Source: Planctomycetia bacterium (GTDB taxonomy: Bacteria > Planctomycetota > Planctomycetia > Pirellulales > JACPPG01). Taken from it: a DNA stretch of 64,000 nt. The stretch lies in assembly GCA_016191115.1 (NCBI GenBank), contig JACPPG010000060.1:1-64000 (forward strand). The letters are read 5' to 3'. Under the pieces are notes generated by a model. It made no database searches. It was given only the letters and a program-made list of their open reading frames with translations, and was not told where the DNA came from. Made by a program: the position numbers and the translations under genes. Positions 1 through 64,000 of the stretch are shown here, one piece after another. Numbering within the stretch: the stretch's first letter is position 1; each line of letters begins with the position of its first letter.

Positions 1-181
1 CTTACCGCCGAGGGACGCCGCCTTCTTCCCGCCTTCCTCGCCGCCAGAAACGCCAGTGCCGAAAAGCTCCGCGACCTCGCAGCCTAGAAAAAATCCTCTC
101 ACCCTGCGAAAATCTGAATCGTTTGCAGTGCAGAGCACCCTGCGGATTCGGCGCAAGCAACCGCGGCTGATCTGGGGGGCA

Positions 182-203
182 CCGAGGGGATAGACCCCCT
201 CGG
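182..203 (-). terminator. Possible terminator hairpin after the exporter operon
   Basis: A perfect 8-bp inverted repeat, CCGAGGGG / CCCCTCGG with a 6-nt loop, lies about 30 nt past the stop of the HlyD-type gene. There is no T-run after the stem on the minus strand, so a classical intrinsic terminator is uncertain. The rest of positions 1-234 shows no convincing gene. Confidence 0.3.
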
Positions 204-234
204 CTCGCTTGGGAAATCGACGCTCTCGTCCCGC

Positions 235-1323
235 TCACTTGTTGAGCGTCAACTGCCGCGGCGCGGACGCCCCTTTGACCGGCGAGTCGGTCTCGATGAA
301 CACGTCCAGTTGCTGGCCGGCGAAGACGCTCCGCCTTCCCGGCGGCAGCGAGTACAGCACTTCCAGCACGCGGGTGTCGACCATTTCGGTCGCGTCGCGG
401 GTCAGCGACTGCTTGGGCTGGACGAACGGTTCGACGCGCAGGAACGTCAGCTCGAGCGGCGCCTCGGCGTCCCCGCGCGCAAAACCCTTTCCATTGCGGC
501 CCGGCTGGAACCGGGGCAGGTCCTGCTCGTCGATCGTGACGCGGACGTTCATCTGGTTGAGATCGCCGATCACCACGAGCGATTGACCCGGCGGCGTGCC
601 GACGTATTCGCCCCGGCGGAGCTTTTTCTTGAGAATCTCGCCGTCGATGGGTGCCCGCACTTCAATCCGCGCCAGGTCGGTCTTGGTTTGCGCGACGAGC
701 ATCTCGGCCCGTGCCACTTCGGCGCGGGCGACCGTCTTGTCGTGTTCCCAGGCGCCGGCCAACAGCAATTCGTGCTCCGCCTTGGCCTGCTCGAGGGCCT
801 CGCGGGCGCCGGCCACCGCTTGCCGCGCCGAGATCAACTCTTCCTCCGAGACGGCGCGCGTGGTAACGAGCTTCTCGCGGCGCGCGTACAGATCGAGCTC
901 GGCGGTGAGCGCGGCCTGCGCCTTGCGCACCTTGGCTTCGCTGGGCGGAATCTCTTCCGGGCGGGGACGGCCTTCGACGCGCGCCAGGTTCGACCGTGCC
1001 GCCGCGAGATCGGCCTCGCGCACGGCAAGCTGGGCCTTCAGCTCGCGATCGTCCAATCGGAACAATAGATCGCCCGCCGTGACCCGCTGTCCCTCGCGGA
1101 CGGCGACCTCCTCGACGACGCCCGGCAGCGGCGACCCGACCGAAATGCTCTCGGTGTGTGGCTCGACCAAACCCGACCCGGCCACCACTTGCGCGTACGG
1201 CGCCCGTGCCGGCGTAACGACCGGCTCCAAGTCGGGCTGATGCCGGTGGGAGAGCACCAGGTGGTACATCATGAACGATGCACAGCCGACGGCGAACAGC
1301 GGCAGGCCCCAACGGCGAAACAT
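235..1323 (-). CDS. HlyD/DevB-family periplasmic adaptor of an ABC exporter
   Basis: This 362-residue protein is the membrane-fusion subunit that would link the inner-membrane ABC transporter encoded just upstream to an outer-membrane exit. One membrane anchor lies near residues 6-23. It is followed by a biotinyl-lipoyl-like half (GSPLPGVVEEVAVREGQ, about residues 63-80), a long alpha-hairpin rich in Ala, Arg and Glu (about 95-215), the returning lipoyl half (IEVRAPIDGEIL) and a beta-barrel. That domain order is typical of HlyD and DevB proteins. It is the last gene of a four-gene minus-strand operon, 22 nt after the ATPase. The substrate cannot be told; DevB and YbhG relatives export glycolipids or drugs. 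Confidence 0.88.
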   Translation of the reverse strand: MFRRWGLPLFAVGCASFMMYHLVLSHRHQPDLEPVVTPARAPYAQVVAGSGLVEPHTESISVGSPLPGVVEEVAVREGQRVTAGDLLFRLDDRELKAQLAVREADLAAARSNLARVEGRPRPEEIPPSEAKVRKAQAALTAELDLYARREKLVTTRAVSEEELISARQAVAGAREALEQAKAEHELLLAGAWEHDKTVARAEVARAEMLVAQTKTDLARIEVRAPIDGEILKKKLRRGEYVGTPPGQSLVVIGDLNQMNVRVTIDEQDLPRFQPGRNGKGFARGDAEAPLELTFLRVEPFVQPKQSLTRDATEMVDTRVLEVLYSLPPGRRSVFAGQQLDVFIETDSPVKGASAPRQLTLNK

Positions 1324-1345
1324 GGTCGTCCTCTCATTCTTCCAT

Positions 1346-2152
1346 TCAAGGTTGCTGACTTTCAGGTGCGTCTGGCGGGTCGAACCCGGGAAATTCCTCG
1401 GGGGCTACGGCGGCGTGGCCGTCGCGAACCCGAACGCGCTGGATACGGCCGTCGGCCATTTCCATGATCCGGTCGCCGTAGCCGAAGATGCGATTGTCGT
1501 GCGTCACCACGATCACGGCGCGATCGGGCTGCACGGCCACGCGGCGCAACAGCTCCAGGACCGTCTGTCCGGACCGGGCGTCGAGCGCCGCGGTCGGTTC
1601 GTCGCACACCAAAAGCCGCGGCTCGTGCACGAGCGCGCGGGCGATGGCCACGCGCTGCTGCTCTCCGCCGGAAAGCTGCGCCGGAAAAGCGTCGGCGCGA
1701 TCGGCCAGGCCCACCTCGTCGAGCATCTCGCCCGCCCGCGCGAAGGCCGTCGTGCGAGGCACGCGGGCGATGAGGAGCGGAATCGCGACGTTGGCCGTGG
1801 CCGACAGCGCCGGCAGCAGGTCGTACTGCTGAAAGACGAAGCCGATATTGACCGCGCGGTATTCGATCAGCTCGCGCTCGGAGAGCCTGGATCGCGACGT
1901 GCCAAAGAGCGATACATCGCCCGCGGTCGGATCGAGCAAACCGGCAATGATCGAGATGAGCGTCGTCTTGCCGCACCCGCTGGGCCCGACCAAAAGCGAG
2001 AGTTCGCCGGAGGGAACGGCGAGGTCGACCGCGTGCAGCACTTGAATGCGGGTATCGCCATCGCCGAAGTCCTTGTCCACGCCATGGCATTGCACGGCCA
2101 TGGCTGTTGTGCCCGCGCCGGACGGCGTCGCATTGTCGTATGTGGCGATCAT
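1346..2152 (-). CDS. ABC transporter ATP-binding protein (DevA/LolD-like)
   Basis: This 268-residue ATPase would power the exporter. Walker A is GPSGCGKTT at residues 56-64, followed by the signature [15 protein letters not shown], Walker B with catalytic Glu ([12 protein letters not shown]) and the H-loop (VVTHDNR). The reading frame stays open far upstream. The start at 2152 was chosen because it overlaps the permease stop by ATGA and puts Walker A at the usual distance. The last about 25 residues, Pro-rich with PDAPESQQP, extend past the normal domain end. Family membership is certain; the DevA-type assignment rests on the neighbours. Confidence 0.92.
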
Positions 2153-3294
2153 AGAGCGCCTCGGAAGACGATGGCCGGCTCGAGCACGAGCACGCGGCGA
2201 ATGCTGACCAGGCTGGCCAGCACGACGATCAGCGCCACGGCCGCCGCCGTGCCCACGGCAACCTGCCAGGGGAGAAAGAATCCGGCCAAATGAGTCACGT
2301 TCTTCGTGGTCTCGAAGAACGCGGCGGTCATGCCCATGCCGAGCCCAAAGCCGACGCTGCCCACGATGCTGGCTTGCAACAGGATCATCAGCACCAGCCG
2401 TCCGTTGGTCAGACCCATCGCCTTCAGCGCGCCGAATTGGCGAAGATTCTCCAAAGTAAAGAGATAGAACGTCTGTCCGGCGATGGCTGTGCCAACGATG
2501 AAGCCCAGGGCGATCGTGATGCCGAAATTGACGGGGATGCCCGTCGAGCGGAGGTAGTAACCGATGGTGCGCCAGAAGAACTTGTCGCGCGACAGCGCCA
2601 AGAGCCCGGTCTGGCCGTCGATCGCGGCACAGACCTGGCCCACGTCGCGGCCGGCCTCGGACCGCGCCAGCACGAACGACAGGCGATTGCGCTCCGGCGG
2701 GGCGAACTCCAGCGCGCGGGTGTAGCGGGTAAACACAAGCGGAAACGTCTGAAACGGCGCCCCCGCCTTGCACACGCCCACGACCACCGCGCGACGGTCG
2801 TTCATTTCGAGCTTCTGGCCGAGCCGCGGCTCGACCCCCGGCCAAAGATACTCGAAGCCGGCAAGATCGATGATGATGCCGTCGGGTCGCGACAGATCGG
2901 CCAGCGATCCGAGCAGCATTTCCGCCGGAGCCCCGACCAAAGTCGTTTCGTCGACGCCCATCAGCATCACCTGGCGAAAGCGGCCGTCGGACACTTTGGC
3001 GCGGGCCAATCCCTTGTAATAGCGCACCGCCCAGGAGACGCCCGGCACGCCGCGAACGCGGAAGACGTCGCTCTCCGACAGCGGGCGGATTTCATCGGTG
3101 TTTTGCACGTCGCGGTCCATCACCCAGATCGTCGCCTCGCGCACGCCGTCGATCTGGTTGGCCGTGCGCCGCATCAAGCCCACGAAAAGGGCCGTCTGCT
3201 GCGAGATCAAGAGCGTCCCAAAGGCGATGCCGAAGATCGTGCCCCAGTACTTGGCGCGATCGCCGGTCAGCATTTGCCAGGCAACCCAGTTCAT
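2149..3294 (-). CDS. ABC transporter permease, FtsX/DevC-like
   Basis: This 381-residue inner-membrane permease has one N-terminal membrane segment (about residues 17-40, GTIFGIAFGTLLISQQTALFVGL). A large extracytoplasmic MacB-like domain follows, then three C-terminal membrane segments in the FtsX arrangement. The segment ENLRQFGALKAMGLTNGRL is the characteristic cytoplasmic loop of this fold. Length matches DevC. It is translationally coupled to the ATPase by a 4-nt overlap and starts 10 nt after the TetR gene, so all four genes look like one transcript. Confidence 0.88.
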   Translation of the reverse strand: MNWVAWQMLTGDRAKYWGTIFGIAFGTLLISQQTALFVGLMRRTANQIDGVREATIWVMDRDVQNTDEIRPLSESDVFRVRGVPGVSWAVRYYKGLARAKVSDGRFRQVMLMGVDETTLVGAPAEMLLGSLADLSRPDGIIIDLAGFEYLWPGVEPRLGQKLEMNDRRAVVVGVCKAGAPFQTFPLVFTRYTRALEFAPPERNRLSFVLARSEAGRDVGQVCAAIDGQTGLLALSRDKFFWRTIGYYLRSTGIPVNFGITIALGFIVGTAIAGQTFYLFTLENLRQFGALKAMGLTNGRLVLMILLQASIVGSVGFGLGMGMTAAFFETTKNVTHLAGFFLPWQVAVGTAAAVALIVVLASLVSIRRVLVLEPAIVFRGAL

Positions 3295-3304
3295 GGCGGT
3301 TCTC

Positions 3305-3973
3305 TCAGTGCGCGCGCTCGTGTGAAACGAACTCGGCCTGCCCAGCGGGACGTGTTAGCGGCGCGGCGTATCCCAACGCGGCCAGCGAAAAGCGCGTGAT
3401 GTGTTCGGTGAGCTTGTCGATCGTTAACCGACCGTACTCGTCGGTGCCCATCAGACGCGAGGCGATTGGCTGGTTGATGTGGTAGAACAGGCACTGCGCG
3501 ACGACGCTGAAGCCGATCAGGAAGGCATCGACCTCGCTCGTGCCGGCGGGAAGCAGCTCTTCGACGATCCCCCGGAGCACGAGCGCCATCGGGCGGATAT
3601 AGTCCTCGACGACCTGCGAGCAGGCCTCGGTCGGCGTGGCCATTTCGCGGAGCATGAGCTGCCGGTGCCAGGCGGGCCGCTCCTCCTCCAGCAGCCGGCG
3701 CAGGAAGGTGTGGATGAAATCCCGAAGCCGCTGGGCCGGGGGCGTGCCCGGTGGCCATTCGGGCATGGGCACGGCCCCCTCGCGCACGCACTGGGCCTCG
3801 ACGCAGGCTGCCAGATACAGGCTCTTTTTGTCGCCAAAGTAGTAGTTAACCGCGGCGATATTTGCACCGGCCTGCTCGCATATCTCGCGGACCGTCCCAA
3901 GCTCGTAACCGCTTTCGGCAAATATCTTTCCGGCGGCTTGAAGCACACGGTTTCGGGTGTCGTCGGCATCCAT
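3305..3973 (-). CDS. TetR-family repressor, CecR/YbiH-like
   Basis: This 222-residue regulator has the N-terminal helix-turn-helix typical of TetR proteins (RNRVLQAAGKIFAESGYE, then REICEQAGANIAAVNYYFGDKKSLY). The effector domain resembles the DUF1956 type found in CecR (YbiH), which controls the YbhGFSR ABC exporter in enterobacteria. The open frame runs upstream to 4099, but the ATG at 3973 was chosen because it precedes the conserved N-terminus and lies downstream of the promoter and operator. As first gene of the exporter operon it is expected to repress itself and the exporter. Confidence 0.9.
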   Translation of the reverse strand: MDADDTRNRVLQAAGKIFAESGYELGTVREICEQAGANIAAVNYYFGDKKSLYLAACVEAQCVREGAVPMPEWPPGTPPAQRLRDFIHTFLRRLLEEERPAWHRQLMLREMATPTEACSQVVEDYIRPMALVLRGIVEELLPAGTSEVDAFLIGFSVVAQCLFYHINQPIASRLMGTDEYGRLTIDKLTEHITRFSLAALGYAAPLTRPAGQAEFVSHERAH

Positions 3974-4015
3974 GAAAGACCCGCCTTCAGTTGGCAAATG
4001 CACGATTGAAACAAA

Positions 4016-4054
4016 CGTTTGAATAACTGTATTCAAACGCGCGTTTAAGGTCAA
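4016..4054 (-). promoter_or_regulatory. Promoter with embedded TetR operator for the exporter operon
   Basis: On the minus strand a TTGACC -35 (4049-4054) and a TACAGT -10 (4026-4031) are separated by 17 bp. A perfect 10-bp inverted repeat, CGTTTGAATA-actg-TATTCAAACG (4016-4039), covers the -10 box. A bound dimer would block RNA polymerase, which suits autoregulation by the TetR protein 43 nt downstream. The palindrome is read directly; binding is inferred. Confidence 0.75.
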
Positions 4055-4128
4055 GGCGCCTGCCGGAACCCCTGATGACGCCGATACCCCCAGAGGCATC
4101 CCGAAAGCAAGCCCAGGGGTTCAACCCC

Positions 4129-4276
4129 CAGGAGATTCAAGCTGGACGGCGGCGCACCGGCGGGAAAGTGGGACAGGCACCGAGACGCAACGTTGGTCTG
4201 AAAGGACTTGCGCTGTTTATGCTCGGAGCCAGTCCCATTTTCCCGCCTCGCCATTTTGAAAAACAGAATGGCCCTG
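4129..4276 (+). mobile_element. MITE-like element, family 1, copy A
   Basis: The copy has the family core: a GCGGGAAAGTGGGACAGG arm, the ACGTTGGTCTGAAAGGACTT centre, the SAGTCCCATTTTCCCGC-type arm, and a GAATGGCCCTG right end. The left end is shortened, with CAGG joined directly to AGATTCAAG. GTTCAACCCC occurs immediately before it (4119-4128) and immediately after it (4277-4286), a perfect 10-bp target-site duplication. It carries the TGGACGGC subtype also seen in copies F and G. It lies between the TetR promoter and the 3' end of the GH9 gene. Confidence 0.8.
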
Positions 4277-4303
4277 GTTCAACCCCTCGGTCTCGATGCC
4301 GGG

Positions 4304-6916
4304 TCACTTCTGCTCGCGGGCAACCGCCTCGTGCAATTGGCCCACGGCCAGCAGATAGAACACGTTGTGCACCAGCCATGGCTCACTCGTGCGGAACGAC
4401 GGTGACCGGCCGCCCGCGCGGCTCATATCGAAACCGGGCCGGTCGGCCAGCCCCATGTCCTGCACGAAGCCGTTGGGGATCGCACCGGGCACCGCGCCCC
4501 GCTCATGGCCAGGGATCATGTTGTAGCGGTGATGATATCGCGGTGGATTGAGGGCGCCGTGCCCCTCGAACATGCACAGGCCGAGCGGGTTCTTGCCGAG
4601 CACCCAATCGATCTGATCGGTGGCGTACACGAGTGCCTGCGCGTCGCCGGTGAGCTTGTGAATCAACAATGCCGTCCAGGCGCGCGACAACAGCCAGAAG
4701 TTGACGCCTAGCCCGACCGACGGGTGAAAGAACTCCGGCTCGCCCTCTTTGACGCCTTGCCGCGACAGTCCGAAAGGATTGTCGGCGCGCGCCACGCAGA
4801 ACGCCATGTACTTATCGAGCGCGCCAATGGCCCGCGGCCGAAGCGGATCATCGGGGTGCGCTAGCGCAAACGAGGCGACGGCGGCGGCCGCTACGTCGCC
4901 GTGATCGCCCGTGTCCCCCGCGAAGCTGCCATTGTCGCGCTGCGCGGCAAGAAGCTGCTGGGCGCAACGACTGGCGAACTTGTGGAATTGTTCGTCCCCC
5001 GCTGCGCGGTCGAGCTCGATCGCGCCGAACATGAGCAAGGGATTGCCGGCGGCCGAGTCGGCGGCCGTAAGCCCCTCCCACAGCCGCCGGGCCCGCGACA
5101 GATAGTCCTGCTTCGCGCGCGCATCGGCTGCTTGCCCGGCCAGCGACGCCCACGCGGCAATCGTCAAGGGCGAGTTGCCGTCGGCCTCGGCAATCACCGG
5201 ATCGTCGGCCGTGCCGACCTTGTTGTCCGTGTGTACGTCGGGGGCGGTCCATCGCATCCAGTCGCGCTTCGGGCCTTGCATGACGTCTCCCCACAGCAGG
5301 CCGGTATCCGGTTTCTGCATCTTGGCAAGAAATGCGGCGCCCCAGCGGGCTTCTTCCAAGGCGTCCGACGTGCCGTCCCGATCGCGATCGTGCCCGCCAA
5401 AGACGGCACGCTGGCCGGCGTGCGCGCGGGCAAGGGCGTAAGCGGCCGCCCCGTCTCCGAAGACCCACATCGGCTTGTTGTAGTCGCCGGCGCTGTGCCA
5501 ACCGCCCGTGACGTCAACGTGCCTGCCGTCGGCGAGATTGGCGTCGTCCAAGTGGCAGGCCTTGTGCCAGCCGGGCACGTCGAACCCGCAGCGCTGCACG
5601 AAGAAGAAATCGACGGCGTCCCGAGCGGTGCGTTGCAAGAGCGCGCCTGATTCCACGTGAAACGGCGGCGACTCGGCCGCGACCTCGCCGATCTTGGCAA
5701 CCGCGCGGTACGCGCCCGCGGCGGCGAGATCGGAAAAGTCGACGCGCCAGAAATACCAACCCCAGTCGTCCGGCCGGCCGCCGTGCATGCGTCCGGCGCA
5801 GGCCGCCTCGCCCGACCAGGCCGTGCGGCCGCCATCGACCGTCACGATCTGGCAATGAATCGTCGAGTGGTGGGCCGGAAAGAAGTTGCTGGCGACGACC
5901 AGCGATTTCGGGCCGGCTAGCTCATAGCCGACCTGGTTCGCGAATACTTGTGCGACCGCGCGTGCCGGCCGCGCTAGGATGAGATCGCAATCGTGAAACC
6001 ACGCCACGCCGCCTGACGCGACCAGCACCAAGCGGACGGTTGCCGCCCCCGCGGGCGCGGCCTCTGGCGCCAGGCCAATCGGCCGCCACTCGTCACCCGT
6101 GTGCGGCTCGCTATGGTCCACGCGCAGCACCTGTTGCGTCGCGTCCTGCCAGCAGGCGAGAATCCGCGCGTTCGCGCCCGCCGCGGCGCGACCCCAGGCC
6201 GAGAACTCCACCCGATCGGTCCACGCCGGCAGCGGGTAGTTCACGCTACTGATTGCGTACCAATCGCCCGTTGGCGCAAGCCGCAACGTCGCTTCATCGC
6301 GATGCCGCGCGTCGGGGTCCGCGCGGTGCTCGCCGCCGCGCTTCCCGTCGCGCAGCATGTCGTTCTTGTCCTCGCTCCAAAAGCCGATCCGCCCGCGATT
6401 GTCAGCCGCGAGAGTTTTGTTGCCCAGGTAGGAGAGCCCGACGGGCACGATCGCCACGTCGTCGAAGTCAGCCGCGTCCTTGCAGGCCAGACGAACGCGG
6501 CCGGACCGCATGGACGATTTCCATTCGACGGCCACGTACCGCCATTCCTTCGCCGCCGCGACACCCGGTGCTTCGACGAGCTGGCCGACGTCGCCTGCCC
6601 GGTCCAATAGCTCGATCGCCAGACGCCCTTCACCGGACGGTGCTCGCACCCATCCCTCCAGGCGATAGTGAAGGTCGGGCACGAGCTCGATCGCCGCGCT
6701 TCGGCCTACGACGGCACCGTCCTTCGCTTCGCCGTGCACGCGCTTCTTGCCGAGATTGCGAGAGCCATCGGCCCACGTGCAACCCTCAAACAGCTCCCAC
6801 CCAGCCGGCGATTGCAGGCCCTCTTCGAACGAGCCGTTCGCCACGGCGGGGGAAGAGGCCGCTTCCGGCCCGCCCATCGCCATCGCGCACAAGATACCCG
6901 CAAGGTAAGCGCTCAT
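4304..6916 (-). CDS. Glycoside hydrolase family 9-like secreted enzyme
   Basis: This 870-residue protein is predicted to hydrolyse a beta-glucan or related polysaccharide outside the cytoplasm. The order is a short signal peptide, two carbohydrate-binding-like beta regions (about residues 25-320), a CelD-N Ig-like domain (VFANQVGYELAGPKSL...), then the (alpha/alpha)6 catalytic domain. The motif GGWHSAGDYNK matches the GH9 base motif, but Ser replaces the first Asp of the usual DAGD. The HHRYNMIPGHE segment and the acid Glu in TSEPWLVHN (about residue 845) are present. The start at 6916 gives a signal peptide; an alternative ATG at 6961 overlaps the previous gene. It is probably cotranscribed with the oxidoreductase 31 nt upstream. 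Confidence 0.82.
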   Translation of the reverse strand: MSAYLAGILCAMAMGGPEAASSPAVANGSFEEGLQSPAGWELFEGCTWADGSRNLGKKRVHGEAKDGAVVGRSAAIELVPDLHYRLEGWVRAPSGEGRLAIELLDRAGDVGQLVEAPGVAAAKEWRYVAVEWKSSMRSGRVRLACKDAADFDDVAIVPVGLSYLGNKTLAADNRGRIGFWSEDKNDMLRDGKRGGEHRADPDARHRDEATLRLAPTGDWYAISSVNYPLPAWTDRVEFSAWGRAAAGANARILACWQDATQQVLRVDHSEPHTGDEWRPIGLAPEAAPAGAATVRLVLVASGGVAWFHDCDLILARPARAVAQVFANQVGYELAGPKSLVVASNFFPAHHSTIHCQIVTVDGGRTAWSGEAACAGRMHGGRPDDWGWYFWRVDFSDLAAAGAYRAVAKIGEVAAESPPFHVESGALLQRTARDAVDFFFVQRCGFDVPGWHKACHLDDANLADGRHVDVTGGWHSAGDYNKPMWVFGDGAAAYALARAHAGQRAVFGGHDRDRDGTSDALEEARWGAAFLAKMQKPDTGLLWGDVMQGPKRDWMRWTAPDVHTDNKVGTADDPVIAEADGNSPLTIAAWASLAGQAADARAKQDYLSRARRLWEGLTAADSAAGNPLLMFGAIELDRAAGDEQFHKFASRCAQQLLAAQRDNGSFAGDTGDHGDVAAAAVASFALAHPDDPLRPRAIGALDKYMAFCVARADNPFGLSRQGVKEGEPEFFHPSVGLGVNFWLLSRAWTALLIHKLTGDAQALVYATDQIDWVLGKNPLGLCMFEGHGALNPPRYHHRYNMIPGHERGAVPGAIPNGFVQDMGLADRPGFDMSRAGGRSPSFRTSEPWLVHNVFYLLAVGQLHEAVAREQK

Positions 6917-6947
6917 AAGTTCGCTCGTCTGCAAGAATTGGTAGTCG

Positions 6948-8663
6948 CTAACTTGGTGCATGTTTCCCGACTGCCACCGGTTGGCCGGCCGCGGCCGATT
7001 CGTACGCGGCCATGAGGACGTCGAGCGCCGCCGCCGCTGCCGCGACGGGCACGTCGCTCGCCCGGCCACGCTCGACGCAGTCGATGAAGTGCCTGGTGTC
7101 GTCTTCCGTCTCGGCGGGCGTCAGCCACGCCCGCTTAAGCGGCGTGCCGGCGACGGTGCTCGCCCAAAAAGCCATCGGATCGTCGGGATTGCGCGGCGGT
7201 GGTTGCCACGGCTCGTGGCTGGTCCACGCTTCGACCCGGGGCTGGTAGGCGTCGATCGCCACCACGCCGCGGTCCCCCACGACGCACACCCGGTTCACTC
7301 CCCCGGCCGGATGCGAGCGCCACCCTGTGCGGCCCGCCGAAACCGTGGCGACAATGCCTCCGGCGAGCTCGAGCGAGAGTTGGCCGAAATCCTCCATGTC
7401 GTGCCGCTGGTGCTCGTCGAAGAAGTAGTTGCCCGTCGTGGCGTACACGCGCGTCACTGGGCGACCCAGCAGCCACGCGAGGAACACGATCGGGTACACC
7501 CCAACGTTGTACAGCTCGCGCTTCGACTCGATCCCCTCGAAATGTTTCGGATGGGCGTGTTCGCGGCGCGGCATGCCCAGCCGGGCCGTGCCGCCGTGCC
7601 CCTTGGCGAAGAACAGGTCGCAATGGATCGCCTGCACGTCGCCGACTGCGCCCGATTCGACGAGCTTGCGGACGCGCGCGGCCGCCGACGTGTGTACCAT
7701 GCTGTACATCTGGGCGAGCACGCCGGCCTTGCGGACGGCTGCTTCGATACGTGCCCCTTCCTCGGCCGATGCCGCCAGGGGCTTATCGAGGTAGAGGCAC
7801 TTCCCGGCCTCCGCGCACCGGATGATGATCGGGGCGCGCCGCTCGGGCTCGGCACAGATGCTTACGATCCGCACGTCGTCGCGATTGAGCGCCTCGGCCA
7901 GGTTCGCCAGGTGCGGAATCCCGAGCGAGTGGGCCAGCTCCTCGTTCAGCGCCCGCCGCCGCGCAACGATGTCGGCCGCGTCACTGACGCCGATCAGCCG
8001 GCACCTTTTGTCTTTCAAAAACGCCTGGGCGTACATCTCTTGATGCGTCCTTGCGCCAGCGACGAGCAGGACGCCAAAGGGCGGACTGGCGGGCTTGAAG
8101 TTGGCGCCGTCATCCTTTCCATGAGTGCGCGCCGCTGCGGCGCTATCGTTCTCCGGAGATCGTTCGCCGCTGCGCCGCGCTGCGTTCGTCGCGCCCACGT
8201 CGGCGGCCGCACGTCGCTCGAGCGACGCATCCACGGTGGCAAGCAGCTTTTCCGCCGTCGCCGACAAGGGCGCCATTGGACTGGCGTGCACGCGTGCGGC
8301 CGCGGCGTCGTCCGGCTGCCAAGAGAGGATGCCCTGATTGCCGACCAGCACCAGCTCGACGCGCGGCGTGCTGCCGCCCACGAGGCTGACCGACACCAAA
8401 CCGGTTTGCCCGCCCTGGCACGTCAGATGCGCGGAGACGTGTCCCACGGCGGGCCCACCGAGCGCGAAGATACGCGAGATTTTCGCCGCCAGCCACCGCT
8501 CGGCCGCTTCGAGCGCGCCGGCCAAAAGCGGCCGCAGTTGGCCGTGATCCGCCGTCACGGCAACGTGCAGCCGGACTGCGACGGGCGTGCCGATGCGGTC
8601 GCTGTCGAGCGCCGTTTCAATAGTTCGCGCGGCGATTGCTAGCAAATCGTGTGGCTCGCTCAT
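6948..8663 (-). CDS. Gfo/Idh/MocA-like oxidoreductase with an extra N-terminal domain
   Basis: This 571-residue protein has about 190 residues of unrecognised N-terminal domain. A Gfo/Idh/MocA-type NAD(P)-binding domain and C-terminal substrate domain follow. The active-site region YLDKPLAAS matches the EKP motif of the family. The usual glycine-rich GxGxxG at the start of the Rossmann fold is instead PFGVLLVAGARTHQEMY, so cofactor binding may be altered. Such proteins act on sugars or cyclitols. The tight spacing to the GH9 gene suggests a joint role in carbohydrate breakdown, but the substrate is unknown. Confidence 0.72.
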   Translation of the reverse strand: MSEPHDLLAIAARTIETALDSDRIGTPVAVRLHVAVTADHGQLRPLLAGALEAAERWLAAKISRIFALGGPAVGHVSAHLTCQGGQTGLVSVSLVGGSTPRVELVLVGNQGILSWQPDDAAAARVHASPMAPLSATAEKLLATVDASLERRAAADVGATNAARRSGERSPENDSAAAARTHGKDDGANFKPASPPFGVLLVAGARTHQEMYAQAFLKDKRCRLIGVSDAADIVARRRALNEELAHSLGIPHLANLAEALNRDDVRIVSICAEPERRAPIIIRCAEAGKCLYLDKPLAASAEEGARIEAAVRKAGVLAQMYSMVHTSAAARVRKLVESGAVGDVQAIHCDLFFAKGHGGTARLGMPRREHAHPKHFEGIESKRELYNVGVYPIVFLAWLLGRPVTRVYATTGNYFFDEHQRHDMEDFGQLSLELAGGIVATVSAGRTGWRSHPAGGVNRVCVVGDRGVVAIDAYQPRVEAWTSHEPWQPPPRNPDDPMAFWASTVAGTPLKRAWLTPAETEDDTRHFIDCVERGRASDVPVAAAAAALDVLMAAYESAAAGQPVAVGKHAPS

Positions 8664-8706
8664 CGTGCGAGGGCCTCTGTGGTCAACGGGCGCGTGCGAT
8701 CATGGG

Positions 8707-8772
8707 GAGGACGAGGCTCCGGCCGAGCCGCGGCGTCGTACGCCGCCGGCTCGGCCGGAGCCTCGGCCTCCC
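8707..8772. repeat. Long palindrome, family 3 (GAGGCTCCGGCCGAGCCG)
   Basis: Arms at 8713-8730 and 8747-8764 are perfect 18-bp inverted repeats, with an inner CGGCG / CGCCG stem, giving one long hairpin between two minus-strand genes. The same GAGGCTCC(C/G)GCCGAGCCG core recurs at 9652-9678, 30045-30119 and 31695-31735. It could end transcription of the DUF1080 gene, but the repetition argues for a dispersed repeat. Confidence 0.8.
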
Positions 8773-8815
8773 GAAAACACAACGTAACGGGAAGCCGCCA
8801 ACGCCTGGCAGCCGG

Positions 8816-9541
8816 TCACGGCAATTCCCGAATGCGGATGTTGCGGAACTCGACCGGCGAGCCTTCGGACTCGAGGCACAGGTACCCGCTGCGCGGCTCG
8901 CAGCCGGTGCCGCCGGAGACCTCTTCGCCGTTGACCCACAGTCGCACCTCGCCGTTGATGGCGCGGATGTAGTAGTGGTTCCACTCGCCGACCCCCTTGC
9001 TCAGGTTCTTGCGCGGGAAGCTCCGCTTGCCGTCCGGGGCGACAGGGGGAAAGGGCGTCATCTTCGACGTGCCCACCGGAAACACGTCGCCGTTGGTGGT
9101 GAACCAGTCGGGCTTTTTGCCTTTGTTCTTTTCGTATTGCTCGGCGTAGCCGTGGTCGAGGACTTGCACTTCGATGCCGAAGGGCAGTTTCCCGCGTGCA
9201 AGGTCCTTCAGCGTATTTTCCTGCGTCCACACGAAGACGCCGGAATTGCCGGCCGACTTCATGTGCCGCCACTCGACCACCAGCTCGAAGTTCGTGTATA
9301 TCTTCTGCGAGCGCGTCACGCCGACCGGCTGGCCCGTGCAATAGGCGGTGCCGTCGACCCACTTCCACGTGTCGGGGTCGCAGTTGACGTTGGTGAAGTC
9401 TTTCTCGCCCAAGGGTGTCCAGCCTGGCCCGGTCGGGTCGACGAAGGCTTTGACGGCGCTGTCGGCTGCCGCGGCATCGAGAGCGAGCGCCGGCCAAACG
9501 CACAGGAGAGCAACGAGACATGCGACAGTTGTGTTCTTCAT
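8816..9541 (-). CDS. DUF1080 protein (3-keto-disaccharide hydrolase-like), secreted
   Basis: This 241-residue protein has a signal peptide (MKNTTVACLVALLCVWPALA, residues 1-20) and one DUF1080 domain with a concanavalin-like fold. Recognisable pieces include WKWVDGTAYCTGQP, FELVVEWRHMKSAGNSGVFVW, WNHYYIRAINGEVRLWVNGEEV and the C-terminal LESEGSPVEFRNIRIRELP. DUF1080 members include 3-keto-glycoside hydrolases working beside Gfo/Idh oxidoreductases, and here such an oxidoreductase lies next downstream. The exact substrate is not readable. Confidence 0.88.
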   Translation of the reverse strand: MKNTTVACLVALLCVWPALALDAAAADSAVKAFVDPTGPGWTPLGEKDFTNVNCDPDTWKWVDGTAYCTGQPVGVTRSQKIYTNFELVVEWRHMKSAGNSGVFVWTQENTLKDLARGKLPFGIEVQVLDHGYAEQYEKNKGKKPDWFTTNGDVFPVGTSKMTPFPPVAPDGKRSFPRKNLSKGVGEWNHYYIRAINGEVRLWVNGEEVSGGTGCEPRSGYLCLESEGSPVEFRNIRIRELP

Positions 9542-9651
9542 CGTGGCGGCCCAGTGATCTGGAGTTGGAAGGAGGCCCCTCGCGACACAGTGTAGCGGAG
9601 CGCGGGCGGGCTTTCACGCTTGTTGTAAACCGCCGGCAACTGCCCCGGAAC

Positions 9652-9678
9652 GGGAGGGCGAGGCTCCCGCCGAGCCGC
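9652..9678. repeat. Half copy of palindrome family 3
   Basis: One arm only of the family-3 palindrome lies in the 294-bp gap between the divergent DUF1080 and DUF1501 genes. A second short GC palindrome (GCGGGCGGGCTGCCCGCC) follows near 9738. No promoter could be assigned with confidence in this gap. Confidence 0.6.
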
Positions 9679-9835
9679 TTTCGCGCGACGCCTTCCTCCT
9701 CTGGCCTCTGGTCTCTCGTCTCTCGCCTCGCGAATGCGGGCGGGCTGCCCGCCTCCCGTCTCAGCGAGTGCCCAAAGTGTTTCCCTTTCCGCGGCGGGTA
9801 ACCTAGAATCGCCCCCAGGTCCTGGGAGAGTTGTC

Positions 9836-11437
9836 ATGCACCGCCACGGTTGCCAGCGCGAAGATCACCCGCTGATCGGCCGCCGCGAGCTATTGCAAGT
9901 GGGCGGGATGAGCCTGTTCGGCGCCGGGCTCTCGGACCTGTTGCGGCTGGAGGCGCAGGCGGCTGCGGCGCGAGGGGAACGCGCGGGCGAAGGCGGGCAG
10001 GATGCCCGCCCCCCGGACGTCCGCCCTGCCGCCAAATCCATCGTCTTCATTTTTCAATCGGGCGGCCCGTCGCAGCACGAGACGTTCGACCCCAAGCCCG
10101 ACGCGCCCGACACCATCCGCGGCGAATACGGCACGATCGCGACCAGCCTGGCGAGCGTGCGATTCTGCGAGTACTTGCCAAAGCTGGCGGCCCGCGCCCA
10201 TCGCTTCTCGCTCGTGCGGTCGATGCACCACGTGGCCGACCGGCAGTTCCGCAACGAGCACAGCAGTTGTCACTATCTCTTGCACTCGGGCACGACCGAG
10301 CTTCCGGCGGGCGACACGAACGCCTCGATCATCGCGCCGCGGCCGGGCCGGATCGCCTGGCCATCGATCGGCTCGATGATCGCCTTTGCCGCGCCGCCGC
10401 CGGCGAGCGTTGGACTGCCAGCGGTGGTCGAGATACCCCGCTCCAACAACATGACGTATCCGGGGCGCGAGCCGGGCATGCTCGGCCCGCAGTATGGCCG
10501 GTGGGGCGTCGATCTCGCGCCACCCTGCCACGCGAAGGACCCGGCCGGCTCGTGCCCCAACTGCTTCAGCCACGACGATCCGAACGATCCGGCCCGCGCG
10601 GCCGGGCCGGGCGCGAACGCCTGGTGGGACAACAGCAGTTGCCGCAACCCTGATTTTCATCTGCCGGACCTGGGCGCGGTGGAAGGGATCACGATTCCGC
10701 ACTTGTCAAACAGACTGGACTTGCTGCGGCGGCTGGAGTATCTCCGCCGCGACGTGCTCGAAGCGGCGTCGCGCGACGCCTTTACCGCCTTCGACGTGCA
10801 TCGCGATCAGGCCCTGCGGCTCTTGCTGGCGACGCAGCCCGGCAAGCACAACCCGTTCGACCTCACCCAAGAAGACGACCGCACCCGCGACTTGTACGGC
10901 CGCGAGGAGTGGGGGCAAGCGTTCCTCGTCGCGCGGCGGCTGGTCGAGGCGGGCGTGCGGATGGTGCAGGTGAACTTGCGCGGCTGGGACACGCACCAGA
11001 ACGCCTTCCGCGACCTGAAGGCGAAGCTCTTGCCGTCGATCGACCATTGCTTGAGCGGATTTCTCGACGACCTCGCGGATCGCGGCCTCTTGGACGAGAC
11101 ACTGATCGTGATGTGTGGCGAGATGGGACGCACGCCACGGATCTCGCCCATCGCCGTCGGCGGGCGGAACGCGTCGGGCGAGATATTCACGCCCGGCCGG
11201 CACCATTGGGGAGATGTTTTCCCATGCTTTTTCGCGGGCGGCGGTGTTCAGCCGGGGCGCGTCATTGGCAGCAGCGATCGCCAGGCCGCCCAGCCCACCA
11301 GCGACGCCTACACGCCCGAGGACCTGGCCGCGACGATCTTTCATCAACTAGGCATCGGCCCCGATCGCGAGTTCCAGGACACCGCCGGCCGGCCCTTCCG
11401 CGTCTATCGCGGGCGGCCGATCGCGGGGCTGTTGTGA
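9836..11437 (+). CDS. DUF1501 protein (sulfatase-like, Tat-exported)
   Basis: This 533-residue member of the DUF1501 family, expanded in planctomycetes, begins with a twin-arginine type signal (GRRELLQVGGMSLFGAGLSDLL). Conserved blocks follow: IVFIFQSGGPSQHETFDPKPDAPDTIRGEYG, FSLVRSMHH, VRMVQVNLRGWDTHQNAF, VMCGEMGRTPRI, GRHHWGDVFPCFFAGGG and TPEDLAATIFHQLGI. The fold is alkaline-phosphatase/sulfatase-like; no activity is established. The start at 9836 is supported by GGGAGAG 5 nt upstream; the open frame extends further but encodes repeat sequence. A short dispersed palindrome is embedded in frame near residues 53-59. Confidence 0.9.
   Translation: MHRHGCQREDHPLIGRRELLQVGGMSLFGAGLSDLLRLEAQAAAARGERAGEGGQDARPPDVRPAAKSIVFIFQSGGPSQHETFDPKPDAPDTIRGEYGTIATSLASVRFCEYLPKLAARAHRFSLVRSMHHVADRQFRNEHSSCHYLLHSGTTELPAGDTNASIIAPRPGRIAWPSIGSMIAFAAPPPASVGLPAVVEIPRSNNMTYPGREPGMLGPQYGRWGVDLAPPCHAKDPAGSCPNCFSHDDPNDPARAAGPGANAWWDNSSCRNPDFHLPDLGAVEGITIPHLSNRLDLLRRLEYLRRDVLEAASRDAFTAFDVHRDQALRLLLATQPGKHNPFDLTQEDDRTRDLYGREEWGQAFLVARRLVEAGVRMVQVNLRGWDTHQNAFRDLKAKLLPSIDHCLSGFLDDLADRGLLDETLIVMCGEMGRTPRISPIAVGGRNASGEIFTPGRHHWGDVFPCFFAGGGVQPGRVIGSSDRQAAQPTSDAYTPEDLAATIFHQLGIGPDREFQDTAGRPFRVYRGRPIAGLL
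9992..10010. repeat. REP-like palindrome inside the DUF1501 coding region
   Basis: GGCGGGCA-GGA-TGCCCGCC, an 8-bp stem with 3-nt loop, sits in frame in the DUF1501 gene and adds residues reading GGQDARPP. The same palindrome in the opposite orientation is intergenic at 25836-25854 and 60359-60377. Confidence 0.8.
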
Positions 11438-11500
11438 AACCCGCTACGGCCCGCTCGATTGACACGCCGCGCGACCCACGCCCCTTGGAGAATTCTTGCG

Positions 11501-12772
11501 ATGTTCACGCGAAGAGAGTTTTTGGGCACTGTCGGCGCCGGACTGGTCGCCGCCCCGCTTCTGTCGGCTGCTGAGCCGGCGCAAGAGCGTCGCAAGCGAT
11601 TGGCCATCGTCACCACCGAGTGGCGGTACCACTCGCACGCCTGGCACATGGGGGAGCGGTTCCTCGTCGGCTATCCCATGGGCGGGCGCTGGCACTATCC
11701 GCCGCTTGAGGTCGTTTCAGCCTATGTCGATCAAAAGCCGGAAGGGGACTTAAGCCAGGGCCGTGCCAAGGAGTTCGGCTTCACGATCTATCCGACGGTT
11801 GCCGAGGCGCTGCGGCGCGGCGGCGAGCGGCTGGCCGTCGACGCCGTTTTGATCATCGGCGAGCACGGCGAGTATCCCAAGAACGAGCTGGGCCAGACGC
11901 AATACCCGCGATACGAGTTCTTCAAGCAAACCACCGACGTCTTTCGTAGCGACGGCCGCACGGTGCCCGTGTTTAACGACAAGCATCTGTCCTGGAAATG
12001 GGAGTGGGCCAAGGAGATGGTCGACGCGTCGCGGTCACTCGGTTTCCCTTTCCTGGCAGGCTCTTCGTTGCCGGTCACCTGGCGGATGCCGGCCGTGGAC
12101 ATGCCTGACGGCGCCGCGGTCGAGGAGATGCTGTGCGTGGCCATCGGCGGCACGGACAGCTACGACTTCCACGCGCTGGAGGTCCTGCAGTGCATGGCCG
12201 AGCGGCGGCGAGGGGGCGAGACGGGCGTGGTGGCGCTACAGGCATTGCGCGGCGACGCGGTGTGGAAGGCCATGGACGCAGGCAACTGGGCGGCGGGCGG
12301 TTGGGACGCCAAGCTGTTCGAGGCTTGCCTGTCGCGCAGCCAGACGCTGGCCCAGCCGGAGACTTATAGCGACCGTTACCCGACGCCCGAACAGATCCGC
12401 GAGTGGGTGAAAGACCCCGTATGCTACCGCTTCGAGTACGCCGATGGCCTGAACGCCACCATGCTACTGATGAACGGGCTGGTCGGCGATTTCACGTTCG
12501 CCGCCCGGCTGAAGGGACAGAACGAGCCGCTTTCGACCTTGTTTTACCTGCCGCCGAACCCGAACGTCGTGTATTCGGCGGCCCTCATGTCGAAGGCCGA
12601 GGAGATGTTCACGACCGGCAAGACGCCGTACCCGATCGAGCGGACACTCTTGACCACGGGCCTGGTGGCGGCCGGCATGCAATCGCTCGGGTCCGGTCAG
12701 AAGCGAATAGAGACGCCGCACCTGGCCGTCCGCTACCAGGCGCCGCGCGACAGCGGGTTCTGGCGAAGCTGA
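11501..12772 (+). CDS. Tat-exported protein of unknown function
   Basis: This 423-residue protein starts with a twin-arginine signal (TRREFLGTVGAGLVAAPLLSAA). The mature part opens with a Rossmann-like strand (KRLAIVTTEWRYHSHAWHMGERFLVGY) and contains VDAVLIIGEHGEYPKNELGQTQYPRYEFF. I do not recognise a named enzyme family; it looks like a conserved planctomycete family. GGAG lies 10 nt before the chosen ATG. It follows the DUF1501 gene by 63 nt and is probably cotranscribed. Its stop codon lies inside the direct repeat flanking the downstream mobile element, so the natural C-terminus may have been altered. Confidence 0.7.
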   Translation: MFTRREFLGTVGAGLVAAPLLSAAEPAQERRKRLAIVTTEWRYHSHAWHMGERFLVGYPMGGRWHYPPLEVVSAYVDQKPEGDLSQGRAKEFGFTIYPTVAEALRRGGERLAVDAVLIIGEHGEYPKNELGQTQYPRYEFFKQTTDVFRSDGRTVPVFNDKHLSWKWEWAKEMVDASRSLGFPFLAGSSLPVTWRMPAVDMPDGAAVEEMLCVAIGGTDSYDFHALEVLQCMAERRRGGETGVVALQALRGDAVWKAMDAGNWAAGGWDAKLFEACLSRSQTLAQPETYSDRYPTPEQIREWVKDPVCYRFEYADGLNATMLLMNGLVGDFTFAARLKGQNEPLSTLFYLPPNPNVVYSAALMSKAEEMFTTGKTPYPIERTLLTTGLVAAGMQSLGSGQKRIETPHLAVRYQAPRDSGFWRS

Positions 12773-12774
12773 GG

Positions 12775-12929
12775 CAGGGCCATTCTGTTTTTCAAAATGG
12801 CGAGGCGGGAAAATGGGACTGGCTCCGAGCATAAAGCGCCAGTCCTTTCAGACCAACGTTGCGTCTCGGTGCCTGTCCCACTTTCCCGCCGGTGCGCCGC
12901 CGGCAAGCTTGAATCTGTGAACGGCCCTG
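12775..12929 (-). mobile_element. MITE-like element, family 1, copy B
   Basis: Ends read CAGGGCCATTCTG and GTGAACGGCCCTG. The element is in reverse orientation relative to copies A, C, E and H. Direct repeats GAAGCTGAGG (12765-12774) and GAAGCTGCGG (12930-12939) flank it, 9 of 10 identical. It inserted 3 nt after the stop codon of the Tat-exported protein, and that stop is part of the left repeat. Confidence 0.82.
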
Positions 12930-13035
12930 GAAGCTGCGGCTGGTGACGCACCACGAGTGTCGCGCATACGCTAAAAATGTGGGTCCCCTGGCCACGGAGG
13001 TGCTCCGACGTGGCCATGCCGGTGCACAAGTCAAG

Positions 13036-13060
13036 CATGCCCACGGCGAGCGTGGGCATG
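13036..13060. repeat. Palindrome CATGCCCACG-gcgag-CGTGGGCATG
   Basis: A perfect 10-bp stem with 5-nt loop lies about 54 nt past the end of the minus-strand hydrolase. No T-run follows. Related CCCACG/CGTGGG hairpins occur at 40530-40551 and 50732-50754, so it is probably a dispersed repeat. The rest of 12940-13113 holds no visible gene. Confidence 0.6.
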
Positions 13061-13113
13061 GCACCTCATGGCGCCCGAGGGCACTAAAGCAACCTTTTAG
13101 CCCGGACGCGCGG

Positions 13114-14682
13114 CTACTTGCCGCCTGACCGCTTCACGATCCAGTCGCCAATTAGCTCAAGCGCCGCCGGCGACATCGTTTCCTCGATCTGGCCATATTC
13201 CGCGGGCGAGCCCGTTTTGCACGGCTGCAGGAGGTGGTTCAAGCCCGGCAGCTCGCGGAGCGTGAAGTCCTTGTTCCCGCCGCTCGTCAGCGCCTTCTCG
13301 ATCTCCGGCAGGTTTTCCTTCGGTGGCACCTGCAGATCGCGCTCGCCGATCACCGCCAGCACGGGGCAGCGAATCTTCGCGAGCGTCGGCCGTGGATCGT
13401 AGACGAGGAAGTAGCGGAACCACGGCGTCAAGACCTGCTTGCTCTGGGCCTGCGCCAGGGCCTGCGCGTCGCCGGCCGCCTTCTTCTGCTCATCAGGCAA
13501 ATCGGCCGTGGCTTCGACCAGAATGTCGGCCAACTGTTTTTCGGCCGCTGCTATGTCGGGCTTTTCGGCCGGCTTCTCTCGCTGCGCGCGGTCGACTTCC
13601 TTGACGACGGCGAACATTCGTTCCTGGATCTTCCGCTGCGTCGCCACGGCTTCGTCCGTGGCCCCGCCGGCGCGGCCGATCAGCGCCCCTTGCGCGTAAA
13701 GAATCTCCTCGCCCGTAGTTCCCGGCCCGGCGATGAGGACGATGAACGCCACGTCGTCGCCGCGGATCGCCGCCAAGGGCGCGATCAACCCTCCCTCGCT
13801 GTGGCCGACCAGGCCGATCCGGCGCGGGTCGATGTCCTTGCGCGACTTGAGCAGCGCAACGCCCGCAAGCGCGTCGCCGGCCAAGTCCTCGGTCGTCGCT
13901 TCGTTCAGATTGCCGGTCGAGCCGCCCACGCCGCGGTCGTCGACGCGCAAGACGGCGATCCCACGGCGCGTGAGGTAGTCGGCCAATACGAGAAACGGCT
14001 TATGCCCCAGCAGCGATTCGTCGCGATCCTGCGCGCCCGAGCCGGTGATCAACAGCACGGCGGCGAACGGCCCGCCGGCGCGCGGCAGCGTGAGCGTGCC
14101 GGCCAGCTTGACGCCGGCCGCGGCGTTCTCGTAGGTCACTTCCTCCTCGTCGTATGGGTAAGGCCTTTTGGGCTCTTGAGGGCGGTGCAGCTCCGGCGGC
14201 TTGTCGACCGCTTCCAGCACCAGTGGCAGCGACGCGCCCCCCTGCGACCATTTTCCGGCGATCTTGCCCGTGGACTCGTCCAGCTTGCCTTCGAACGCGC
14301 CGGCAATCGCCTTGATCGACAGTCGCAAGGCGCCGTCGGTGAATTCAACTTTGTCGATCTTAATTCCCTTGGCTCCTTGGTCTGGACTGTCGAGCGTGCC
14401 GGTGAGTTTCCCATCGTCGGCCGCGTTGATATGGAACACGATGCGGAGCTTGACGCCCACCTCCAGCGTTCCTTGCCAAATGCCGGCAATGCCCTCGCGC
14501 ATGAGCTTCGCCGCGTTTTGTTGCGGCGTCGGTTTATCGGATGCCGGTTCGTCGACGGCCGCCTGCGCCCAGCCGCCAATCGCCATCACCACTACCAGCC
14601 CGGCGGCCACGCTGCGACGTGCAACTGGCCCGTCGCCATGAGGCGGAAACGCTTGCATAGCCATAACGAAGCTCCTGGCCAC
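13114..14682 (-). CDS. Secreted alpha/beta hydrolase with N-terminal beta domain
   Basis: This 522-residue protein has an N-terminal membrane or signal segment (about residues 24-42). A lipocalin-like beta domain follows (GIWQGTLEVGVKLRIVFHI..., about 68-155), then an alpha/beta hydrolase domain. The nucleophile elbow is GHSEGG, with a likely acid in VIGERDLQVPP and His in LPGLNHLLQ. The oxyanion-side LLITGSGAQDRDE and VLRVDDRGVGGS resemble the dienelactone-hydrolase/serine-aminopeptidase group. Substrate unknown. The start may instead be the ATG six codons later. Confidence 0.8.
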   Translation of the reverse strand: MARSFVMAMQAFPPHGDGPVARRSVAAGLVVVMAIGGWAQAAVDEPASDKPTPQQNAAKLMREGIAGIWQGTLEVGVKLRIVFHINAADDGKLTGTLDSPDQGAKGIKIDKVEFTDGALRLSIKAIAGAFEGKLDESTGKIAGKWSQGGASLPLVLEAVDKPPELHRPQEPKRPYPYDEEEVTYENAAAGVKLAGTLTLPRAGGPFAAVLLITGSGAQDRDESLLGHKPFLVLADYLTRRGIAVLRVDDRGVGGSTGNLNEATTEDLAGDALAGVALLKSRKDIDPRRIGLVGHSEGGLIAPLAAIRGDDVAFIVLIAGPGTTGEEILYAQGALIGRAGGATDEAVATQRKIQERMFAVVKEVDRAQREKPAEKPDIAAAEKQLADILVEATADLPDEQKKAAGDAQALAQAQSKQVLTPWFRYFLVYDPRPTLAKIRCPVLAVIGERDLQVPPKENLPEIEKALTSGGNKDFTLRELPGLNHLLQPCKTGSPAEYGQIEETMSPAALELIGDWIVKRSGGK

Positions 14683-14768
14683 CGATCCGTACGCAACCGA
14701 ATCATTCTACCCGCTGCCACGGGCAGCCAAGAGAGGGTACACCGGAACAATTGCCGTGGGCTGCCGCG

Positions 14769-14892
14769 CAGGAGAACTGCAAAGTCCTGGGAGAGGGGGT
14801 CAGGCACATTTTTCGGCCGAAAGTCCTTCGGAAGAATTGAAAACCGCGTGCGCCGAAAAATGAGCCAGACCCCGGACTTTGCCGTTCTCCTG
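14769..14892 (+). mobile_element. MITE-like element, family 2 (full copy)
   Basis: The 124-bp element has terminal inverted repeats CAGGAGAACTGCAAAGTCC (14769-14787) and GGACTTTGCCGTTCTCCTG (14874-14892), 18 of 19 matching. Inner arms at 14796-14817 and 14852-14873 match at 20 of 22 and contain GGTCAGGCACATTTTTCGG. It is flanked by GGGCTGCCGCG (14758-14768) and GGGCTGCGGCG (14893-14903). Like family 1 it begins CAGG and ends CCTG and has an 11-bp target duplication. Confidence 0.8.
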
Positions 14893-14903
14893 GGGCTGCG
14901 GCG

Positions 14904-15060
14904 CAGGGCCGTTCACAGATTCAAGCTTGCCGGCGGCGCACCGGCGGGAAAGTGGGACAGGCACCGAGACGCAACGTTGGTCTGAAAGGACTTGCGCTGT
15001 TTATGCTCGTAGCCAGTCCCATTTTCCCGCCTCGCCATTTTGAAAAACAGAATGGCCGTG
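14904..15060 (+). mobile_element. MITE-like element, family 1, copy C
   Basis: It begins CAGGGCCGTTCACAG and ends GAATGGCCGTG, a one-base change from the usual GGCCCTG. It directly follows the family-2 element, so three copies of the same target word punctuate the pair: 14758-14768, 14893-14903 and 15060-15070. The rest of the 505-bp gap 14683-15187 shows no gene. Confidence 0.82.
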
Positions 15061-15187
15061 GGCTGCCGCGGCCCTCCTTTCCCGGCTGGCATTCCGCCGT
15101 GGTAGAATTGCGCCACATGGCCGCCGCGGCTAACCAGTCGGTCGGTGCTCAAAGAGCACCCTACTTTCACCGCCTACTTCATTCCCC

Positions 15188-15802
<615 letters not shown>

Positions 15803-15834
15803 GGCGTTTTCTGGCATGCGACGACCAAGCGAAC

Positions 15835-17067
15835 ATGATCACTGTCGAGGAAGCACTACAGCATGTGAGCGAGCGAGCGCGGCCGCTTTCGGCGCGGACC
15901 ACGCCCATCCGTGATGCTCTCGGATTGGCGCTCGACGAAGACGTGACGAGCGACATCGATTCGCCGCCCTACGACAAGTCGGTCGTCGACGGTTACGCGG
16001 TGATGGCCGCCGATCTGGCTAGGGACGGCCACGCCCAGTTGGCCATCCTGGAAGAGGTCGTGGCGGGTTCGGTGCCGCAAGCCTGCGTCGCATCGGGATC
16101 GACCACGCGCGTGATGACCGGCGCCCCCATCCCCAAGGGCGCGGATGCCGTGGTGATGATCGAGCGCACCGAGCCGGTCGCCGGCGCGGGGCTTGGCTCG
16201 GTCGTGATTCGCGACGCGAGCGCAAAGGCCGGCAGCAACATCCTGCGACGCGGCGTTTCGCTGCGCGCGGGCGACGTCGTGCTGCGGCGCGGAACTCGAT
16301 TGCGCGCGATGGAGATCGGTCTCTTGGCCGAGGTCGGCCGTGCCGCCGTCCGTGTCGTGCCGCGCCCGCGCGTCGCCATCCTTCCTACCGGGAACGAGCT
16401 GGTCGACGCAAGCGCGACGCCCGCAGCCGGGCAGATTCGCAACTCCAATGGACCGATGCTGGCCGCGGCCGCGCGGCAGGCCGGCGCCGAGCCGATCGAG
16501 ATCGAGATCGCGCGAGACGAAATGGCGGACCTGCGGCGACGAATCGCCGAGGGGCTTGAAGCGGATGTCTTGCTCCTGTCCGGCGGTGTTTCCGCGGGCG
16601 TCTTGGATCTGGTGCCGCGAGTTCTCGCCGACCTGGGCGCGACCGAGGTGTTCCACAAGGTACGGCTCAAACCGGGCAAGCCCCTGTGGTTCGGCGTGCA
16701 AGCGGCCGACGATCGAGCGAAACTGATCTTCGGCCTGCCGGGAAATCCGGTCAGCAGCTTCGTCTGCTTCGAGCTCTTCGTGCGGCCGGCGATCGAGCGG
16801 CTGCGCGGCCGGGACGCCACAAGCGGCCGCCGCGCGCAAGCTCGCCTGACCAAGGAGTACCGTCAACGTGGCGACCGCACGACTTACTTTCCGGCCACGC
16901 TAAGCACCAGGCCCGACGGCACGCACGCCGTCACGCCGGTCGGTTGGCAAGGATCGGCCGATCTGCGGGGGCTCTCTGCGGCTAATGCCCTTGCTATTTT
17001 TCCGCCGGGCGAAAAAACGTTTGCTGAAGGCGACGTGGTGGACGTGCTCCTATTGGACGAGGTGTGA
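15835..17067 (+). CDS. moeA: Molybdopterin molybdenumtransferase MoeA
   Basis: This 410-residue enzyme inserts molybdate into adenylylated molybdopterin in the cytoplasm. Diagnostic segments are PPYDKSVVDGYAV, VMTGAPIPKGADAVV, the C-terminal-half PTGNELVD...GQIRNSNGPML, LLSGGVSAGVLDLVPRVL, HKVRLKPGKPLWFG and FGLPGNPVSSFVCFE. Domain order is normal and full length. The ATG at 15835 was preferred because the open frame reaches back into trpG. It probably shares a transcript with trpG. The 227 nt after it hold no visible gene. Confidence 0.95.
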   Translation: MITVEEALQHVSERARPLSARTTPIRDALGLALDEDVTSDIDSPPYDKSVVDGYAVMAADLARDGHAQLAILEEVVAGSVPQACVASGSTTRVMTGAPIPKGADAVVMIERTEPVAGAGLGSVVIRDASAKAGSNILRRGVSLRAGDVVLRRGTRLRAMEIGLLAEVGRAAVRVVPRPRVAILPTGNELVDASATPAAGQIRNSNGPMLAAAARQAGAEPIEIEIARDEMADLRRRIAEGLEADVLLLSGGVSAGVLDLVPRVLADLGATEVFHKVRLKPGKPLWFGVQAADDRAKLIFGLPGNPVSSFVCFELFVRPAIERLRGRDATSGRRAQARLTKEYRQRGDRTTYFPATLSTRPDGTHAVTPVGWQGSADLRGLSAANALAIFPPGEKTFAEGDVVDVLLLDEV

Positions 17068-17294
17068 ATTGGAGGACGAAGCCCCGGCTTACCCTGGAGT
17101 GGCTGGGGCAAAGCGCGAGCGCGCCCCCGTTGCGGCGCGCTGGGGCACGCTGCACTTTGCGCAAGCCCCCCGTCGCGCGCTCTAGCGGCCCCAAAGCTGC
17201 CCTGGGCAAATTCCAGGTGCTCTCATACGCTGTAGATGGCGTTATGAAGTAGCTCGTCGAGTCGATTTTACGTTAACTGAGTCGCGGACGGTTC

Positions 17295-18992
17295 ATGGCC
17301 ACCGTGAAGTCGCGTCAAGAAGAAGCCCGGCGGTCGGCTGCGACAAGACCGGCCAGGGCGGGCGAGAGCGCGCAGGCCGATCGTTCGTCGCCGGACACCA
17401 CGCCGCGTAGCGCCGAAACATTGCTCTACGGCCTGACTGGCAGCGCGCTGGCATGGGCCTCTTTGCCGCCGGTGGGATGGTGGCCGCTGGCATGGGTTGC
17501 GCCTGTGCCCTGGCTTCTGCTCATTCTCCGCCCGAAGCTGCCCGGCCGCCGCCCTTACGCGACGTTGTGGCTGGCCGGGTTTGCCTTCTGGATGGGCGCG
17601 CTGCACTGGTTGCGGCTGCCGCACCCGGCCACCAGCATCGGTTGGGTGGCGATGAGCTTCTACATGGGCGTCTATCTGCCGATCTTCGTCGGGCTCGCGC
17701 GCGTGGCGATTCATGAGTTGCGACTATCGATCGTTGTCGCGGCGCCGGTCGTCTGGGCCGGGTTGGAGCTCGCGCAAGCGCACGTGCTGACCGGCGTCAA
17801 CATCGCCACCCTCGGCCATTCGCAATATCGCTGGATCGAGTTGATCCAAATCAGCGATCTGTGCGGCGGGTACGGCGTGAGCTTCCTCATCATGCTTGTG
17901 GCCGCTTGCACGACGCGCTTGGTGCCGCTTGGTGGGAGGCGATTGACCCTGTGGCCGCTGGTCCCAGCCGGCGCCGCGCTCGCAAGCACGCTTTTGTACG
18001 GGCACTTCCGCACCGACGGCGAGCACGCGCGGCCGGGGCTGAAGGTCGCCCTGATCCAGGGCTCGATCGACACCCAGATGAAGGCCGATCCCAAGCAGTC
18101 CGAAAAAATCCACGACCAATATCTCAAGCTCACATTGCGCGCGGCCCGCCAGCACCCGGACCTCGACCTGGTCGTCTGGCCCGAGACAATGTTCCGCGCC
18201 CCGCTGCGGTCCTACACCGCCGACGTGCGGCCGGCCGAAGGGGATGAATGGACCCTCGACGACTTGCGCGAGCGGATCGCCGAGCATCAAGAGCTCCTGC
18301 ACGGGATGGCCGCGCTCGTGCGAGTTCCCATGCTCTTGGGCATGGACCGCGGCGTGTACGGGCCAGCCAAAGTGGACCGCTACAACTCGGCAGTGCTCGT
18401 GGACGCGACGGGCGAGATTCAAGGGCACTACGACAAGATGCGGCCGGTCATGTTCGGCGAATACGTCCCGTTGGCCGGCCACTGGCCATGGCTGTATCGC
18501 CTGACGCCGCTCGAGAGCGGGCTAGACGCGGGCCTGGCGCCGCAATCGCTGGCTGTGGGCGGCGTCCGGATCGCGCCCGACATTTGTTTCGAGACGCTGT
18601 TGCCCCACTTCATCCGCGGCCAAGTGGCCGAGCTGGCCGCGCAGGGCGTGGAACCGGACGTGCTCGTGAATCTCACGAACGACGGCTGGTTCTGGGGCTC
18701 GAGCGAATTGGATCTGCACCTGATGGCCGGGGCCTTTCGCGCCGTCGAGTGCCGCAAGCCGCTATTGATCGCCGCCAACACCGGGTTCTCAGCGGTGATC
18801 GACGGCGACGGACGGATTCTCGAGCAAGGCCCGCGCCGCGCCACCGGCGTCTTAGTGCGCGACGTGCCACTCGACACCCGCCGCAGCACCTATGTGCGCT
18901 GCGGCGACTGGGGCGCCGGGCTGTGCCTGGCCGCTGCGGTGGCGCTGGCCGGCGTGGGCGGCTGGCGGCGACGGCCGCGGCGGTCGAAATGA
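17295..18992 (+). CDS. lnt: Apolipoprotein N-acyltransferase Lnt
   Basis: This 565-residue inner-membrane enzyme adds the third acyl chain to lipoproteins. About six membrane segments occupy residues 43-235, preceded by a 40-residue polar N-terminal extension. A nitrilase-like periplasmic domain follows with the full triad: Glu297 (WPETMF), Lys381 (YDKMRPVMFGEYVP) and Cys431 (PDICFE). A last membrane segment lies near residues 537-555. It converges on the BlaR1-like gene with 30 nt between stops. Confidence 0.93.
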   Translation: MATVKSRQEEARRSAATRPARAGESAQADRSSPDTTPRSAETLLYGLTGSALAWASLPPVGWWPLAWVAPVPWLLLILRPKLPGRRPYATLWLAGFAFWMGALHWLRLPHPATSIGWVAMSFYMGVYLPIFVGLARVAIHELRLSIVVAAPVVWAGLELAQAHVLTGVNIATLGHSQYRWIELIQISDLCGGYGVSFLIMLVAACTTRLVPLGGRRLTLWPLVPAGAALASTLLYGHFRTDGEHARPGLKVALIQGSIDTQMKADPKQSEKIHDQYLKLTLRAARQHPDLDLVVWPETMFRAPLRSYTADVRPAEGDEWTLDDLRERIAEHQELLHGMAALVRVPMLLGMDRGVYGPAKVDRYNSAVLVDATGEIQGHYDKMRPVMFGEYVPLAGHWPWLYRLTPLESGLDAGLAPQSLAVGGVRIAPDICFETLLPHFIRGQVAELAAQGVEPDVLVNLTNDGWFWGSSELDLHLMAGAFRAVECRKPLLIAANTGFSAVIDGDGRILEQGPRRATGVLVRDVPLDTRRSTYVRCGDWGAGLCLAAAVALAGVGGWRRRPRRSK

Positions 18993-19022
18993 TCCCCCGT
19001 CAGGTTCTGCTTGGAACGCAGA

Positions 19023-21755
19023 CTATTCAGCCTGGCGCTTCAGCGCAAAGTCGAGCGTGACTTCGCCTTCGGCGAACGGCACCGAATTGCTCACGGCGGG
19101 CTCGTAGCCGTCGGCCAGGACGCGATATCGATACGAGCCGCGGTGGGTCGGCATTGACATCGACTTTGTGTAGTGCCCGTTGCGGCCGCGGGCATCGGTC
19201 GCCGTGGCCCAATACACGCCGTCTGGTTCTTTGTTGAAGCCTTCAAAGCCGTGCTGCACGACGAAATCATCGATCGGCTTTTTCGTCTCCGCGTCGATCG
19301 CGCGGCCGGTAATCACCTGCGGCCGCTTGAGCGTGATCGTGACCTCGTTCAAGTTGTTGCGGGCGGAAATCTCGTAGTCGCGCACGTCCATGTAGCCGCT
19401 CGCCATGATGTCGTACTTGATCGGGTCGTCCGCTGGGGCCCAGGTCCACTCCCAGATTCCATCTTCATCGGTCTCACGCGGAATGCCGAACTGCCGCATC
19501 GCCATGAATGGTCGCGTGTCGCGCCAGTCATCCGGCAGGACCCAGGCCCCCTTGAGAGGCTCTCCGTCGCTATTCTCGACGCGAATGCGAACCGTTTTGC
19601 CGAACCAGAGTTTGAAGTTAATGATCCGACCGTCGATGCGGTGCGTCTTGCCCGCGGTCTCGCCGACCAGCGATACGGATTTCATTACCGGCGCGAAGCC
19701 CGGTTTGATGACTGTAATGGTCATCCGATTGTTGGGATTGGCGTTAGGTGGCAGGTCGACGGTGGGGGCGACTCGCTTGAACTCGTATTTCCCGTCGGCG
19801 TCTGTCTTTTGGAACGGACCTTTGTCGGGATAAACGTTCAACTCGCCGATCGCGAGCACCGCGCCTTCCACCGGCTTCCCATCAGGCCCCACGACGGTTC
19901 CCAGCACCGCGACACCGCGCTTGAGCGTCCACACGTACGACTTGTCCCGCAACTCGTCAATCTTGTCGTCGACGCTCCAGTTGCCTGGCACGACCCCGAA
20001 GTCCGGGTGGTCGACGTTGATCGACCCGTGGTTCATCCGCGGCGGCGCGATGTTGCAATCCCAGCGACCGTCTTTGTCGGTAACGTACTCTTCCTTGGAG
20101 AACGACAGCTCGGCGCGCCGGCCTTGGTGCGAGGCGCTATCGCCGGCCGAGAACAACACCGTCGCCCCGGGGACCGGCTTGCCTTCGTCGTCGACCACGC
20201 GACCGCCCACGGTGGCCGCCTTCGCCATCGGAAACGCGAACTCCTCCGGTAGCTTGTCCGCGGGAGCGTCCTTGCTGTTGCGCCAGAAGGCTCGCATGGG
20301 CACGTAGCCATCGGCGCGGATTTTCAGATAGCAGTACCGCGGCGTCCGACTGGGCAGCGTCAACGGCGTTTGGCCGTTGTCGGCTCCGTCCTGCCAGGTG
20401 GTCTCATCGCCAAGCTGCACGCCGATTCGCACGTTGCGAATCGGCCGGTTCGTCTCTTCATCGATGGCGAGGATGCGCATCCGCCACTGGTCTTGGGTGG
20501 CGCTGTCTTTTGCCGCGCCGGAAGCCTGCGCCACGTCCGCCTTTGCACCGTCCGGCGCTTTTGCCGGCTCGGGCGCAGCCTGCGGCGCGGCGACCGCGAA
20601 ATGATGCAACCACGCCGGCGCTGACACGCTCAGGACCGTCGCCAGAAGGACCACAGCAAGCGTCCCGCGCGAAAGTCTCAGCCGCAACGGCTCCTCAGCC
20701 CCCAGCAGCCGGCGTACGCGGTGCTGGAATTGCGAGCGACCGCCGCCAGTCGCGGCCAGGGCGGCCCGGGGCACGTGACCGCTGGTTGCCGCGCATAGCT
20801 CGGCCGCGCGGACCAAAGCCTCGGCGTATTGCCACCGCGAGACGCTGGCTCGCAGCACGAGGTCGTCGCAGGCCATCTCCCGCTCGATACTGACGCGGCG
20901 GCTCACCCACCACACCGCCGGGTGGAAGAAGAGCACCGCCTCGATGATCCGCTGCAAGAGGTTCGCGATCGGGTCGTAGCGGCGGACGTGAGCCAACTCG
21001 TGCAAAAGCACCGCTTCCAATTGCTCGCCTGAAAGTCCGGAAACGATCACAGCCGGCAAGAGGATCGTCGGCCGCAGCAGGCCGACGACGACCGGCATCG
21101 CGACGCGCCCGCACTGAGCCACAACCGGCACGACGCGCAGCCCCCAACGAGCTGCTTGCCGTCGGACGACGTCCAGAATCCGTGCGTCGTCGATCGCGAC
21201 GCACGATTGGCCGAGTCGCCGGCCACCCCACAGCCCGACGGCGACGCGCAAGCACATGAGCGCGGCGCCGCCGAGGTAGGCGACGGCAGCATAGGGGGAT
21301 GCCCAGGCTAGGATTGTCGCTGTGCGTTGAGCCTCGTAGAACGAAGGAAACGATACCGCGGGAGCGCTTGCGGGCTGTTGGGCGGCTTCCGCGAAGGACT
21401 GTCGAGCGACGGGGCGCACGTCGGTCGTTCGCGCGAGCGCATTCGAGTCCCTTCCAGCCAATTTGCCTTCCGCGACGGGCCGCGACGCATCGTCTGCCAT
21501 GACGACGAAGACCGACTCCCATTGCGCCAGCACGCACAGCGTCAGCGGAGGGCAGGTCACCATGGCCACAAGTGCCAACACGCCTGCCACATATCGCACT
21601 TCAGCCGATCTCCGCCGGAGACACAAAAGCGCGATCGCGTACAGCGCGGCAATGGCGCAGCCCTGCCACAGAAAGTGAGCCAGCGCCTCGGTCAATCGCA
21701 GGCAGTCTTTCGCGTCAATCCATGGAAGCGCCTGCCATGCGTCGAAGGAGTTCAT
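19023..21755 (-). CDS. BlaR1-like M56 metallopeptidase sensor with carboxypeptidase-regulatory-like repeats
   Basis: This 910-residue membrane protein has four membrane segments in its first about 330 residues and the zinc-protease motif HELAH at 252-256 (LLHELAHVRRYDP). A second conserved block, SIEREMACDD, follows. After a membrane segment near residue 370, the extracytoplasmic part carries about five beta-sandwich repeats with phrases like GRVVDDEGKPVPGATV, GTVVGPDGKPVEGAVL and GRAIDAETKKPIDDF. This replaces the penicillin-binding sensor of true BlaR1, so the signal is not obviously a beta-lactam. It overlaps the repressor gene by ATGA. The longer upstream open frame was rejected for that reason. 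Confidence 0.9.
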   Translation of the reverse strand: MNSFDAWQALPWIDAKDCLRLTEALAHFLWQGCAIAALYAIALLCLRRRSAEVRYVAGVLALVAMVTCPPLTLCVLAQWESVFVVMADDASRPVAEGKLAGRDSNALARTTDVRPVARQSFAEAAQQPASAPAVSFPSFYEAQRTATILAWASPYAAVAYLGGAALMCLRVAVGLWGGRRLGQSCVAIDDARILDVVRRQAARWGLRVVPVVAQCGRVAMPVVVGLLRPTILLPAVIVSGLSGEQLEAVLLHELAHVRRYDPIANLLQRIIEAVLFFHPAVWWVSRRVSIEREMACDDLVLRASVSRWQYAEALVRAAELCAATSGHVPRAALAATGGGRSQFQHRVRRLLGAEEPLRLRLSRGTLAVVLLATVLSVSAPAWLHHFAVAAPQAAPEPAKAPDGAKADVAQASGAAKDSATQDQWRMRILAIDEETNRPIRNVRIGVQLGDETTWQDGADNGQTPLTLPSRTPRYCYLKIRADGYVPMRAFWRNSKDAPADKLPEEFAFPMAKAATVGGRVVDDEGKPVPGATVLFSAGDSASHQGRRAELSFSKEEYVTDKDGRWDCNIAPPRMNHGSINVDHPDFGVVPGNWSVDDKIDELRDKSYVWTLKRGVAVLGTVVGPDGKPVEGAVLAIGELNVYPDKGPFQKTDADGKYEFKRVAPTVDLPPNANPNNRMTITVIKPGFAPVMKSVSLVGETAGKTHRIDGRIINFKLWFGKTVRIRVENSDGEPLKGAWVLPDDWRDTRPFMAMRQFGIPRETDEDGIWEWTWAPADDPIKYDIMASGYMDVRDYEISARNNLNEVTITLKRPQVITGRAIDAETKKPIDDFVVQHGFEGFNKEPDGVYWATATDARGRNGHYTKSMSMPTHRGSYRYRVLADGYEPAVSNSVPFAEGEVTLDFALKRQAE

Positions 21756-22147
21756 TGCGATTGCTCCCTGGTTTTCTGATTGATGAGCTGGCGCAGCTCG
21801 TTTAAGTCGGCCGCATTTAGCGCGGCGCAGTCGAAGAGGCTCAGCATGACGGCCTTTGCCGACCCGTCGAAGACACGCTCGACCACGTCTGCCAGCATCC
21901 GCTGCGACGCCTCTAGACGGCCCAGTCGCGGCGCGAACAGGCAGGCGTTGCCCTGCATCGAGCGCCGCAGATATTTCTTCCGCGTCATCGCGTTGAGCGT
22001 GGTGATGACCGACGTGTGGGCCAGCTCGCGCCCCGTGGCGGCCAGCCCCTCGCGCACCTCGCGCACGGTCATCGGCGAGCGCTCCCACAGCAGCTTGAGA
22101 ATCTGCAATTCCAGCTCAGTCGGGTGTGCGGACTTGGGGCGGGCCAT
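21752..22147 (-). CDS. BlaI/MecI-family transcriptional repressor
   Basis: This 131-residue winged-helix repressor opens MARPKSAHPTELELQILKLLWERSPMTVREVREGL, the standard BlaI N-terminus. The recognition region is HTSVITTLNAMTRKKYLRR, followed by a dimerisation tail. BlaI proteins leave DNA when the partner M56 protease is activated, and the partner gene overlaps this one by 4 nt. The ATG at 22147 follows AGGA and sits downstream of the operators. Confidence 0.93.
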   Translation of the reverse strand: MARPKSAHPTELELQILKLLWERSPMTVREVREGLAATGRELAHTSVITTLNAMTRKKYLRRSMQGNACLFAPRLGRLEASQRMLADVVERVFDGSAKAVMLSLFDCAALNAADLNELRQLINQKTREQSQ

Positions 22148-22183
22148 GCGGGTCGAGTCCTGCGGCCGGAGCGGGAGCGAATC

Positions 22184-22224
22184 TTCTAGTTCGATAGAAT
22201 ATCGAGCGCGCTCGCCCTCGTCAA
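22184..22224 (-). promoter_or_regulatory. blaI-type promoter with proximal operator
   Basis: On the minus strand TTGACG (22219-22224) and TATTCT (22196-22201) are 17 bp apart. The palindrome TTCTA-N6-TAGAA (22184-22199) overlaps the -10 box and the expected start site, 36 nt before the repressor gene. Repressor binding here would shut the operon off. Confidence 0.75.
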
Positions 22225-22232
22225 ACAAAATC

Positions 22233-22248
22233 TTCTACCTAAATAGAA
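22233..22248. promoter_or_regulatory. Distal BlaI-type operator
   Basis: A second TTCTA-N6-TAGAA palindrome has the same arms and spacing as the proximal one, centred 49 bp upstream of it. Identical half-sites at two places support a real operator pair. From 22249 to 22440 nothing else was recognised. Confidence 0.7.
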
Positions 22249-22443
22249 CTTGGTGGCCAGAGCCCCAGTCCGGTCCCCCACGACGAGCAGGTTCCCCCTG
22301 GGGCGCCCTGATTCCCACCCCGCGGATTGAGCGTGCCGTCCGGAGCCGCGCTTTATCGGCGCTGGACGGTCAACCCAGGCCGGCTTTTCGCCCTTCGCGG
22401 ACGCACCAAAGCGCCTAAACCACCAAATCTTGACGGTCCGTAA

Positions 22444-22473
22444 TTGACTCTGGCCGCCCGCGCGAATTATAGT
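22444..22473 (+). promoter_or_regulatory. Sigma-70-type promoter for the cell-shape gene block
   Basis: TTGACT (22444-22449) and TATAGT (22468-22473) are separated by 18 bp, reading toward the coiled-coil protein gene 159 nt downstream. It is the best promoter match ahead of the mre block. Confidence 0.6.
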
Positions 22474-22631
22474 GAAAGACCAGTCCCGTTGCGGCCGTAT
22501 CTCGTGTCGCGAAAGTACCTTGGGCGCTCCACTCGACATCCAGCCATAGGGCTGTGTTGAATTGGTGCATCCTGGGTGTCCTGAGAGGCCGCCGCCGCGC
22601 AACGGTTCGAGCAGAGTTTGAGGACACCTCG

Positions 22632-23492
22632 ATGAACCTCGTCGGAAGAATCTTCGTCATGCTCATCTTCGTGATGAGCTTGGTCTTCATGGGCTTTGCG
22701 CTGGCCGTGTACGCCACGCATCAGAGCTGGGAGCGGGTCGTGAACCGCGCGCCCGGCGAACTTAAAGCGGGTGAGGCTCTCGGCTTGAAGTATCAGCTCG
22801 AAGAGGCCACGGCCAGGCGTCGTCAACTAGAGGCGCACGTCGAGGAGCTCAAGAACCAGGTCGCTAGCGAGCAGGCCGACAAGACCAAGCGGTTGGCCCA
22901 ACTGCAAACCGAGGCCACTGAGCTACGCAAGGAACACGACGCCTTGGTGAACGAACATGCCACCAGCGTGCAGCAAGCACGCGAGGCGGCCGCGGCCATG
23001 GAGAGCACGCAGCGGACCCTGGCTGACATGCGGAAACAGATCGGCACCCTGCGCGACGACATCCACACCGCTCAGGTCGACCGCGACGAGCAGTTCAAGA
23101 AGTTCGCCGAGCTGACGGACCAGTTCAATCAAGCGCAAGGCGAGCTATCGCGGCTCAAGGCACAGAACCTGACGATTGCCGAGCAGATCGACCGCTATCG
23201 CCAGACCGCGATGCGGCTGAACGTCAACCTCGACCTGCCGCCCGAGACCGTCACGCCCAAGCTCGACGGCGTCGTGCTGGCCTCGAGCAAGGAAGGCATG
23301 GTGGAGATCTCGCTGGGCGCCGACGACGGGCTCGAACGGGGCGCGCTATTGGACGTGTATCGCGGTGCGCGGTATCTGGGCCGCATCGAGGTCATGCAGA
23401 CGTCTCCCGAGAAGTCGGTCGCCAAGATCTTGCGCGAATATCGCAAAGGTCCTATCGAGAAGGAAGATCGTGTCGCAACTCGAATCAACTGA
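22632..23492 (+). CDS. Membrane-anchored coiled-coil protein ahead of mreB
   Basis: This 286-residue protein has one N-terminal membrane segment (residues 6-24, IFVMLIFVMSLVFMGFALA). A long coiled coil follows from about 50 to 200, rich in Glu, Gln, Ala and Lys. The C-terminal beta domain (VEISLGADDGLERGALLDVYRG...GRIEVMQTSPEKSVAKIL) recalls the MreC beta barrel. ATG at 22632 follows AGGA. Its place before mreB, mreC, mreD and PBP2 suggests a cell-envelope or shape role, but the function is not established. Confidence 0.7.
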   Translation: MNLVGRIFVMLIFVMSLVFMGFALAVYATHQSWERVVNRAPGELKAGEALGLKYQLEEATARRRQLEAHVEELKNQVASEQADKTKRLAQLQTEATELRKEHDALVNEHATSVQQAREAAAAMESTQRTLADMRKQIGTLRDDIHTAQVDRDEQFKKFAELTDQFNQAQGELSRLKAQNLTIAEQIDRYRQTAMRLNVNLDLPPETVTPKLDGVVLASSKEGMVEISLGADDGLERGALLDVYRGARYLGRIEVMQTSPEKSVAKILREYRKGPIEKEDRVATRIN

Positions 23493-23712
23493 TCGTGGGC
23501 GCGCCGTTTCCACGGCCAAGCCCAAGCCCGACATCTACACCGTGCTCCTGGGCATTGCCCTAGGCGCCATCCTGTTGGCTATTCTGTGCTTGGTGCTGGA
23601 GCTGGGGCGGTACGGGTGGGACTACTCGGCCGAAAAGGCTAAGTTCCGCGGCGTAGGGGCGGTGTCGAGTGAGCGGCTGCCGGGAGCGATTTCACCTCCC
23701 ACGTTCGTCTAG
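23470..23712 (+). CDS. Small single-pass membrane protein
   Basis: About 80 residues, with one strong membrane segment (VLLGIALGAILLAILCLVLEL) after a polar Pro/Lys stretch. The likely start is GTG at 23470, preceded by AGAAGGAAG and overlapping the previous gene by 23 nt, so translation is probably coupled. No family was recognised. The open frame extends further upstream but then only shadows the preceding gene. Confidence 0.6.
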   Translation: MSQLESTDRGRAVSTAKPKPDIYTVLLGIALGAILLAILCLVLELGRYGWDYSAEKAKFRGVGAVSSERLPGAISPPTFV

Positions 23713-23805
23713 CGCCTTCGAGTGGCGGCGGCTCCATAAGCTACGCAAGGGAGTGCGTGCGGCAGTAGCGAACCAACGTTCTTCAGCCCCCGGCTGCGAG
23801 CAAGG

Positions 23806-24855
23806 ATGCTTGAGCGACTCTTCGGCGTGCTAGGCTCTGACCTGGCCATCGACCTGGGAACGGCCAACACGCTGATCGGCGTGGCGGGCGAGGGACTGGT
23901 TCTCAACGAGCCCTCGGTCGTGGCCGTCGAGCAGGGGACCACGCGCATCGTCTCGGGCGGCCGCGCCGTGGGCCACCTGGCCCGGCAGATGTCGGGGCGC
24001 ACGCCCGGCTCGATTTCCGTGGTGCGGCCACTGTCGGCCGGGGTGATCACCGATTTCGAGCTGTGCGAGACGATGCTCCGCTATTTCTTCGCCAAGGCGC
24101 AGCGGGGCGCCTGGTCGCGCGGGCCGCGAGTGCTAGTGGCCGTGCCCGGCGCAATCACGCCGGTCGAAAAACGCGCGGTCTACAACAGTGCCCATCGCGC
24201 CGGCGCGCGGCGCGTGTTTCTCGCCAGCGCGTGCATGGCCGCGGCCGTGGGGGCCGAGCTGCCGATCACCGAACCCGTGGCCAACATGATCTGCGACATT
24301 GGCGGCGGAACGACCGAGGTCGCCGTTCTCAGCCTGGGCGACGTCGTGGCGGGCACCACCATTCGCATGGGGGGCGACCGGATGGACCAGGCGATCGTCG
24401 ACCACCTGCGCCGCCGGCACGAGCTGAAAATCGGCCCGGCTACCGCCGAGCAACTGCGGATCGACGTCGGAAGCGCCACACCCCCGGCCGAGGAGCTCGT
24501 GGCCGAGGTTCGCGGCATCGACACCATGACCGGGCTGCCCCGCCGTGCGACCGTCACCAGCGCCGAAGTCCGCGACGCGCTCCTGGGCCCGCTCGACGAA
24601 ATCACCGAAGCGATCAAGGCCACGATCGACGATTGCCCGCCCGAGTTGGCCGCCGATCTGGTGGATACGGGCCTGGTGCTGTCGGGCGGAGCGGCCCTTT
24701 TGCGCGGTCTGGACGCGATGATCGAGGAGCGCATCGGCGTTCCGGCGCGAATGGCGCCCGACTGCATGACCACGGTCGCCAGCGGCACGCTTGCCCTCTT
24801 AGAGCACCTCCAAGAATGGCAACAAATGCTCGAATCGAGTGACGACGATGTTTGA
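23806..24855 (+). CDS. mreB: Rod-shape-determining actin MreB
   Basis: This 349-residue actin homologue forms membrane-bound filaments that guide cell-wall synthesis. Phosphate-1 motif is DLAIDLGTANTLIGV, phosphate-2 motif MICDIGGGTTEVAVLSLGD, and the adenosine motif is GLVLSGGAALLRGLD. The N-terminal MLERLFGVLG could be the amphipathic membrane-binding stretch. The loop region is somewhat shortened against Escherichia coli MreB but no core motif is missing. It overlaps mreC by 8 nt. Confidence 0.93.
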   Translation: MLERLFGVLGSDLAIDLGTANTLIGVAGEGLVLNEPSVVAVEQGTTRIVSGGRAVGHLARQMSGRTPGSISVVRPLSAGVITDFELCETMLRYFFAKAQRGAWSRGPRVLVAVPGAITPVEKRAVYNSAHRAGARRVFLASACMAAAVGAELPITEPVANMICDIGGGTTEVAVLSLGDVVAGTTIRMGGDRMDQAIVDHLRRRHELKIGPATAEQLRIDVGSATPPAEELVAEVRGIDTMTGLPRRATVTSAEVRDALLGPLDEITEAIKATIDDCPPELAADLVDTGLVLSGGAALLRGLDAMIEERIGVPARMAPDCMTTVASGTLALLEHLQEWQQMLESSDDDV

Positions 24856-25825
24856 ATCGCTCCACCGAACCAATCCGCTCGCCACACCTGGCGGGATGCT
24901 GATCGCCACGCTGGTCGCGGCGTTGCTCTTGGCTGCGCTGCCGCGCCGCGCGGTCGAGCCGCTGGCGGCGCTCTACACCGGCGGCATCGAGCCCGGCCGA
25001 TTCGCGGCCGCGTGGTTGCGCGACCGTGCGGCCGGCGCCGTCGCGCAGTTCCGACAGTCGGCCGCCACGGCCGAGGAGTTGGCGCGCGGCGAGGACCAGA
25101 TTCGCCGTCTGCGCGCCCGCAATGAGGAGCTGGAAATGGCCCTGGTAGTTGCCGGCGCCGGCGTGGCCCCGGATCGTACACTGGCCACGGCAGAGGCGCC
25201 GCCCCTTGTGCTGGCGAATTGTCTCCGCGTCCGCGTGCTCGGCTCGCGCGCGTGCGGATTGTTGCCGGCAGCGGACATCATCGCGGCCGGCCGAACCGCC
25301 GGTCTGACGCGCGATACGCTCGTGCTCGCCGATAGCGCCACGACGATCGACTCCGGGCGGGACACGAACGTCGCCGTCGGCGATCTCGCCCTGGCGGGAC
25401 GCCGCGTGTACGGCAAAGTGATCGACGTGGGACCGCACACGGCCCTCGTCCGTCGCGCCGATCAACCCGGCTACCGCGACGTCGTGCAACTGGCGCGGAC
25501 CACCGACGGCGAACTGCAATTCGGGCCGCGCGGGATGCTGGAAGGCGGCGGCGATCGGCAATGCCGCGTGCGTCTGGTCAGCGCCGCGGCGACGGTCCAA
25601 GCGGGGGACCTGGTGTTTTCGGCCGATCACGTGGGGCTCGCGCCACGGCCATTGCTTTACGGCAAGGTAACGCGCGTCGAAGCACGCACGGGCGGGCCGC
25701 ATTGGGACATCTGGGTTGAGCTGGCGGCCGAACCCAGCGCCGCGAGCGAGCTTTTGGTATTGCGCGCGGGACTGAACCCAGCGCGCGTCGCCGCCACCTC
25801 CGCGGCGCGCACGACCACCGACTGA
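24848..25825 (+). CDS. mreC: Rod-shape protein MreC
   Basis: This 325-residue protein has one N-terminal membrane segment (GMLIATLVAALLLAAL), a coiled coil (about 65-105, EELARGEDQIRRLRARNEELEMAL) and the beta-barrel periplasmic domain. Typical MreC phrases are RVYGKVIDVGPHTALVRRADQPGYRDVV and GDLVFSADHVGLAPRPLLYGKVTRVE. The ATG inside the mreB stop region (ATGTTTGA) is used; a GTG nine nt earlier is possible. Confidence 0.88.
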   Translation: MFESLHRTNPLATPGGMLIATLVAALLLAALPRRAVEPLAALYTGGIEPGRFAAAWLRDRAAGAVAQFRQSAATAEELARGEDQIRRLRARNEELEMALVVAGAGVAPDRTLATAEAPPLVLANCLRVRVLGSRACGLLPAADIIAAGRTAGLTRDTLVLADSATTIDSGRDTNVAVGDLALAGRRVYGKVIDVGPHTALVRRADQPGYRDVVQLARTTDGELQFGPRGMLEGGGDRQCRVRLVSAAATVQAGDLVFSADHVGLAPRPLLYGKVTRVEARTGGPHWDIWVELAAEPSAASELLVLRAGLNPARVAATSAARTTTD

Positions 25826-25835
25826 TTCGCATAGG

Positions 25836-25854
25836 GGCGGGCATCCTGCCCGTC
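25836..25854. repeat. REP-like palindrome between mreC and mreD
   Basis: GGCGGGCA-TCC-TGCCCGTC, one mismatch from the perfect form at 60359-60377. It lies in a 70-nt gap in an otherwise tight operon, so transcription probably reads through it. Confidence 0.75.
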
Positions 25855-25895
25855 TTTGCTCATCGCTCCAAACCGCCTGCCGCTGCTGAATCACG

Positions 25896-26408
25896 ATGCC
25901 GAACGTCCTTTTATTGCTCGTCCTGACGTACCTGGCCGCGGTCATCGAAACGGCCGGCGCCGATGTGATCGCCGTGTATCGGGCTGCGCCCAGCCTGCTG
26001 GCCATCACGGCCATCGGCTGGACGGTCATGGGTTCATCCACGCCGTGGCGGATCGCGCACGCCGCCGTCGTCGGGCTGGTGTTTGATCTCAATGGCGGTG
26101 GACATGCGGGAATCGGCATAGCCGCCTTTGCACTAACTGCATTCGTGGCGATGCGATTGCGGCCGTGGTTTCGTCGGCAGGAACCGGTCGCGCAAGCCGT
26201 GGCCACGGCGCCCTTGGTCGCCGCTTTGATGATTGTTGTCGTCCTCGGCAACGCCATAGTGGGCGAGCCTGGTGCGCCGCCTTCGGTCGCGGTCCCGCGC
26301 GCGACAGTCATTGCCCTCTACACCTCTGCCGTGAGCCTGCCGTTGTGGATGTTGCTGGACTGGGTGCGCGAGAGCGGACGGCTCCGCGCCGGCACGTCGG
26401 CGCTGTAG
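25896..26408 (+). CDS. mreD: MreD-like membrane protein
   Basis: This 170-residue protein is almost entirely hydrophobic, with five likely membrane segments: residues 2-20, 28-48, 52-66, 75-90 and 107-128, then 142-158. The position between mreC and the PBP2 gene and the length are those of MreD. MreD sequences diverge quickly, so the name rests mainly on context. Confidence 0.78.
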   Translation: MPNVLLLLVLTYLAAVIETAGADVIAVYRAAPSLLAITAIGWTVMGSSTPWRIAHAAVVGLVFDLNGGGHAGIGIAAFALTAFVAMRLRPWFRRQEPVAQAVATAPLVAALMIVVVLGNAIVGEPGAPPSVAVPRATVIALYTSAVSLPLWMLLDWVRESGRLRAGTSAL

Positions 26409-26455
26409 CGCGTGTCTAAGACGGCGGTTGTGGGCCCTAGCTGGACTCTAGCGAC

Positions 26456-28711
26456 ATGACTCGATCGTCCGCGCATCAACCTTCGCTCCAATCGGCCGCT
26501 CTTGAGGCGTCGATCAGCGCCGACTCCGGCCGGCGCATGCGCCACTTGGCGATTGGTTTCATGGCGCTTGCGGGATTGGTGTTCGCGCGCATCGTGGCGA
26601 TCGAATGCTCGCAGGGGGCGGCTTTCCGCGCGGTGGCGGCCCGACCGCTGGAAAAATCGCACGTCGTTCCTGGCATCCGCGGCCGCATTCTGTCGAGCGA
26701 TGGCACGGTGCTTGCATTCGACGAACGGGTGTCGTCGCTGGCTGTGCACTATCGTTATCTACAGGGTCCCGCGAGCGCCCGGTGGCTGCGAAATCAGGCG
26801 CGGGCCCGCGTCCCCCGCGACACCTCGAATCGTCGCGCCAGCCTGGCTGCCGAGGAGCAATGGCTTCGCGCGTACTGTGACGAATTGCTCGTGGACCTCG
26901 GGCGGCTGTGCGGACGCCCCGTCGCGGATCTCAGGGAACAGTCCGAGCGCATCCAGTCGCGCGTCCACGCGATATCCGTGGCGGTCAATCGGGCGCGTTC
27001 CAGCCGCTCGGCGGGCGACGACAACGAACGGCCGCCCGCGACCGCCCTGCGTCGGGCACGCGCCGTCTTGCCCTCGTGGCTGTTTGCCGCCGAGGGAGAT
27101 CGGCCGTCCCCGTCCATCGTCGTCGCCGAAGAACTCGACTACCACGTCCTGGTCGACGAGGTGCCGCTCGAGGTCGTGGCCGAAATCGAGTCGCGCCCGG
27201 AGCGATACCCTGGAGTGCGGATTGTCGAGCAATCGCGCCGCCGCTATCCCGAGGGCACTCTGGCGGCGAACGTCCTGGGGCATCTCGGCGCCTCAGAACA
27301 ACATGATGCAGCCGGCCGCAAGGCGGACGCCGCCGCGCGCGCGAAGGGAACCAACCGGCCCGTGCGCCAGGCGACACGGCCCGTTGGCCGTTTGGGCGCC
27401 GAGCTAGAGCATGAAGCGGCGCTGCGCGGCATCGACGGCCAGTCGGTCGATCTGACGGATCATGGCGGCCGGATGCTGCGCACGGTCCAAGTGGCCGAGC
27501 CCGCGATGGGGCAAGACGTCGTGCTCTCGCTCGATGCGCGCCTGCAGCGCGTGGCCGAGGGCCTGCTCGACCGCGCCGTGGCGCGCCACGCGGCACAGGA
27601 CGGCGGCCAGGACGGCCCGGGACGCTCCGGCGCGATCGTGGTGATGGACGTGCGCAACGGGGCGATTCTGGCCGCCGCGTCGGCGCCGCGCTTCAATCCC
27701 AACACGTTCGCCGTCGCTAACGCCGACTCGATTGAGCTAGTGCTGGCCGATCGATCGCACCCCTTGTTCGATCGCGTGACCAAGATGGCGATTCCGCCGG
27801 GCTCGGTCTTCAAGATCGTGACGGCGCTCGCGCTACTGGCTGATGCCGATTTCGCTCCCCGCGAAACGCTGGATTGCCAGGGCTACCTGCGCGAGCCTGA
27901 CCGGCAGCGGTGCCAGATTTTTCGCCGTTATGGCGTGGGCCATGGCGCGACGGACCTGGCGGACGCAATCGTGCAAAGCTGCAACGTCTATTTTTTCCAC
28001 CATGCCGGCCGGCTTGGGCCGGAGCGGTTGGTCGATTGGGGACTGCGACTGGGCTTTGGCCGCACGACAGGCATCGATCTGCCAAACGAAGCAATCGGCT
28101 TTCTACCGAATCCCGCGAATCCAGGCGGCCCTGCGGACCACAAATGGGGCGTTGCCGACACGCAGGCACTCGCCATCGGTCAGAGCACGCTCGTGGCGAC
28201 GCCGCTGCAGGTCGCGCGGCTCTTGGCCGTGGTGGCGAACGGTGGGTATCTTGTCACGCCCCATGTCACCGCGGACGGGCACGTAGCCAGCGACGCACCT
28301 GTCGGCGGGACCTCAACCGGCGCCCTGCCCGGCGCCGCGCGTGGCACGCCGGTCGAAGGGCTAACGCGAAGACAACTCGACGCGCTGCGCGACGCGTTGC
28401 GCCGTGTCGTCGCGGACGACCGCGGCACCGCCCACGCGGCGCTGGCCGGCTGCGGCGTAGCGATCGCGGGCAAGACCGGCACAGCGGAAACCGGTGGCCA
28501 AACGAGCGACCACGCGTGGTTCGCCGCCTACGCCCCGGCCGACGCGCCACGGGTAGCGCTGGTCGTCGCGCTCGCCCACGGGGGTTCCGCGGATCGCGCA
28601 ACCATGATCGCCGCCGACCTTGTGCCGGCGATACAGGCGCTGGGCCTGTTGCGGTCGAGCGTACCGCCGAGGCTGGCTGAAGCCAACGAACGCCAACAGC
28701 CGGCCCACTAG
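26456..28711 (+). CDS. mrdA: Penicillin-binding protein 2 (elongasome transpeptidase)
   Basis: This 751-residue membrane-anchored class B PBP cross-links peptidoglycan during elongation. One membrane segment lies near residues 30-50. The PBP dimer domain (VPGIRGRILSSDGTVLAFDE) carries a large insertion around residues 100-225 containing charged and Ala-rich sequence. The transpeptidase motifs are complete: SVFK at 450-453, SCN at 508-510, KTG at 673-675. Length is about 120 residues above E. coli PBP2, mostly from that insertion. It ends the mre block. Confidence 0.92.
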   Translation: MTRSSAHQPSLQSAALEASISADSGRRMRHLAIGFMALAGLVFARIVAIECSQGAAFRAVAARPLEKSHVVPGIRGRILSSDGTVLAFDERVSSLAVHYRYLQGPASARWLRNQARARVPRDTSNRRASLAAEEQWLRAYCDELLVDLGRLCGRPVADLREQSERIQSRVHAISVAVNRARSSRSAGDDNERPPATALRRARAVLPSWLFAAEGDRPSPSIVVAEELDYHVLVDEVPLEVVAEIESRPERYPGVRIVEQSRRRYPEGTLAANVLGHLGASEQHDAAGRKADAAARAKGTNRPVRQATRPVGRLGAELEHEAALRGIDGQSVDLTDHGGRMLRTVQVAEPAMGQDVVLSLDARLQRVAEGLLDRAVARHAAQDGGQDGPGRSGAIVVMDVRNGAILAAASAPRFNPNTFAVANADSIELVLADRSHPLFDRVTKMAIPPGSVFKIVTALALLADADFAPRETLDCQGYLREPDRQRCQIFRRYGVGHGATDLADAIVQSCNVYFFHHAGRLGPERLVDWGLRLGFGRTTGIDLPNEAIGFLPNPANPGGPADHKWGVADTQALAIGQSTLVATPLQVARLLAVVANGGYLVTPHVTADGHVASDAPVGGTSTGALPGAARGTPVEGLTRRQLDALRDALRRVVADDRGTAHAALAGCGVAIAGKTGTAETGGQTSDHAWFAAYAPADAPRVALVVALAHGGSADRATMIAADLVPAIQALGLLRSSVPPRLAEANERQQPAH

Positions 28712-28806
28712 CCCGGCGTGGCAGGCGAGGGGACTTCCGTCCTCTCCCTCGCCGGCGCTTCGGGTTAACGCGCGATAAATGTCCAGCCGCATTGCCGACT
28801 TGCCCC

Positions 28807-28959
28807 CAGGGCCGTTCTTTTCAAAATGGCGAGGCGGGAAAATGGGACTGGCTCCGAGCATAGACAGCGCAAGTCCTTTCAGACCAACGTTGCGTCTCGG
28901 TGCCTGTCCCACTTTCCCGCCGGTGCGCCGCCGGCAAGCTTGAATCTGTGATGGCCCTG
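28807..28959 (-). mobile_element. MITE-like element, family 1, copy D
   Basis: This is the cleanest copy: 153 bp, CAGGGCC at one end and GGCCCTG at the other, flanked by a perfect 11-bp direct repeat CGACTTGCCCC at 28796-28806 and 28960-28970. A few bases are missing near the left end, which reads GTTCTTTTC. It lies in the 335-bp gap between mrdA and the hydrolase gene; nothing else was seen there. It supplies an in-frame upstream ATG to the hydrolase, which is not the real start. Confidence 0.88.
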
Positions 28960-29046
28960 CGACTTGCCCCTTGCCGCGTGCCCGGCGCGGCATTACGCTC
29001 GCAGATTACGGCGACTGTTTTCTTTGATCTTTTTCAGGAACGAACC

Positions 29047-30012
29047 ATGCACGCTCTCGTACGACGCCCGACGTTGGGAAACCGGCTCCTCTATGCGGCG
29101 CTCGTGGCCGGGGCGTCGTTTGTGGCCGCACGGCCCGCCGCGGCTGACGAGGATTTCAAGCGGACCGAGGATGTGATCTACGGCCGCAAGTTCGGCACGG
29201 CCCTGACGATGGACGTGTTCGAGCCGGCGAAGCCCAATGGCGCGGCGGTGATCTTCGCCGTCAGCGGCGGCTGGTTCTCGGCGCACGAGGCGATTAACGT
29301 CAACTTCGTGAAGGAGCTCCTGAAGCGCGGCTACACCGTGTTCGCCGTGGTACACGGCAGCCAGCCGAAGTTCACGATTCCCGAAGTGCTCGAAGACATG
29401 CACCGATCGGTGCGCTACATCCGGGCGCACGCCAGCGACTACAAAATCGATCCGCAACGGATCGGCATCACCGGCGGATCGGCCGGTGGGCACCTGTCGC
29501 TCATGCAAGGCATGGCGGGCGAGGCCGGCGACCCCGACGCCAAGGACCCCGTGGCCCAGCAAAGCAGCCGCGTGCAGGCCGTGGCCTGCTTCTTCCCACC
29601 CACCGATTTTCTGAACTACGGTCAGCCGGGCGAGAACGCGCTGGGCCGCGGCGTGCTGAAGAATTTCCGGGCGCCGTTCGATTTCCAGGAGTTCGACAAG
29701 GAGACGAACCACCTAGCGCCGGTGAGCGAGGAGAAGACGCTTGAGATCGGGCGCAAGATTTCGCCGGTGAACCACGTCACGTCCGACGATCCACCGACCT
29801 TGATTATCCACGGTGACGCCGACAAGCTGGTGCCGATCCAGCAAGCCGAGCTGATCATCGAAAAGCTGAAATCGGTGAACGTGCCGGCGCAATTGACGGT
29901 CAAGAAGGGCGCCGCGCACGGCTGGCCCGACTTGCCGGCCGACATGACGCAAGTGGCCGACTGGTTCGACAAGTACCTGGGGTCGCCCGCGCCGACCGCG
30001 GCGGGGAACTGA
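29047..30012 (+). CDS. Exported alpha/beta hydrolase (esterase/BD-FAE-like)
   Basis: This 321-residue protein has a signal peptide (residues 1-34, cleavage near ARPAAADE). The alpha/beta hydrolase fold has nucleophile GGSAGGH, an acid in IHGDADKLVPI and a His in GAAHGWPDL. The sequence VIYGRKFGTALTMDVFEP resembles carboxylesterase-like feruloyl or acetylxylan esterase families. AGGAA lies 6 nt before the chosen ATG. No operon partner is obvious. Confidence 0.85.
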   Translation: MHALVRRPTLGNRLLYAALVAGASFVAARPAAADEDFKRTEDVIYGRKFGTALTMDVFEPAKPNGAAVIFAVSGGWFSAHEAINVNFVKELLKRGYTVFAVVHGSQPKFTIPEVLEDMHRSVRYIRAHASDYKIDPQRIGITGGSAGGHLSLMQGMAGEAGDPDAKDPVAQQSSRVQAVACFFPPTDFLNYGQPGENALGRGVLKNFRAPFDFQEFDKETNHLAPVSEEKTLEIGRKISPVNHVTSDDPPTLIIHGDADKLVPIQQAELIIEKLKSVNVPAQLTVKKGAAHGWPDLPADMTQVADWFDKYLGSPAPTAAGN

Positions 30013-30034
30013 TTCCTCACCACTCGGGACGCGT

Positions 30035-30129
30035 GGGAGGGCGTGGCAGGGCGAGGTTCCCGCCGAGCCGCGCGCCTACCGACAAATCCGGTGCGGCTCG
30101 GCGGGAGCCTCGCCCTGCCTCGCCCTCCC
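30035..30129. repeat. Long palindrome, family 3 (full copy)
   Basis: Arms 30045-30071 and 30093-30119 are 27-bp inverted repeats with one mismatch, around a 21-nt loop. An outer GGGAGGGCG / CGCCCTCCC pair extends the stem. It fills the gap between the hydrolase and the next gene. Unlike families 1 and 2, no flanking direct repeat was found. Confidence 0.8.
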
Positions 30130-30144
30130 GACTGTCACGCGGCC

Positions 30145-31275
30145 ATGTCCAGAGCCATCTTTATCACCGGCTTTCCGGGCTTCATCGCCGGCCAATTGTT
30201 GCGGCGGTTTCTGGCCGATCCGCACACAACCGTGCGGATGCTGGTGATTCCCGCGATGCACGCGCAGGCTGTGGCGGCGCGCGATGCCCTGCCCGCGGGG
30301 CGCGACCGCACTGAGTTGGTGCCCGGCGATATCACGCGAGAGCACCTGGGTCTGGACGAAGCGACGCGCCGCCGGCTAGCCGACGAAGTCGACACCGTCT
30401 ATCACCTGGCCGCGATCTACGACCTGGCGACGCCGCTCGCCATCTCGCGGCTGGTGAACGCGACCGGCACCGAGCACGTGCTCGACTTTTGCCAGTCGCT
30501 GCCGCGGCTCCAGCGGCTCGTTTATTTCTCGACGGCGTACGTGTCGGGCACGCGGACCGGCCGGGTCACGGAAGACGACCTCGAGCAGGCCACGAGCTGG
30601 AAGAACTACTACGAGCAGACCAAGTGGGAGGCCGAAGTCGCCGTCCGCCGGCGCTGGCACCGCATCCCCACGACGATCATTCGGCCGGGCGTGGTCGTCG
30701 GAGACTCACGCACCGGCGAGATCAACAAGTACGACGGGCCGTACTACGTCCTCCGCGCCCTGGCGGCGCTTGCGCAGTCGGGCTGGATCCGCTTGGCACG
30801 CTATTTCTGGTCCGGCCGCAAGGATGTTCGCCTGTATATGGTGCCGGTCGACTTCATCTGCGATGCGACCGAGCACCTGGCCACAAGTGCGGGCGCGGCG
30901 GGCAAGGCATACCACGTGCTGCCGAACCCGGCCGTGACGCTTGGGGAGCTGGCGCGGCTGATGTTCGCGGAGTTTGGCGTGAAGCCGCCGCCGTTTTCGC
31001 AGCCGGCGTGGCTGGGCCGGCTGTCGTTTCGCATCGTTCCAGGACTAGCGCGGGCCTTTCAATTCCCCCCGGAGCTGTTCGGCTACATGGGACACGACGT
31101 ACACTACGACACGGCCCATCTGGATAGCGCACTCGCGGGCACGGGGATCCGCTGCCCGGCGGCCGAGCAGTATATTCCGGTGATGGTCGACTTCGTCCGC
31201 CGGCATCCGGAGATTCCGGCGAACTTTGGCGCGAGTGCCACCAGCCGAAGGGAAATCGTCACGACGACGGCCTGA
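30145..31275 (+). CDS. NAD(P)-dependent reductase/epimerase, male-sterility or thioester-reductase type
   Basis: This 376-residue extended short-chain dehydrogenase has the nucleotide-binding motif TGFPGFIAG (residues 8-16) and the catalytic YxxxK in NYYEQTKWEAE. The DTVYHLAAIYDLATPLAISRLVNATGTEHVLDFC stretch is typical of NAD_binding_4 proteins that reduce acyl thioesters or modify sugars. ATG at 30145 starts exactly at the Rossmann strand; the upstream open frame lies in the palindrome. Substrate cannot be assigned. Confidence 0.85.
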   Translation: MSRAIFITGFPGFIAGQLLRRFLADPHTTVRMLVIPAMHAQAVAARDALPAGRDRTELVPGDITREHLGLDEATRRRLADEVDTVYHLAAIYDLATPLAISRLVNATGTEHVLDFCQSLPRLQRLVYFSTAYVSGTRTGRVTEDDLEQATSWKNYYEQTKWEAEVAVRRRWHRIPTTIIRPGVVVGDSRTGEINKYDGPYYVLRALAALAQSGWIRLARYFWSGRKDVRLYMVPVDFICDATEHLATSAGAAGKAYHVLPNPAVTLGELARLMFAEFGVKPPPFSQPAWLGRLSFRIVPGLARAFQFPPELFGYMGHDVHYDTAHLDSALAGTGIRCPAAEQYIPVMVDFVRRHPEIPANFGASATSRREIVTTTA

Positions 31276-31295
31276 TACGTTGCAGGAGAACAGCG

Positions 31296-31379
31296 GTGCG
31301 CAAGGTCACATTTGGCGGTGCCAATAGCCTCGACAACTACATCGCCCGCGCGGACCACGCGACTTGCGTGGCGTGTTGA
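31296..31379 (+). pseudogene. 5' stub of a DHFR-like (RibD C-terminal domain) gene
   Basis: From a GTG at 31296, with AGGAGAA 5 nt upstream, the frame reads VRKVTFGGANSLDNYIARADHA and then stops after five unrelated residues. That opening matches the conserved N-terminus of the dihydrofolate-reductase-like family, whose members run to about 180 residues. The remaining domain is not seen downstream in any frame, so the gene was cut after about 22 codons. Confidence 0.65.
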
Positions 31380-31772
31380 AACCGTGCTTGCATGGTCGCG
31401 CCTTCGTCGCACGCCATCAGCAGCGCGGTCCAAGCCAGCCGCTGCGGCGTCCACTGGACACCGCCCCGCACCGGCCAATGCGAAAAAACGAACTCGGCAG
31501 GAACTCTCGGATAGCGTCCTGCAACTGCTTGCCGTCCGATGCTGGCATGTTCGAGCCTCCGTGCTCGCGTTTGTGTTCGGCAAAAAACTCAAAGCGTACC
31601 GGAGGCTCGAACTCTTGAAATACCAATTCCTTTCGCCGCTCCATGACGCCCTGCCGTGAACGGCGTAGGGTGGCACCGGTGGCACCCCACCAGGCATGGC
31701 AAGGGCGGCTCGGCGGGAGCCTCGCCCTGCCGCCTGCGCTACCTGTAAGGCGGGGCCCGTTTTCGGTCGCCT
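31380..31772. other. Degraded non-coding stretch
   Basis: About 390 bp without a credible gene. A minus-strand frame around 31417-31644 (containing FEFFAEHKREHGGSNMPASDGK) has protein-like composition but no recognisable family and may be a second gene relic. Position 31667-31691 holds GTAGGGTGGCACCGGTGGCA-type sequence and 31695-31735 half a family-3 palindrome. The region looks like a repeat-rich scar between the reductase and the ribosomal cluster. Confidence 0.45.
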
Positions 31773-31929
31773 CAGGGCCGTTCACAGATTCAAGCTTGCC
31801 GGCGGCGCACCGGCGGGAAAGTGGGACAGGCACCGAGACGCAACGTTGGTCTGAAAGGACTTGCGCTGATTATGCTCGGAGCCAGTCCCATTTTCCCGCC
31901 TCGCCATTTTGAAAAACAGAATGGCCTTG
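31773..31929 (+). mobile_element. MITE-like element, family 1, copy E (upstream of rpsJ)
   Basis: It begins CAGGGCCGTTCACAG and ends GAATGGCCTTG, 157 bp. Flanking repeats are TCGGTCGCCT (31763-31772) and TCGGTCGCCG (31930-31939), 9 of 10 identical. Sequence just beyond, TAGGGCCGTTGACAGCATCC, resembles the element's own left end and carries the -35 box of the ribosomal promoter. Confidence 0.85.
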
Positions 31930-31947
31930 TCGGTCGCCGTAGGGCCG

Positions 31948-31976
31948 TTGACAGCATCCGGCAAAAGCCTTACGAT
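31948..31976 (+). promoter_or_regulatory. Promoter of the S10-spc-alpha ribosomal cluster
   Basis: A consensus -35 TTGACA (31948-31953) and a TACGAT -10 (31971-31976) are spaced by 17 bp, about 93 nt before rpsJ. The -35 is 18 nt from the edge of the mobile element. This is the strongest promoter match in the window and suits a ribosomal operon. Confidence 0.7.
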
Positions 31977-32068
31977 CTCTGGTTCGCCTTAGTCGGGAGA
32001 GCGTTTGTTAGTGCGCGCGGGAAGCTGGTGTTTGACAACTCGGCGCGTGGCCGTTTGAGGAGTGGAGC

Positions 32069-32398
32069 GTGGCTGGACATTCCAACGAGACGATTCGCAT
32101 CCGGATGGAAGCCTACGACCATTCCGTCCTCGACCAGAGCGCGGCCGAAATCGTCGATACGGCGAAGCGGACCGGCTCGGAAGTGCATGGACCCATTCCG
32201 CTTCCGACGCGGATCGAGCGGTACACGGTGCTGTCGGGCCCGCACATCGACAAGAAGGCGCGACAGCAGTTCGAGATTCGGACGCACAAGCGGCTGATCG
32301 ACATCGTGCAGTCGACGGCCAAGACGATCGAGGCCTTGAACAAGCTCAGCTTACCCGCCGGCGTCGACATTAAGATCAAAGCCTCTAGCAGGCATTGA
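32069..32398 (+). CDS. rpsJ: Ribosomal protein uS10
   Basis: 109 residues. It binds the head of the small subunit and, with NusB, acts in antitermination. Typical segments are [52 protein letters not shown] and the C-terminal PAGVDIKI. Translation starts at GTG after GGAG. First gene of the cluster; no tuf, fusA, rpsG or rpsL precedes it here. Confidence 0.97.
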
Positions 32399-32496
32399 GG
32401 AGAGTGGGCAGCGGGCAGTAGACAGTAAGAAGAGGTTCAAGACCAAACCCAGCGAAGAGTTTGAACCGTTATGGATCGGATGCCGGGCGGGTAAAC

Positions 32497-32516
32497 CGCG
32501 GCCCACGTGGGCCGCG
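32497..32516. promoter_or_regulatory. 20-bp perfect palindrome in the rpsJ-rplC leader
   Basis: CGCGGCCCACGTGGGCCGCG lies in the unusually long 156-nt gap between rpsJ and rplC, 38 nt before rplC. It could form a hairpin in the mRNA. It may be a regulatory leader or a repeat remnant; no repeat relative was found in this window. Confidence 0.4.
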
Positions 32517-32554
32517 CGTTCCCGGTTGGCGACGGACACTCAAAGGCGCATGCG

Positions 32555-33268
32555 ATGGCTGTGGGATTGCTCGGCCGCAAGGTCGGGATGACGCAAGTGT
32601 TTGACGACGCCGGGAAAGTGATCCCGGTGACCGTGATTCAGGCCGGTCCGTGCCGCGTCCTGCAAATCCGCACGCTCAAGCGCGACGGCTACGAAGCCGT
32701 GCAGGTCGGCTATGGCAATAAAGCCCGCCGCCTGGCCAGTCGCAGCCAACGAGGTCACGTCGCCCGTCTGGATAGCAAGCGCAGCAAGCGTCTGGCGGCC
32801 GGCGGCGTCGAGCTGGTGGCCAAGGCCGACTGCGAACCTCAGCAATTCGTCCGCGAGTTTCGCGGCGCCCCGGCCGATCTGACGGTCGGACAAGAGCTAC
32901 GAGTCGCGCTGTTTGGCGAGGTCAAGGCCGTCGACGTCACCGGCATCTCCAAGGGGCGCGGCACTGCCGGACCGATGAAACGGCACCACTTCAGCGGGCA
33001 GCGCGCCAGCCACGGCGTGAAGAAAGTGCACCGCCACGCCGGCTCCACCGGCTGCAACACCTTCCCGGCCCGCGTCTTCAAGGGCCGGCGGATGGCGGGT
33101 CGCCTCGGCAACGAGCAGACCACGAACCGCAACTTGAAGGTGGTCGGCATCGACGCCGAGAACGATTTGCTGTTGGTCCGCGGCGCGGTGCCGGGACCCA
33201 ACGGCGGATATGTCGTGGTTCGCCAAACCAACAAGCTTCAAGGGGCCGCGAAAAAGCCCACACGCTAG
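32555..33268 (+). CDS. rplC: Ribosomal protein uL3
   Basis: 237 residues. It is an early-assembly protein near the peptidyl-transferase centre. The opening GLLGRKVGMTQVFDDAGKVIPVTVI, the loop GISKGRGTAGPMKRHHFSGQRASHGVKKVHRHAGSTG and FKGRRMAGRLGNEQTT are characteristic. ATG at 32555 is supported by homologous N-termini; the open frame begins 16 codons earlier. Confidence 0.97.
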   Translation: MAVGLLGRKVGMTQVFDDAGKVIPVTVIQAGPCRVLQIRTLKRDGYEAVQVGYGNKARRLASRSQRGHVARLDSKRSKRLAAGGVELVAKADCEPQQFVREFRGAPADLTVGQELRVALFGEVKAVDVTGISKGRGTAGPMKRHHFSGQRASHGVKKVHRHAGSTGCNTFPARVFKGRRMAGRLGNEQTTNRNLKVVGIDAENDLLLVRGAVPGPNGGYVVVRQTNKLQGAAKKPTR

Positions 33269-33291
33269 TGGCGCGCAAGCGATTGGAAGCC

Positions 33292-33945
33292 ATGTCCAGC
33301 CTCCCGGTATACGACAAGACAGGCAAGGAAGTCGGCACGTACGAAATCGAGCCGACCGATCTGGCGCCGCGCATCAACAAGCAGTTGCTGCACGACGCGG
33401 TCGTGATGTACCAGGCCAACCTCCGGCTGGGCACGTTCAAGACCAAGTCGCGCGGCGAGGTCGCCGGCACGACCAAGAAGATGTACCGTCAGAAGGGAAC
33501 CGGCAACGCCCGCGCCGGCGGCCGCCGCAGCGGCATCCGCCGCGGAGGCGGCCACATCTTCGCCAAGCGGCCGCGCGATTTCTCCTATCGCCTGCCGCGG
33601 AAGGCCTGCCAGCTTGCCACGCGGATGGCCGTTGCCTCGAAGATCCGCGACAACCAGCTGGTGGTGATCGATCAGTTGGCGCTCTCGGCCCCCAAGACGA
33701 AGGACATGGCCGCCATCTTGAAGGCGCTCAAGTGCGAGGGTGGTAGTCTGCTCGTGACCACGGCCGCGCACGACGAGAACGTCTACAAGAGCGCCCGCAA
33801 CATCGTGGACGTAAGCGTGTCGGCCGTGGGGGGTTTGAACGCGCTCGTCGTGCTGCAGCCGCGCAAGATGCTCGTCACGCGCGAGGCGCTCGACGCATTG
33901 CGCAAGCGGGCGGGCGACAGCCAGCAGCGGAAGGCCAAGGACTAG
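33292..33945 (+). CDS. rplD: Ribosomal protein uL4
   Basis: 217 residues. It lines the exit tunnel; in some bacteria it represses its own operon. The tunnel loop is seen in TKKMYRQKGTGNARAGGRRSGIRRGGGHIFAKRPRDFSY. ATG at 33292 gives MSSLPVYDKTGKEVG; a GTG at 33268 overlapping the rplC stop would add eight residues. Four nt separate it from rplW. Confidence 0.96.
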   Translation: MSSLPVYDKTGKEVGTYEIEPTDLAPRINKQLLHDAVVMYQANLRLGTFKTKSRGEVAGTTKKMYRQKGTGNARAGGRRSGIRRGGGHIFAKRPRDFSYRLPRKACQLATRMAVASKIRDNQLVVIDQLALSAPKTKDMAAILKALKCEGGSLLVTTAAHDENVYKSARNIVDVSVSAVGGLNALVVLQPRKMLVTREALDALRKRAGDSQQRKAKD

Positions 33946-33949
33946 TTCC

Positions 33950-34264
33950 ATGCCCGAGCCCAATACGCGAGCGCCCACGAACGTGCTTCAATCGCACCAG
34001 GTGATCTTGCGTCCCTTGGTGACGGAAAAGGGGATGCACCGTTCGACGCGCTACAACGCCTACGCGTTCGAGGTGAACCGTCTGGCCACGAAAGACGACG
34101 TGCGCCGCGCGATCGAGGAGCTGTTCGACGTCAAAGTCATCCGCGTGCACACGCAGAACCGCAAGGGGAAGCCGCGACGCACGCGCTTTCGCAGCGGCAA
34201 GACAAAGGCCTGGAAGAAGGCCATCGTGAAGCTGGATCCCGAACACCGCATTGACTTCTTCTAA
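33950..34264 (+). CDS. rplW: Ribosomal protein uL23
   Basis: 104 residues. It sits at the tunnel exit where SRP and trigger factor dock. Recognised by VILRPLVTEKGMHRS, YAFEVNRLATKDDVRRAIEELFDVKVIRVHTQNRKGKPRRTRF. The N-terminal 15 residues (PEPNTRAPTNVLQSHQ) extend beyond the short bacterial form. Confidence 0.95.
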   Translation: MPEPNTRAPTNVLQSHQVILRPLVTEKGMHRSTRYNAYAFEVNRLATKDDVRRAIEELFDVKVIRVHTQNRKGKPRRTRFRSGKTKAWKKAIVKLDPEHRIDFF

Positions 34265-34306
34265 ACGACCAACGCCCGAAAGCGTTCGTGAATTGAAAGA
34301 CCTCCC

Positions 34307-35164
34307 ATGGGCCTAAGACGCTACAAGCCGACGACCGCCGGGCGACGCGGCGCCAGCGTCAGCGATTTTGCCGAGCTGACCGAAGGTTACCGGCCGGAAA
34401 AGTCGCTGCTGCGCCCCAAGCCGAAGAAGGGGGGCCGCAACAACCAGGGCAAGATCACCGCGCGCCATCGCGGCGGTGGCCACAAGCGGCAATACCGGTT
34501 GATTGATTTCCGCCGCAACAAAGATGGCGTGCCGGCCCGCGTCCAGTCGATCCAATACGACCCGAATCGCAGCGCCCGGATCGCGCTTCTGCACTATGCC
34601 GACGGCGAGAAGCGCTACATCCTGGCGCCCCAAGGACTGAAAGAGGGGGATCGCCTGCAGAGCGGCCCCGACGCGCCTCCTTCGATCGGCAATTGCCTGC
34701 CGATAAAGAACATTCCGCTGGGGATGACGATCCACAACATCGAGATTCGGCCGGGCTCGGGCGGGGCTTTGTGCCGCTCGGCCGGAGTCGGCGCGACGCT
34801 GGCGGCGCGCGACGCCGACTGGGCGCAGATCACGCTTCCCAGCGGGGAAATCCGCCGCGTGCCGGCCGATTGCCGGGCCACGATCGGCGCCACCGGCAAT
34901 GCCGACCACATGAACGTGGTGCTGGGGAAGGCTGGCCGCAAGCGGTGGATGGGGTGGCGCCCCCACGTCCGCGGCACCGCCATGAACCCGATCGACCATC
35001 CGCACGGCGGCGGCGAAGGACGCACCAAGGGGGGCCGTCACCCGGTAAGCCCGACGGGCAAGTCGGCCAAGGGGGGCGGCACCCGCAAGCCGCGCAAGGC
35101 GTCGAACTCGGCCATCGTGCGTCGCCGCCGCTCGCGCCGTTACGGACAACTCAAACTGTACTAA
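34307..35164 (+). CDS. rplB: Ribosomal protein uL2
   Basis: 285 residues. It is the core large-subunit protein needed for subunit joining and peptidyl transfer. Matches include [41 protein letters not shown], the conserved His region in [37 protein letters not shown] and a basic tail. Length is close to the usual 270-280. Confidence 0.98.
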
Positions 35165-35217
35165 ACCCGAAGTGACCGAACGAGCCTGGCGGCACGCCGG
35201 GCGGAGCCGTGTAAGCG

Positions 35218-35532
35218 ATGGGAAGATCACTGAAGAAAGGCCCGTTCGTCAACGCCAAGCTGTTCCTCAAGGTGCAGCGGATGGACTCGACGGGCGGCAA
35301 GCAGCCGATCAAGACGTGGGCCCGCGCCTGCACGATCGTGCCGGAGTTCGTCGGCCACACGTTCATGGTGCACAACGGGAAGAACCACCTGAAGGTGTTC
35401 GTCACCGAAGACATGGTGGGGCACAAGTTGGGAGAGTTCGCCCCCACCCGCACGTTCCGCGGGCATGGCGGCAAGGCGAAGAAGGCGACCGCCGCGGGTC
35501 CGCCCGGCGCGCCGGCGCCAGCGGCGTCGTAG
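35218..35532 (+). CDS. rpsS: Ribosomal protein uS19
   Basis: 104 residues. It acts in the small-subunit head beside uS13. [42 protein letters not shown] and [20 protein letters not shown] are diagnostic. The last about 15 residues (Ala/Pro-rich, [10 protein letters not shown]) are an extension beyond the usual end. Confidence 0.97.
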
Positions 35533-35596
35533 CGAGGAAGTGGATTGGCAACGTGCCCGCGTGGCATGTGGGGATCGTCATAAGGAAACTAAAGTC

Positions 35597-35944
35597 ATGG
35601 CCTACGAGGCGACGCACCGATTCGCCCGCATCAGCGCCCGCAAAGTGCGGCCGATCGCGGATTTGATTCGTGGAAAGCACGCCGACGAGGCGTTGGACAT
35701 CCTGCGCTATATGCCCCATCGCGGCGCGCGGCTGTTGGAAAAAGTGTTGAAAAGCGCGCTGGGGAACGCCGAGGACCAGCGGGCCACGAACGTGCAGAAC
35801 CTGGTGGTGGTCGATGCCCGCGTGGACGGCGGCCCGATGTTCAAGCGGATTCGGCCGCGTGCCCGCGGCATGGCTTTCACGATCAAGCGGCGGATGTCGC
35901 ATATCCGCATCAAGGTGGCGGACTTGTACGGCGAGCAGGAGTGA
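35597..35944 (+). CDS. rplV: Ribosomal protein uL22
   Basis: 115 residues. It lines the exit tunnel with uL4. Recognised by ARISARKVRPIADLIRGKHADEALDILRYMPHRGARLLEKVLKSALGNAE and the hairpin RIRPRARGMAFTIKRRMSHIRIKV. ATG at 35597 chosen from family alignment and upstream AAGGAAA; the open frame starts 44 codons earlier inside rpsS. Confidence 0.96.
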   Translation: MAYEATHRFARISARKVRPIADLIRGKHADEALDILRYMPHRGARLLEKVLKSALGNAEDQRATNVQNLVVVDARVDGGPMFKRIRPRARGMAFTIKRRMSHIRIKVADLYGEQE

Positions 35945-36011
35945 GCGCGGCCACGACGAACGAGCGACCCTTCGAGGCGATCCCGAAAGCATAAGCAAGA
36001 GACGTGAGCGT

Positions 36012-36707
36012 ATGGGACAAAAAGTCAACCCGGTCGGGTTCCGCACCGGCATCATGATCGGCTGGAAGAGCCGCTGGTACGCCTCGAAGCGCGAGTTCGG
36101 CGAGCTGCTGGTCGAGGATCAGAGGATTCGCAAGTTCATCAAGGACAAGTACCGGTACGCCGGTTTGCCGAAAATCGAAATCGAGCGGACCCGCGACGAA
36201 GTGAAGGTGGTTTTGTTCGCGGCGCGGCCGGGAATTATCATCGGCCGCAAGGGTCAAGAGGTCGAGCGACTTCAGGCCGAGCTGCAAGAGCTGGTGGGGC
36301 GGCGGATCAACATCAAGATCGAGGAGATTGCCCGCCCGGAAATCCAGGCGCAACTCGTGGCCGAGGACATCGCCGAGCAATTGGCGAAGCGGGCCAGTTT
36401 CCGCCGCACGATGAAGCGGGCCATGGAACAAACGATGGAAGCCGGCGCCAAGGGGATCAAGATCCAGTTGGCGGGCCGCTTGGGCGGCTCCGAAATGGCG
36501 CGGCGCGAGAAACAGATCGCCGGCAGCATCCCGCTCTCCACGCTGCGGGCCAAGATCGACTACGGATTCACCGAGGCCAAGACCGCGCAGGGACACATCG
36601 GAGTCCAGGTGTGGGTCAACCAGGGCACATACGAGGACGATAGCCATGGCGCTGATGCCCAAGAGGGTCAAGCACCGAAAAAGCCAAAGAGGACGTTTAA
36701 AAGGTAA
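36012..36707 (+). CDS. rpsC: Ribosomal protein uS3
   Basis: 231 residues with KH domain GRKGQEVERLQAELQELVGRRINIKIEEI. It lines the mRNA entry site. The start MGQKVNPVGFRTG is invariant in the family. The C-terminus ends in a charged tail, HGADAQEGQAPKKPKRTFKR, whose codons lie inside the beginning of rplP: the two genes overlap by 62 nt. Confidence 0.97.
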   Translation: MGQKVNPVGFRTGIMIGWKSRWYASKREFGELLVEDQRIRKFIKDKYRYAGLPKIEIERTRDEVKVVLFAARPGIIIGRKGQEVERLQAELQELVGRRINIKIEEIARPEIQAQLVAEDIAEQLAKRASFRRTMKRAMEQTMEAGAKGIKIQLAGRLGGSEMARREKQIAGSIPLSTLRAKIDYGFTEAKTAQGHIGVQVWVNQGTYEDDSHGADAQEGQAPKKPKRTFKR

Positions 36708-37062
36708 CGCCTCGCGCGGTAATCGCGTTGTGTTCGGCGAGTACGGGTTGCAGGCCACGCAGGGGGGATGGGTCCCCGCGGCCACGCTCGAAGCCGGGCG
36801 CATCGCCGCGCAGCAGTACCTGCGGACCGAAGGGCGGTTGTACATCCGCGTGTTCCCGCATAAGCCGATCACCTCGATCCCGCTCGAGACACGGATGGGA
36901 AAGGGGAAAGGCGAGCCGGAATACTGGGCGGCCGTCATCCGGCCCGGCAACATTTTGTACGAGATTTCAGGCGTGGGTGAGGAAGGCGCGCGGCTCTGCT
37001 TCCGCCGGCTCGCCCACAAGATGCCCGTCCGCGTTCGATTGATCAAGCGACGCGCGGTGTAG
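36646..37062 (+). CDS. rplP: Ribosomal protein uL16
   Basis: 138 residues. It contacts the tRNA elbow at the A site. MALMPKRVKHRKSQRGRLKG, GEYGLQATQGGWVPAATLEAGRIA, RVFPHKPITSIPLETRMGKGKGEPEYWAAVI are typical. It starts inside rpsC in another frame, so translation is probably coupled. Confidence 0.97.
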   Translation: MALMPKRVKHRKSQRGRLKGNASRGNRVVFGEYGLQATQGGWVPAATLEAGRIAAQQYLRTEGRLYIRVFPHKPITSIPLETRMGKGKGEPEYWAAVIRPGNILYEISGVGEEGARLCFRRLAHKMPVRVRLIKRRAV

Positions 37063-37124
37063 CGGCGGCGCATGGCGGCTCAGCGGACAAATAGAGAGTT
37101 AAGCTGTTCCGAGCGAGTACGACG

Positions 37125-37337
37125 ATGAACAAGGCCTCTGAACTTCGCGAAATGAGCGACGAGCAACTGTCGATCACGCTGCGCGAAACGGCCGAGAACC
37201 TGTTTGCTCTGCGCATCAAGGCGCAGACGGAGCGACTCGACGCCCCCAGCGAATTGCGAAAGCATCGGCGCCTGATTGCCCGGGTGAAAACGATTCAGAC
37301 CCAGCGGCAGCAAGCTGCCAAAGGCGACAAGCCATAG
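37125..37337 (+). CDS. rpmC: Ribosomal protein uL29
   Basis: 70 residues, two helices, at the tunnel exit beside uL23. MNKASELREMSDEQLSITLRETAENLFALRIKAQTERLDAPSELRKHRRLIARVKT is a clear match. It follows rplP by 62 nt in the conserved order. Confidence 0.94.
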   Translation: MNKASELREMSDEQLSITLRETAENLFALRIKAQTERLDAPSELRKHRRLIARVKTIQTQRQQAAKGDKP

Positions 37338-37392
37338 CGACGGGGCGTTCCCCGTGCGACCGCGGATTCCTTTTGCGTGAGGAAGTTGACGG

Positions 37393-37698
37393 ATGCCGAA
37401 GAAAACGGCGATTGGAGTGGTCACGAGCGACAAGATGGCCAAAAGCCGCCGCGTGGAGATCCCGCGGCTGGTGAAGCACGCGCGGTACGGCAAGTACCTG
37501 CGCCGCCGCACCGTCTGTCACGTGCACGACGAGAGCGAGGAATCGTCGTTGGGGGACACCGTCGAGATCGTCGAAAGCCGCCCCATGTCGCGCACCAAGC
37601 GGTGGGAGCTGGTGCGCGTGGTCAGCAAGAGCCAGGCCGTGGACATCGCCGCCATGCGGGCCGCCGCCAAGCTGAAGGAAGCGGAAGGCGAAGCCTAG
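37393..37698 (+). CDS. rpsQ: Ribosomal protein uS17
   Basis: 101 residues. It is an early-binding small-subunit OB-fold protein. Core match: [71 protein letters not shown] Lys/Ala/Glu-rich tail of about 20 residues follows. Confidence 0.95.
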
Positions 37699-37770
37699 GT
37701 GGGCGGAAGGACCGCGAGCCAACGGCCCAAGAGTCAAAATGCGGCGAAGAACGAGCCAGGTGTGCGAACC

Positions 37771-38139
37771 ATGATCCAGATGCAAACAAGACTCAACGTC
37801 GCGGACAACACCGGCGCGAAGGAAGTCACGTGCATCAAAGTGCTCGGCGGCTCCCGCCGGCGCACGGCCGGATTGGGAGACGTCATCGTCTGCAGCGTCA
37901 AGAGCGTGATCGCGGGCAGCGACATGAAAAAGGGAGCCGTCGTCCGCGGCGTCATCGTGCGGTGCAAGCAGCCGACGCGCCGCCCGGACGGAAGCTACGT
38001 GCGCTTCGACCACAACGCGCTGGTGATCATCGACAACGAGAAGAACCCACGCGGGACGCGCATCTTCGGCGCCGTGGCCCGCGAGCTGCGGGAGCGGAAC
38101 TTCATGAAGATCGTCAGCCTGGCGGCCGAGGTGGTGTGA
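37771..38139 (+). CDS. rplN: Ribosomal protein uL14
   Basis: 122 residues. It sits at the subunit interface. [51 protein letters not shown]-type sequence and [28 protein letters not shown] are diagnostic. ATG at 37771 matches the universal N-terminus. Its stop shares a base with the rplX start (TGATG). Confidence 0.97.
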
Positions 38140-38486
38140 TGCGCATCAAAGTGAACGACACGGTGCGGGTGATCTCGGGCGACGGCCGGGGGATCGAATC
38201 CAAGGTGCTGTCGGTCGACCACAAGGCCGGCACGGCCGTGGTCGAGGGGGTGAACCGCGTGTACAAGCACATGCGCCGCAGCCAGCGCAATCCGCAGGGC
38301 GGACGTCTCTCGAAGGAGATGCCGGTGCAGTTGTCGAACGTGATGTTGGTGTGCCCCTCGTGCGCGGGCGCCGTGCGGACGGGCGCGCGGCGCACGTCCG
38401 ACGGGGGCAAAGAGCGGTTCTGCCGCAAGTGCGGCGCCGGCATGGGGGCGATTGCCCCACCGCCGGAAAAGATCGCCAAGAAGTAG
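38139..38486 (+). CDS. rplX: Ribosomal protein uL24 with zinc-binding C-terminus
   Basis: 115 residues. It initiates large-subunit assembly. The KOW region is VNDTVRVISGDGRGIESKVLSVDHKAGTAVVEGVN. The C-terminal part has two CxxC pairs, CPSC and CRKC, as in zinc-bearing uL24 forms. Start overlaps the rplN stop by one base. Confidence 0.95.
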   Translation: MRIKVNDTVRVISGDGRGIESKVLSVDHKAGTAVVEGVNRVYKHMRRSQRNPQGGRLSKEMPVQLSNVMLVCPSCAGAVRTGARRTSDGGKERFCRKCGAGMGAIAPPPEKIAKK

Positions 38487-38512
38487 TTGCCGTCCGAGGG
38501 ACCGAGTGAACC

Positions 38513-39148
38513 ATGTGTGCCGCCAAAAAGAAACCCGCTGACGCCGCCGTCGAGGAAAAGCCCTCGCGCCCCGTCGTGCCGCGCTTGAAGAAGCGCTTCG
38601 ACGAGGAGGTGTTGCCGGCGCTGGCCAAGAAGCTGGGCCGCGAAAACCGCCTGTCGCTCCCGAAGCTGCAAAAAATCGTGGTGAACATGGGCGTGGGTGC
38701 CGCGATCGGCGAGAAGAAGCACCTGGAGGAAGCGGTGACGGCGCTCACGCAAATCACGGGACAAAAGCCGCTCGTGACGCGCAGCCGCACGTCGATCTCC
38801 GGATTCCGCCTGCGCGAGGGGATGGAGATCGGCTGCAAGGTGACCTTGCGCGGCAGCCGCATGTACGAATTCCTCGACCGGCTGATCGCGCTGGCATTGC
38901 CGCGGGTCCGTGACTTCCGCGGCCTAAGCCCGACGGCCTTCGACGGGCATGGGAACTACAGCCTGGGCCTGGGTGAGCAGTTGGTGTTCCCGGAGCTGAA
39001 CCCGGACAAGTTCAACCGCGTCCAAGGGATGAACGTGACGCTCGTGACCTCGACGAGCAATAACGACGAGGCCCGCGAGTTGCTGAGAGGCATGGGAATG
39101 CCGTTCAAGCAAGAAGAGGGGCGACAAGACAAAGCGGGGGCCGCCTGA
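38513..39148 (+). CDS. rplE: Ribosomal protein uL5
   Basis: 211 residues. It binds 5S rRNA and the P-site t[63 protein letters not shown] and [29 protein letters not shown] are characteristic. A charged N-terminal extension of about 20 residues and an extended C-terminus make it longer than the usual 180. Confidence 0.97.
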
Positions 39149-39222
39149 GCGCGGCGCTCCTTGCCGTTCCAACGCACCTGCCCACAAGACAACCGTCCGC
39201 CACGAACGCACAGGAAAGACGC

Positions 39223-39408
39223 ATGGCGAGCAAGTCGAAAATCGCGAAGGCCAAACGCGTGCCGAAATTCACCACCCGGCGCGAGTCGCGGTGTCGCATC
39301 TGCGGTCGTCCGCGGGCCGTTTATCGCAAGTTCGGCATCTGCCGTATCTGCGTTCGCAACCTGGCCGACCAGGGTCTGATCCCCGGACTGAAGAAGGCGA
39401 GCTGGTAA
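39223..39408 (+). CDS. rpsN: Ribosomal protein uS14, zinc form
   Basis: 61 residues, the short C+ type with four cysteines in two CxxC pairs ([25 protein letters not shown]) and the usual ending [10 protein letters not shown]. It acts in the small-subunit head. The gap to rplE is 74 nt. Confidence 0.97.
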
Positions 39409-39424
39409 AGGGACCACGACGACT

Positions 39425-39820
39425 ATGATGACCGACCCTATCGCCGACATGTTGACCCGCATCCGCAACGCCGTTCGCGTTGAGCGGTCCATGGTCGAGA
39501 TGCCGCTGTCGAAGGTGAAACGCGGACTGGCCGAAGTCCTCAAGCGCGAGGGCTATATCTGGGATTGGGAAGAGCTCGACATCCAGCCCAGCAAGCAGCT
39601 CCGCCTGCACCTGAAATACGGGCCCAACGGCGAGATGGTCATCCGGCACATCAAGCGCGTCAGCAAGCCCGGCCGCCGCATCTACAGCGGTGCGGGCTCG
39701 CTGCGGCCGGTGCTGAACGGGTTGGGCATTTCCATCATCAGCACCAGCCGGGGCGTGATCAGCGATCGCGAGGCGCGGCAGCGAAACCTCGGCGGCGAAG
39801 TCCTGTGCGAACTGTGGTAA
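39425..39820 (+). CDS. rpsH: Ribosomal protein uS8
   Basis: 131 residues. It binds helix 21 of 16S rRNA and in some bacteria represses the spc operon. MTDPIADMLTRIRNAVRVERSMVEMPLSKVKRGLAEVLKREGYI and GISIISTSRGVISDREARQRNLGGEVLCELW are diagnostic. Start ATGATG; either Met is possible. Confidence 0.97.
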   Translation: MMTDPIADMLTRIRNAVRVERSMVEMPLSKVKRGLAEVLKREGYIWDWEELDIQPSKQLRLHLKYGPNGEMVIRHIKRVSKPGRRIYSGAGSLRPVLNGLGISIISTSRGVISDREARQRNLGGEVLCELW

Positions 39821-39898
39821 GAGTAAAAGTAGGGTGCTCTGCGAGCACCAGCGCAATAAGGCGCGAGCCCTAGAGAGACCGAGCAAGGCACCTGAAAA

Positions 39899-40444
39899 AT
39901 GTCGCGGATCGGAAAAAAACTCGTCGCCATACCCGCCGGCTTGAAAATCGACATCAGCGGCAAGCGCATCGCCATCGAGGGACCGCTGGGCAAGCTGGAT
40001 TGGAACTTTCGCCCGGAAATCGACGTGGCCTTCGACGACAAGGCACGGCAGTTGCGCGTTACCCGCAGCGCTGAGAACCGGCAGGTGCGGGCCTTGCACG
40101 GGCTGACGCGGGCGATGATCCAGAACATGGTCGACGGCGTCACAAAGGGCTACGAGAAGAAGCTGGAGATCGTGGGCGTGGGGTACCTTGCCGCGGTGCA
40201 GGGAAACACGCTGCAACTGCGCGTCGGCTTCGCCAACGAAGTTCACAAGCCGATTCCCGCTGGCGTCAAGGTGACGTGCCCCGACCAGACGCACGTCGTG
40301 GTCAAGGGAATCGACAAACAGAAGGTCGGCCAATTCGCCGCGGAAGTCCGTGCCGTGCGCAAGCCCGAGCCCTATAAAGGCAAGGGCGTTCGCTACGACG
40401 GCGAGGTGGTCCGCCGCAAGGCCGGCAAGGCGGTAACGAAGTAG
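39899..40444 (+). CDS. rplF: Ribosomal protein uL6
   Basis: 181 residues, with the two related domains of the family. [33 protein letters not shown] and the C-terminal signature [23 protein letters not shown] are clear. It sits near the GTPase centre. A 167-nt gap with a hairpin follows. Confidence 0.97.
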
Positions 40445-40529
40445 CAGGCAGTAGGCAGGGGGCGGTACGCAGACGAAGAATAGGAGTCGAGCCGCGGCAG
40501 GCCACAGATTTGGCACAGTGCACGCCAAG

Positions 40530-40551
40530 CCCACGGATGGCAATCCGTGGG
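40530..40551. repeat. Perfect 9-bp stem hairpin in the rplF-rplR gap
   Basis: CCCACGGAT-ggca-ATCCGTGGG lies in the widest internal gap of this part of the cluster. It could attenuate downstream genes or be one of the CCCACG/CGTGGG dispersed hairpins also seen at 13036-13060 and, degenerate, at 50732-50754. No T-run follows, so full termination is unlikely. Confidence 0.55.
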
Positions 40552-40611
40552 GGACCGCCGGGACCGACCACTGATTCACGGCCAGCCGAGCATGCGAGCG
40601 GGAACGACCAC

Positions 40612-40980
40612 ATGAACCACGAAAAAACAATCTCCCGGCAGCGGCAGCGACGGCGCAACCGCGTCCGCAATCGGGTCAAGGGGGACTCCACGCGGCCGCG
40701 GCTGACGGTTTTCCGCAGCCACAAGCACGTCTACGCGCAGATAGTCGACGATGCGGCCAGCCGCACGCTGGTCGCCGCCAGCACCGTCAAGAAGGACCTC
40801 GGCGGTTCGCTCTCTTATGGTGGCAACAAAACGGCGGCCCAGGCCGTCGGCCGGGCCATTGCGGAGCGGGCGTTGGCGGCCGGCGTCAAGGAGGTTGCCT
40901 TCGACCGTCGCGAATACCAGTACCACGGCCGCGTGGCCGCTTTGGCCCAGGCCGCGCGAGAGGCAGGCCTGAAGCTCTAG
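40612..40980 (+). CDS. rplR: Ribosomal protein uL18
   Basis: 122 residues. It binds 5S r[42 protein letters not shown] and [28 protein letters not shown] identify it. ATG at 40612 chosen; the longer open frame runs into the hairpin region. Confidence 0.96.
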
Positions 40981-41068
40981 GGCGAGGGACCCGCCAACGG
41001 GACACAACGTTCAAGAAGCACGACCGGCGGCAATCATTCATCCGACCTCGACAAATACCGGAGTCAAA

Positions 41069-41557
41069 GTGTCCACTACTGCCAGTTCTCGTGGCGATCA
41101 GATTGAAAAAGTCGTGCAGATCCGCCGCTGCGCCGCGGTCGTCAAAGGTGGACGGCGGTTCAGCTTTTCGGCCATCGTCGTCGTCGGCGACGGTCGAGGC
41201 CGGGTGGGCTGGGGTTACGGCAAGGCGAATGAAGTTCCGCCTAGCGTGGAGAAGGCCACCAAGGATGGAGCCCGTAGAATGATTGCCGTGTCGCTCTCCG
41301 AAGGGACCATTCCGCACACCGTCGAGGGGCGCTTCGGCGCCTCGCACGTCATCCTCGTCCCGGCCAGCCCCGGCACGGGCGTCATCGCCGGAACGGGGGT
41401 GCGGGCCGTGTGCGAGGCGGCGGGCATCCATAATATATTGACAAAGAGTTTCGGCTCCACTAACCCTGCCAATCTGGTGAAGGCCACGATCGAGGCCCTG
41501 ACCAGCCTTCGCTCGCGCCAGGACGTCGAGCGGTTGCGAGGAGTTCCCCTCTCATGA
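41069..41557 (+). CDS. rpsE: Ribosomal protein uS5
   Basis: 162 residues. It acts in decoding fidelity and mRNA helicase activity of the small subunit. [40 protein letters not shown] and [39 protein letters not shown] are typical. GTG start. It overlaps rplO by ATGA, leaving no room for rpmD. Confidence 0.97.
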
Positions 41558-42057
41558 ATCTCAACGACGTCCATCGCGGCATCAAGAAACACAAGAAGCT
41601 GAAACGCGTCGGCCGCGGTCCCGGCTCGGGACACGGCAAAACGAGCGGGCGCGGGCACAAGGGCCAGGGGCAGCTCGCCGGTTGGACGACGCATCCGGCC
41701 TTCGAGGGAGGCCAGTTTCCCGTCGCCCGCCGCATCCCGAAACGCGGCTTCCACAACAAGTTTGCCTTGACGGTTCGGGCGATCAACGTCGGTCAATTGA
41801 ACGAGGAGTTCGAGAACGGCGACGAGGTCACGCTCGACAGTCTGCGCGCCACCGGCGTCGCCAAGGGGCGCTTCGACATATTGAAGATTCTGGGAGACGG
41901 GGAGCTCAAGAAGCGGTTGAAGATTTCGGCCCATCGATTCAGCCAATCGGCGCTCGAGAAGATCAAGCAATCCGGGGGCGAAGCCGTGGTTCTGCCGGCG
42001 AAGGCGCCGGTCGTGAAGAACGAGCGGAGAAAGAAATCGGCTGGGCGGGCATCGTAG
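41554..42057 (+). CDS. rplO: Ribosomal protein uL15
   Basis: 167 residues. It is a late-assembly large-subunit protein. [57 protein letters not shown] and [21 protein letters not shown] match. It is translationally coupled to rpsE; uL30, which usually sits between them, is absent. Confidence 0.97.
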
Positions 42058-42138
42058 CGCGGCGCGGCCAATTTCGCGTCGTGAAGCGCCCTTGGCAGGG
42101 AATGCCGTGGGCCACCATTACGCAGGATGGAGCGAGCC

Positions 42139-43503
42139 ATGTGGGAAAAATTTCGCGTCGTCTTTACCATCCCCGAGCTGCGGCAGAAGATCCTGCTGAC
42201 GCTCGCCTTGCTGGCCGTTTACCGCATCGGCTGGTGGATCCCGCTGCCGATCGTGGACACCGCCAAGATGGCGGAGTTCTTCGGCACGCAGGGGGGCGTC
42301 GCCACGGTGCTCCGCCAGGTGGCCACGTTCACGGCCACGAACCTGGACCAGGCCACGATCTTCGGCCTGGGGATCATGCCGTACATTTCCGCCTCGATTA
42401 TTTTTCAACTGCTTTCCAGCGTCTGGAAGCCACTTGAGGAATTGAAGAAGGAAGGGGAAAGCGGCCAGAAGAAAATCAACGAATACACCCGCTACGCCAC
42501 GGTGTTCATCTGCCTCGGTCAAAGTTGGTTTTACGTCCGCGGCTTTTTGATCGCCAATGACTTCGTGCGCGGCGAATTCCTCAACTCCAGCGGTGGAGTG
42601 CCCTTCATCTGGATGCTGGTCTCGGTCATGACGATGACCGCCGGCACGATCTTTCTGATGTGGCTCGGCGAGCAGATCGATGAATTCGGTATCGGCAACG
42701 GTATCAGCCTGTTGATCATGGCCAATATTCTGGCGCGCATGCCAGGCGCCGGATACGATCTGATGAAGCCGCTCCTGCAAGGCGGCTGGAAGGGGCTGTC
42801 GCTGGGCGGCGGCGCCGACACGATGGGCGTCGAAAAACTGATCGTGCTGATCGGGCTCTTCGTCGGCGTCATCTGCGGCGTGGTCTTTATTACCCAAGGG
42901 CAGCGGCGCATTCCGACGCAAAGCGCCAAGCACGTCCGTGGTCGCCGCGTCTACGGCGGCACCCGGCAATACCTGCCGTTGCGCGTCAATCAGGCCGGCG
43001 TCATGCCGATCATCTTCGCCAGCAGCTTGCTGATGTTCCCGGGCTTGCTATTCACCTGGATTTCCAACCTGAGTCCCAAGAGCGAGTTCTTGCGCGACAT
43101 CAGCAGCGCCTTCTACAACCACGCCTCGTACTTGTACAACGTGATGTACGTGCTGTTGATCTATTTCTTCTGCTACTTTTGGACGGCCATCTCCTTCAAT
43201 CCCAAGGACGTGTCCGACAATTTGAAGAGCCACGGCACGTTCATCCCCGGGTACCGGCCGGGCAAACGCACGGCCGACTACCTGGAGAAGGTCATGGTGC
43301 GGATCACCTACGTCGGGGCGGGCTTCCTGGCCCTCGTGGCCATCTTGCCGACGGTCGTCGCCAGCAGCGTCAACATCAATTACGCCATCGCCAGTTTCTA
43401 CGGCGGCACCAGCCTGCTGATCGCCGTGAGCGTGGCCTTCGACCTCGTGCAAAAGATCGACAGCCACCTCGTGATGCGCAACTACAAGGGCCTGCTGGAG
43501 TAG
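42139..43503 (+). CDS. secY: Preprotein translocase subunit SecY
   Basis: 454 residues, ten membrane segments forming the protein-conducting channel. Recognisable pieces are the N-terminal LRQKILLTLALLAVYRIGWWIPLP, the plug-side GLGIMPYISASIIFQLLSSV, the cytoplasmic loop RRIPTQSAKHVRGRRVYGGTRQYLPLRVNQAGVMPIIFA and FIPGYRPGKRTADYLEKVM. An insertion around YTRYATVFICLGQSWFYVRGF enlarges TM3-TM4. ATG at 42139 follows GGAG; an ATG at 42127 is possible. Confidence 0.97.
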   Translation: MWEKFRVVFTIPELRQKILLTLALLAVYRIGWWIPLPIVDTAKMAEFFGTQGGVATVLRQVATFTATNLDQATIFGLGIMPYISASIIFQLLSSVWKPLEELKKEGESGQKKINEYTRYATVFICLGQSWFYVRGFLIANDFVRGEFLNSSGGVPFIWMLVSVMTMTAGTIFLMWLGEQIDEFGIGNGISLLIMANILARMPGAGYDLMKPLLQGGWKGLSLGGGADTMGVEKLIVLIGLFVGVICGVVFITQGQRRIPTQSAKHVRGRRVYGGTRQYLPLRVNQAGVMPIIFASSLLMFPGLLFTWISNLSPKSEFLRDISSAFYNHASYLYNVMYVLLIYFFCYFWTAISFNPKDVSDNLKSHGTFIPGYRPGKRTADYLEKVMVRITYVGAGFLALVAILPTVVASSVNINYAIASFYGGTSLLIAVSVAFDLVQKIDSHLVMRNYKGLLE

Positions 43504-43569
43504 CCATCTGGCCCCCGCGCGCGAAATCGAAACGCCCGGCGAGCACCACCTGCGCGGGCCGCAACAGCG

Positions 43570-44154
43570 ATGAGAATCGTATTTGTCGGACCGCCCGGCG
43601 CGGGAAAGGGGACGCAGAGCCAACGGCTCGTCGAGCGATTGGCGATCGCGCACCTCTCAACCGGCGACATGCTGCGCGAAGCGAGGCAGAAGCAGACCAA
43701 GGTCGGACGGCTGGCCGAGGAGTACATGGCCGCCGGAAAACTCGTCCCCGACGAGCTCGTGTTGGCTCTCGTGGGGGAGCGGATCACCAGCCCCGATTGT
43801 GCCCGTGGCGTCCTCTTCGACGGCTTCCCGCGCAACGTCAAGCAGGCCGAGGAGCTTGATGCTATGCTGGCCGAGCGTCGCATGGCGATCGACATGGCCC
43901 TGGAGCTCGCGGTCGACGACGAGGAGGTCATTCGCCGGCTTGCGGGGCGCGGCCGTCCCGACGACGAGCCGCGCGTCGTCGCCGAGCGGCTGAAGACCTA
44001 TTGGGGCCAGACCAGGCCGCTCTTGGACTACTACCGCGGCCGCGGCATCCTCGAAACCGTCCGCGGCGACGGCACAATCGACCAAGTGTTCGCGCGGGTT
44101 CTCAAGGCCGTCGACAAGCGCGCGGGCCGCGGGGGCGCACGAGGGAGCGAGTGA
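43570..44154 (+). CDS. adk: Adenylate kinase
   Basis: 194 residues. It interconverts ATP, AMP and ADP. P-loop [10 protein letters not shown] at residues 7-16, AMP-binding STGDMLREA and [16 protein letters not shown]. The LID is the short form ([19 protein letters not shown]), without the zinc finger. It follows secY as in many bacteria and precedes map by 4 nt. Confidence 0.97.
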
Positions 44155-44158
44155 TAGC

Positions 44159-44932
44159 GTGCTCACGTTACGATCGCCAAGAGAAATCGCGCTTATGCGG
44201 AAGGCCGGCCTGGTCGTCTGGGAAGCCCACCAGGTGGCCGCAAGCATGGTCCGCCCCGGCGTAACGACCGGCGAGATCGACGCGGCCGTGGCCAAGCTGT
44301 TCCAGGACAAGGGAGCGGTTCCCTTGTTCCTGGGCGTGCCGGGTGTGGTGCCGTTTCCGGCCGTGACGTGCATCTCGATCAACGAAGAGGTCGTGCACGG
44401 CATTCCAGGGGCTCGCCGCCTCTTAGAGGGGGACGTGGTGAGCGTCGACACCGGCTGCCGGCTCGACGGCTGGTGCGGCGATTCGGCCATCACGCACCCG
44501 GTGGGCCAGGTGGAGCCGCGGGTCATGCGGCTCTTGGCCGTGACCAAGGGAGTGTTGGACCTGGCGATCGAGCTGATGGGCAAGCGGCGGCGGTGGAGCG
44601 AGGTGGCCAGCGAAATGGAGTCCTACGTCCGCGAAGCCGGGTTCTCGGTCGTGGAGAGCTTCGTCGGCCACGGCATCGGCCGCGAGATGCACGAGGACCC
44701 CCAGGTGCCCAACTTTGTCAGCAAGCAGCTCCGCCGCAACGGCGATTTCGAGCTGCGGCCGGGGTTGGTCATCGCCATCGAGCCGATGGTCAACATGGGG
44801 ACCAAACGAGTCAAGGGCATGCCGGACCACTGGACCCAGGTAACGCAGGATGGGCTGCCGAGCGCCCATTTCGAGCACACCGTGGCGATTACGGAATCCG
44901 GCCCGGTGGCCCTCACGGCGGGGCCAACGTGA
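44159..44932 (+). CDS. map: Type I methionine aminopeptidase
   Basis: 257 residues. It removes N-terminal Met from new proteins. All five metal ligands are visible: Asp in VVSVDTGC, Asp in WCGDSA, His in FVGHGIG, Glu in IAIEPM and Glu in [17 protein letters not shown] supplies the substrate His. GTG start 4 nt after adk. It ends just before a mobile element that separates it from rpmJ; infA is not present at this spot. Confidence 0.97.
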
Positions 44933-45044
44933 GGAAGTGTCGTGACCGCCCCCGACCCAGGACCGGTCCCCCCTGGGCAGGGTCGAAGGGTCCGCTTTTG
45001 GCGTCATGTCTCGCCCCTTCCCCGTGAGGGGTCCGTGTGCGGTG

Positions 45045-45202
45045 CAGGGGTCATTCTGTTTTTCAAAATGGCGAGGCGGGAAAATGGGACTGGCTCCGAG
45101 CATAAACAGCGCAAGTCCTTTCAGACGAACGTTGCGTCTCGGTGCCTGTCCCACTTTCCCGCCGGTGCGCCGCCGTCCAGCTTGAATCTGTGAACGGCCC
45201 TG
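45045..45202 (-). mobile_element. MITE-like element, family 1, copy F (between map and rpmJ)
   Basis: Right end GAACGGCCCTG is intact; the left end reads CAGGGGTCATTCTG. It belongs to the GTCCAGC (TGGACGGC) subtype. Flanks are ambiguous: GCAGGGGTC before ATTCTG and GCAGGGGGTC after the element could be an imperfect target duplication. It interrupts the conserved ribosomal cluster and sits 10 nt from the -35 of a promoter for the distal part. Nothing else was found in the 359-bp gap. Confidence 0.78.
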
Positions 45203-45212
45203 GCAGGGGGTC

Positions 45213-45242
45213 TTGAACGGTTTCACCCCAGCGGTTTATACT
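45213..45242 (+). promoter_or_regulatory. Promoter for the rpmJ-rpsM-rpsK-rpsD-rpoA-rplQ part
   Basis: TTGAAC (45213-45218) and TATACT (45237-45242) are 18 bp apart, 49 nt before rpmJ. It would keep the alpha-operon genes expressed despite the inserted element. Confidence 0.65.
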
Positions 45243-45291
45243 GATTCGCTTTCGATTTGCGATTCGGTCCGTTCGAATAGGCCAAAGGCTT

Positions 45292-45405
45292 ATGAAGGTT
45301 CGCGCCAGCATCAAGCGGATTTGCGAGAGCTGCAAGATCGTCCGCCGCCGCGGAGTGGTGTACGTGGTGTGCAGCAATCCGCGCCATAAGCAGCGCCAGG
45401 GATGA
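45292..45405 (+). CDS. rpmJ: Ribosomal protein bL36
   Basis: 37 residues, the shortest gene in the window. [20 protein letters not shown] followed by [16 protein letters not shown] is the standard sequence, with the zinc ligands Cys11, Cys14, Cys27 and His32. It heads the alpha-operon part. The next gene follows after 133 nt with no recognised element between. Confidence 0.97.
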
Positions 45406-45538
45406 CGGCTCCGAATTCGTCGATCGCTCTCGAAATGGTTTCACCGTTGGGATCAGGCATTTGCGGGGGCCGGGCTTGGCCGGCGGCCTTCGCGCAAGTC
45501 GTGGTTGGGTTCGCTCCGCGTCTTGAATAGGAAATCGT

Positions 45539-45922
45539 ATGCCGCGCTTACTTGGAGTCGACATTCCTAGCGATCGCCCGACGGTGATCTCGCTGACGTA
45601 CCTGTACGGCGTCGGGCCGAAGGTGGCGCGCGAGCTGTGCCACAAGGCGGGGGTCGATCCGCACGCCCGGGCGCGCGATCTGGCGGAAGACGAAGTGGCG
45701 CGGATCGCGGCGCTGTTGGACAAGGACTACGTGGTCGAGGGGCAACTGCGCCGGCAGGTGGCTCAGAACATCGCCCGCCTGCGCGACATCGGCTGTTACC
45801 GCGGGATTCGTCATCGGCGCGGTCTGCCGGTGCGTGGGCAGCGGACGCGGACCAATGCCCGCACCCGCAAGGGACCCAAGAAGACGGTCGCCGGCAAGAA
45901 GGGCGTGAAGGACTTGAAGTAG
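45539..45922 (+). CDS. rpsM: Ribosomal protein uS13
   Basis: 127 residues. It contacts uL5 and uL31 across the subunit bridge. [37 protein letters not shown] and [35 protein letters not shown] are diagnostic. Confidence 0.97.
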
Positions 45923-45989
45923 CAGGTCGAGCCGCCGGCGTGGCGGTCGAGTTTTCTTCGCAACAGCACGGCACGAACCAATTTCGAGC

Positions 45990-46370
45990 ATGGGAAAAAG
46001 CAAACGACGCAAAGTTCGCCGCAACGTCACGCTGGGAATCGCCCACGTGCGCGCCACCTTCAACAATACGACGGTGACCATCACCGACAGCAAGGGGGAT
46101 ACGCTGTGCTGGGCGAGCGCGGGCACGAGCGGCTTCAAGGGAAGCCGCAAGAGCACGCCGTTCGCCGGACAGTGCGCCGCGCAGCAAGCCGCGGAGAAGG
46201 CCTCTAAGTTCGGCGTCAAGGAAGTGGAAGTCAAGGTGAAGGGGCCAGGCAGCGGCCGCGAGAGCGCGGTCACCGCCCTGCAATCCGCCGGCTTGAACGT
46301 GAAAAGCATCGAGGACGTCACTCCGCTGCCGCACAACGGTTGCCGTCCTCCCAAGAAACGCCGGGTGTAA
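45990..46370 (+). CDS. rpsK: Ribosomal protein uS11
   Basis: 126 residues. It lies in the platform by the mRNA exit. [49 protein letters not shown] and [18 protein letters not shown] identify it. Confidence 0.97.
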
Positions 46371-46433
46371 ACCCACCCGCGACCTGAAATTCGTATCTCC
46401 CTTCCCACCGCACAAGATCACGACTGAATCGTC

Positions 46434-47060
46434 ATGGCTCGTCACACGGGACCCGTTTGCCGACTCTGCCGCCGCGAGGGCATGAAGCTGTTCCTCAAGG
46501 GAACGCGCTGCGATACGCCCAAGTGCGCCATCGAGCGGCGCGATGCGCCGCCGGGCATGCAACAGGCGCGCCGCGGCAAGCTTACCGACTACGGACAACA
46601 CCTCCGCGAGAAGCAGAAGGTGAAGCATTACTATGGCGTCCTGGAGCGGCAGTTTCGCCGCTACTTCGCCGAAGCCGAACGCTCCAAGGGCAACACGGGC
46701 GAAACGCTCATGAGCTTGCTCGAGCGGCGGCTGGACAACGTCGTACACCGCCTCGGCTTCGGCCAAAGCCGCGCCCAGGCCCGGCAATTGGTCACGCACG
46801 GACATATCACCGTCAACGGCCAGCACGTGGACATCCCCAGCTACTTGCTCAAGCCGGGGGACGTGATCCGCGTCAAGAATCGCAAGAAGAGCCTGCAAGC
46901 CGTCCAGGCGAACCTGGCGGAGACGGGTCGCGACGTTCCCGACTTTCTTACCCGCGCGGACGGGCCCATGCCGGAAGGCCGAATCACTCGGCTGCCGGAG
47001 GCGATGGATGTCTCGATTCCGGTGCAGACGCAACTGATTATCGAATTGTGCTCCAAGTAG
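46434..47060 (+). CDS. rpsD: Ribosomal protein uS4
   Basis: 208 residues. It is a primary 16S binder and decoding-fidelity protein. MARHTGPVCRLCRREGMKLFLKG, the cysteine-containing N-terminus with CDTPKCAIERR, and the S4 domain LERRLDNVVHRLGFGQSRAQARQLVTHGHITVNGQHVDIPSYLLKPGDVI are clear. Confidence 0.97.
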   Translation: MARHTGPVCRLCRREGMKLFLKGTRCDTPKCAIERRDAPPGMQQARRGKLTDYGQHLREKQKVKHYYGVLERQFRRYFAEAERSKGNTGETLMSLLERRLDNVVHRLGFGQSRAQARQLVTHGHITVNGQHVDIPSYLLKPGDVIRVKNRKKSLQAVQANLAETGRDVPDFLTRADGPMPEGRITRLPEAMDVSIPVQTQLIIELCSK

Positions 47061-47212
47061 TGGGGAGCGATGGGCCGCCGGACGCCGCGGTTTGTTCCGC
47101 CGCCGTCTGGCCAACAGCATGAGTTAGCCAATTTTTTTCGATTCGTGGCCGCCGTCCGAACGGCGCGGCCGTGCGTTGTCGAGAAGCCGCTCTTTTTTCC
47201 GGGAGGCTTGTA

Positions 47213-48202
47213 ATGCGAATTCGCTGGCGCGGGCTCGAATTGCCCAGTGTCGTCACTTGCGACCAGAAAACCTTGACGTCGTCCTATGGAAAGTTCGTGG
47301 CGGAACCGTTCGAGCGCGGTTTCGGCGTGACCGTGGGCAACAGCCTCCGGCGGATCCTGCTGTCGAGCCTCGAGGGGAGCGCGATCACGCAGATCAAGAT
47401 CCACAGCGCCCAGCACGAGTTCACCACGCTCCCCGGCGTCGTCGAGGACATGACCGACGTCGTGCTTAACGTCAAGTCGCTGGTTGTGAAGAACTACAGC
47501 GATTCGACGCGCGTCATCCGCGTCGAAAAGAATGCCAAGGGGGTCGTCACCGGCCACGACGTGCAAACCGACGACGCCGTGGAGGTGATCAACAAGAACC
47601 ACGTGATCGCCACGCTCACCGACGACGTGCCCTTCGTGGTGGAAATGGTCGTGGAGAATGGCCGCGGCTACGTGCCGGCCAACGAGCACACCCCCCAGGC
47701 GCAGGAGATCGGCATCATTCCGGTCGACGCCGTGTATAGCCCGGTCGTGCGCGTTCGCTACGAGATCGAGGAGACGCGCGTCGGCCAGAAGACCAACTAC
47801 GACAAGTTGACCATGGAGATTTGGACGAACGGCTCGGTCGGGCCGGAAATGGCGCTGGTCGAAGCGGCGAAGATTCTGCGCAAGCACCTCAACCCGTTCA
47901 TCCAATACAGCGAGCTGGGCTCCAGCGTCCACGCCGAGGGACGGTCGACGAGCGGCGCCAGCGACGTGGCCGTCGAATCGAAGTTGAACATGAGCCTGGC
48001 CGAATTGAACCTGTCGGTGCGGGCCACGAATTGCCTGGAATCGGAGAATATCCACACGGTTCGGGATCTCGTCGTGCGCAACGAGGATCAACTGCTCGAA
48101 GTTCGTAACTTCGGCGAAACCACGCTCAACGAGGTCCGCGAGAAACTTACCGAACTGGGACTAAGGCTGGGCATGCGGTTGCCGGCGCCGATGTCGATCT
48201 GA
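47213..48202 (+). CDS. rpoA: RNA polymerase alpha subunit
   Basis: 329 residues. It forms the assembly platform of RNA polymerase. The N-terminal dimer domain has [32 protein letters not shown]. The C-terminal domain (about 255-320) has [48 protein letters not shown], which binds UP elements. ATG at 47213 follows a strong GGGAGG; the longer frame was rejected. Confidence 0.98.
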
Positions 48203-48280
48203 CGTCCCCGCGCCAAATCGCGATTCGCCGCCGCCCGTTTCGCTCTCGATTCCCGCAACATTTTCAACGCCTGCACCACC

Positions 48281-48934
48281 ATGAGACACCGAAATCGAGG
48301 CCGCAAGCTTGGCCGTTCCCCCAGCCATCAGCGGGCCCTGCTGCGCAATCTTGCCAGCGCCCTGTTTCTGACGGAGCGCGACGCCGAGTTCGACGACAAC
48401 AAGCCCAACATCAAAGGCCGTATCATCACGACCCTGCAAAAGGCCAAGGAAGTGCGGCCGTTGGTCGAGAAGTGCGTGACGATCGCCTGTCGCACCCTGC
48501 CGCAAGAGGAAGCCGCGCGGCAGTTTGCCACCACGGCCCGCCACGACTCGCCAGAGTGGCGCACGTGGCGCACGAGCGACCGGTGGCGAAAGTGGAACCA
48601 GGCCATTTCCCCGGTTGTGGCGGCTCGCCGCCGCGCGCTCGAATTGTTGGGCGACAAACAAGCGGTCCGCGTGCTCTTTGAAACGATCGCTCCGCGCTTT
48701 GCCGACCGGGCAGGCGGCTACACGCGCGTCGTCCGCCTCGCCAAGCCGCGGCTGGGGGACGCCGGCACGCGCGCTCTCATCGAACTGGTCGGCGTGCGCG
48801 ACCGCGTGACCCAACGGGCGCCGGCTCCGAAATTCGAGACGAGCGCCGAAGAAAAGCCATCGGCGCGCGCGAAAACCAAGGAAGCCTCGTCAAAGGCGAA
48901 GGACGAAGAGTCCGCCGAGGAGAGCAAGGAATAG
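48281..48934 (+). CDS. rplQ: Ribosomal protein bL17, enlarged
   Basis: 217 residues against about 120-130 in most bacteria. The N-terminal MRHRNRGRKLGRSPSHQRALLRNLASALFLTE is standard. The bL17 fold is interrupted around residues 75-125 by a Trp/Arg-rich stretch (SPEWRTWRTSDRWRKWNQ), resumes at YTRVVRLAKPRLGDAGTRALIELV, and ends in a Lys/Glu/Ser tail of about 40 residues. It closes the ribosomal cluster. Confidence 0.95.
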   Translation: MRHRNRGRKLGRSPSHQRALLRNLASALFLTERDAEFDDNKPNIKGRIITTLQKAKEVRPLVEKCVTIACRTLPQEEAARQFATTARHDSPEWRTWRTSDRWRKWNQAISPVVAARRRALELLGDKQAVRVLFETIAPRFADRAGGYTRVVRLAKPRLGDAGTRALIELVGVRDRVTQRAPAPKFETSAEEKPSARAKTKEASSKAKDEESAEESKE

Positions 48935-48951
48935 CCTACAGGGCGCGTCCG

Positions 48952-49608
48952 ATGCGAGGCGAAATGGATTCTCGCGGTGGGGACGGCGTCGTTCAGCGGC
49001 TGCCGCGAAAGCACGTGGCCGCTCCCCCGGGCTTCGATTTCACGAAGCACGTTCGCCATTTGTGCGGCGATATCGTCAGCCGTCTCGGCGATCTGCGGCA
49101 CGTCGACATGGCACGCGTTGCCGTCCGCGTTTGCCAGACGCGTCGCCGCGGCCGTCACGGGCTGCATGCCAGCCTGACGCCGCTGCGTTTCGAAGGCGGG
49201 CGACGGGAAGTCGTCCGCCGCGGCCGCACCTGGACCATCCGTCCGTTGCTCGACGCGGCGGGGCTGGAGATGCTGTACCTGCTGAGTTTCTACTTGCCGC
49301 GTTTTTGCGATCAGCCCTTCGAGGAGAAGTTGGCTACCGTCATGCACGAGCTGTGGCACATCGGTCCAAGCTTCGACGGCGATATCCGCCGTCTGCCGGG
49401 CCGATGCTACGCCCACGGCCGGCGCGAGCACGACTTCCACGTCGCCATGCATCAAACGGTCCAGCAATGGCTCGCGCTTGGACCACCGGCGGAACTGCAC
49501 GAGTTTCTGCGCTGCGACTTTGGCCAGCTTCGCCGCCAACACGGCGGCGTCCACGGGATAAAGATTCCAACGCCCAAGCTCGTGCTCGTGGCTGCCAGCA
49601 AAGGGTGA
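48952..49608 (+). CDS. Putative metallopeptidase with HELWH motif
   Basis: 218 residues. The zinc-protease-like motif HELWH lies at residues 132-136 (KLATVMHELWHIGPSFDGDIRRL), with a further His-rich YAHGRREHDFHVAM about 20 residues on that may give the third ligand. FEEKLATVMHELWHI resembles a family annotated as putative phage metallopeptidases, but I cannot name it firmly. No signal peptide, so probably cytoplasmic. It starts 17 nt after rplQ and is probably read through from the ribosomal cluster. ATG at 48964 is an alternative start. Confidence 0.62.
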   Translation: MRGEMDSRGGDGVVQRLPRKHVAAPPGFDFTKHVRHLCGDIVSRLGDLRHVDMARVAVRVCQTRRRGRHGLHASLTPLRFEGGRREVVRRGRTWTIRPLLDAAGLEMLYLLSFYLPRFCDQPFEEKLATVMHELWHIGPSFDGDIRRLPGRCYAHGRREHDFHVAMHQTVQQWLALGPPAELHEFLRCDFGQLRRQHGGVHGIKIPTPKLVLVAASKG

Positions 49609-49762
49609 GCCGCCGCCTGCAACTTGGCCCTCCGACGATGTCCGAGTTTGCCCAGGTTAACGCGCTGGGCAGGGGAGAAGCCGCGTTGACGCCGCAGGCG
49701 CGGCCGGGTAGCCTCTGGCCCTTCTTTGTTTCTACCCTTCCCTTTCCGGCCCACGGTGGTGC

Positions 49763-50692
49763 ATGCATACGCCTGGCATGTCGCTGCGCCTGCGCGCGCT
49801 CGGGGTCGGCCTTGCACTGGCCGCGACGTGCGTTGGCTGCGCCAAGGTGCCTACCACGGGGCACTCGCCCCTTATGTCGGCCGCGCTAGTGCACGATACG
49901 GTCGCCTTGGAGAAGATTTCGGTCCGTCGTCCACTCGGCGACCCCGTAATGAACGATGAGATGTGGAACGAGATCGATGAGCAGTGCCTCCCGGCCGAGC
50001 TGCGGACGCGCTTGGCGGCCAACGGATTTCGAGCCGGGATCGTCCGCGCCCAACTGCCCGAGCAACTCGATCAACTGCTGCGAGAGGAGCCGCATCCGCG
50101 TCCGGCGTGTGGAGCGTCCGCGGCGCCGGTCGCGTCGGCGCAAAGCATGCTTGAGGCCAAGACGGTGGACGTGGTGAACGAGTCGAAGGTTCGCCGCGGC
50201 CTGTTGCAGACGCGCGCCGGCCATCGCGCCACGATCATCACCGCAGGCGAGAACGCGCGCATCCCGCAGATCTCCATGCTCTTGCGCGGCGATGACGGCC
50301 GTGTGACCGGCCGCTCTTTCGAAAAATGCATGAGCGTGCTGGCCCTGCGGGCGTTTCCCGAGCATGACGGCCGGGTGCGCGTCGAGCTCGTGCCCGAGAT
50401 CGAGCACGGCGACGCCCGCCAGCTCTACACCGCCAGCGACGGCATGTTCAAAATCGAGTTCCGGCCGGCCACCGAGGTGTTCAAGGATCTGAAGCTCGAC
50501 GCGGCGCTTTCGCCCGGCGAGATGCTCGTCTTGGCGAGCCGCGCCGACCGATCCGGCAGCCTGGGCCATCACTTTCTCACCGAGCAGCTCAACGGTGCGC
50601 CGCGGGAGCAGAAGCTGATTCTGATCCGCCTGGCACACTCACCGGGCGACGACCGATTCCACGGCGACGACCTGCCGCCGGCGGCACGGTAG
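49763..50692 (+). CDS. Probable lipoprotein of unknown function
   Basis: 309 residues. The N-terminus is a signal peptide (RLRALGVGLALAATCVGCAK). Cys26 could be lipidated, but the -3 residue is also Cys rather than Leu or Val, so the lipobox is imperfect. The body contains RPLGDPVMNDEMWNEIDEQCLP, LLQTRAGHRATIITA and FKIEFRPATEVFKDLKLDAALSPGEMLVLASR. No family was recognised. The start may be the ATG five codons later. Confidence 0.65.
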   Translation: MHTPGMSLRLRALGVGLALAATCVGCAKVPTTGHSPLMSAALVHDTVALEKISVRRPLGDPVMNDEMWNEIDEQCLPAELRTRLAANGFRAGIVRAQLPEQLDQLLREEPHPRPACGASAAPVASAQSMLEAKTVDVVNESKVRRGLLQTRAGHRATIITAGENARIPQISMLLRGDDGRVTGRSFEKCMSVLALRAFPEHDGRVRVELVPEIEHGDARQLYTASDGMFKIEFRPATEVFKDLKLDAALSPGEMLVLASRADRSGSLGHHFLTEQLNGAPREQKLILIRLAHSPGDDRFHGDDLPPAAR

Positions 50693-50832
50693 ACGGGAAA
50701 GCCCGACGCCTGTGGCGCCGCGCTTGCGAAACCCACGGGTGGCAAGAGCGTGGGCTTGGCTGTCGCACGATTGTCGGACTTTTGCAAAGCGCGCTCGTGG
50801 CGAAGATGCCGCGCCGATTGAGCTGGGCCAGC

Positions 50833-51825
50833 TCACGCACGCACGGCAAGCGCCGCGCGGACCGCTTCCAGTTGCCCGGCCGAGCCGAGCATTCGGTTCT
50901 TGTGGGCGATGAAGGCGGCGTATTCGGCCATGAACGGTTTGCCCGGCGTGCGGGGATCGAAGTCCCCCGGCTTGTCGCGGAATGTCTCGCGATAAATCGC
51001 GCACCAGATGAGCCGTCCGTCGGTGTCGATGTTGACTTTCGTCACGCCCAACTTCGCCGCGGGCAGATAGTCCTTTTCCGGCACGCCGCTCGTGTCGGGC
51101 AGCTTGCCGCCGGAAGCGTTGATGCGATCGACCCACTCCTTCGGCACGCTCGAAGATCCGTGCATCACCAGCGGGAACCCCGGCATCAATTTCTGAATGG
51201 CGGCGATGCGGTCGAAGTGCAATCCTTGCTTGCCCGCGAACTTGTACGCGCCGTGCGAGGTGCCGATGGCCACGGCCAGCGAGTCGCAGCCACTCCGCTC
51301 GGCGAACTCGACGGCCTGATCGGGATCGGTGAGACAGGCGTGCTCCGCCGAAACCGCGATGTCCTCCTCGACGCCGCCGAGCATTCCCAGTTCGGCCTCG
51401 ACGGAGATTCCTTTCTCGTGGGCCCGCTCGACGACGCGGCGCGTCGTGGCGATGTTCTTGTCGAACGGCTCGTGCGAGGCGTCGATCATCACCGAGGAAT
51501 AGAATCCGCTATCGATGCAGTCGTACGCCGCTTCTTCCGTGCCGTGGTCCAAGTGTACGGCAAAGATCGCGTCGGCAAAGACGTCCTCGGCAGTGCGGAT
51601 CATCGCCTCGAGAAACCGCTTGTCGGTGTACGACCTGGCGCCGCGCGAAATCTGGATGATAAAGGGCGCGCTCGCGGCCGCGTCGACTGGGTCGTCGTTC
51701 GATCCCTTCTTTCCCAGGCAACCGCGAAACAGCCCGACGGTCTGCTCCAGGTTGTTGATGTTATAGGCCCCCACGGCGTAGCGGCCGTAGGCCTGCTCGA
51801 ACAGTTCCTTCGTGGTGACGATCAT
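50833..51825 (-). CDS. fba: Class II fructose-bisphosphate aldolase
   Basis: 330 residues. This zinc aldolase cleaves fructose-1,6-bisphosphate in glycolysis. The zinc ligands are in AVHLDHGTEEAA (second His), AELGMLGGVEED, IGTSHGAYKF and LVMHGSSSVPKEW. The phosphate-binding VNIDTDGRL is present. Length and motifs fit the bacterial FbaA/CbbA type. AGGAG precedes the ATG. Single gene with its own promoter. Confidence 0.95.
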   Translation of the reverse strand: MIVTTKELFEQAYGRYAVGAYNINNLEQTVGLFRGCLGKKGSNDDPVDAAASAPFIIQISRGARSYTDKRFLEAMIRTAEDVFADAIFAVHLDHGTEEAAYDCIDSGFYSSVMIDASHEPFDKNIATTRRVVERAHEKGISVEAELGMLGGVEEDIAVSAEHACLTDPDQAVEFAERSGCDSLAVAIGTSHGAYKFAGKQGLHFDRIAAIQKLMPGFPLVMHGSSSVPKEWVDRINASGGKLPDTSGVPEKDYLPAAKLGVTKVNIDTDGRLIWCAIYRETFRDKPGDFDPRTPGKPFMAEYAAFIAHKNRMLGSAGQLEAVRAALAVRA

Positions 51826-51861
51826 GTGGGTCGCTCCTGAGCGGGTGCAGTCCCCGCTAGC

Positions 51862-51890
51862 ATTCTGTCGTCGACGCTCGCGGCGGTCAA
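51862..51890 (-). promoter_or_regulatory. Promoter of fba
   Basis: On the minus strand TTGACC (51885-51890) and CAGAAT (51862-51867) are 17 bp apart, 37 nt before the ATG. The -35 is 19 nt from the edge of the adjoining mobile element. Confidence 0.6.
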
Positions 51891-51909
51891 TTCATACGGG
51901 TTAGCGGTT

Positions 51910-52119
51910 CAGGGTCATTCTGTTTTTCAAAATGGCGAGGCGGGAAAATGGGACTGGCTCCGAGCATAAACAGCGCAAGTCCTTTCAGACCAACGTTGCG
52001 TCTCGGTGCCTGTCCCACTTTCCCGCCGGTGCGCCGCCGTCCAGCTTAAAATCCTTCCGAAGGACCTTCGGCCGAAAAATGTGCCTGTGCCCCTCTCCAA
52101 GGACTTTGCAGTTCTCCTG
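51910..52119 (-). mobile_element. Chimeric MITE-like element, family 1 joined to half of family 2 (copy G)
   Basis: Positions 51910-52046 are a family-1 copy (left end CAGGGTCATTCTG, TGGACGGC subtype) cut at GTCCAGCTT. It continues into the right half of a family-2 element (about 52047-52119) with CCGAAAAATGTGCCTG and the end GGACTTTGCAGTTCTCCTG. The whole is bracketed by GGTTAGCGGTT (51899-51909) and GGTTAGGGGTT (52120-52130), 10 of 11 identical, so the hybrid has one end from each family inside one target duplication. Confidence 0.8.
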
Positions 52120-52130
52120 GGTTAGGGGTT

Positions 52131-52260
52131 GGGGATTAGGGACTTCGCCCGCGTGAGTCGATGACGAGCGCAAGGGTTCGTTTCCGGTCTAGCATCCGAA
52201 CTCAAATTTGCGATTTGCGATTCCCTAGTCCCTAGCCCCTAGCCCCCAGTCCCTACTTCC
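52131..52260. repeat. CCCTAG-rich low-complexity stretch
   Basis: Between the mobile element and kdsD the sequence contains reiterated CTAGTCCCTAGCCCC and GGGGATTAGGGAC words of opposite strand, forming weak inverted repeats. Similar TAGTCCCTAACCTCCAACC words recur at 53385-53510. No gene is visible. Confidence 0.5.
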
Positions 52261-52279
52261 CTACTTCCCAACCCCTATC

Positions 52280-52308
52280 TTGTTGCGATTGGCCGGCCGC
52301 ACTACAAT
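52280..52308 (+). promoter_or_regulatory. Promoter of the kdsD-kdsC-lpt cluster
   Basis: TTGTTG (52280-52285) and TACAAT (52303-52308) are 17 bp apart, 60 nt before the kdsD start. The -10 is a good match, the -35 moderate. Confidence 0.5.
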
Positions 52309-52367
52309 CGCCGCCCCTTCACACCCCTTGCTTGCTAGCACATCCCTCGCCAAGGACACGTCTGCCG

Positions 52368-53402
52368 ATGACTAGCGACGCGGCGGTACCGCTCTCGCGG
52401 TTGACACCCTTCGAGCAGCTTCGTTATGCCCGCGAGATCATCCAGCTCGAAGGGCAGGCGCTCGACAGGCTAGCCGGCCGCTTGGGCCCGGAATTCTGCG
52501 AGGCGACCGAGCTGGTGAGCGCGTGCCAGGGAACGGTGGTCGTCACCGGCGTCGGCAAGGCCGGACTGATTGGCACGAAGATCTCGGCCACGCTGGCGTC
52601 GACAGGCACCCGCAGCATTTTCTTGCACCCGGTCGAAGCGATGCACGGCGATCTGGGCCGCGTCCGCGCCGGCGACGTGGTGCTGGCCCTGTCGCAAAGC
52701 GGCGAATCCGAAGAGGTGGTGCGACTGCTCCCTTCCCTGACACGGCTGGGCGTGCCGATCATCGCGGTTACTGGCCGCGCGACCAACACACTGGCTCGCG
52801 CCGCAACGGTCACGTTGACTCTGGGGCCGCTTCGAGAGGCGTGCCCCCTGGGCATGGCCCCCAGCACCAGCACGACGGCGATGCTGGCCGTGGGCGACGC
52901 GTTGGCCTTGGTGGCGATGCGGCTGGCGGGCTTTGGCCACCAGGATTTCGCGCTCGTGCACCCGGCCGGCGCGCTGGGTCGGCGCATGGCGCGCGTCGAG
53001 GACCAGATGCGCCCCTTGTCCGAGTGCCGGGTAGCGCGGGACTCGCAGATCGTGCGCGAGGTGTTCGCGGCGCTAGGCCGGCCCGGGCGGCGTAGCGGGG
53101 CGATCATGCTCGTCGACGCCGCGGGCGCGCTTTCGGGCATCTTTACCGATAGCGACCTGGCGCGGCTGTTTGAGAGTCGTCGCGACGGCGCGGTGGACGG
53201 GCCGATCCGCGAGGTGATGACGCGCGATCCGTGTACCGTGCCGGCCGGCGCGATGTTGACCGATGCCGTGGCCATCCTGGCGGAACGCAAAATCAGCGAG
53301 CTCCCGGTTGTCGACGCGCGCCGCGCGCCCGTCGGCTTGCTCGACATTACCGACGTGCTCGGTATGATGCCCGAGGAGCAGGGATCAGGGATCGGAGGTT
53401 AG
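52368..53402 (+). CDS. kdsD: Arabinose-5-phosphate isomerase KdsD
   Basis: 344 residues. It converts ribulose-5-phosphate to arabinose-5-phosphate, the first step to KDO for lipopolysaccharide. An SIS domain comes first (VVVTGVGKAGLIGTKISATLASTGTRSIFLHPVEAMHGDLG, LALSQSGESEEV). Two CBS domains follow (about 215-335: REVMTRDPCTVPAGAMLTDAVAILAERKISELPVVD). The HPAGALG link is typical. The last eight residues, EEQGSGIGG, are encoded by the start of a repeat stretch and may not be ancestral. Confidence 0.94.
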   Translation: MTSDAAVPLSRLTPFEQLRYAREIIQLEGQALDRLAGRLGPEFCEATELVSACQGTVVVTGVGKAGLIGTKISATLASTGTRSIFLHPVEAMHGDLGRVRAGDVVLALSQSGESEEVVRLLPSLTRLGVPIIAVTGRATNTLARAATVTLTLGPLREACPLGMAPSTSTTAMLAVGDALALVAMRLAGFGHQDFALVHPAGALGRRMARVEDQMRPLSECRVARDSQIVREVFAALGRPGRRSGAIMLVDAAGALSGIFTDSDLARLFESRRDGAVDGPIREVMTRDPCTVPAGAMLTDAVAILAERKISELPVVDARRAPVGLLDITDVLGMMPEEQGSGIGG

Positions 53403-53585
53403 CGATTCGGGAAGCAATTAGCGACTAGCAATTGGCCGGAGCTGGTGCCCGCGCCGAAGGGGACCGTACAAGTCTTCCTAGTCCCTAACCTCCAACCTCT
53501 AGTCCCTCATAGTCGACAGAGTTTGCCGCCGCGCGATGACTCACACGCGCCGCCGCGCGAACTCGCCCGAGACGCGGGTACGTAT
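53403..53585. repeat. CCCTAG-type repeat words between kdsD and kdsC
   Basis: AGGGATCAGGGATCGGAGG near 53385 and TAGTCCCTAACCTCCAACC near 53480 are partly complementary, giving a weak hairpin in the 183-nt gap. An open frame crosses it into kdsC but its translation does not resemble a KdsC N-terminus. Confidence 0.45.
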
Positions 53586-54107
53586 ATGACTGTAGCCAAG
53601 CGTTGCCAAGCCATCGAGCTGATCCTGGCCGACGTCGACGGCGTGCTGACCGACGGCAGCATCATCTTCGACAACGACGGCATCGAAACCAAACGCTTCC
53701 ATATTCGCGACGGGTTGGGGATTCGCTTGTGGCAAAAGGCGGGCGGGCGATTCGGCGTCATTACCGGCCGCAACTCGCACATCGTCAACCTCCGCGCCGC
53801 GGAGCTGGGTATCGACATCATCCGCCAGGGAACGGAAATGAAAGCCGCCGCCGCCCGAGAAGTCCTCGCCGAGCTGGGGCTGGCCGCCGAGCAGCTCTGC
53901 TATCTCGGCGACGACCTGCCGGACCTGGCCGCGATGCGCTTCGCCGGCCTGGGTGTGGCGGTGGCGGACGCTTGCGAGGAAGTGCGCCAAGCCGCGGACT
54001 ACGTGACCACCGTCGCGGGGGGGCACGGCGCCGTCCGCGAGACAATCGAAGTGATTCTCAAAGCCCAGCGGCGCTGGGACGAGTTGGTGCAGACGTATGC
54101 GCCCTAG
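53586..54107 (+). CDS. kdsC: KDO-8-phosphate phosphatase KdsC
   Basis: 173 residues. This HAD phosphatase makes free KDO. Motif I DVDGVLTDG at residues 16-24, motif II in FGVITGRNS, motif III Lys and motif IV in YLGDDLPDLAAM. Length is that of the C0-type tetrameric family. ATG at 53586 chosen. It overlaps the next gene by 11 nt. Confidence 0.95.
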   Translation: MTVAKRCQAIELILADVDGVLTDGSIIFDNDGIETKRFHIRDGLGIRLWQKAGGRFGVITGRNSHIVNLRAAELGIDIIRQGTEMKAAAAREVLAELGLAAEQLCYLGDDLPDLAAMRFAGLGVAVADACEEVRQAADYVTTVAGGHGAVRETIEVILKAQRRWDELVQTYAP

Positions 54108-57100
54108 TCCATCCGCACCGACCGCGGCCCACGACGCGCTAGCTCAGCCGACCGAGCCAGTCGCCGGCGGCGCTCCACCGCCCCCGGTCGACAGCCGGCG
54201 CCCCGGCTTGCCCTGGCGTCGCATCGTCGGCAGCTTCCTGTTGATCTTCGGCATTTACTGGGCGTACGCCCTGGCGGCCGTGCCGCTCATCGAGCCGCCC
54301 GCCGACCCGCGCCCCGCCTTCGAGGAGGATCCCGAGGGGTACTACTACGCCCGGGGCGTCCTCGAGATGCAGCGCGCGGCGCTTTCGGCGTGGTTCAAGC
54401 CGGGCGACTGGGAGTTGAGCTCGCCGAAAGTCATCGAATCACCGCGCGGCAAACTGCTTTTGCGCGACTATCAAGTGCTCGAAGACGGGCGCGTGCTGAT
54501 TCGTCCGTGCACGATGATCTTCCTGCCCGAGGGGGAATTCACAAGCGAGGACGAGCGGAACCGGCGGGCCCTGATCCTGCAGGCGCCCGAGGGCGCGAAA
54601 CTGGAATTCGACACACCGGTCGATCTGAAGCAGGCCAAGCTGGGCAAGTTGGTGGCCGGGGAATTGCTTGGGCCCGTCACCATTCGCAGCGACCAGCGCT
54701 CGGCCGGTCCCGAAGACGACGTGTGGATCGCCACGCGCGACGTGAAATTGATCGGCGATCGGATCGGCACGCCGCACGCGGTCGATTTCCGCGTAGGGCC
54801 GAACCAGGGGAGCGGCCGGGAATTGGAGATTCAGCTCGCCCCCTCGACCAAGCCGCGTGCGAACTCGCCGGCGCCGAATTTCGGCGGCGTCCATACCTTC
54901 ACGCTCAAGCACGACGTGCGGATGCGCTTGTACCCGGGTCGTGACGACATCTTCCCGGGGACCGCGCCGCGGGCGCCGGCCGTCAGCGCCAATGTTCCAG
55001 CCCGCGCGGCGGCCGTCAGCGCCAATGTTCCGGCCCGCGCGGCGGCCGGCACGCCCCAGGAAGTTCTGCCGGTCGACATCACGTGCGACGGGAATTTCAT
55101 CTTCGACGTCAGCCGATATTCCGCCGAGTTCCACGATCGCGTCGACGCCGTCCGCATCAACCCGGATGGACTGAACGACCAATTGACGTGCGTGGTGCTG
55201 ACGCTGTTCTTCCAGCCGGAGCAATCGCCCGCCGGTCAGGCGCCCCGCAGCGGCCCGCCGAAGCTCGAGCCGAGCCGGGTCGAGGCGGAAGGAAATCCGG
55301 TCATCATCCGGTCACCGTCGCGTGGGGTGCAGGCCCGCGGACATCTGCTCGAGTACGACCTGAAGAAGAACACGGGCCGCCTTACGGGCCCCGGATGGCT
55401 GAAAGCGAGCGTGCCCGACGACGCCGGATCCCGGCCACTCGAGGCAACGTGGGCCCACGAGCTGTCGTTCCGTCCCCACGAGAACGCCCAACTGGTATCC
55501 GTCACGGGTAACGCCCACGTCGAGATGATCGGCACCGGCCTTTTGAACGCCCAGGAGATCTACCTGTACCTTGTGGAGCAGGCGGACGGCGTAGGGCCGA
55601 GTGCGCGGCGGCGGCTGGTGCCGGATCGCGTGCAGGCCTACAAGAACGTGCACATGGAATCGCCGCAGGTATCGGGTGACGTTAATCATCTGCAGGTGTG
55701 GATCGAGCGCGTGGCCGCCAGGGGCGCCACGGGGGGCTCGCGGCAGCGGCCGCCTGAGTCGCGATTTCCAAGAGCGGGTGGGCCAACGGAACTGCCTCCG
55801 CCGGCTGCCGTTCGCGCTGGGCCGGTTGCCGAATCTCCTTCGGATGGTCCCGCGCGGCACTTCCACGTCGAGGGTGAATTGGTGCAAGCCGAAGTGGTGG
55901 TCGCGGAGCGCACGGAAGTGACGCACGTGCACATGGAGGGTTACGGCGGTCCCCACGCGGAAACCACCGATCGGCGTGCCGCCGCGCAAGGCGCCAGCCC
56001 GCTCGTGACGCTGCGTGAAACGCAAGTCGATAATCCGGAGGCGCGTCCTTTGCTGGTTCGCGGCCAATCGATCGACGTCGACCAGCGTAATCCGGAGGAG
56101 GCGCTCGTGTGGGTCAGCGGCCGTCCGGCGCACGTCGAGGCCCGCGAGCTAGCGGTGGATGGCGGAACGATTCATCTCGATCGGGCCCGCAACGTGGCTT
56201 CGGTCGAAGGGCAAGGCATGCTGACGCTTCTGGTGACGTCCGATCTAGCGGGCCAGGAGGTGGCGCACCCGCAACCTTTGGAGCTCGTTTGGCGGGGCCG
56301 GATGGATTTCGACGGCCACGAGGCAACGTTTCAGGACGGCGTCGTCGCGCGGCTGGCCGAACAGCGACTAACGGCCGACTGGCTGAAGGCGATCTTCGAT
56401 GGCCGCATCGACTTCTCCGCGGCCGCCCCTCAGACCCGACCGCAAGTCGAGCAAGTCCTCTGCCGAGGCGCAAGCGGCATATTCCTCGAACGACGCACGG
56501 TCGTGACGGGCCGCACCATGTCGATCGAACGCATGCAAGCTGTCGACCTGACTGTTTACCCGCTCACCAGCGACCTGCGGGCGCGTGGGCCTGGTTGGGT
56601 CCGCTCGGTGCGCATCGGCACGGGAGCCGGCTTCCCCACGTTGCCGGGCGCGCAGCCGCAACGCGCTCCACCCGCAGCGCCGGGCGCCGAGCGTCTGGCC
56701 TTCCTAGGCGTCAACTTTCAGGGGGACCTGAGCGGCAACCAGCAACGCGGCTTGATGAACTTCCAGGATCGCGTCCGCTGCGCCTACGGACCCGTGCCCG
56801 ACTGGGACACCACGCTCGATCCCGACGATCCCGACAAGCTGGGACCCGAGGGCGTGGTGCTGACGAGCGACGCCCTGCAGGTGGCGCAGATGCCGGGCCT
56901 GCCCGGCGCGGAGGCGTCGTACGAGCTCACGGCGACGGGCAATGTGCGCACCGAGGGGAAGATGCAGGACGGCAAGCTCTTTTCGTCGCGCGCGGCGCGC
57001 ATGACCTATTCCCAGGCCAAGGACCTCTTGGTGCTCGAGGGGAACGGCTACAGCGACGCGTACTTATCGCAGCAAGACCGAATCGGCGCCCAGCGCAATG

Positions 57101-57222
57101 AAGTGAACGGCGGCAAGATCCAATACTGGCCGTCGACGCGCCGCGTCGTGGGTCAGGACATGCACCAGTTGGGAATCCAGACGCCGCCGCAATCGGCGCC
57201 TCCCAGGAAGCGAACGCCGTAG
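54097..57222 (+). CDS. Giant LptC/LptA-like (OstA-type) envelope protein
   Basis: 1041 residues. A Pro-rich N-terminus and one membrane segment (about residues 42-65, IVGSFLLIFGIYWAYALAAVPLI) are followed by a very long beta-rich periplasmic part. Phrases such as ARGHLLEYDLKKNTGRLTGPGWLK, VSVTGNAHVEMIGTGLLNAQEIYLYL, VWVSGRPAHVEARELAVDGGTIHLDRARNVASVEGQGML and ELTATGNVRTEGKMQDGKLFSSRAARMTYSQAKDLLVLEG are OstA/LptA beta-jellyroll repeats. In enterobacteria kdsD, kdsC, lptC and lptA are adjacent; here one gene follows kdsC with overlap, so it probably does LptC and LptA work in LPS transport. No lptB follows. Confidence 0.75.
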   Translation: MRPSPSAPTAAHDALAQPTEPVAGGAPPPPVDSRRPGLPWRRIVGSFLLIFGIYWAYALAAVPLIEPPADPRPAFEEDPEGYYYARGVLEMQRAALSAWFKPGDWELSSPKVIESPRGKLLLRDYQVLEDGRVLIRPCTMIFLPEGEFTSEDERNRRALILQAPEGAKLEFDTPVDLKQAKLGKLVAGELLGPVTIRSDQRSAGPEDDVWIATRDVKLIGDRIGTPHAVDFRVGPNQGSGRELEIQLAPSTKPRANSPAPNFGGVHTFTLKHDVRMRLYPGRDDIFPGTAPRAPAVSANVPARAAAVSANVPARAAAGTPQEVLPVDITCDGNFIFDVSRYSAEFHDRVDAVRINPDGLNDQLTCVVLTLFFQPEQSPAGQAPRSGPPKLEPSRVEAEGNPVIIRSPSRGVQARGHLLEYDLKKNTGRLTGPGWLKASVPDDAGSRPLEATWAHELSFRPHENAQLVSVTGNAHVEMIGTGLLNAQEIYLYLVEQADGVGPSARRRLVPDRVQAYKNVHMESPQVSGDVNHLQVWIERVAARGATGGSRQRPPESRFPRAGGPTELPPPAAVRAGPVAESPSDGPARHFHVEGELVQAEVVVAERTEVTHVHMEGYGGPHAETTDRRAAAQGASPLVTLRETQVDNPEARPLLVRGQSIDVDQRNPEEALVWVSGRPAHVEARELAVDGGTIHLDRARNVASVEGQGMLTLLVTSDLAGQEVAHPQPLELVWRGRMDFDGHEATFQDGVVARLAEQRLTADWLKAIFDGRIDFSAAAPQTRPQVEQVLCRGASGIFLERRTVVTGRTMSIERMQAVDLTVYPLTSDLRARGPGWVRSVRIGTGAGFPTLPGAQPQRAPPAAPGAERLAFLGVNFQGDLSGNQQRGLMNFQDRVRCAYGPVPDWDTTLDPDDPDKLGPEGVVLTSDALQVAQMPGLPGAEASYELTATGNVRTEGKMQDGKLFSSRAARMTYSQAKDLLVLEGNGYSDAYLSQQDRIGAQRNEVNGGKIQYWPSTRRVVGQDMHQLGIQTPPQSAPPRKRTP
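54979..55044 (+). repeat. 33-bp tandem duplication in the Lpt-like gene
   Basis: Two adjacent 33-nt units (54979-55011 and 55012-55044) differ by one base and encode AVSANVPARAA twice. They lie in a linker before VLPVDITCDGNFIFDV. In-frame and recent-looking. Confidence 0.85.
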
Positions 57223-57257
57223 AGCCGGCTCGAAGCGGTGTCCACACGGTTCCCGCA

Positions 57258-57395
57258 CAGGGCCGTTCACAGATTCAAGCTTGCCGGCGGCGCACCGGCG
57301 GGAAAGTGGGACAGGCACCGAGACGCAACGTTGGTCTGAAAGGACTTGCGCTGTTTATGCTCGGAGCCAGTCCCATTTTCCCGCCTCGCCATTTT
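57258..57395 (+). mobile_element. MITE-like element, family 1, copy H (truncated, forms a gene end)
   Basis: It begins CAGGGCCGTTCACAG but stops at CGCCATTTT, lacking the last about 19 bases including GGCCCTG. The break joins directly to the coding sequence of the minus-strand DUF1559 gene. No target duplication can be seen, so an adjacent deletion is likely. Confidence 0.8.
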
Positions 57396-58341
57396 GGTGC
57401 GTCTCCACGTCGATCGTGTAGGCCACGGTGCGGACCGAGCCGTCGGCCATCGCGAAGTTGCAGCCGCCCGGATGGGCGCTGCCGAATAGGGTGCGGCTGC
57501 TCGTGCCGCTCGCATCCTGACGTGGCGGGCCATCGGCCGGCCAAGTGACGCGCGACGTGTCGTCGTTGTCGCCGTGGTACACGCTTTCCATGTCTCCCAG
57601 CCCGTCGCCGGTGCTGTAGCCGCCGGGGTTCATGTATTTCTCGCCGGCCAGGTAGGTGTTGGCCGTGCCGTCGAGAATGTCGCAGGGTCGAATGCTGCTC
57701 CGCTGAAACACCAGCCCGGTGGCGCTGCGTACCGCGCCCTGCGATTGCCACCACGCATCGCTATCGCCTTGGTCGAAGGTCGTTGGTTGCGTGAAGGGGC
57801 CAGGCCCGGGCGCATTGGGCTCGCCGTGATCGCCGGCATTCGCGGCATAGTCGCTCTTCGACACCAATGGCACCAAGGGGGCAAGCACCTCGGTGTTGGC
57901 GCATGGGTAAAGCTCGGCGGCGCGGCGGCTCGGGCAATAAAACATCGGTAGCACGGTGGCCAGGCGTGTTTCGTTCGGCACGCCGGCTGAGTGCAGCGCC
58001 GCCTGTTCCAGGTGCGGCAGGATCGAATACACCCACGAGCCGGGCTGGCGATCGCCGTCGCCGTGATCGGGGTACGGCGGCCACTTCCATCCCCAGCCGC
58101 TGGAGGGAAAGCACCCTTGTGTCTCGGCGCGCAGCACCAGCGCCAAGCTGATCTGGTGCAAATGGTTCTTGCACTCGCTTGTGCGGGCCGCCTCGCGCGC
58201 TTGCTGCACGGCGGGGAGGAGCAGCGCCACGAGGATGCCCACGATGAAGATGACTGTCAACAGCTCAATGAGCGTGAAAGCGGCGCGGCATCGCCCCGAA
58301 GCGCGGCGCAAAATCGGCGGTCGCCCGCTGAGCCCTTTCAT
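57355..58341 (-). CDS. DUF1559 pseudopilin-like protein with element-derived C-terminus
   Basis: 328 residues. The N-terminus is a type IV pilin-like methylation signal ([35 protein letters not shown]), followed by DUF1559 features including [11 protein letters not shown] and the C-terminal H-x9-DG-type motif in [18 protein letters not shown]. After TIDVETH the reading frame enters the truncated mobile element and ends 13 codons later ([13 protein letters not shown], stop inside the element). The family normally has a few more own residues here, so this copy is clipped. Function in planctomycetes is unknown. Confidence 0.85.
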
Positions 58342-58519
58342 GAAAGACCTTTCATCGGGGCAGAATCGTCCATGGGTGCATTCATTCTATTTGCGGCCTC
58401 AACCGTCACAACGATTGCGCGGTAGCCCGAGTCGCGCAATTCCTGTCATTTTCGTCATGCCGGACGGGCTATACTGACAAGGGCTCGCTTTCGTCACCTG
58501 CCCGCTGCCCGCCTCTTCC

Positions 58520-60352
58520 ATGCCGCACGACATGCTGGAACACCTGGGCCTCTTGGCCGAGCTGGACACGACGGCGGCCGACCTGTCGGCCTGGGCCGAG
58601 CGCGCGGCCGACTGGCCCGCGGCGCGAAATTGTCAGGCGCTCGTGCGGCGGCTCTTGTCGCGCGTGGACACGTTGCGCGTGCGGTTGGATGCGCCGCTGG
58701 TCGTCGCGACATTGGGAGGAACCGGAACGGGCAAGAGCGCCCTTACCAATGCGCTGGTCGGCGCCGAGGTGACGGCGGCCGGGCGCGAGCGGCCCACGAC
58801 GCGGCAGCCGACGTTGGTCTGCCGGCGCGGCCTGCGACCGGAACTGGTCGGCATCGACGCGGAGGCTGTGCGGGTCGTGGAGCGCGATGCGCCGATCCTC
58901 CACGACCTGGTGCTTTTGGATTGCCCCGACCCCGATACGACGGAGGACGAGGAGTCGCGCGGCACGAACCTGGCGAAGCTGCGCGAGCTATTGCCCCATT
59001 GCGACGTGCTTTTGGTGACGACCACGCAGCAGAAGTATCGCAGTGCCCGCGTGGCCACGGAGTTGGCGGCCGCGGCGCCGGGTGCGCGGCTCGTCTTCGT
59101 GCAGACGCATGCCGATCTCGAGGCGGACATCCGCGGCGATTGGCAACAGTCGTTGGGTCAGCAGTACGCGACGGGCGAGCTCTTCTATGTGGACTCGATC
59201 GCCGCGCTTGAAGACGCGCGGAAAGGGCTTGCGCCGCGCGGCGAGTTTGCCCGCCTGGCAGACCTGTTGACGCGCGAGTTGACGGCGCTTGCCGCGCATC
59301 GCATCCGCCGGGCGAACTTTCTCGACCTGGTCGGCGAGGCGCTTGCGCGCTGTCAGGAGAGGATCACGGCGGCCCTGCCCGCCGTCGAGCAGCTCGAAGC
59401 GGCCATCTCCGCCGAGCGGTCGCGCCTGGCGGCCGGGTTGGCGGGCCGGCTGCGCGAAGAGCTTCTGGCAACCCGCCGTCCCTGGGAAAATCGCCTGCTC
59501 GGCGCCGTCACCGCGCGGTGGGGCTTCAGCCCGTTTTCTTGCGTGCTGCGGCTCTACCAGGGTTTGGGCGGACTAGTGGCCAGCGCGGCACTCGTGCGGG
59601 TGCGAACGCCCGCGCAACTGGCGCTATGGGGCGCGATGGAGGGAGGCCGCCGCTGGCGAGCGAGCCGGCAGCAACGCAAGGCAACGGCTGCGACCACGCG
59701 CGCCGCGGCCCTGGGCTGGGACGACGCCGATCTGCGTACCGCGGCCATCATTATCGACGGCTACGCAAGTGAGGCGAGCCTGGTGCGCGACGACCAACCG
59801 CTCACTATCCAGCGCGAGGCCGCGGCGACCGGCGCCGGGTTCATCGCCGAGGCGTCGGCCCAATTGCAAAGGCTCGTCGACCGCCAGGCCGCCCGCCACT
59901 CGGGCTGGCTTACGCGGCTGCGCTACGAGGTCCTCTTCTTCATCGTGCTCGGGGCGCTTTTGTACCGCTTCGGCAAGAATTTTTTCTATGATTCGTGGCT
60001 CGGGCCCGAGCTCGGTTTGACCGAAACCGCGCAACCCGTCCTGGGGACCGATTTTTTTCTCGGCGCCGGACTAGTGCTATTGGCCTGGACCGGATTGCTG
60101 GTGTGGATGTTCACCTCCCGGTTGCGGCGCGGACTGGCCGCGGCCGTCAACGACGTCGCCGCCGGCTGGAACAGCCCGAAATTGGCGGGCGGATTCTTCG
60201 CGCGGCTCGAGTCGCAATGCCGTGCGATCCGCGCGTACCGCGACGAGTTGGCGCGACTGACGGCCCGCGTCGCCGATCTCGAGTCCCGGCTGGCGACGAC
60301 CGAACCGCTGGGACACAGAAGACAGTGCAGAATGATGAATGATGAACGATGA
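58520..60352 (+). CDS. Dynamin-like GTPase with C-terminal membrane segments
   Basis: 610 residues. P-loop GGTGTGKS at 66-73 (followed by ALTNALVG), switch-I Thr in RPTTRQP, G3 DCPD at 134-137 and G4 THAD at 196-199. A helical region with Glu/Arg/Ala-rich sequence lies at about 270-340. Two membrane segments lie near residues 477-492 and 513-534, after which a short coiled tail follows. The layout suggests a membrane-remodelling or membrane-bound regulatory GTPase. The final GHRRQCRMMNDER is encoded by a repeat and may be recent. TATACT at 58470-58475 could be its -10. Confidence 0.75.
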   Translation: MPHDMLEHLGLLAELDTTAADLSAWAERAADWPAARNCQALVRRLLSRVDTLRVRLDAPLVVATLGGTGTGKSALTNALVGAEVTAAGRERPTTRQPTLVCRRGLRPELVGIDAEAVRVVERDAPILHDLVLLDCPDPDTTEDEESRGTNLAKLRELLPHCDVLLVTTTQQKYRSARVATELAAAAPGARLVFVQTHADLEADIRGDWQQSLGQQYATGELFYVDSIAALEDARKGLAPRGEFARLADLLTRELTALAAHRIRRANFLDLVGEALARCQERITAALPAVEQLEAAISAERSRLAAGLAGRLREELLATRRPWENRLLGAVTARWGFSPFSCVLRLYQGLGGLVASAALVRVRTPAQLALWGAMEGGRRWRASRQQRKATAATTRAAALGWDDADLRTAAIIIDGYASEASLVRDDQPLTIQREAAATGAGFIAEASAQLQRLVDRQAARHSGWLTRLRYEVLFFIVLGALLYRFGKNFFYDSWLGPELGLTETAQPVLGTDFFLGAGLVLLAWTGLLVWMFTSRLRRGLAAAVNDVAAGWNSPKLAGGFFARLESQCRAIRAYRDELARLTARVADLESRLATTEPLGHRRQCRMMNDER

Positions 60353-60358
60353 ATGGGG

Positions 60359-60377
60359 GGCGGGCATCCTGCCCGCC
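60359..60377. repeat. REP-like palindrome between convergent genes
   Basis: GGCGGGCA-TCC-TGCCCGCC, perfect 8-bp stem, flanked by GAATGATGAATGATGAAC and its partial complement CATTCATCATTCC, so a wider inverted repeat (about 60328-60401) surrounds it. It lies between the stops of the GTPase gene and murA and could serve as a two-way terminator. Confidence 0.7.
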
Positions 60378-60394
60378 TTGGTTCTGCACATTCA

Positions 60395-61726
60395 TCATTC
60401 CACGTTCACCGTGGCCGTTGACGTCGCGCGAGCCGCGAGTTGATCGGCGGAGCCATGAGGGACCACCACCGTGCGCTCGATAGAGGCGCCCAGCCGATTG
60501 AGCTTCTCGTCGAGTCGTTCGTAGCCGCGATCGAGGTGGCCGATTCTTCGGACCAGCGTCACGCCTTCGGCGGCCAGGCCGGCGAGCACCAAAGCGGCGC
60601 CCGCGCGCAGGTCGGTAGCGGTGACCGGCGCGCCAGCGAGGGCGTGGACTCCGCGAACCGCGCCGCCGCCTGGAATTCCGCGAATGCGCGCGCCCAACCG
60701 CTTCAGCTCGCGCACGTGATGGAAGCGATCGGGGAACACGCGATCGACAAATTGACCTCGGCCCGGACCGACCGCCGCCAGGGCCATCAATTGCGGTTGC
60801 ACGTCGGTGGGGATACCCGGATAGGGGCAAGCCACAACGTCGGCGGTCCGCGGACGATCGGCCGCACGGACGTGGATCGCGTCGCCGCGCGCGTCGATTC
60901 GGACGCCCATTTCGTCGAGCTTCGCGAGCACGGCCGCCATGTGCTCGATGGCCGCGCCGCGAACAGTCGCCTCACCGCGGCTGGCGGCCGCCGCGATCGC
61001 GAGCGTCGCGGCTTCGATCCGATCGGGTATGACGCGGTGCGCCCCTCCGCCCAGTTGGTCGACGCCTTGGATTTCGATCGTCGGCGTGCCCAGGCCCTCG
61101 ATCTTGGCGCCGAGCGTCACGAGGAAGCGGCCCAGATCCACCAGTTCCGGCTCGGTCGCCGCGGCTGTGATGACGGTTGTTCCTCGCGCCAGGGTGGCGG
61201 CGCTCATGACGTTTGCCGTCCCAGTAACGGTTGGCCCACGCGGCCCCGCCAAGTGAATCGGCGCGCCGACCAATCGCCGCGCTTCGGCCACGACGCAGCC
61301 GTTTCGAAGGCGGATGTCGGCGCCCAGCGCCGCCAGTCCCGCCAGGTGAAGATCGACCGGCCGATCGCCGATCGCGCAACCCCCGGGCAGGGGAACGATG
61401 GCCCGGCGGCGACGGGCGACGAGCGGCCCGAGGACGCAAAAGCTGGCCCGCATGCGGCGCACCAATCGCGGGTCGGCGTGAACGCGCGAGCGATCGATGT
61501 TTTCGAGATGCATTTGCCCCACCCGGTTTCGATGGACGCCTACACCCAAGCGGGCAAGAACCATAGCAAGCGTCCGCACGTCGGCGACGTCGGGAACGCG
61601 GTCGAGGCGCACCGGTCCGTCGGCGAGGATCGTGGCGGCCACGATCGGCAGTGCCGCGTTCTTCGAGCCGCTTACGTCGACGGTGCCAGAAAGCGGGCGG
61701 CCGCCGAGAATCCGGAAAGCATCCAT
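60395..61726 (-). CDS. murA: UDP-N-acetylglucosamine 1-carboxyvinyltransferase MurA
   Basis: 443 residues. It catalyses the first committed step of peptidoglycan synthesis, the fosfomycin target. Catalytic Cys117 lies in LPGGCAIGDRPVDLH, so the enzyme should be fosfomycin-sensitive at that residue. SGSKNAALPI (Lys/Asn pair), PYPGIPTDVQPQ (Asp base) and DLRAGAALVLAGLAAEG (Arg) are present. ATG at 61726 (MDAFRILGG) preferred over a start seven codons earlier. The C-terminal 15 residues run beyond the usual end. Follows prmC by 48 nt. Confidence 0.95.
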   Translation of the reverse strand: MDAFRILGGRPLSGTVDVSGSKNAALPIVAATILADGPVRLDRVPDVADVRTLAMVLARLGVGVHRNRVGQMHLENIDRSRVHADPRLVRRMRASFCVLGPLVARRRRAIVPLPGGCAIGDRPVDLHLAGLAALGADIRLRNGCVVAEARRLVGAPIHLAGPRGPTVTGTANVMSAATLARGTTVITAAATEPELVDLGRFLVTLGAKIEGLGTPTIEIQGVDQLGGGAHRVIPDRIEAATLAIAAAASRGEATVRGAAIEHMAAVLAKLDEMGVRIDARGDAIHVRAADRPRTADVVACPYPGIPTDVQPQLMALAAVGPGRGQFVDRVFPDRFHHVRELKRLGARIRGIPGGGAVRGVHALAGAPVTATDLRAGAALVLAGLAAEGVTLVRRIGHLDRGYERLDEKLNRLGASIERTVVVPHGSADQLAARATSTATVNVE

Positions 61727-61774
61727 GCCTTGCGCCCTGAACAGCAATGGTCCTCAGACCGTGACGATTGGCGG

Positions 61775-62662
61775 CTACTTCCTGCGTGCCTGCACGACGC
61801 GCGCCAGCCCGGCCAGGTCCTTGACGGTTGGCGCCGGCGAAAAGCGTGCGTCCGCCTCGACCAGGCTTCGCACGTCAGCTTCGATCATGGGGCTGATTTC
61901 CGTCAAGAGCCATCCGCCGGGGACGAGCCGCTCGGCGGCCGCGGAAATCAACCGTGCGATGACCTCGGTGCCGCGCGGGCCCGCTACAAGTGCACCGCGC
62001 GGCTCGAAATCGCGGACCTCGCGCGCCAGGGTCGCCCATTCGCCCTCGCTCACGTAGGGCGGATTGCTGACGATGAAGTCGAACGTGGCCTCGGCCGGCA
62101 GCGATGCTAGCAGGTTGCCTTCGACGAACTCGACGCGCTCGGCGACGCCGTGCGCCGCGGCGTTCTCCCGGGCGACTGCCAGCGCCTTGGGACTTATGTC
62201 GACCGCCGTAACGCGGCAGGCGGCGAAATGCCGCGCGGCGCACACCGCCAGCACCCCGCTGCCGGTGCCCACGTCGGCCACGCGGACCGCTGCGCCCCCA
62301 GCCGCGGGCGCACCCGCGCGCATCAGGTCCAGGAGCCGCACGAGCAGCAGTTCCGTTTCCGGGCGTGGAATGAGCACGTCGGGCGTGACGCGGAACGACA
62401 TCGAGTAGAACTCGCGGTGCCCGACCAGGTAGGCTACCGGCATCCCCTCGGCGCGGCGCCGCACGAGCTCGCGGAAGCGCGTGCGGACGTCGTCCGGCGG
62501 GACTTCGGCGAAGGACGTGTAGAGGTCGATCCTCTTTGAGCCGCGGGAGTGAGCCAGTAGCACCTCCGCGTCCAGACGAGGGCTCTCGGCGCCGCGCTCC
62601 TTCAGGAACTGCGTCGTCCAGCCAAGCAGCTTCTCGATCGTCCACGCGTCGACTTGGGCCAA
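61775..62662 (-). CDS. prmC: Release-factor glutamine methyltransferase PrmC
   Basis: 295 residues. It methylates the GGQ glutamine of release factors. The N-terminal helical domain is followed by VLIPRPETELL, SAM-binding VADVGTGSGVLAVCAA and catalytic NPPY at residues 200-203. The substrate gene prfA is the next gene upstream, a common pairing. Confidence 0.95.
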   Translation of the reverse strand: MAQVDAWTIEKLLGWTTQFLKERGAESPRLDAEVLLAHSRGSKRIDLYTSFAEVPPDDVRTRFRELVRRRAEGMPVAYLVGHREFYSMSFRVTPDVLIPRPETELLLVRLLDLMRAGAPAAGGAAVRVADVGTGSGVLAVCAARHFAACRVTAVDISPKALAVARENAAAHGVAERVEFVEGNLLASLPAEATFDFIVSNPPYVSEGEWATLAREVRDFEPRGALVAGPRGTEVIARLISAAAERLVPGGWLLTEISPMIEADVRSLVEADARFSPAPTVKDLAGLARVVQARRK

Positions 62663-62861
62663 GCAAGCCTCCCCGGGAATCGTTCACGCCCAAGGCATGC
62701 CACGTTACGCGGTCACATTTCCCACAGAGAATATCCGCGGATTTCACAGGTTACGCAGAAACTGATTGACGCTTTCAACCGCAACCGAGATGGATCGACA
62801 AAGAGCAACCTACGCGTCTCTCGAATTTATATCCGCGGAATCCGTGTCATCCGCGGATGAA
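62663..62861. repeat. ATCCGCGGAT-type repeats between prfA and prmC
   Basis: Palindromic ATCCGCGGAT occurs at 62733-62742 and 62849-62858, with ATCCGCGGA at 62831. The 199-nt gap also contains CACAGGTTACGCAGAA. Such words are typical of dispersed intergenic repeats. No gene or clear promoter was seen. Confidence 0.55.
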
Positions 62862-63935
62862 TCACTCGACCGTACCCATCAGCGATCGCTGCGCTTGCCG
62901 GTCGTAGTCGATGAGGGCGTCGGTCACCGGCGCCAGGTCGCCGGCCAGGATCTTGTCGAGTTTGTAGAGGGTGAGGTTGATGCGATGGTCGGTGAGGCGG
63001 TTCTCGGGGAAATTGTAGGTGCGGATGCGCTGGCTGCGATCGCCGGAGCCCACCAGCGTCTTGCGCTCGCTGGCCCGCTTGTCCGCCTCGGCCTTGCGCT
63101 TCAGCTCGTAGACGCGGGTCTTGAGCACGCGCAGCGCCTTGGCCATGTTCTTGTGCTGGCTCTTTTCGTCCTGGCAACTGACGACGATGCCCGTCTCGTG
63201 GTGCGTCAGCCGCACGGCCGACTCGGTCTTGTTGACGTGCTGTCCGCCGGGGCCACTGGCGCAGAACAGGTCCTTGCGATAGTCATCCGGCTTGATGTCG
63301 ATTTCGACGTCCTCGGGCTCGGGCATGACCGCGACCGTGGCCGCCGAGGTATGAATCCGGCCCTTGGCCTCGGTCTCGGGGACGCGTTGCACGCGGTGGC
63401 CCCCGCTTTCGTACTGCAGCTCGCGATAGCATCCTTCGCCGGAGACGCCGAGGATGATTTCCTTGAAGCCGCCGAGCTCGGTCGGATTGAGATCGAGCAC
63501 CTCGACCTTCCAGCCCTTCGAACCGGCGTAGTGCTTGTACATGTCGTAGAGGTCGCGGGCAAAGAGCGCCGCTTCTTCGCCTCCCGTGCCGGCGCGGATT
63601 TCCATGACGCAACGGGCGCGGTTGGCGTCCTCGCCACCGACGGTCATGTCCAATAGCTCGTTCCAGAAGGACTCGCGCTCCGTCTTCAAGGCCGGCAACT
63701 CGGCCTCGGCCAGCTCGCGCATCTCGAGATCGGGGCCCTCGATCAATTGTCGGGCGTCGGCGATCTGGGTGTTGAGCTCCTTGAAGCGGCGATACTTCGT
63801 GGCCAACTTCGCCAACGAGCCGTGCTCGCGGTACACCGCGGCCATGAGCGCACCGTTGGCATGCACGGCTGGATCGAGCAGTTGCTTCTCCAGCGTTTCA
63901 AAGCGATCGAGCGTCTTGTCGAGTTGCTCTTTCAT
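62862..63935 (-). CDS. prfA: Peptide chain release factor 1
   Basis: 357 residues. It terminates translation at UAA and UAG. The hydrolysis motif GGQ is at 230-232 ([20 protein letters not shown]). The anticodon-like tripeptide position reads PET at 186-188 ([23 protein letters not shown]) where PAT or PVT is usual; the Thr is kept. C-terminal [21 protein letters not shown] is standard. Only 65 nt remain to its left edge at the window end. Confidence 0.96.
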
Positions 63936-64000
63936 GGCAGGCGGCAGGCCACAGACTACAGGCCAAAGGGAAATGTCGAAGGTCTAGTCCGAATGTCTAA

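Follow-up and report, generated by a model that had tools for sequence, protein, structure and literature searches.

The window, a 64-kb stretch of a planctomycete draft genome, contains eight copies of a short hairpin element that a sequence-only reading had described, and all eight were recovered at the places it named. Copy D, on which that reading focused, lies next to a gene for a PBP-like transpeptidase, whose best named matches are in Pirellulales and other planctomycete assemblies. Throughout, the outer part of the element, with its CAGGGCC...GGCCCTG ends, is referred to as the type-A shell and the inner part as the core. The features are as follows (window positions):

4129-4276, plus strand: copy A of the composite MITE, left terminus partly deleted
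4119-4128 and 4277-4286: duplication flanking copy A, GTTCAACCCC, 10/10
12775-12929, minus strand: copy B, composite MITE, duplication GAAGCTGAGG / GAAGCTGCGG (GAAGCTGMGG), 9/10
14769-14892, no strand assigned: type-B MITE beside copy C, ends CAGGAGAACTGCAAAGTCC
14904-15060, plus strand: copy C, composite MITE, duplication GGCTGCSGCG, 9/10
28807-28959, minus strand: copy D, composite MITE
28796-28806 and 28960-28970: duplication flanking copy D, CGACTTGCCCC, 11/11
28833-28921, minus strand: REPIN-like core of copy D, GGGACTGGCTCC (28844-28855) ... GGTGCCTGTCCC (28899-28910)
31773-31929, plus strand: copy E, composite MITE, duplication TCGGTCGCCT / TCGGTCGCCG (TCGGTCGCCK), 9/10
45045-45202, minus strand: copy F, composite MITE
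51910-52119, minus strand: copy G, hybrid element, type-A end on the left, type-B end on the right
57258-57396, plus strand: copy H, composite MITE, right end lost

The perfect repeats claimed for copies A (10 bp) and D (11 bp) and the 9/10 matches claimed for copies B, C and E were all found, while flanking duplications were looked for around copies F and H and none was found. Copy G is a special case, as its A-type sequence runs to about 52050 and the duplication attributed to it (GGTTAGCGGTT/GGTTAGGGGTT, 10/11) appears only when the right end is set at 52119, the terminus of a different MITE; two tests near the normal right end missed it. At the copy C locus the target word occurs three times: before the type-B MITE, between both elements, where the spacer is GGGCTGCGGCG, and after copy C. 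The core of copy D has the outer stem GGCGGGAAAAT/ACTTTCCCGCC. The statement that the window holds no transposase agrees with a search for three transposase families, as neither PF13808 nor PF01797 nor PF01609 gave a genome match on the window's contig; no Rfam family reached its gathering score in the window. A separate solo hairpin, GCATGCCCACGGCGAGCGTGGGCATGGCACC, is located at 13036-13065. Pieces of it of about 30 bp recur with 85-100% identity in three of four same-genus genomes, and words related to it form the core of MITEs in genome G024.

Copy number, target duplications and empty sites

A 21-mer from the core (up to 2 mismatches) occurs at 455 places in the 6.03 Mb draft genome of the host, 228 on one strand and 227 on the other, and its reversed control occurs at none. 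Individual copies were analyzed in a sample consisting of the window and 100 fetched stretches (1,956,531 bases, about one third of the genome), with copy E as the query. This yielded 178 BLAST pieces. Of these, 99 were near full length, 98 of them with flanks long enough for the analysis; the 80 pieces left out of the duplication count were truncated copies, edge copies and short cross matches. The 98 near-full copies start with CAGGGCC in 83 cases, end with GGCCCTG in 70 and measure 157 bp in 82, with a median identity of 97.5% to the consensus of those 82. The element, a true MITE, has an intact unit of 157 bp, no transposase gene, and the terminal inverted repeats CAGGGCC...GGCCCTG. The ends had been read correctly in the initial description, and its estimate of about 150 bp fell short. 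The whole unit folds as one hairpin, as had been proposed, with z = -4.9 as DNA and -7.6 as RNA (copy E). On host contigs C3, C4, C11, C15, C17, C22 and C26, an end falls in a MITE copy or no more than about 100 bp from one, which makes the element a probable cause of breaks in the draft assembly.

The sequence-only reading had argued for true transposition into different targets with duplications of 10-11 bp, and the flanks of the 98 copies bear this out. With the full 157-bp query, on which the signal depends (a query cut to 149 bp gives none), 42 copies have a perfect 10-bp duplication as compared to 0.42 expected from shuffled flanks, six further copies have a perfect 11-bp duplication (0.06 expected), and 60 match in at least 9 of 10 positions (0.60 expected). 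When these sixty 10-bp duplications were compared with each other, no clear common word was found.

Two of the insertions have an empty site. The joined flanks of 70 copies with duplications were searched, eight match elsewhere in the host sample, and three of the eight were aligned. For the copies at C2:2056 and C86:20349, the paralogue at C58:3961-4066 lacks the element and has a single copy of the target word, which deviates at one base. Both insertions occupy an identical position in one dispersed repeat, and their words, GGTATTGAGG and CCTCAATACC, are complements of each other; they may therefore be one event copied with the repeat, and the two empty sites may not be independent. A further candidate, C86:54849, was rejected, its match running into another copy of the element. 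The dispersed repeat is itself a 101-bp palindromic repeat with GGATCGACCGAAAAATAACTTC ends (C58:3961-4062, C5:27353 and C65:72363; three paired copies in the sample), and it was type-A MITEs inserted in copies of this repeat that yielded the empty site. Five joined-flank translations revealed no convincing disrupted gene. In four same-genus genomes, matches to 12.6 kb of the window are scattered over different contigs and so yield no orthologous empty site, and the full element has no match among the 15 of 19-31 candidates scored in each.

A second MITE family and the ISAs1 transposases

The host carries a second MITE family, type B, whose ends (CAGGAGAACNGCAAAGTCC) occur 85 times in the sample as compared to 4 times for the reversed control. 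They pair into 36 elements, 19 of which are 124 bp long; a perfect 10-bp duplication flanks 12 of the 36 (0.40 expected), and 23 have one of 10 or 11 bp with at most one mismatch. A test of whether the type-B core exists independently gave no good evidence for this, 2 of 47 loci lacking a B end.

The two families lie side by side far above chance. A comparison of 108 near-full A elements with 36 B elements yielded 11 A-B pairs separated by at most 40 bp (0.17 expected), and no A-A or B-B neighbours were found. These type-B MITEs are located in the window (14769-14892 and 52119) and on host contigs C17, C26, C65, C83 and C86. The spacer between A and B measures 9-12 bp in nine of the 11 pairs, and in eight of these nine the target word of one or both sides recurs in it, this word differing from site to site; the pair at the start of C65 has its left flank off the contig, which leaves this flank out of the comparison. 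A spacer that is a repeat of the site-specific target word points to insertion of the second element at the duplication of the first, and copy C of the window belongs to one such docked pair. In the ninth pair (C65:16951-17240) the spacer, CGGTGCACAG, is unrelated, but the outer flanks form a perfect 10-bp duplication, GTTCTTCTCA, which looks as though both elements had been transposed together through one A and one B end. Shorter hybrids with one end of each kind, six in number and 195-233 bp long, include copy G; four of the six have a duplication, and such hybrids may also stem from deletion within a tandem pair. One type of enzyme probably serves both families.

ISAs1 elements generally make duplications of 8-10 bp. 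The type-A MITE has CAGGGC-type ends and duplications of about 10 bp, and we infer that its non-autonomous shell is moved by an ISAs1-family DDE transposase that duplicates 10-11 bp. That the enzyme acts in trans, as had been proposed, is supported by the draft host genome, because it has only one PF13808 match, truncated at a contig edge, and no PF01609 match; the end of the truncated element (CAGGGCGATTGCG) shares only CAGGGC with the MITE. Among the matches listed, PF13808 occurs in 44 of 146 genomes of the order. Thirty ISAs1-family loci of the order were taken, two were too short, and 28 were used. Five contain elements of 1254-1286 bp that are bounded by CAGGGC ends and by exact 10-bp duplications, two have CACGGC ends with duplications of 9 or 10 bp, one (L203) has unrelated ends with 8 bp, and in 20 no end pair with a duplication was found. 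An insertion sequence with the same ends and duplications, which the sequence-only reading had envisaged, was thus found in part: ISAs1-family elements share the CAGGGC ends and the 10-bp duplications, and none of those inspected has the exact type-A ends.

The strongest tie to the ISAs1 family is an indirect one and runs through the type-B ends, for which an autonomous partner exists in another genome, G181. Its 1243-bp element is identical to the type-B MITE in the first 18 bases at both ends (18/18) and has an 11-bp duplication. The transposase gene of this element is split, and its longer part matches NF033564 (E = 1.1e-28) and PF13808 (E = 1.6e-14), which places it in the ISAs1 family. 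For type A, the draft-genome loci inspected, among the matches listed, hold no autonomous partner: none of 20 end pairs (31 PF13808 loci, looser test) matches the subterminal bases CAGGGCCRTTC N5 TTCAA, a difference from the ISAs1 elements compared that adds to the small size, lack of genes and REPIN-like core of the MITE, and none of 30 PF01609 loci of six genomes has type-A ends. In addition, genomes G015, G102, G110 and G138 bear such shells yet are absent among the 44 listed with PF13808. These gaps are what one would expect if the shell were moved by another DDE family with 10-11 bp duplications, such as an IS4-group enzyme. We regard this as unlikely, however, since the ISAs1 elements of the order likewise begin with CAGGGC and duplicate 10 bp, an ISAs1 element has ends that match type B, and the two MITE types use common insertion sites and in one case apparently moved jointly.

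The core and its exchange between shells

The core occurs as a separate module. Of 396 genomes of the order, 20 contain the pattern GGGACTGGCTCC...GGTGCCTGTCCC, namely the host (403 places) and 19 others, with none for the control; two mismatches in the conserved word belong to the search pattern, which by itself makes these mismatches constant. In the 90 bp to each side of the 29 modules read in other genomes, neither a type-A nor a type-B end occurs, whereas both host modules put through the same test have both ends. The outer stem varies between genomes and still pairs. In 27 modules from 18 genomes (two were dropped at contig edges), it pairs in 207 of 270 cells as compared to 152.9 +/- 7.0 in 2000 shuffles (highest 184), and the inner stem pairs in 102 of 135 as compared to 84.3 +/- 3.6 (highest 98), kinship being ignored in both counts. 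The core is a REPIN-like hairpin, an inverted doublet that forms one hairpin with conserved ends and a variable middle with compensatory changes, features also described for REPINs (PMC3116915); it differs from the REPINs described there in being enclosed by a DDE-type shell with target duplications. The earlier puzzle of REP-like arm words in an element with 10-11 bp duplications is resolved because two modules are nested, the ends and duplications being ISAs1-like and the REP-like arms forming a separate hairpin.

Shells related to type A enclose other cores in relatives. The shell-end pattern (up to 2 mismatches) occurs in 177 of the 396 genomes, mostly with one or two matches as in the control. 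It stands out in G015 (28), G181 (21), G138 (13), G110 (13), G102 (8) and G209 (7), with none for the control in each, and is less clear in G024 (8, control 4), G203 (7, control 1) and G360 (6, control 1). Of 46 loci in relatives, 26 could be delimited, partly by eye, as MITEs, which measure 103-276 bp; the remaining 20 resisted delimitation. A duplication with at most one mismatch is present in 12 of the 26, three of which (L305, L306 and L308) were delimited with help of the duplication itself, and absent in 14. In 24 of the 26, related ends surround other cores. When classed by short words of our own choosing, 11 cores are type 3 (AGCGAGG/AGCAAGGG), seven type 4 (GTGGGAGG/GGCGTCTC), five type 2 (GGTGCCATG) and one type 5 (GGGTGGCACGCCC), and two elements have none. 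The pairing centre lies a median of 0.5 nt from the centre of the element (the 26 MITEs of relatives and one window copy).

The same hairpins also occur outside shells. The type-3 word is found 115 times in G138, 165 in G015, 50 in G102, 5 in G024 and 0 in G110 (control 0), and in the loci read, G138 has it in shells, G024 has it alone, and G015 and G102 have it in both settings. In the host sample, 105 of 169 type-1 loci have both shell ends and 60 have one, as compared to none and two of 25 type-2 loci, and none and five of 20 type-3 loci; type-4 words give a weak signal (9, reversed control 2). A hairpin that stands alone in one genome is therefore the core in another, and vice versa. An exact scan of the named genomes for the junction of shell and core gave no locus among the matches listed. 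Two individual loci may be mentioned separately. At L317 (G102), positions 500-776, a shell with a type-3 core seemingly holds a further inserted hairpin (GGGCGCTAGCCCCGGTT...), possibly a third level of nesting, and at host C83:243637 a type-3 hairpin is fused to a type-A MITE whose right terminus is lost.

These distributions bear on whether the element is simply a plain MITE, in which the hairpin arms would be the subterminal part of a parent insertion sequence and nothing would be nested. The element is indeed one continuous hairpin, and nearly all host copies have the core, with only 10 of 331 motif matches lying outside MITE matches. However, the shell-free modules of other genomes have other stems, the host sample contains one clean solo core (C65:118979) along with a degenerate one, related shells carry other cores, and there is a coreless shell in the host sample (C92:54479), which is diverged and has no clear duplication. 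The solo and exchanged cores contradict the plain-MITE interpretation, which is largely refuted and to which we give little credence.

The inverted GGGACWGGCWCC words of the core are of a kind associated with HUH tyrosine transposases (RAYT/TIRYT). Y1 loci were inspected for such words, comprising all three of the host and 30 of 134 matches in the 19 other genomes. The word GGGACAGG occurs in two of these 33: as an inverted pair at host gene L063, which is flanked by inverted AAACGGGACAGGTCTAATT, and on one side of L274 (G020), where GGGACAGGCGC is present twice; it is absent from locus positions 900-2500 of the other 31. TIR repeats are the inverted repeats of TIRYT genes, some of which share the motif GGGGWSAS (PMC3733652, in the part available), and GGGGACAG fits this motif; in difference to those repeats, no such gene with exactly these ends is found among the 33 Y1 loci. 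Together, these matches make a link of the core to an HUH transposase, thin as it is, a moderate inference, and an HUH enzyme may have been its original mover. Transport of the whole element by a RAYT-type enzyme, with incidental flanking repeats, is very improbable despite the GGGACAGG word common to the core and the termini of L063 and the REPIN-like covariation, as precise 10-bp duplications far above chance and empty sites point to a DDE enzyme and IS200/IS605-type enzymes are not known to make a duplication.

A probable nested repeat and its meaning for Pirellulales

The element is most probably a REPIN-in-MITE composite moved in trans by an ISAs1-type transposase. Its core would lie close to the point about which the shell is symmetric and would have been amplified with it to about 450 copies. 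We favour capture of the core by the shell; the opposite order would have shell ends forming around a hairpin. MITEs, ISAs1 elements, REPINs and TIR repeats are each already known, and what is new is their combination with duplications, an empty site, core exchange and docking. REP dimers within palindromes were noted in 2013 in A. variabilis, T. roseum and H. neapolitanus (PMC3733652, section 7) and resemble the present case in the seating of a REP in a palindrome; the part of that section available to us reports no target duplications, transposase family or core exchange. Within the literature covered, mostly titles and abstracts with subscription journals scarcely represented, we found no report of ISAs1-type REPIN-in-MITE composites.

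More tentatively, and with somewhat less than even confidence, ISAs1 shells in Pirellulales can be viewed as a modular platform that serves as a landing pad for hairpins and allows docking and paired movement of a second MITE. The palindromic shell would be extruded as a hairpin, whose centre would be a landing pad for REPIN-type hairpins of whichever family is active, and a captured hairpin would then owe its amplification to a DDE enzyme that has no relation to its own enzyme. Through ISAs1-type insertion, a second MITE would dock precisely next to one already in place, with a further duplication of the same 10-11 bp (T-A-T-B-T), and docked pairs could then move together. Both systems are open to a plasmid assay, one of shell-end compatibility and one of docking beside a resident copy.

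As a rule, REPs and MITEs have been regarded as separate kinds of small repeats that depend on different movers. In the present element the two are nested, in about 450 copies within one genome, and the nested design recurs in relatives with other cores, a pattern that suggests repeated carriage of one kind of selfish DNA within another. This offers a testable route by which REPs could spread without a cognate RAYT, and, if true, the platform would account for the survival of REP families beyond that of their own transposases, as well as for the REP-in-palindrome cases of 2013.
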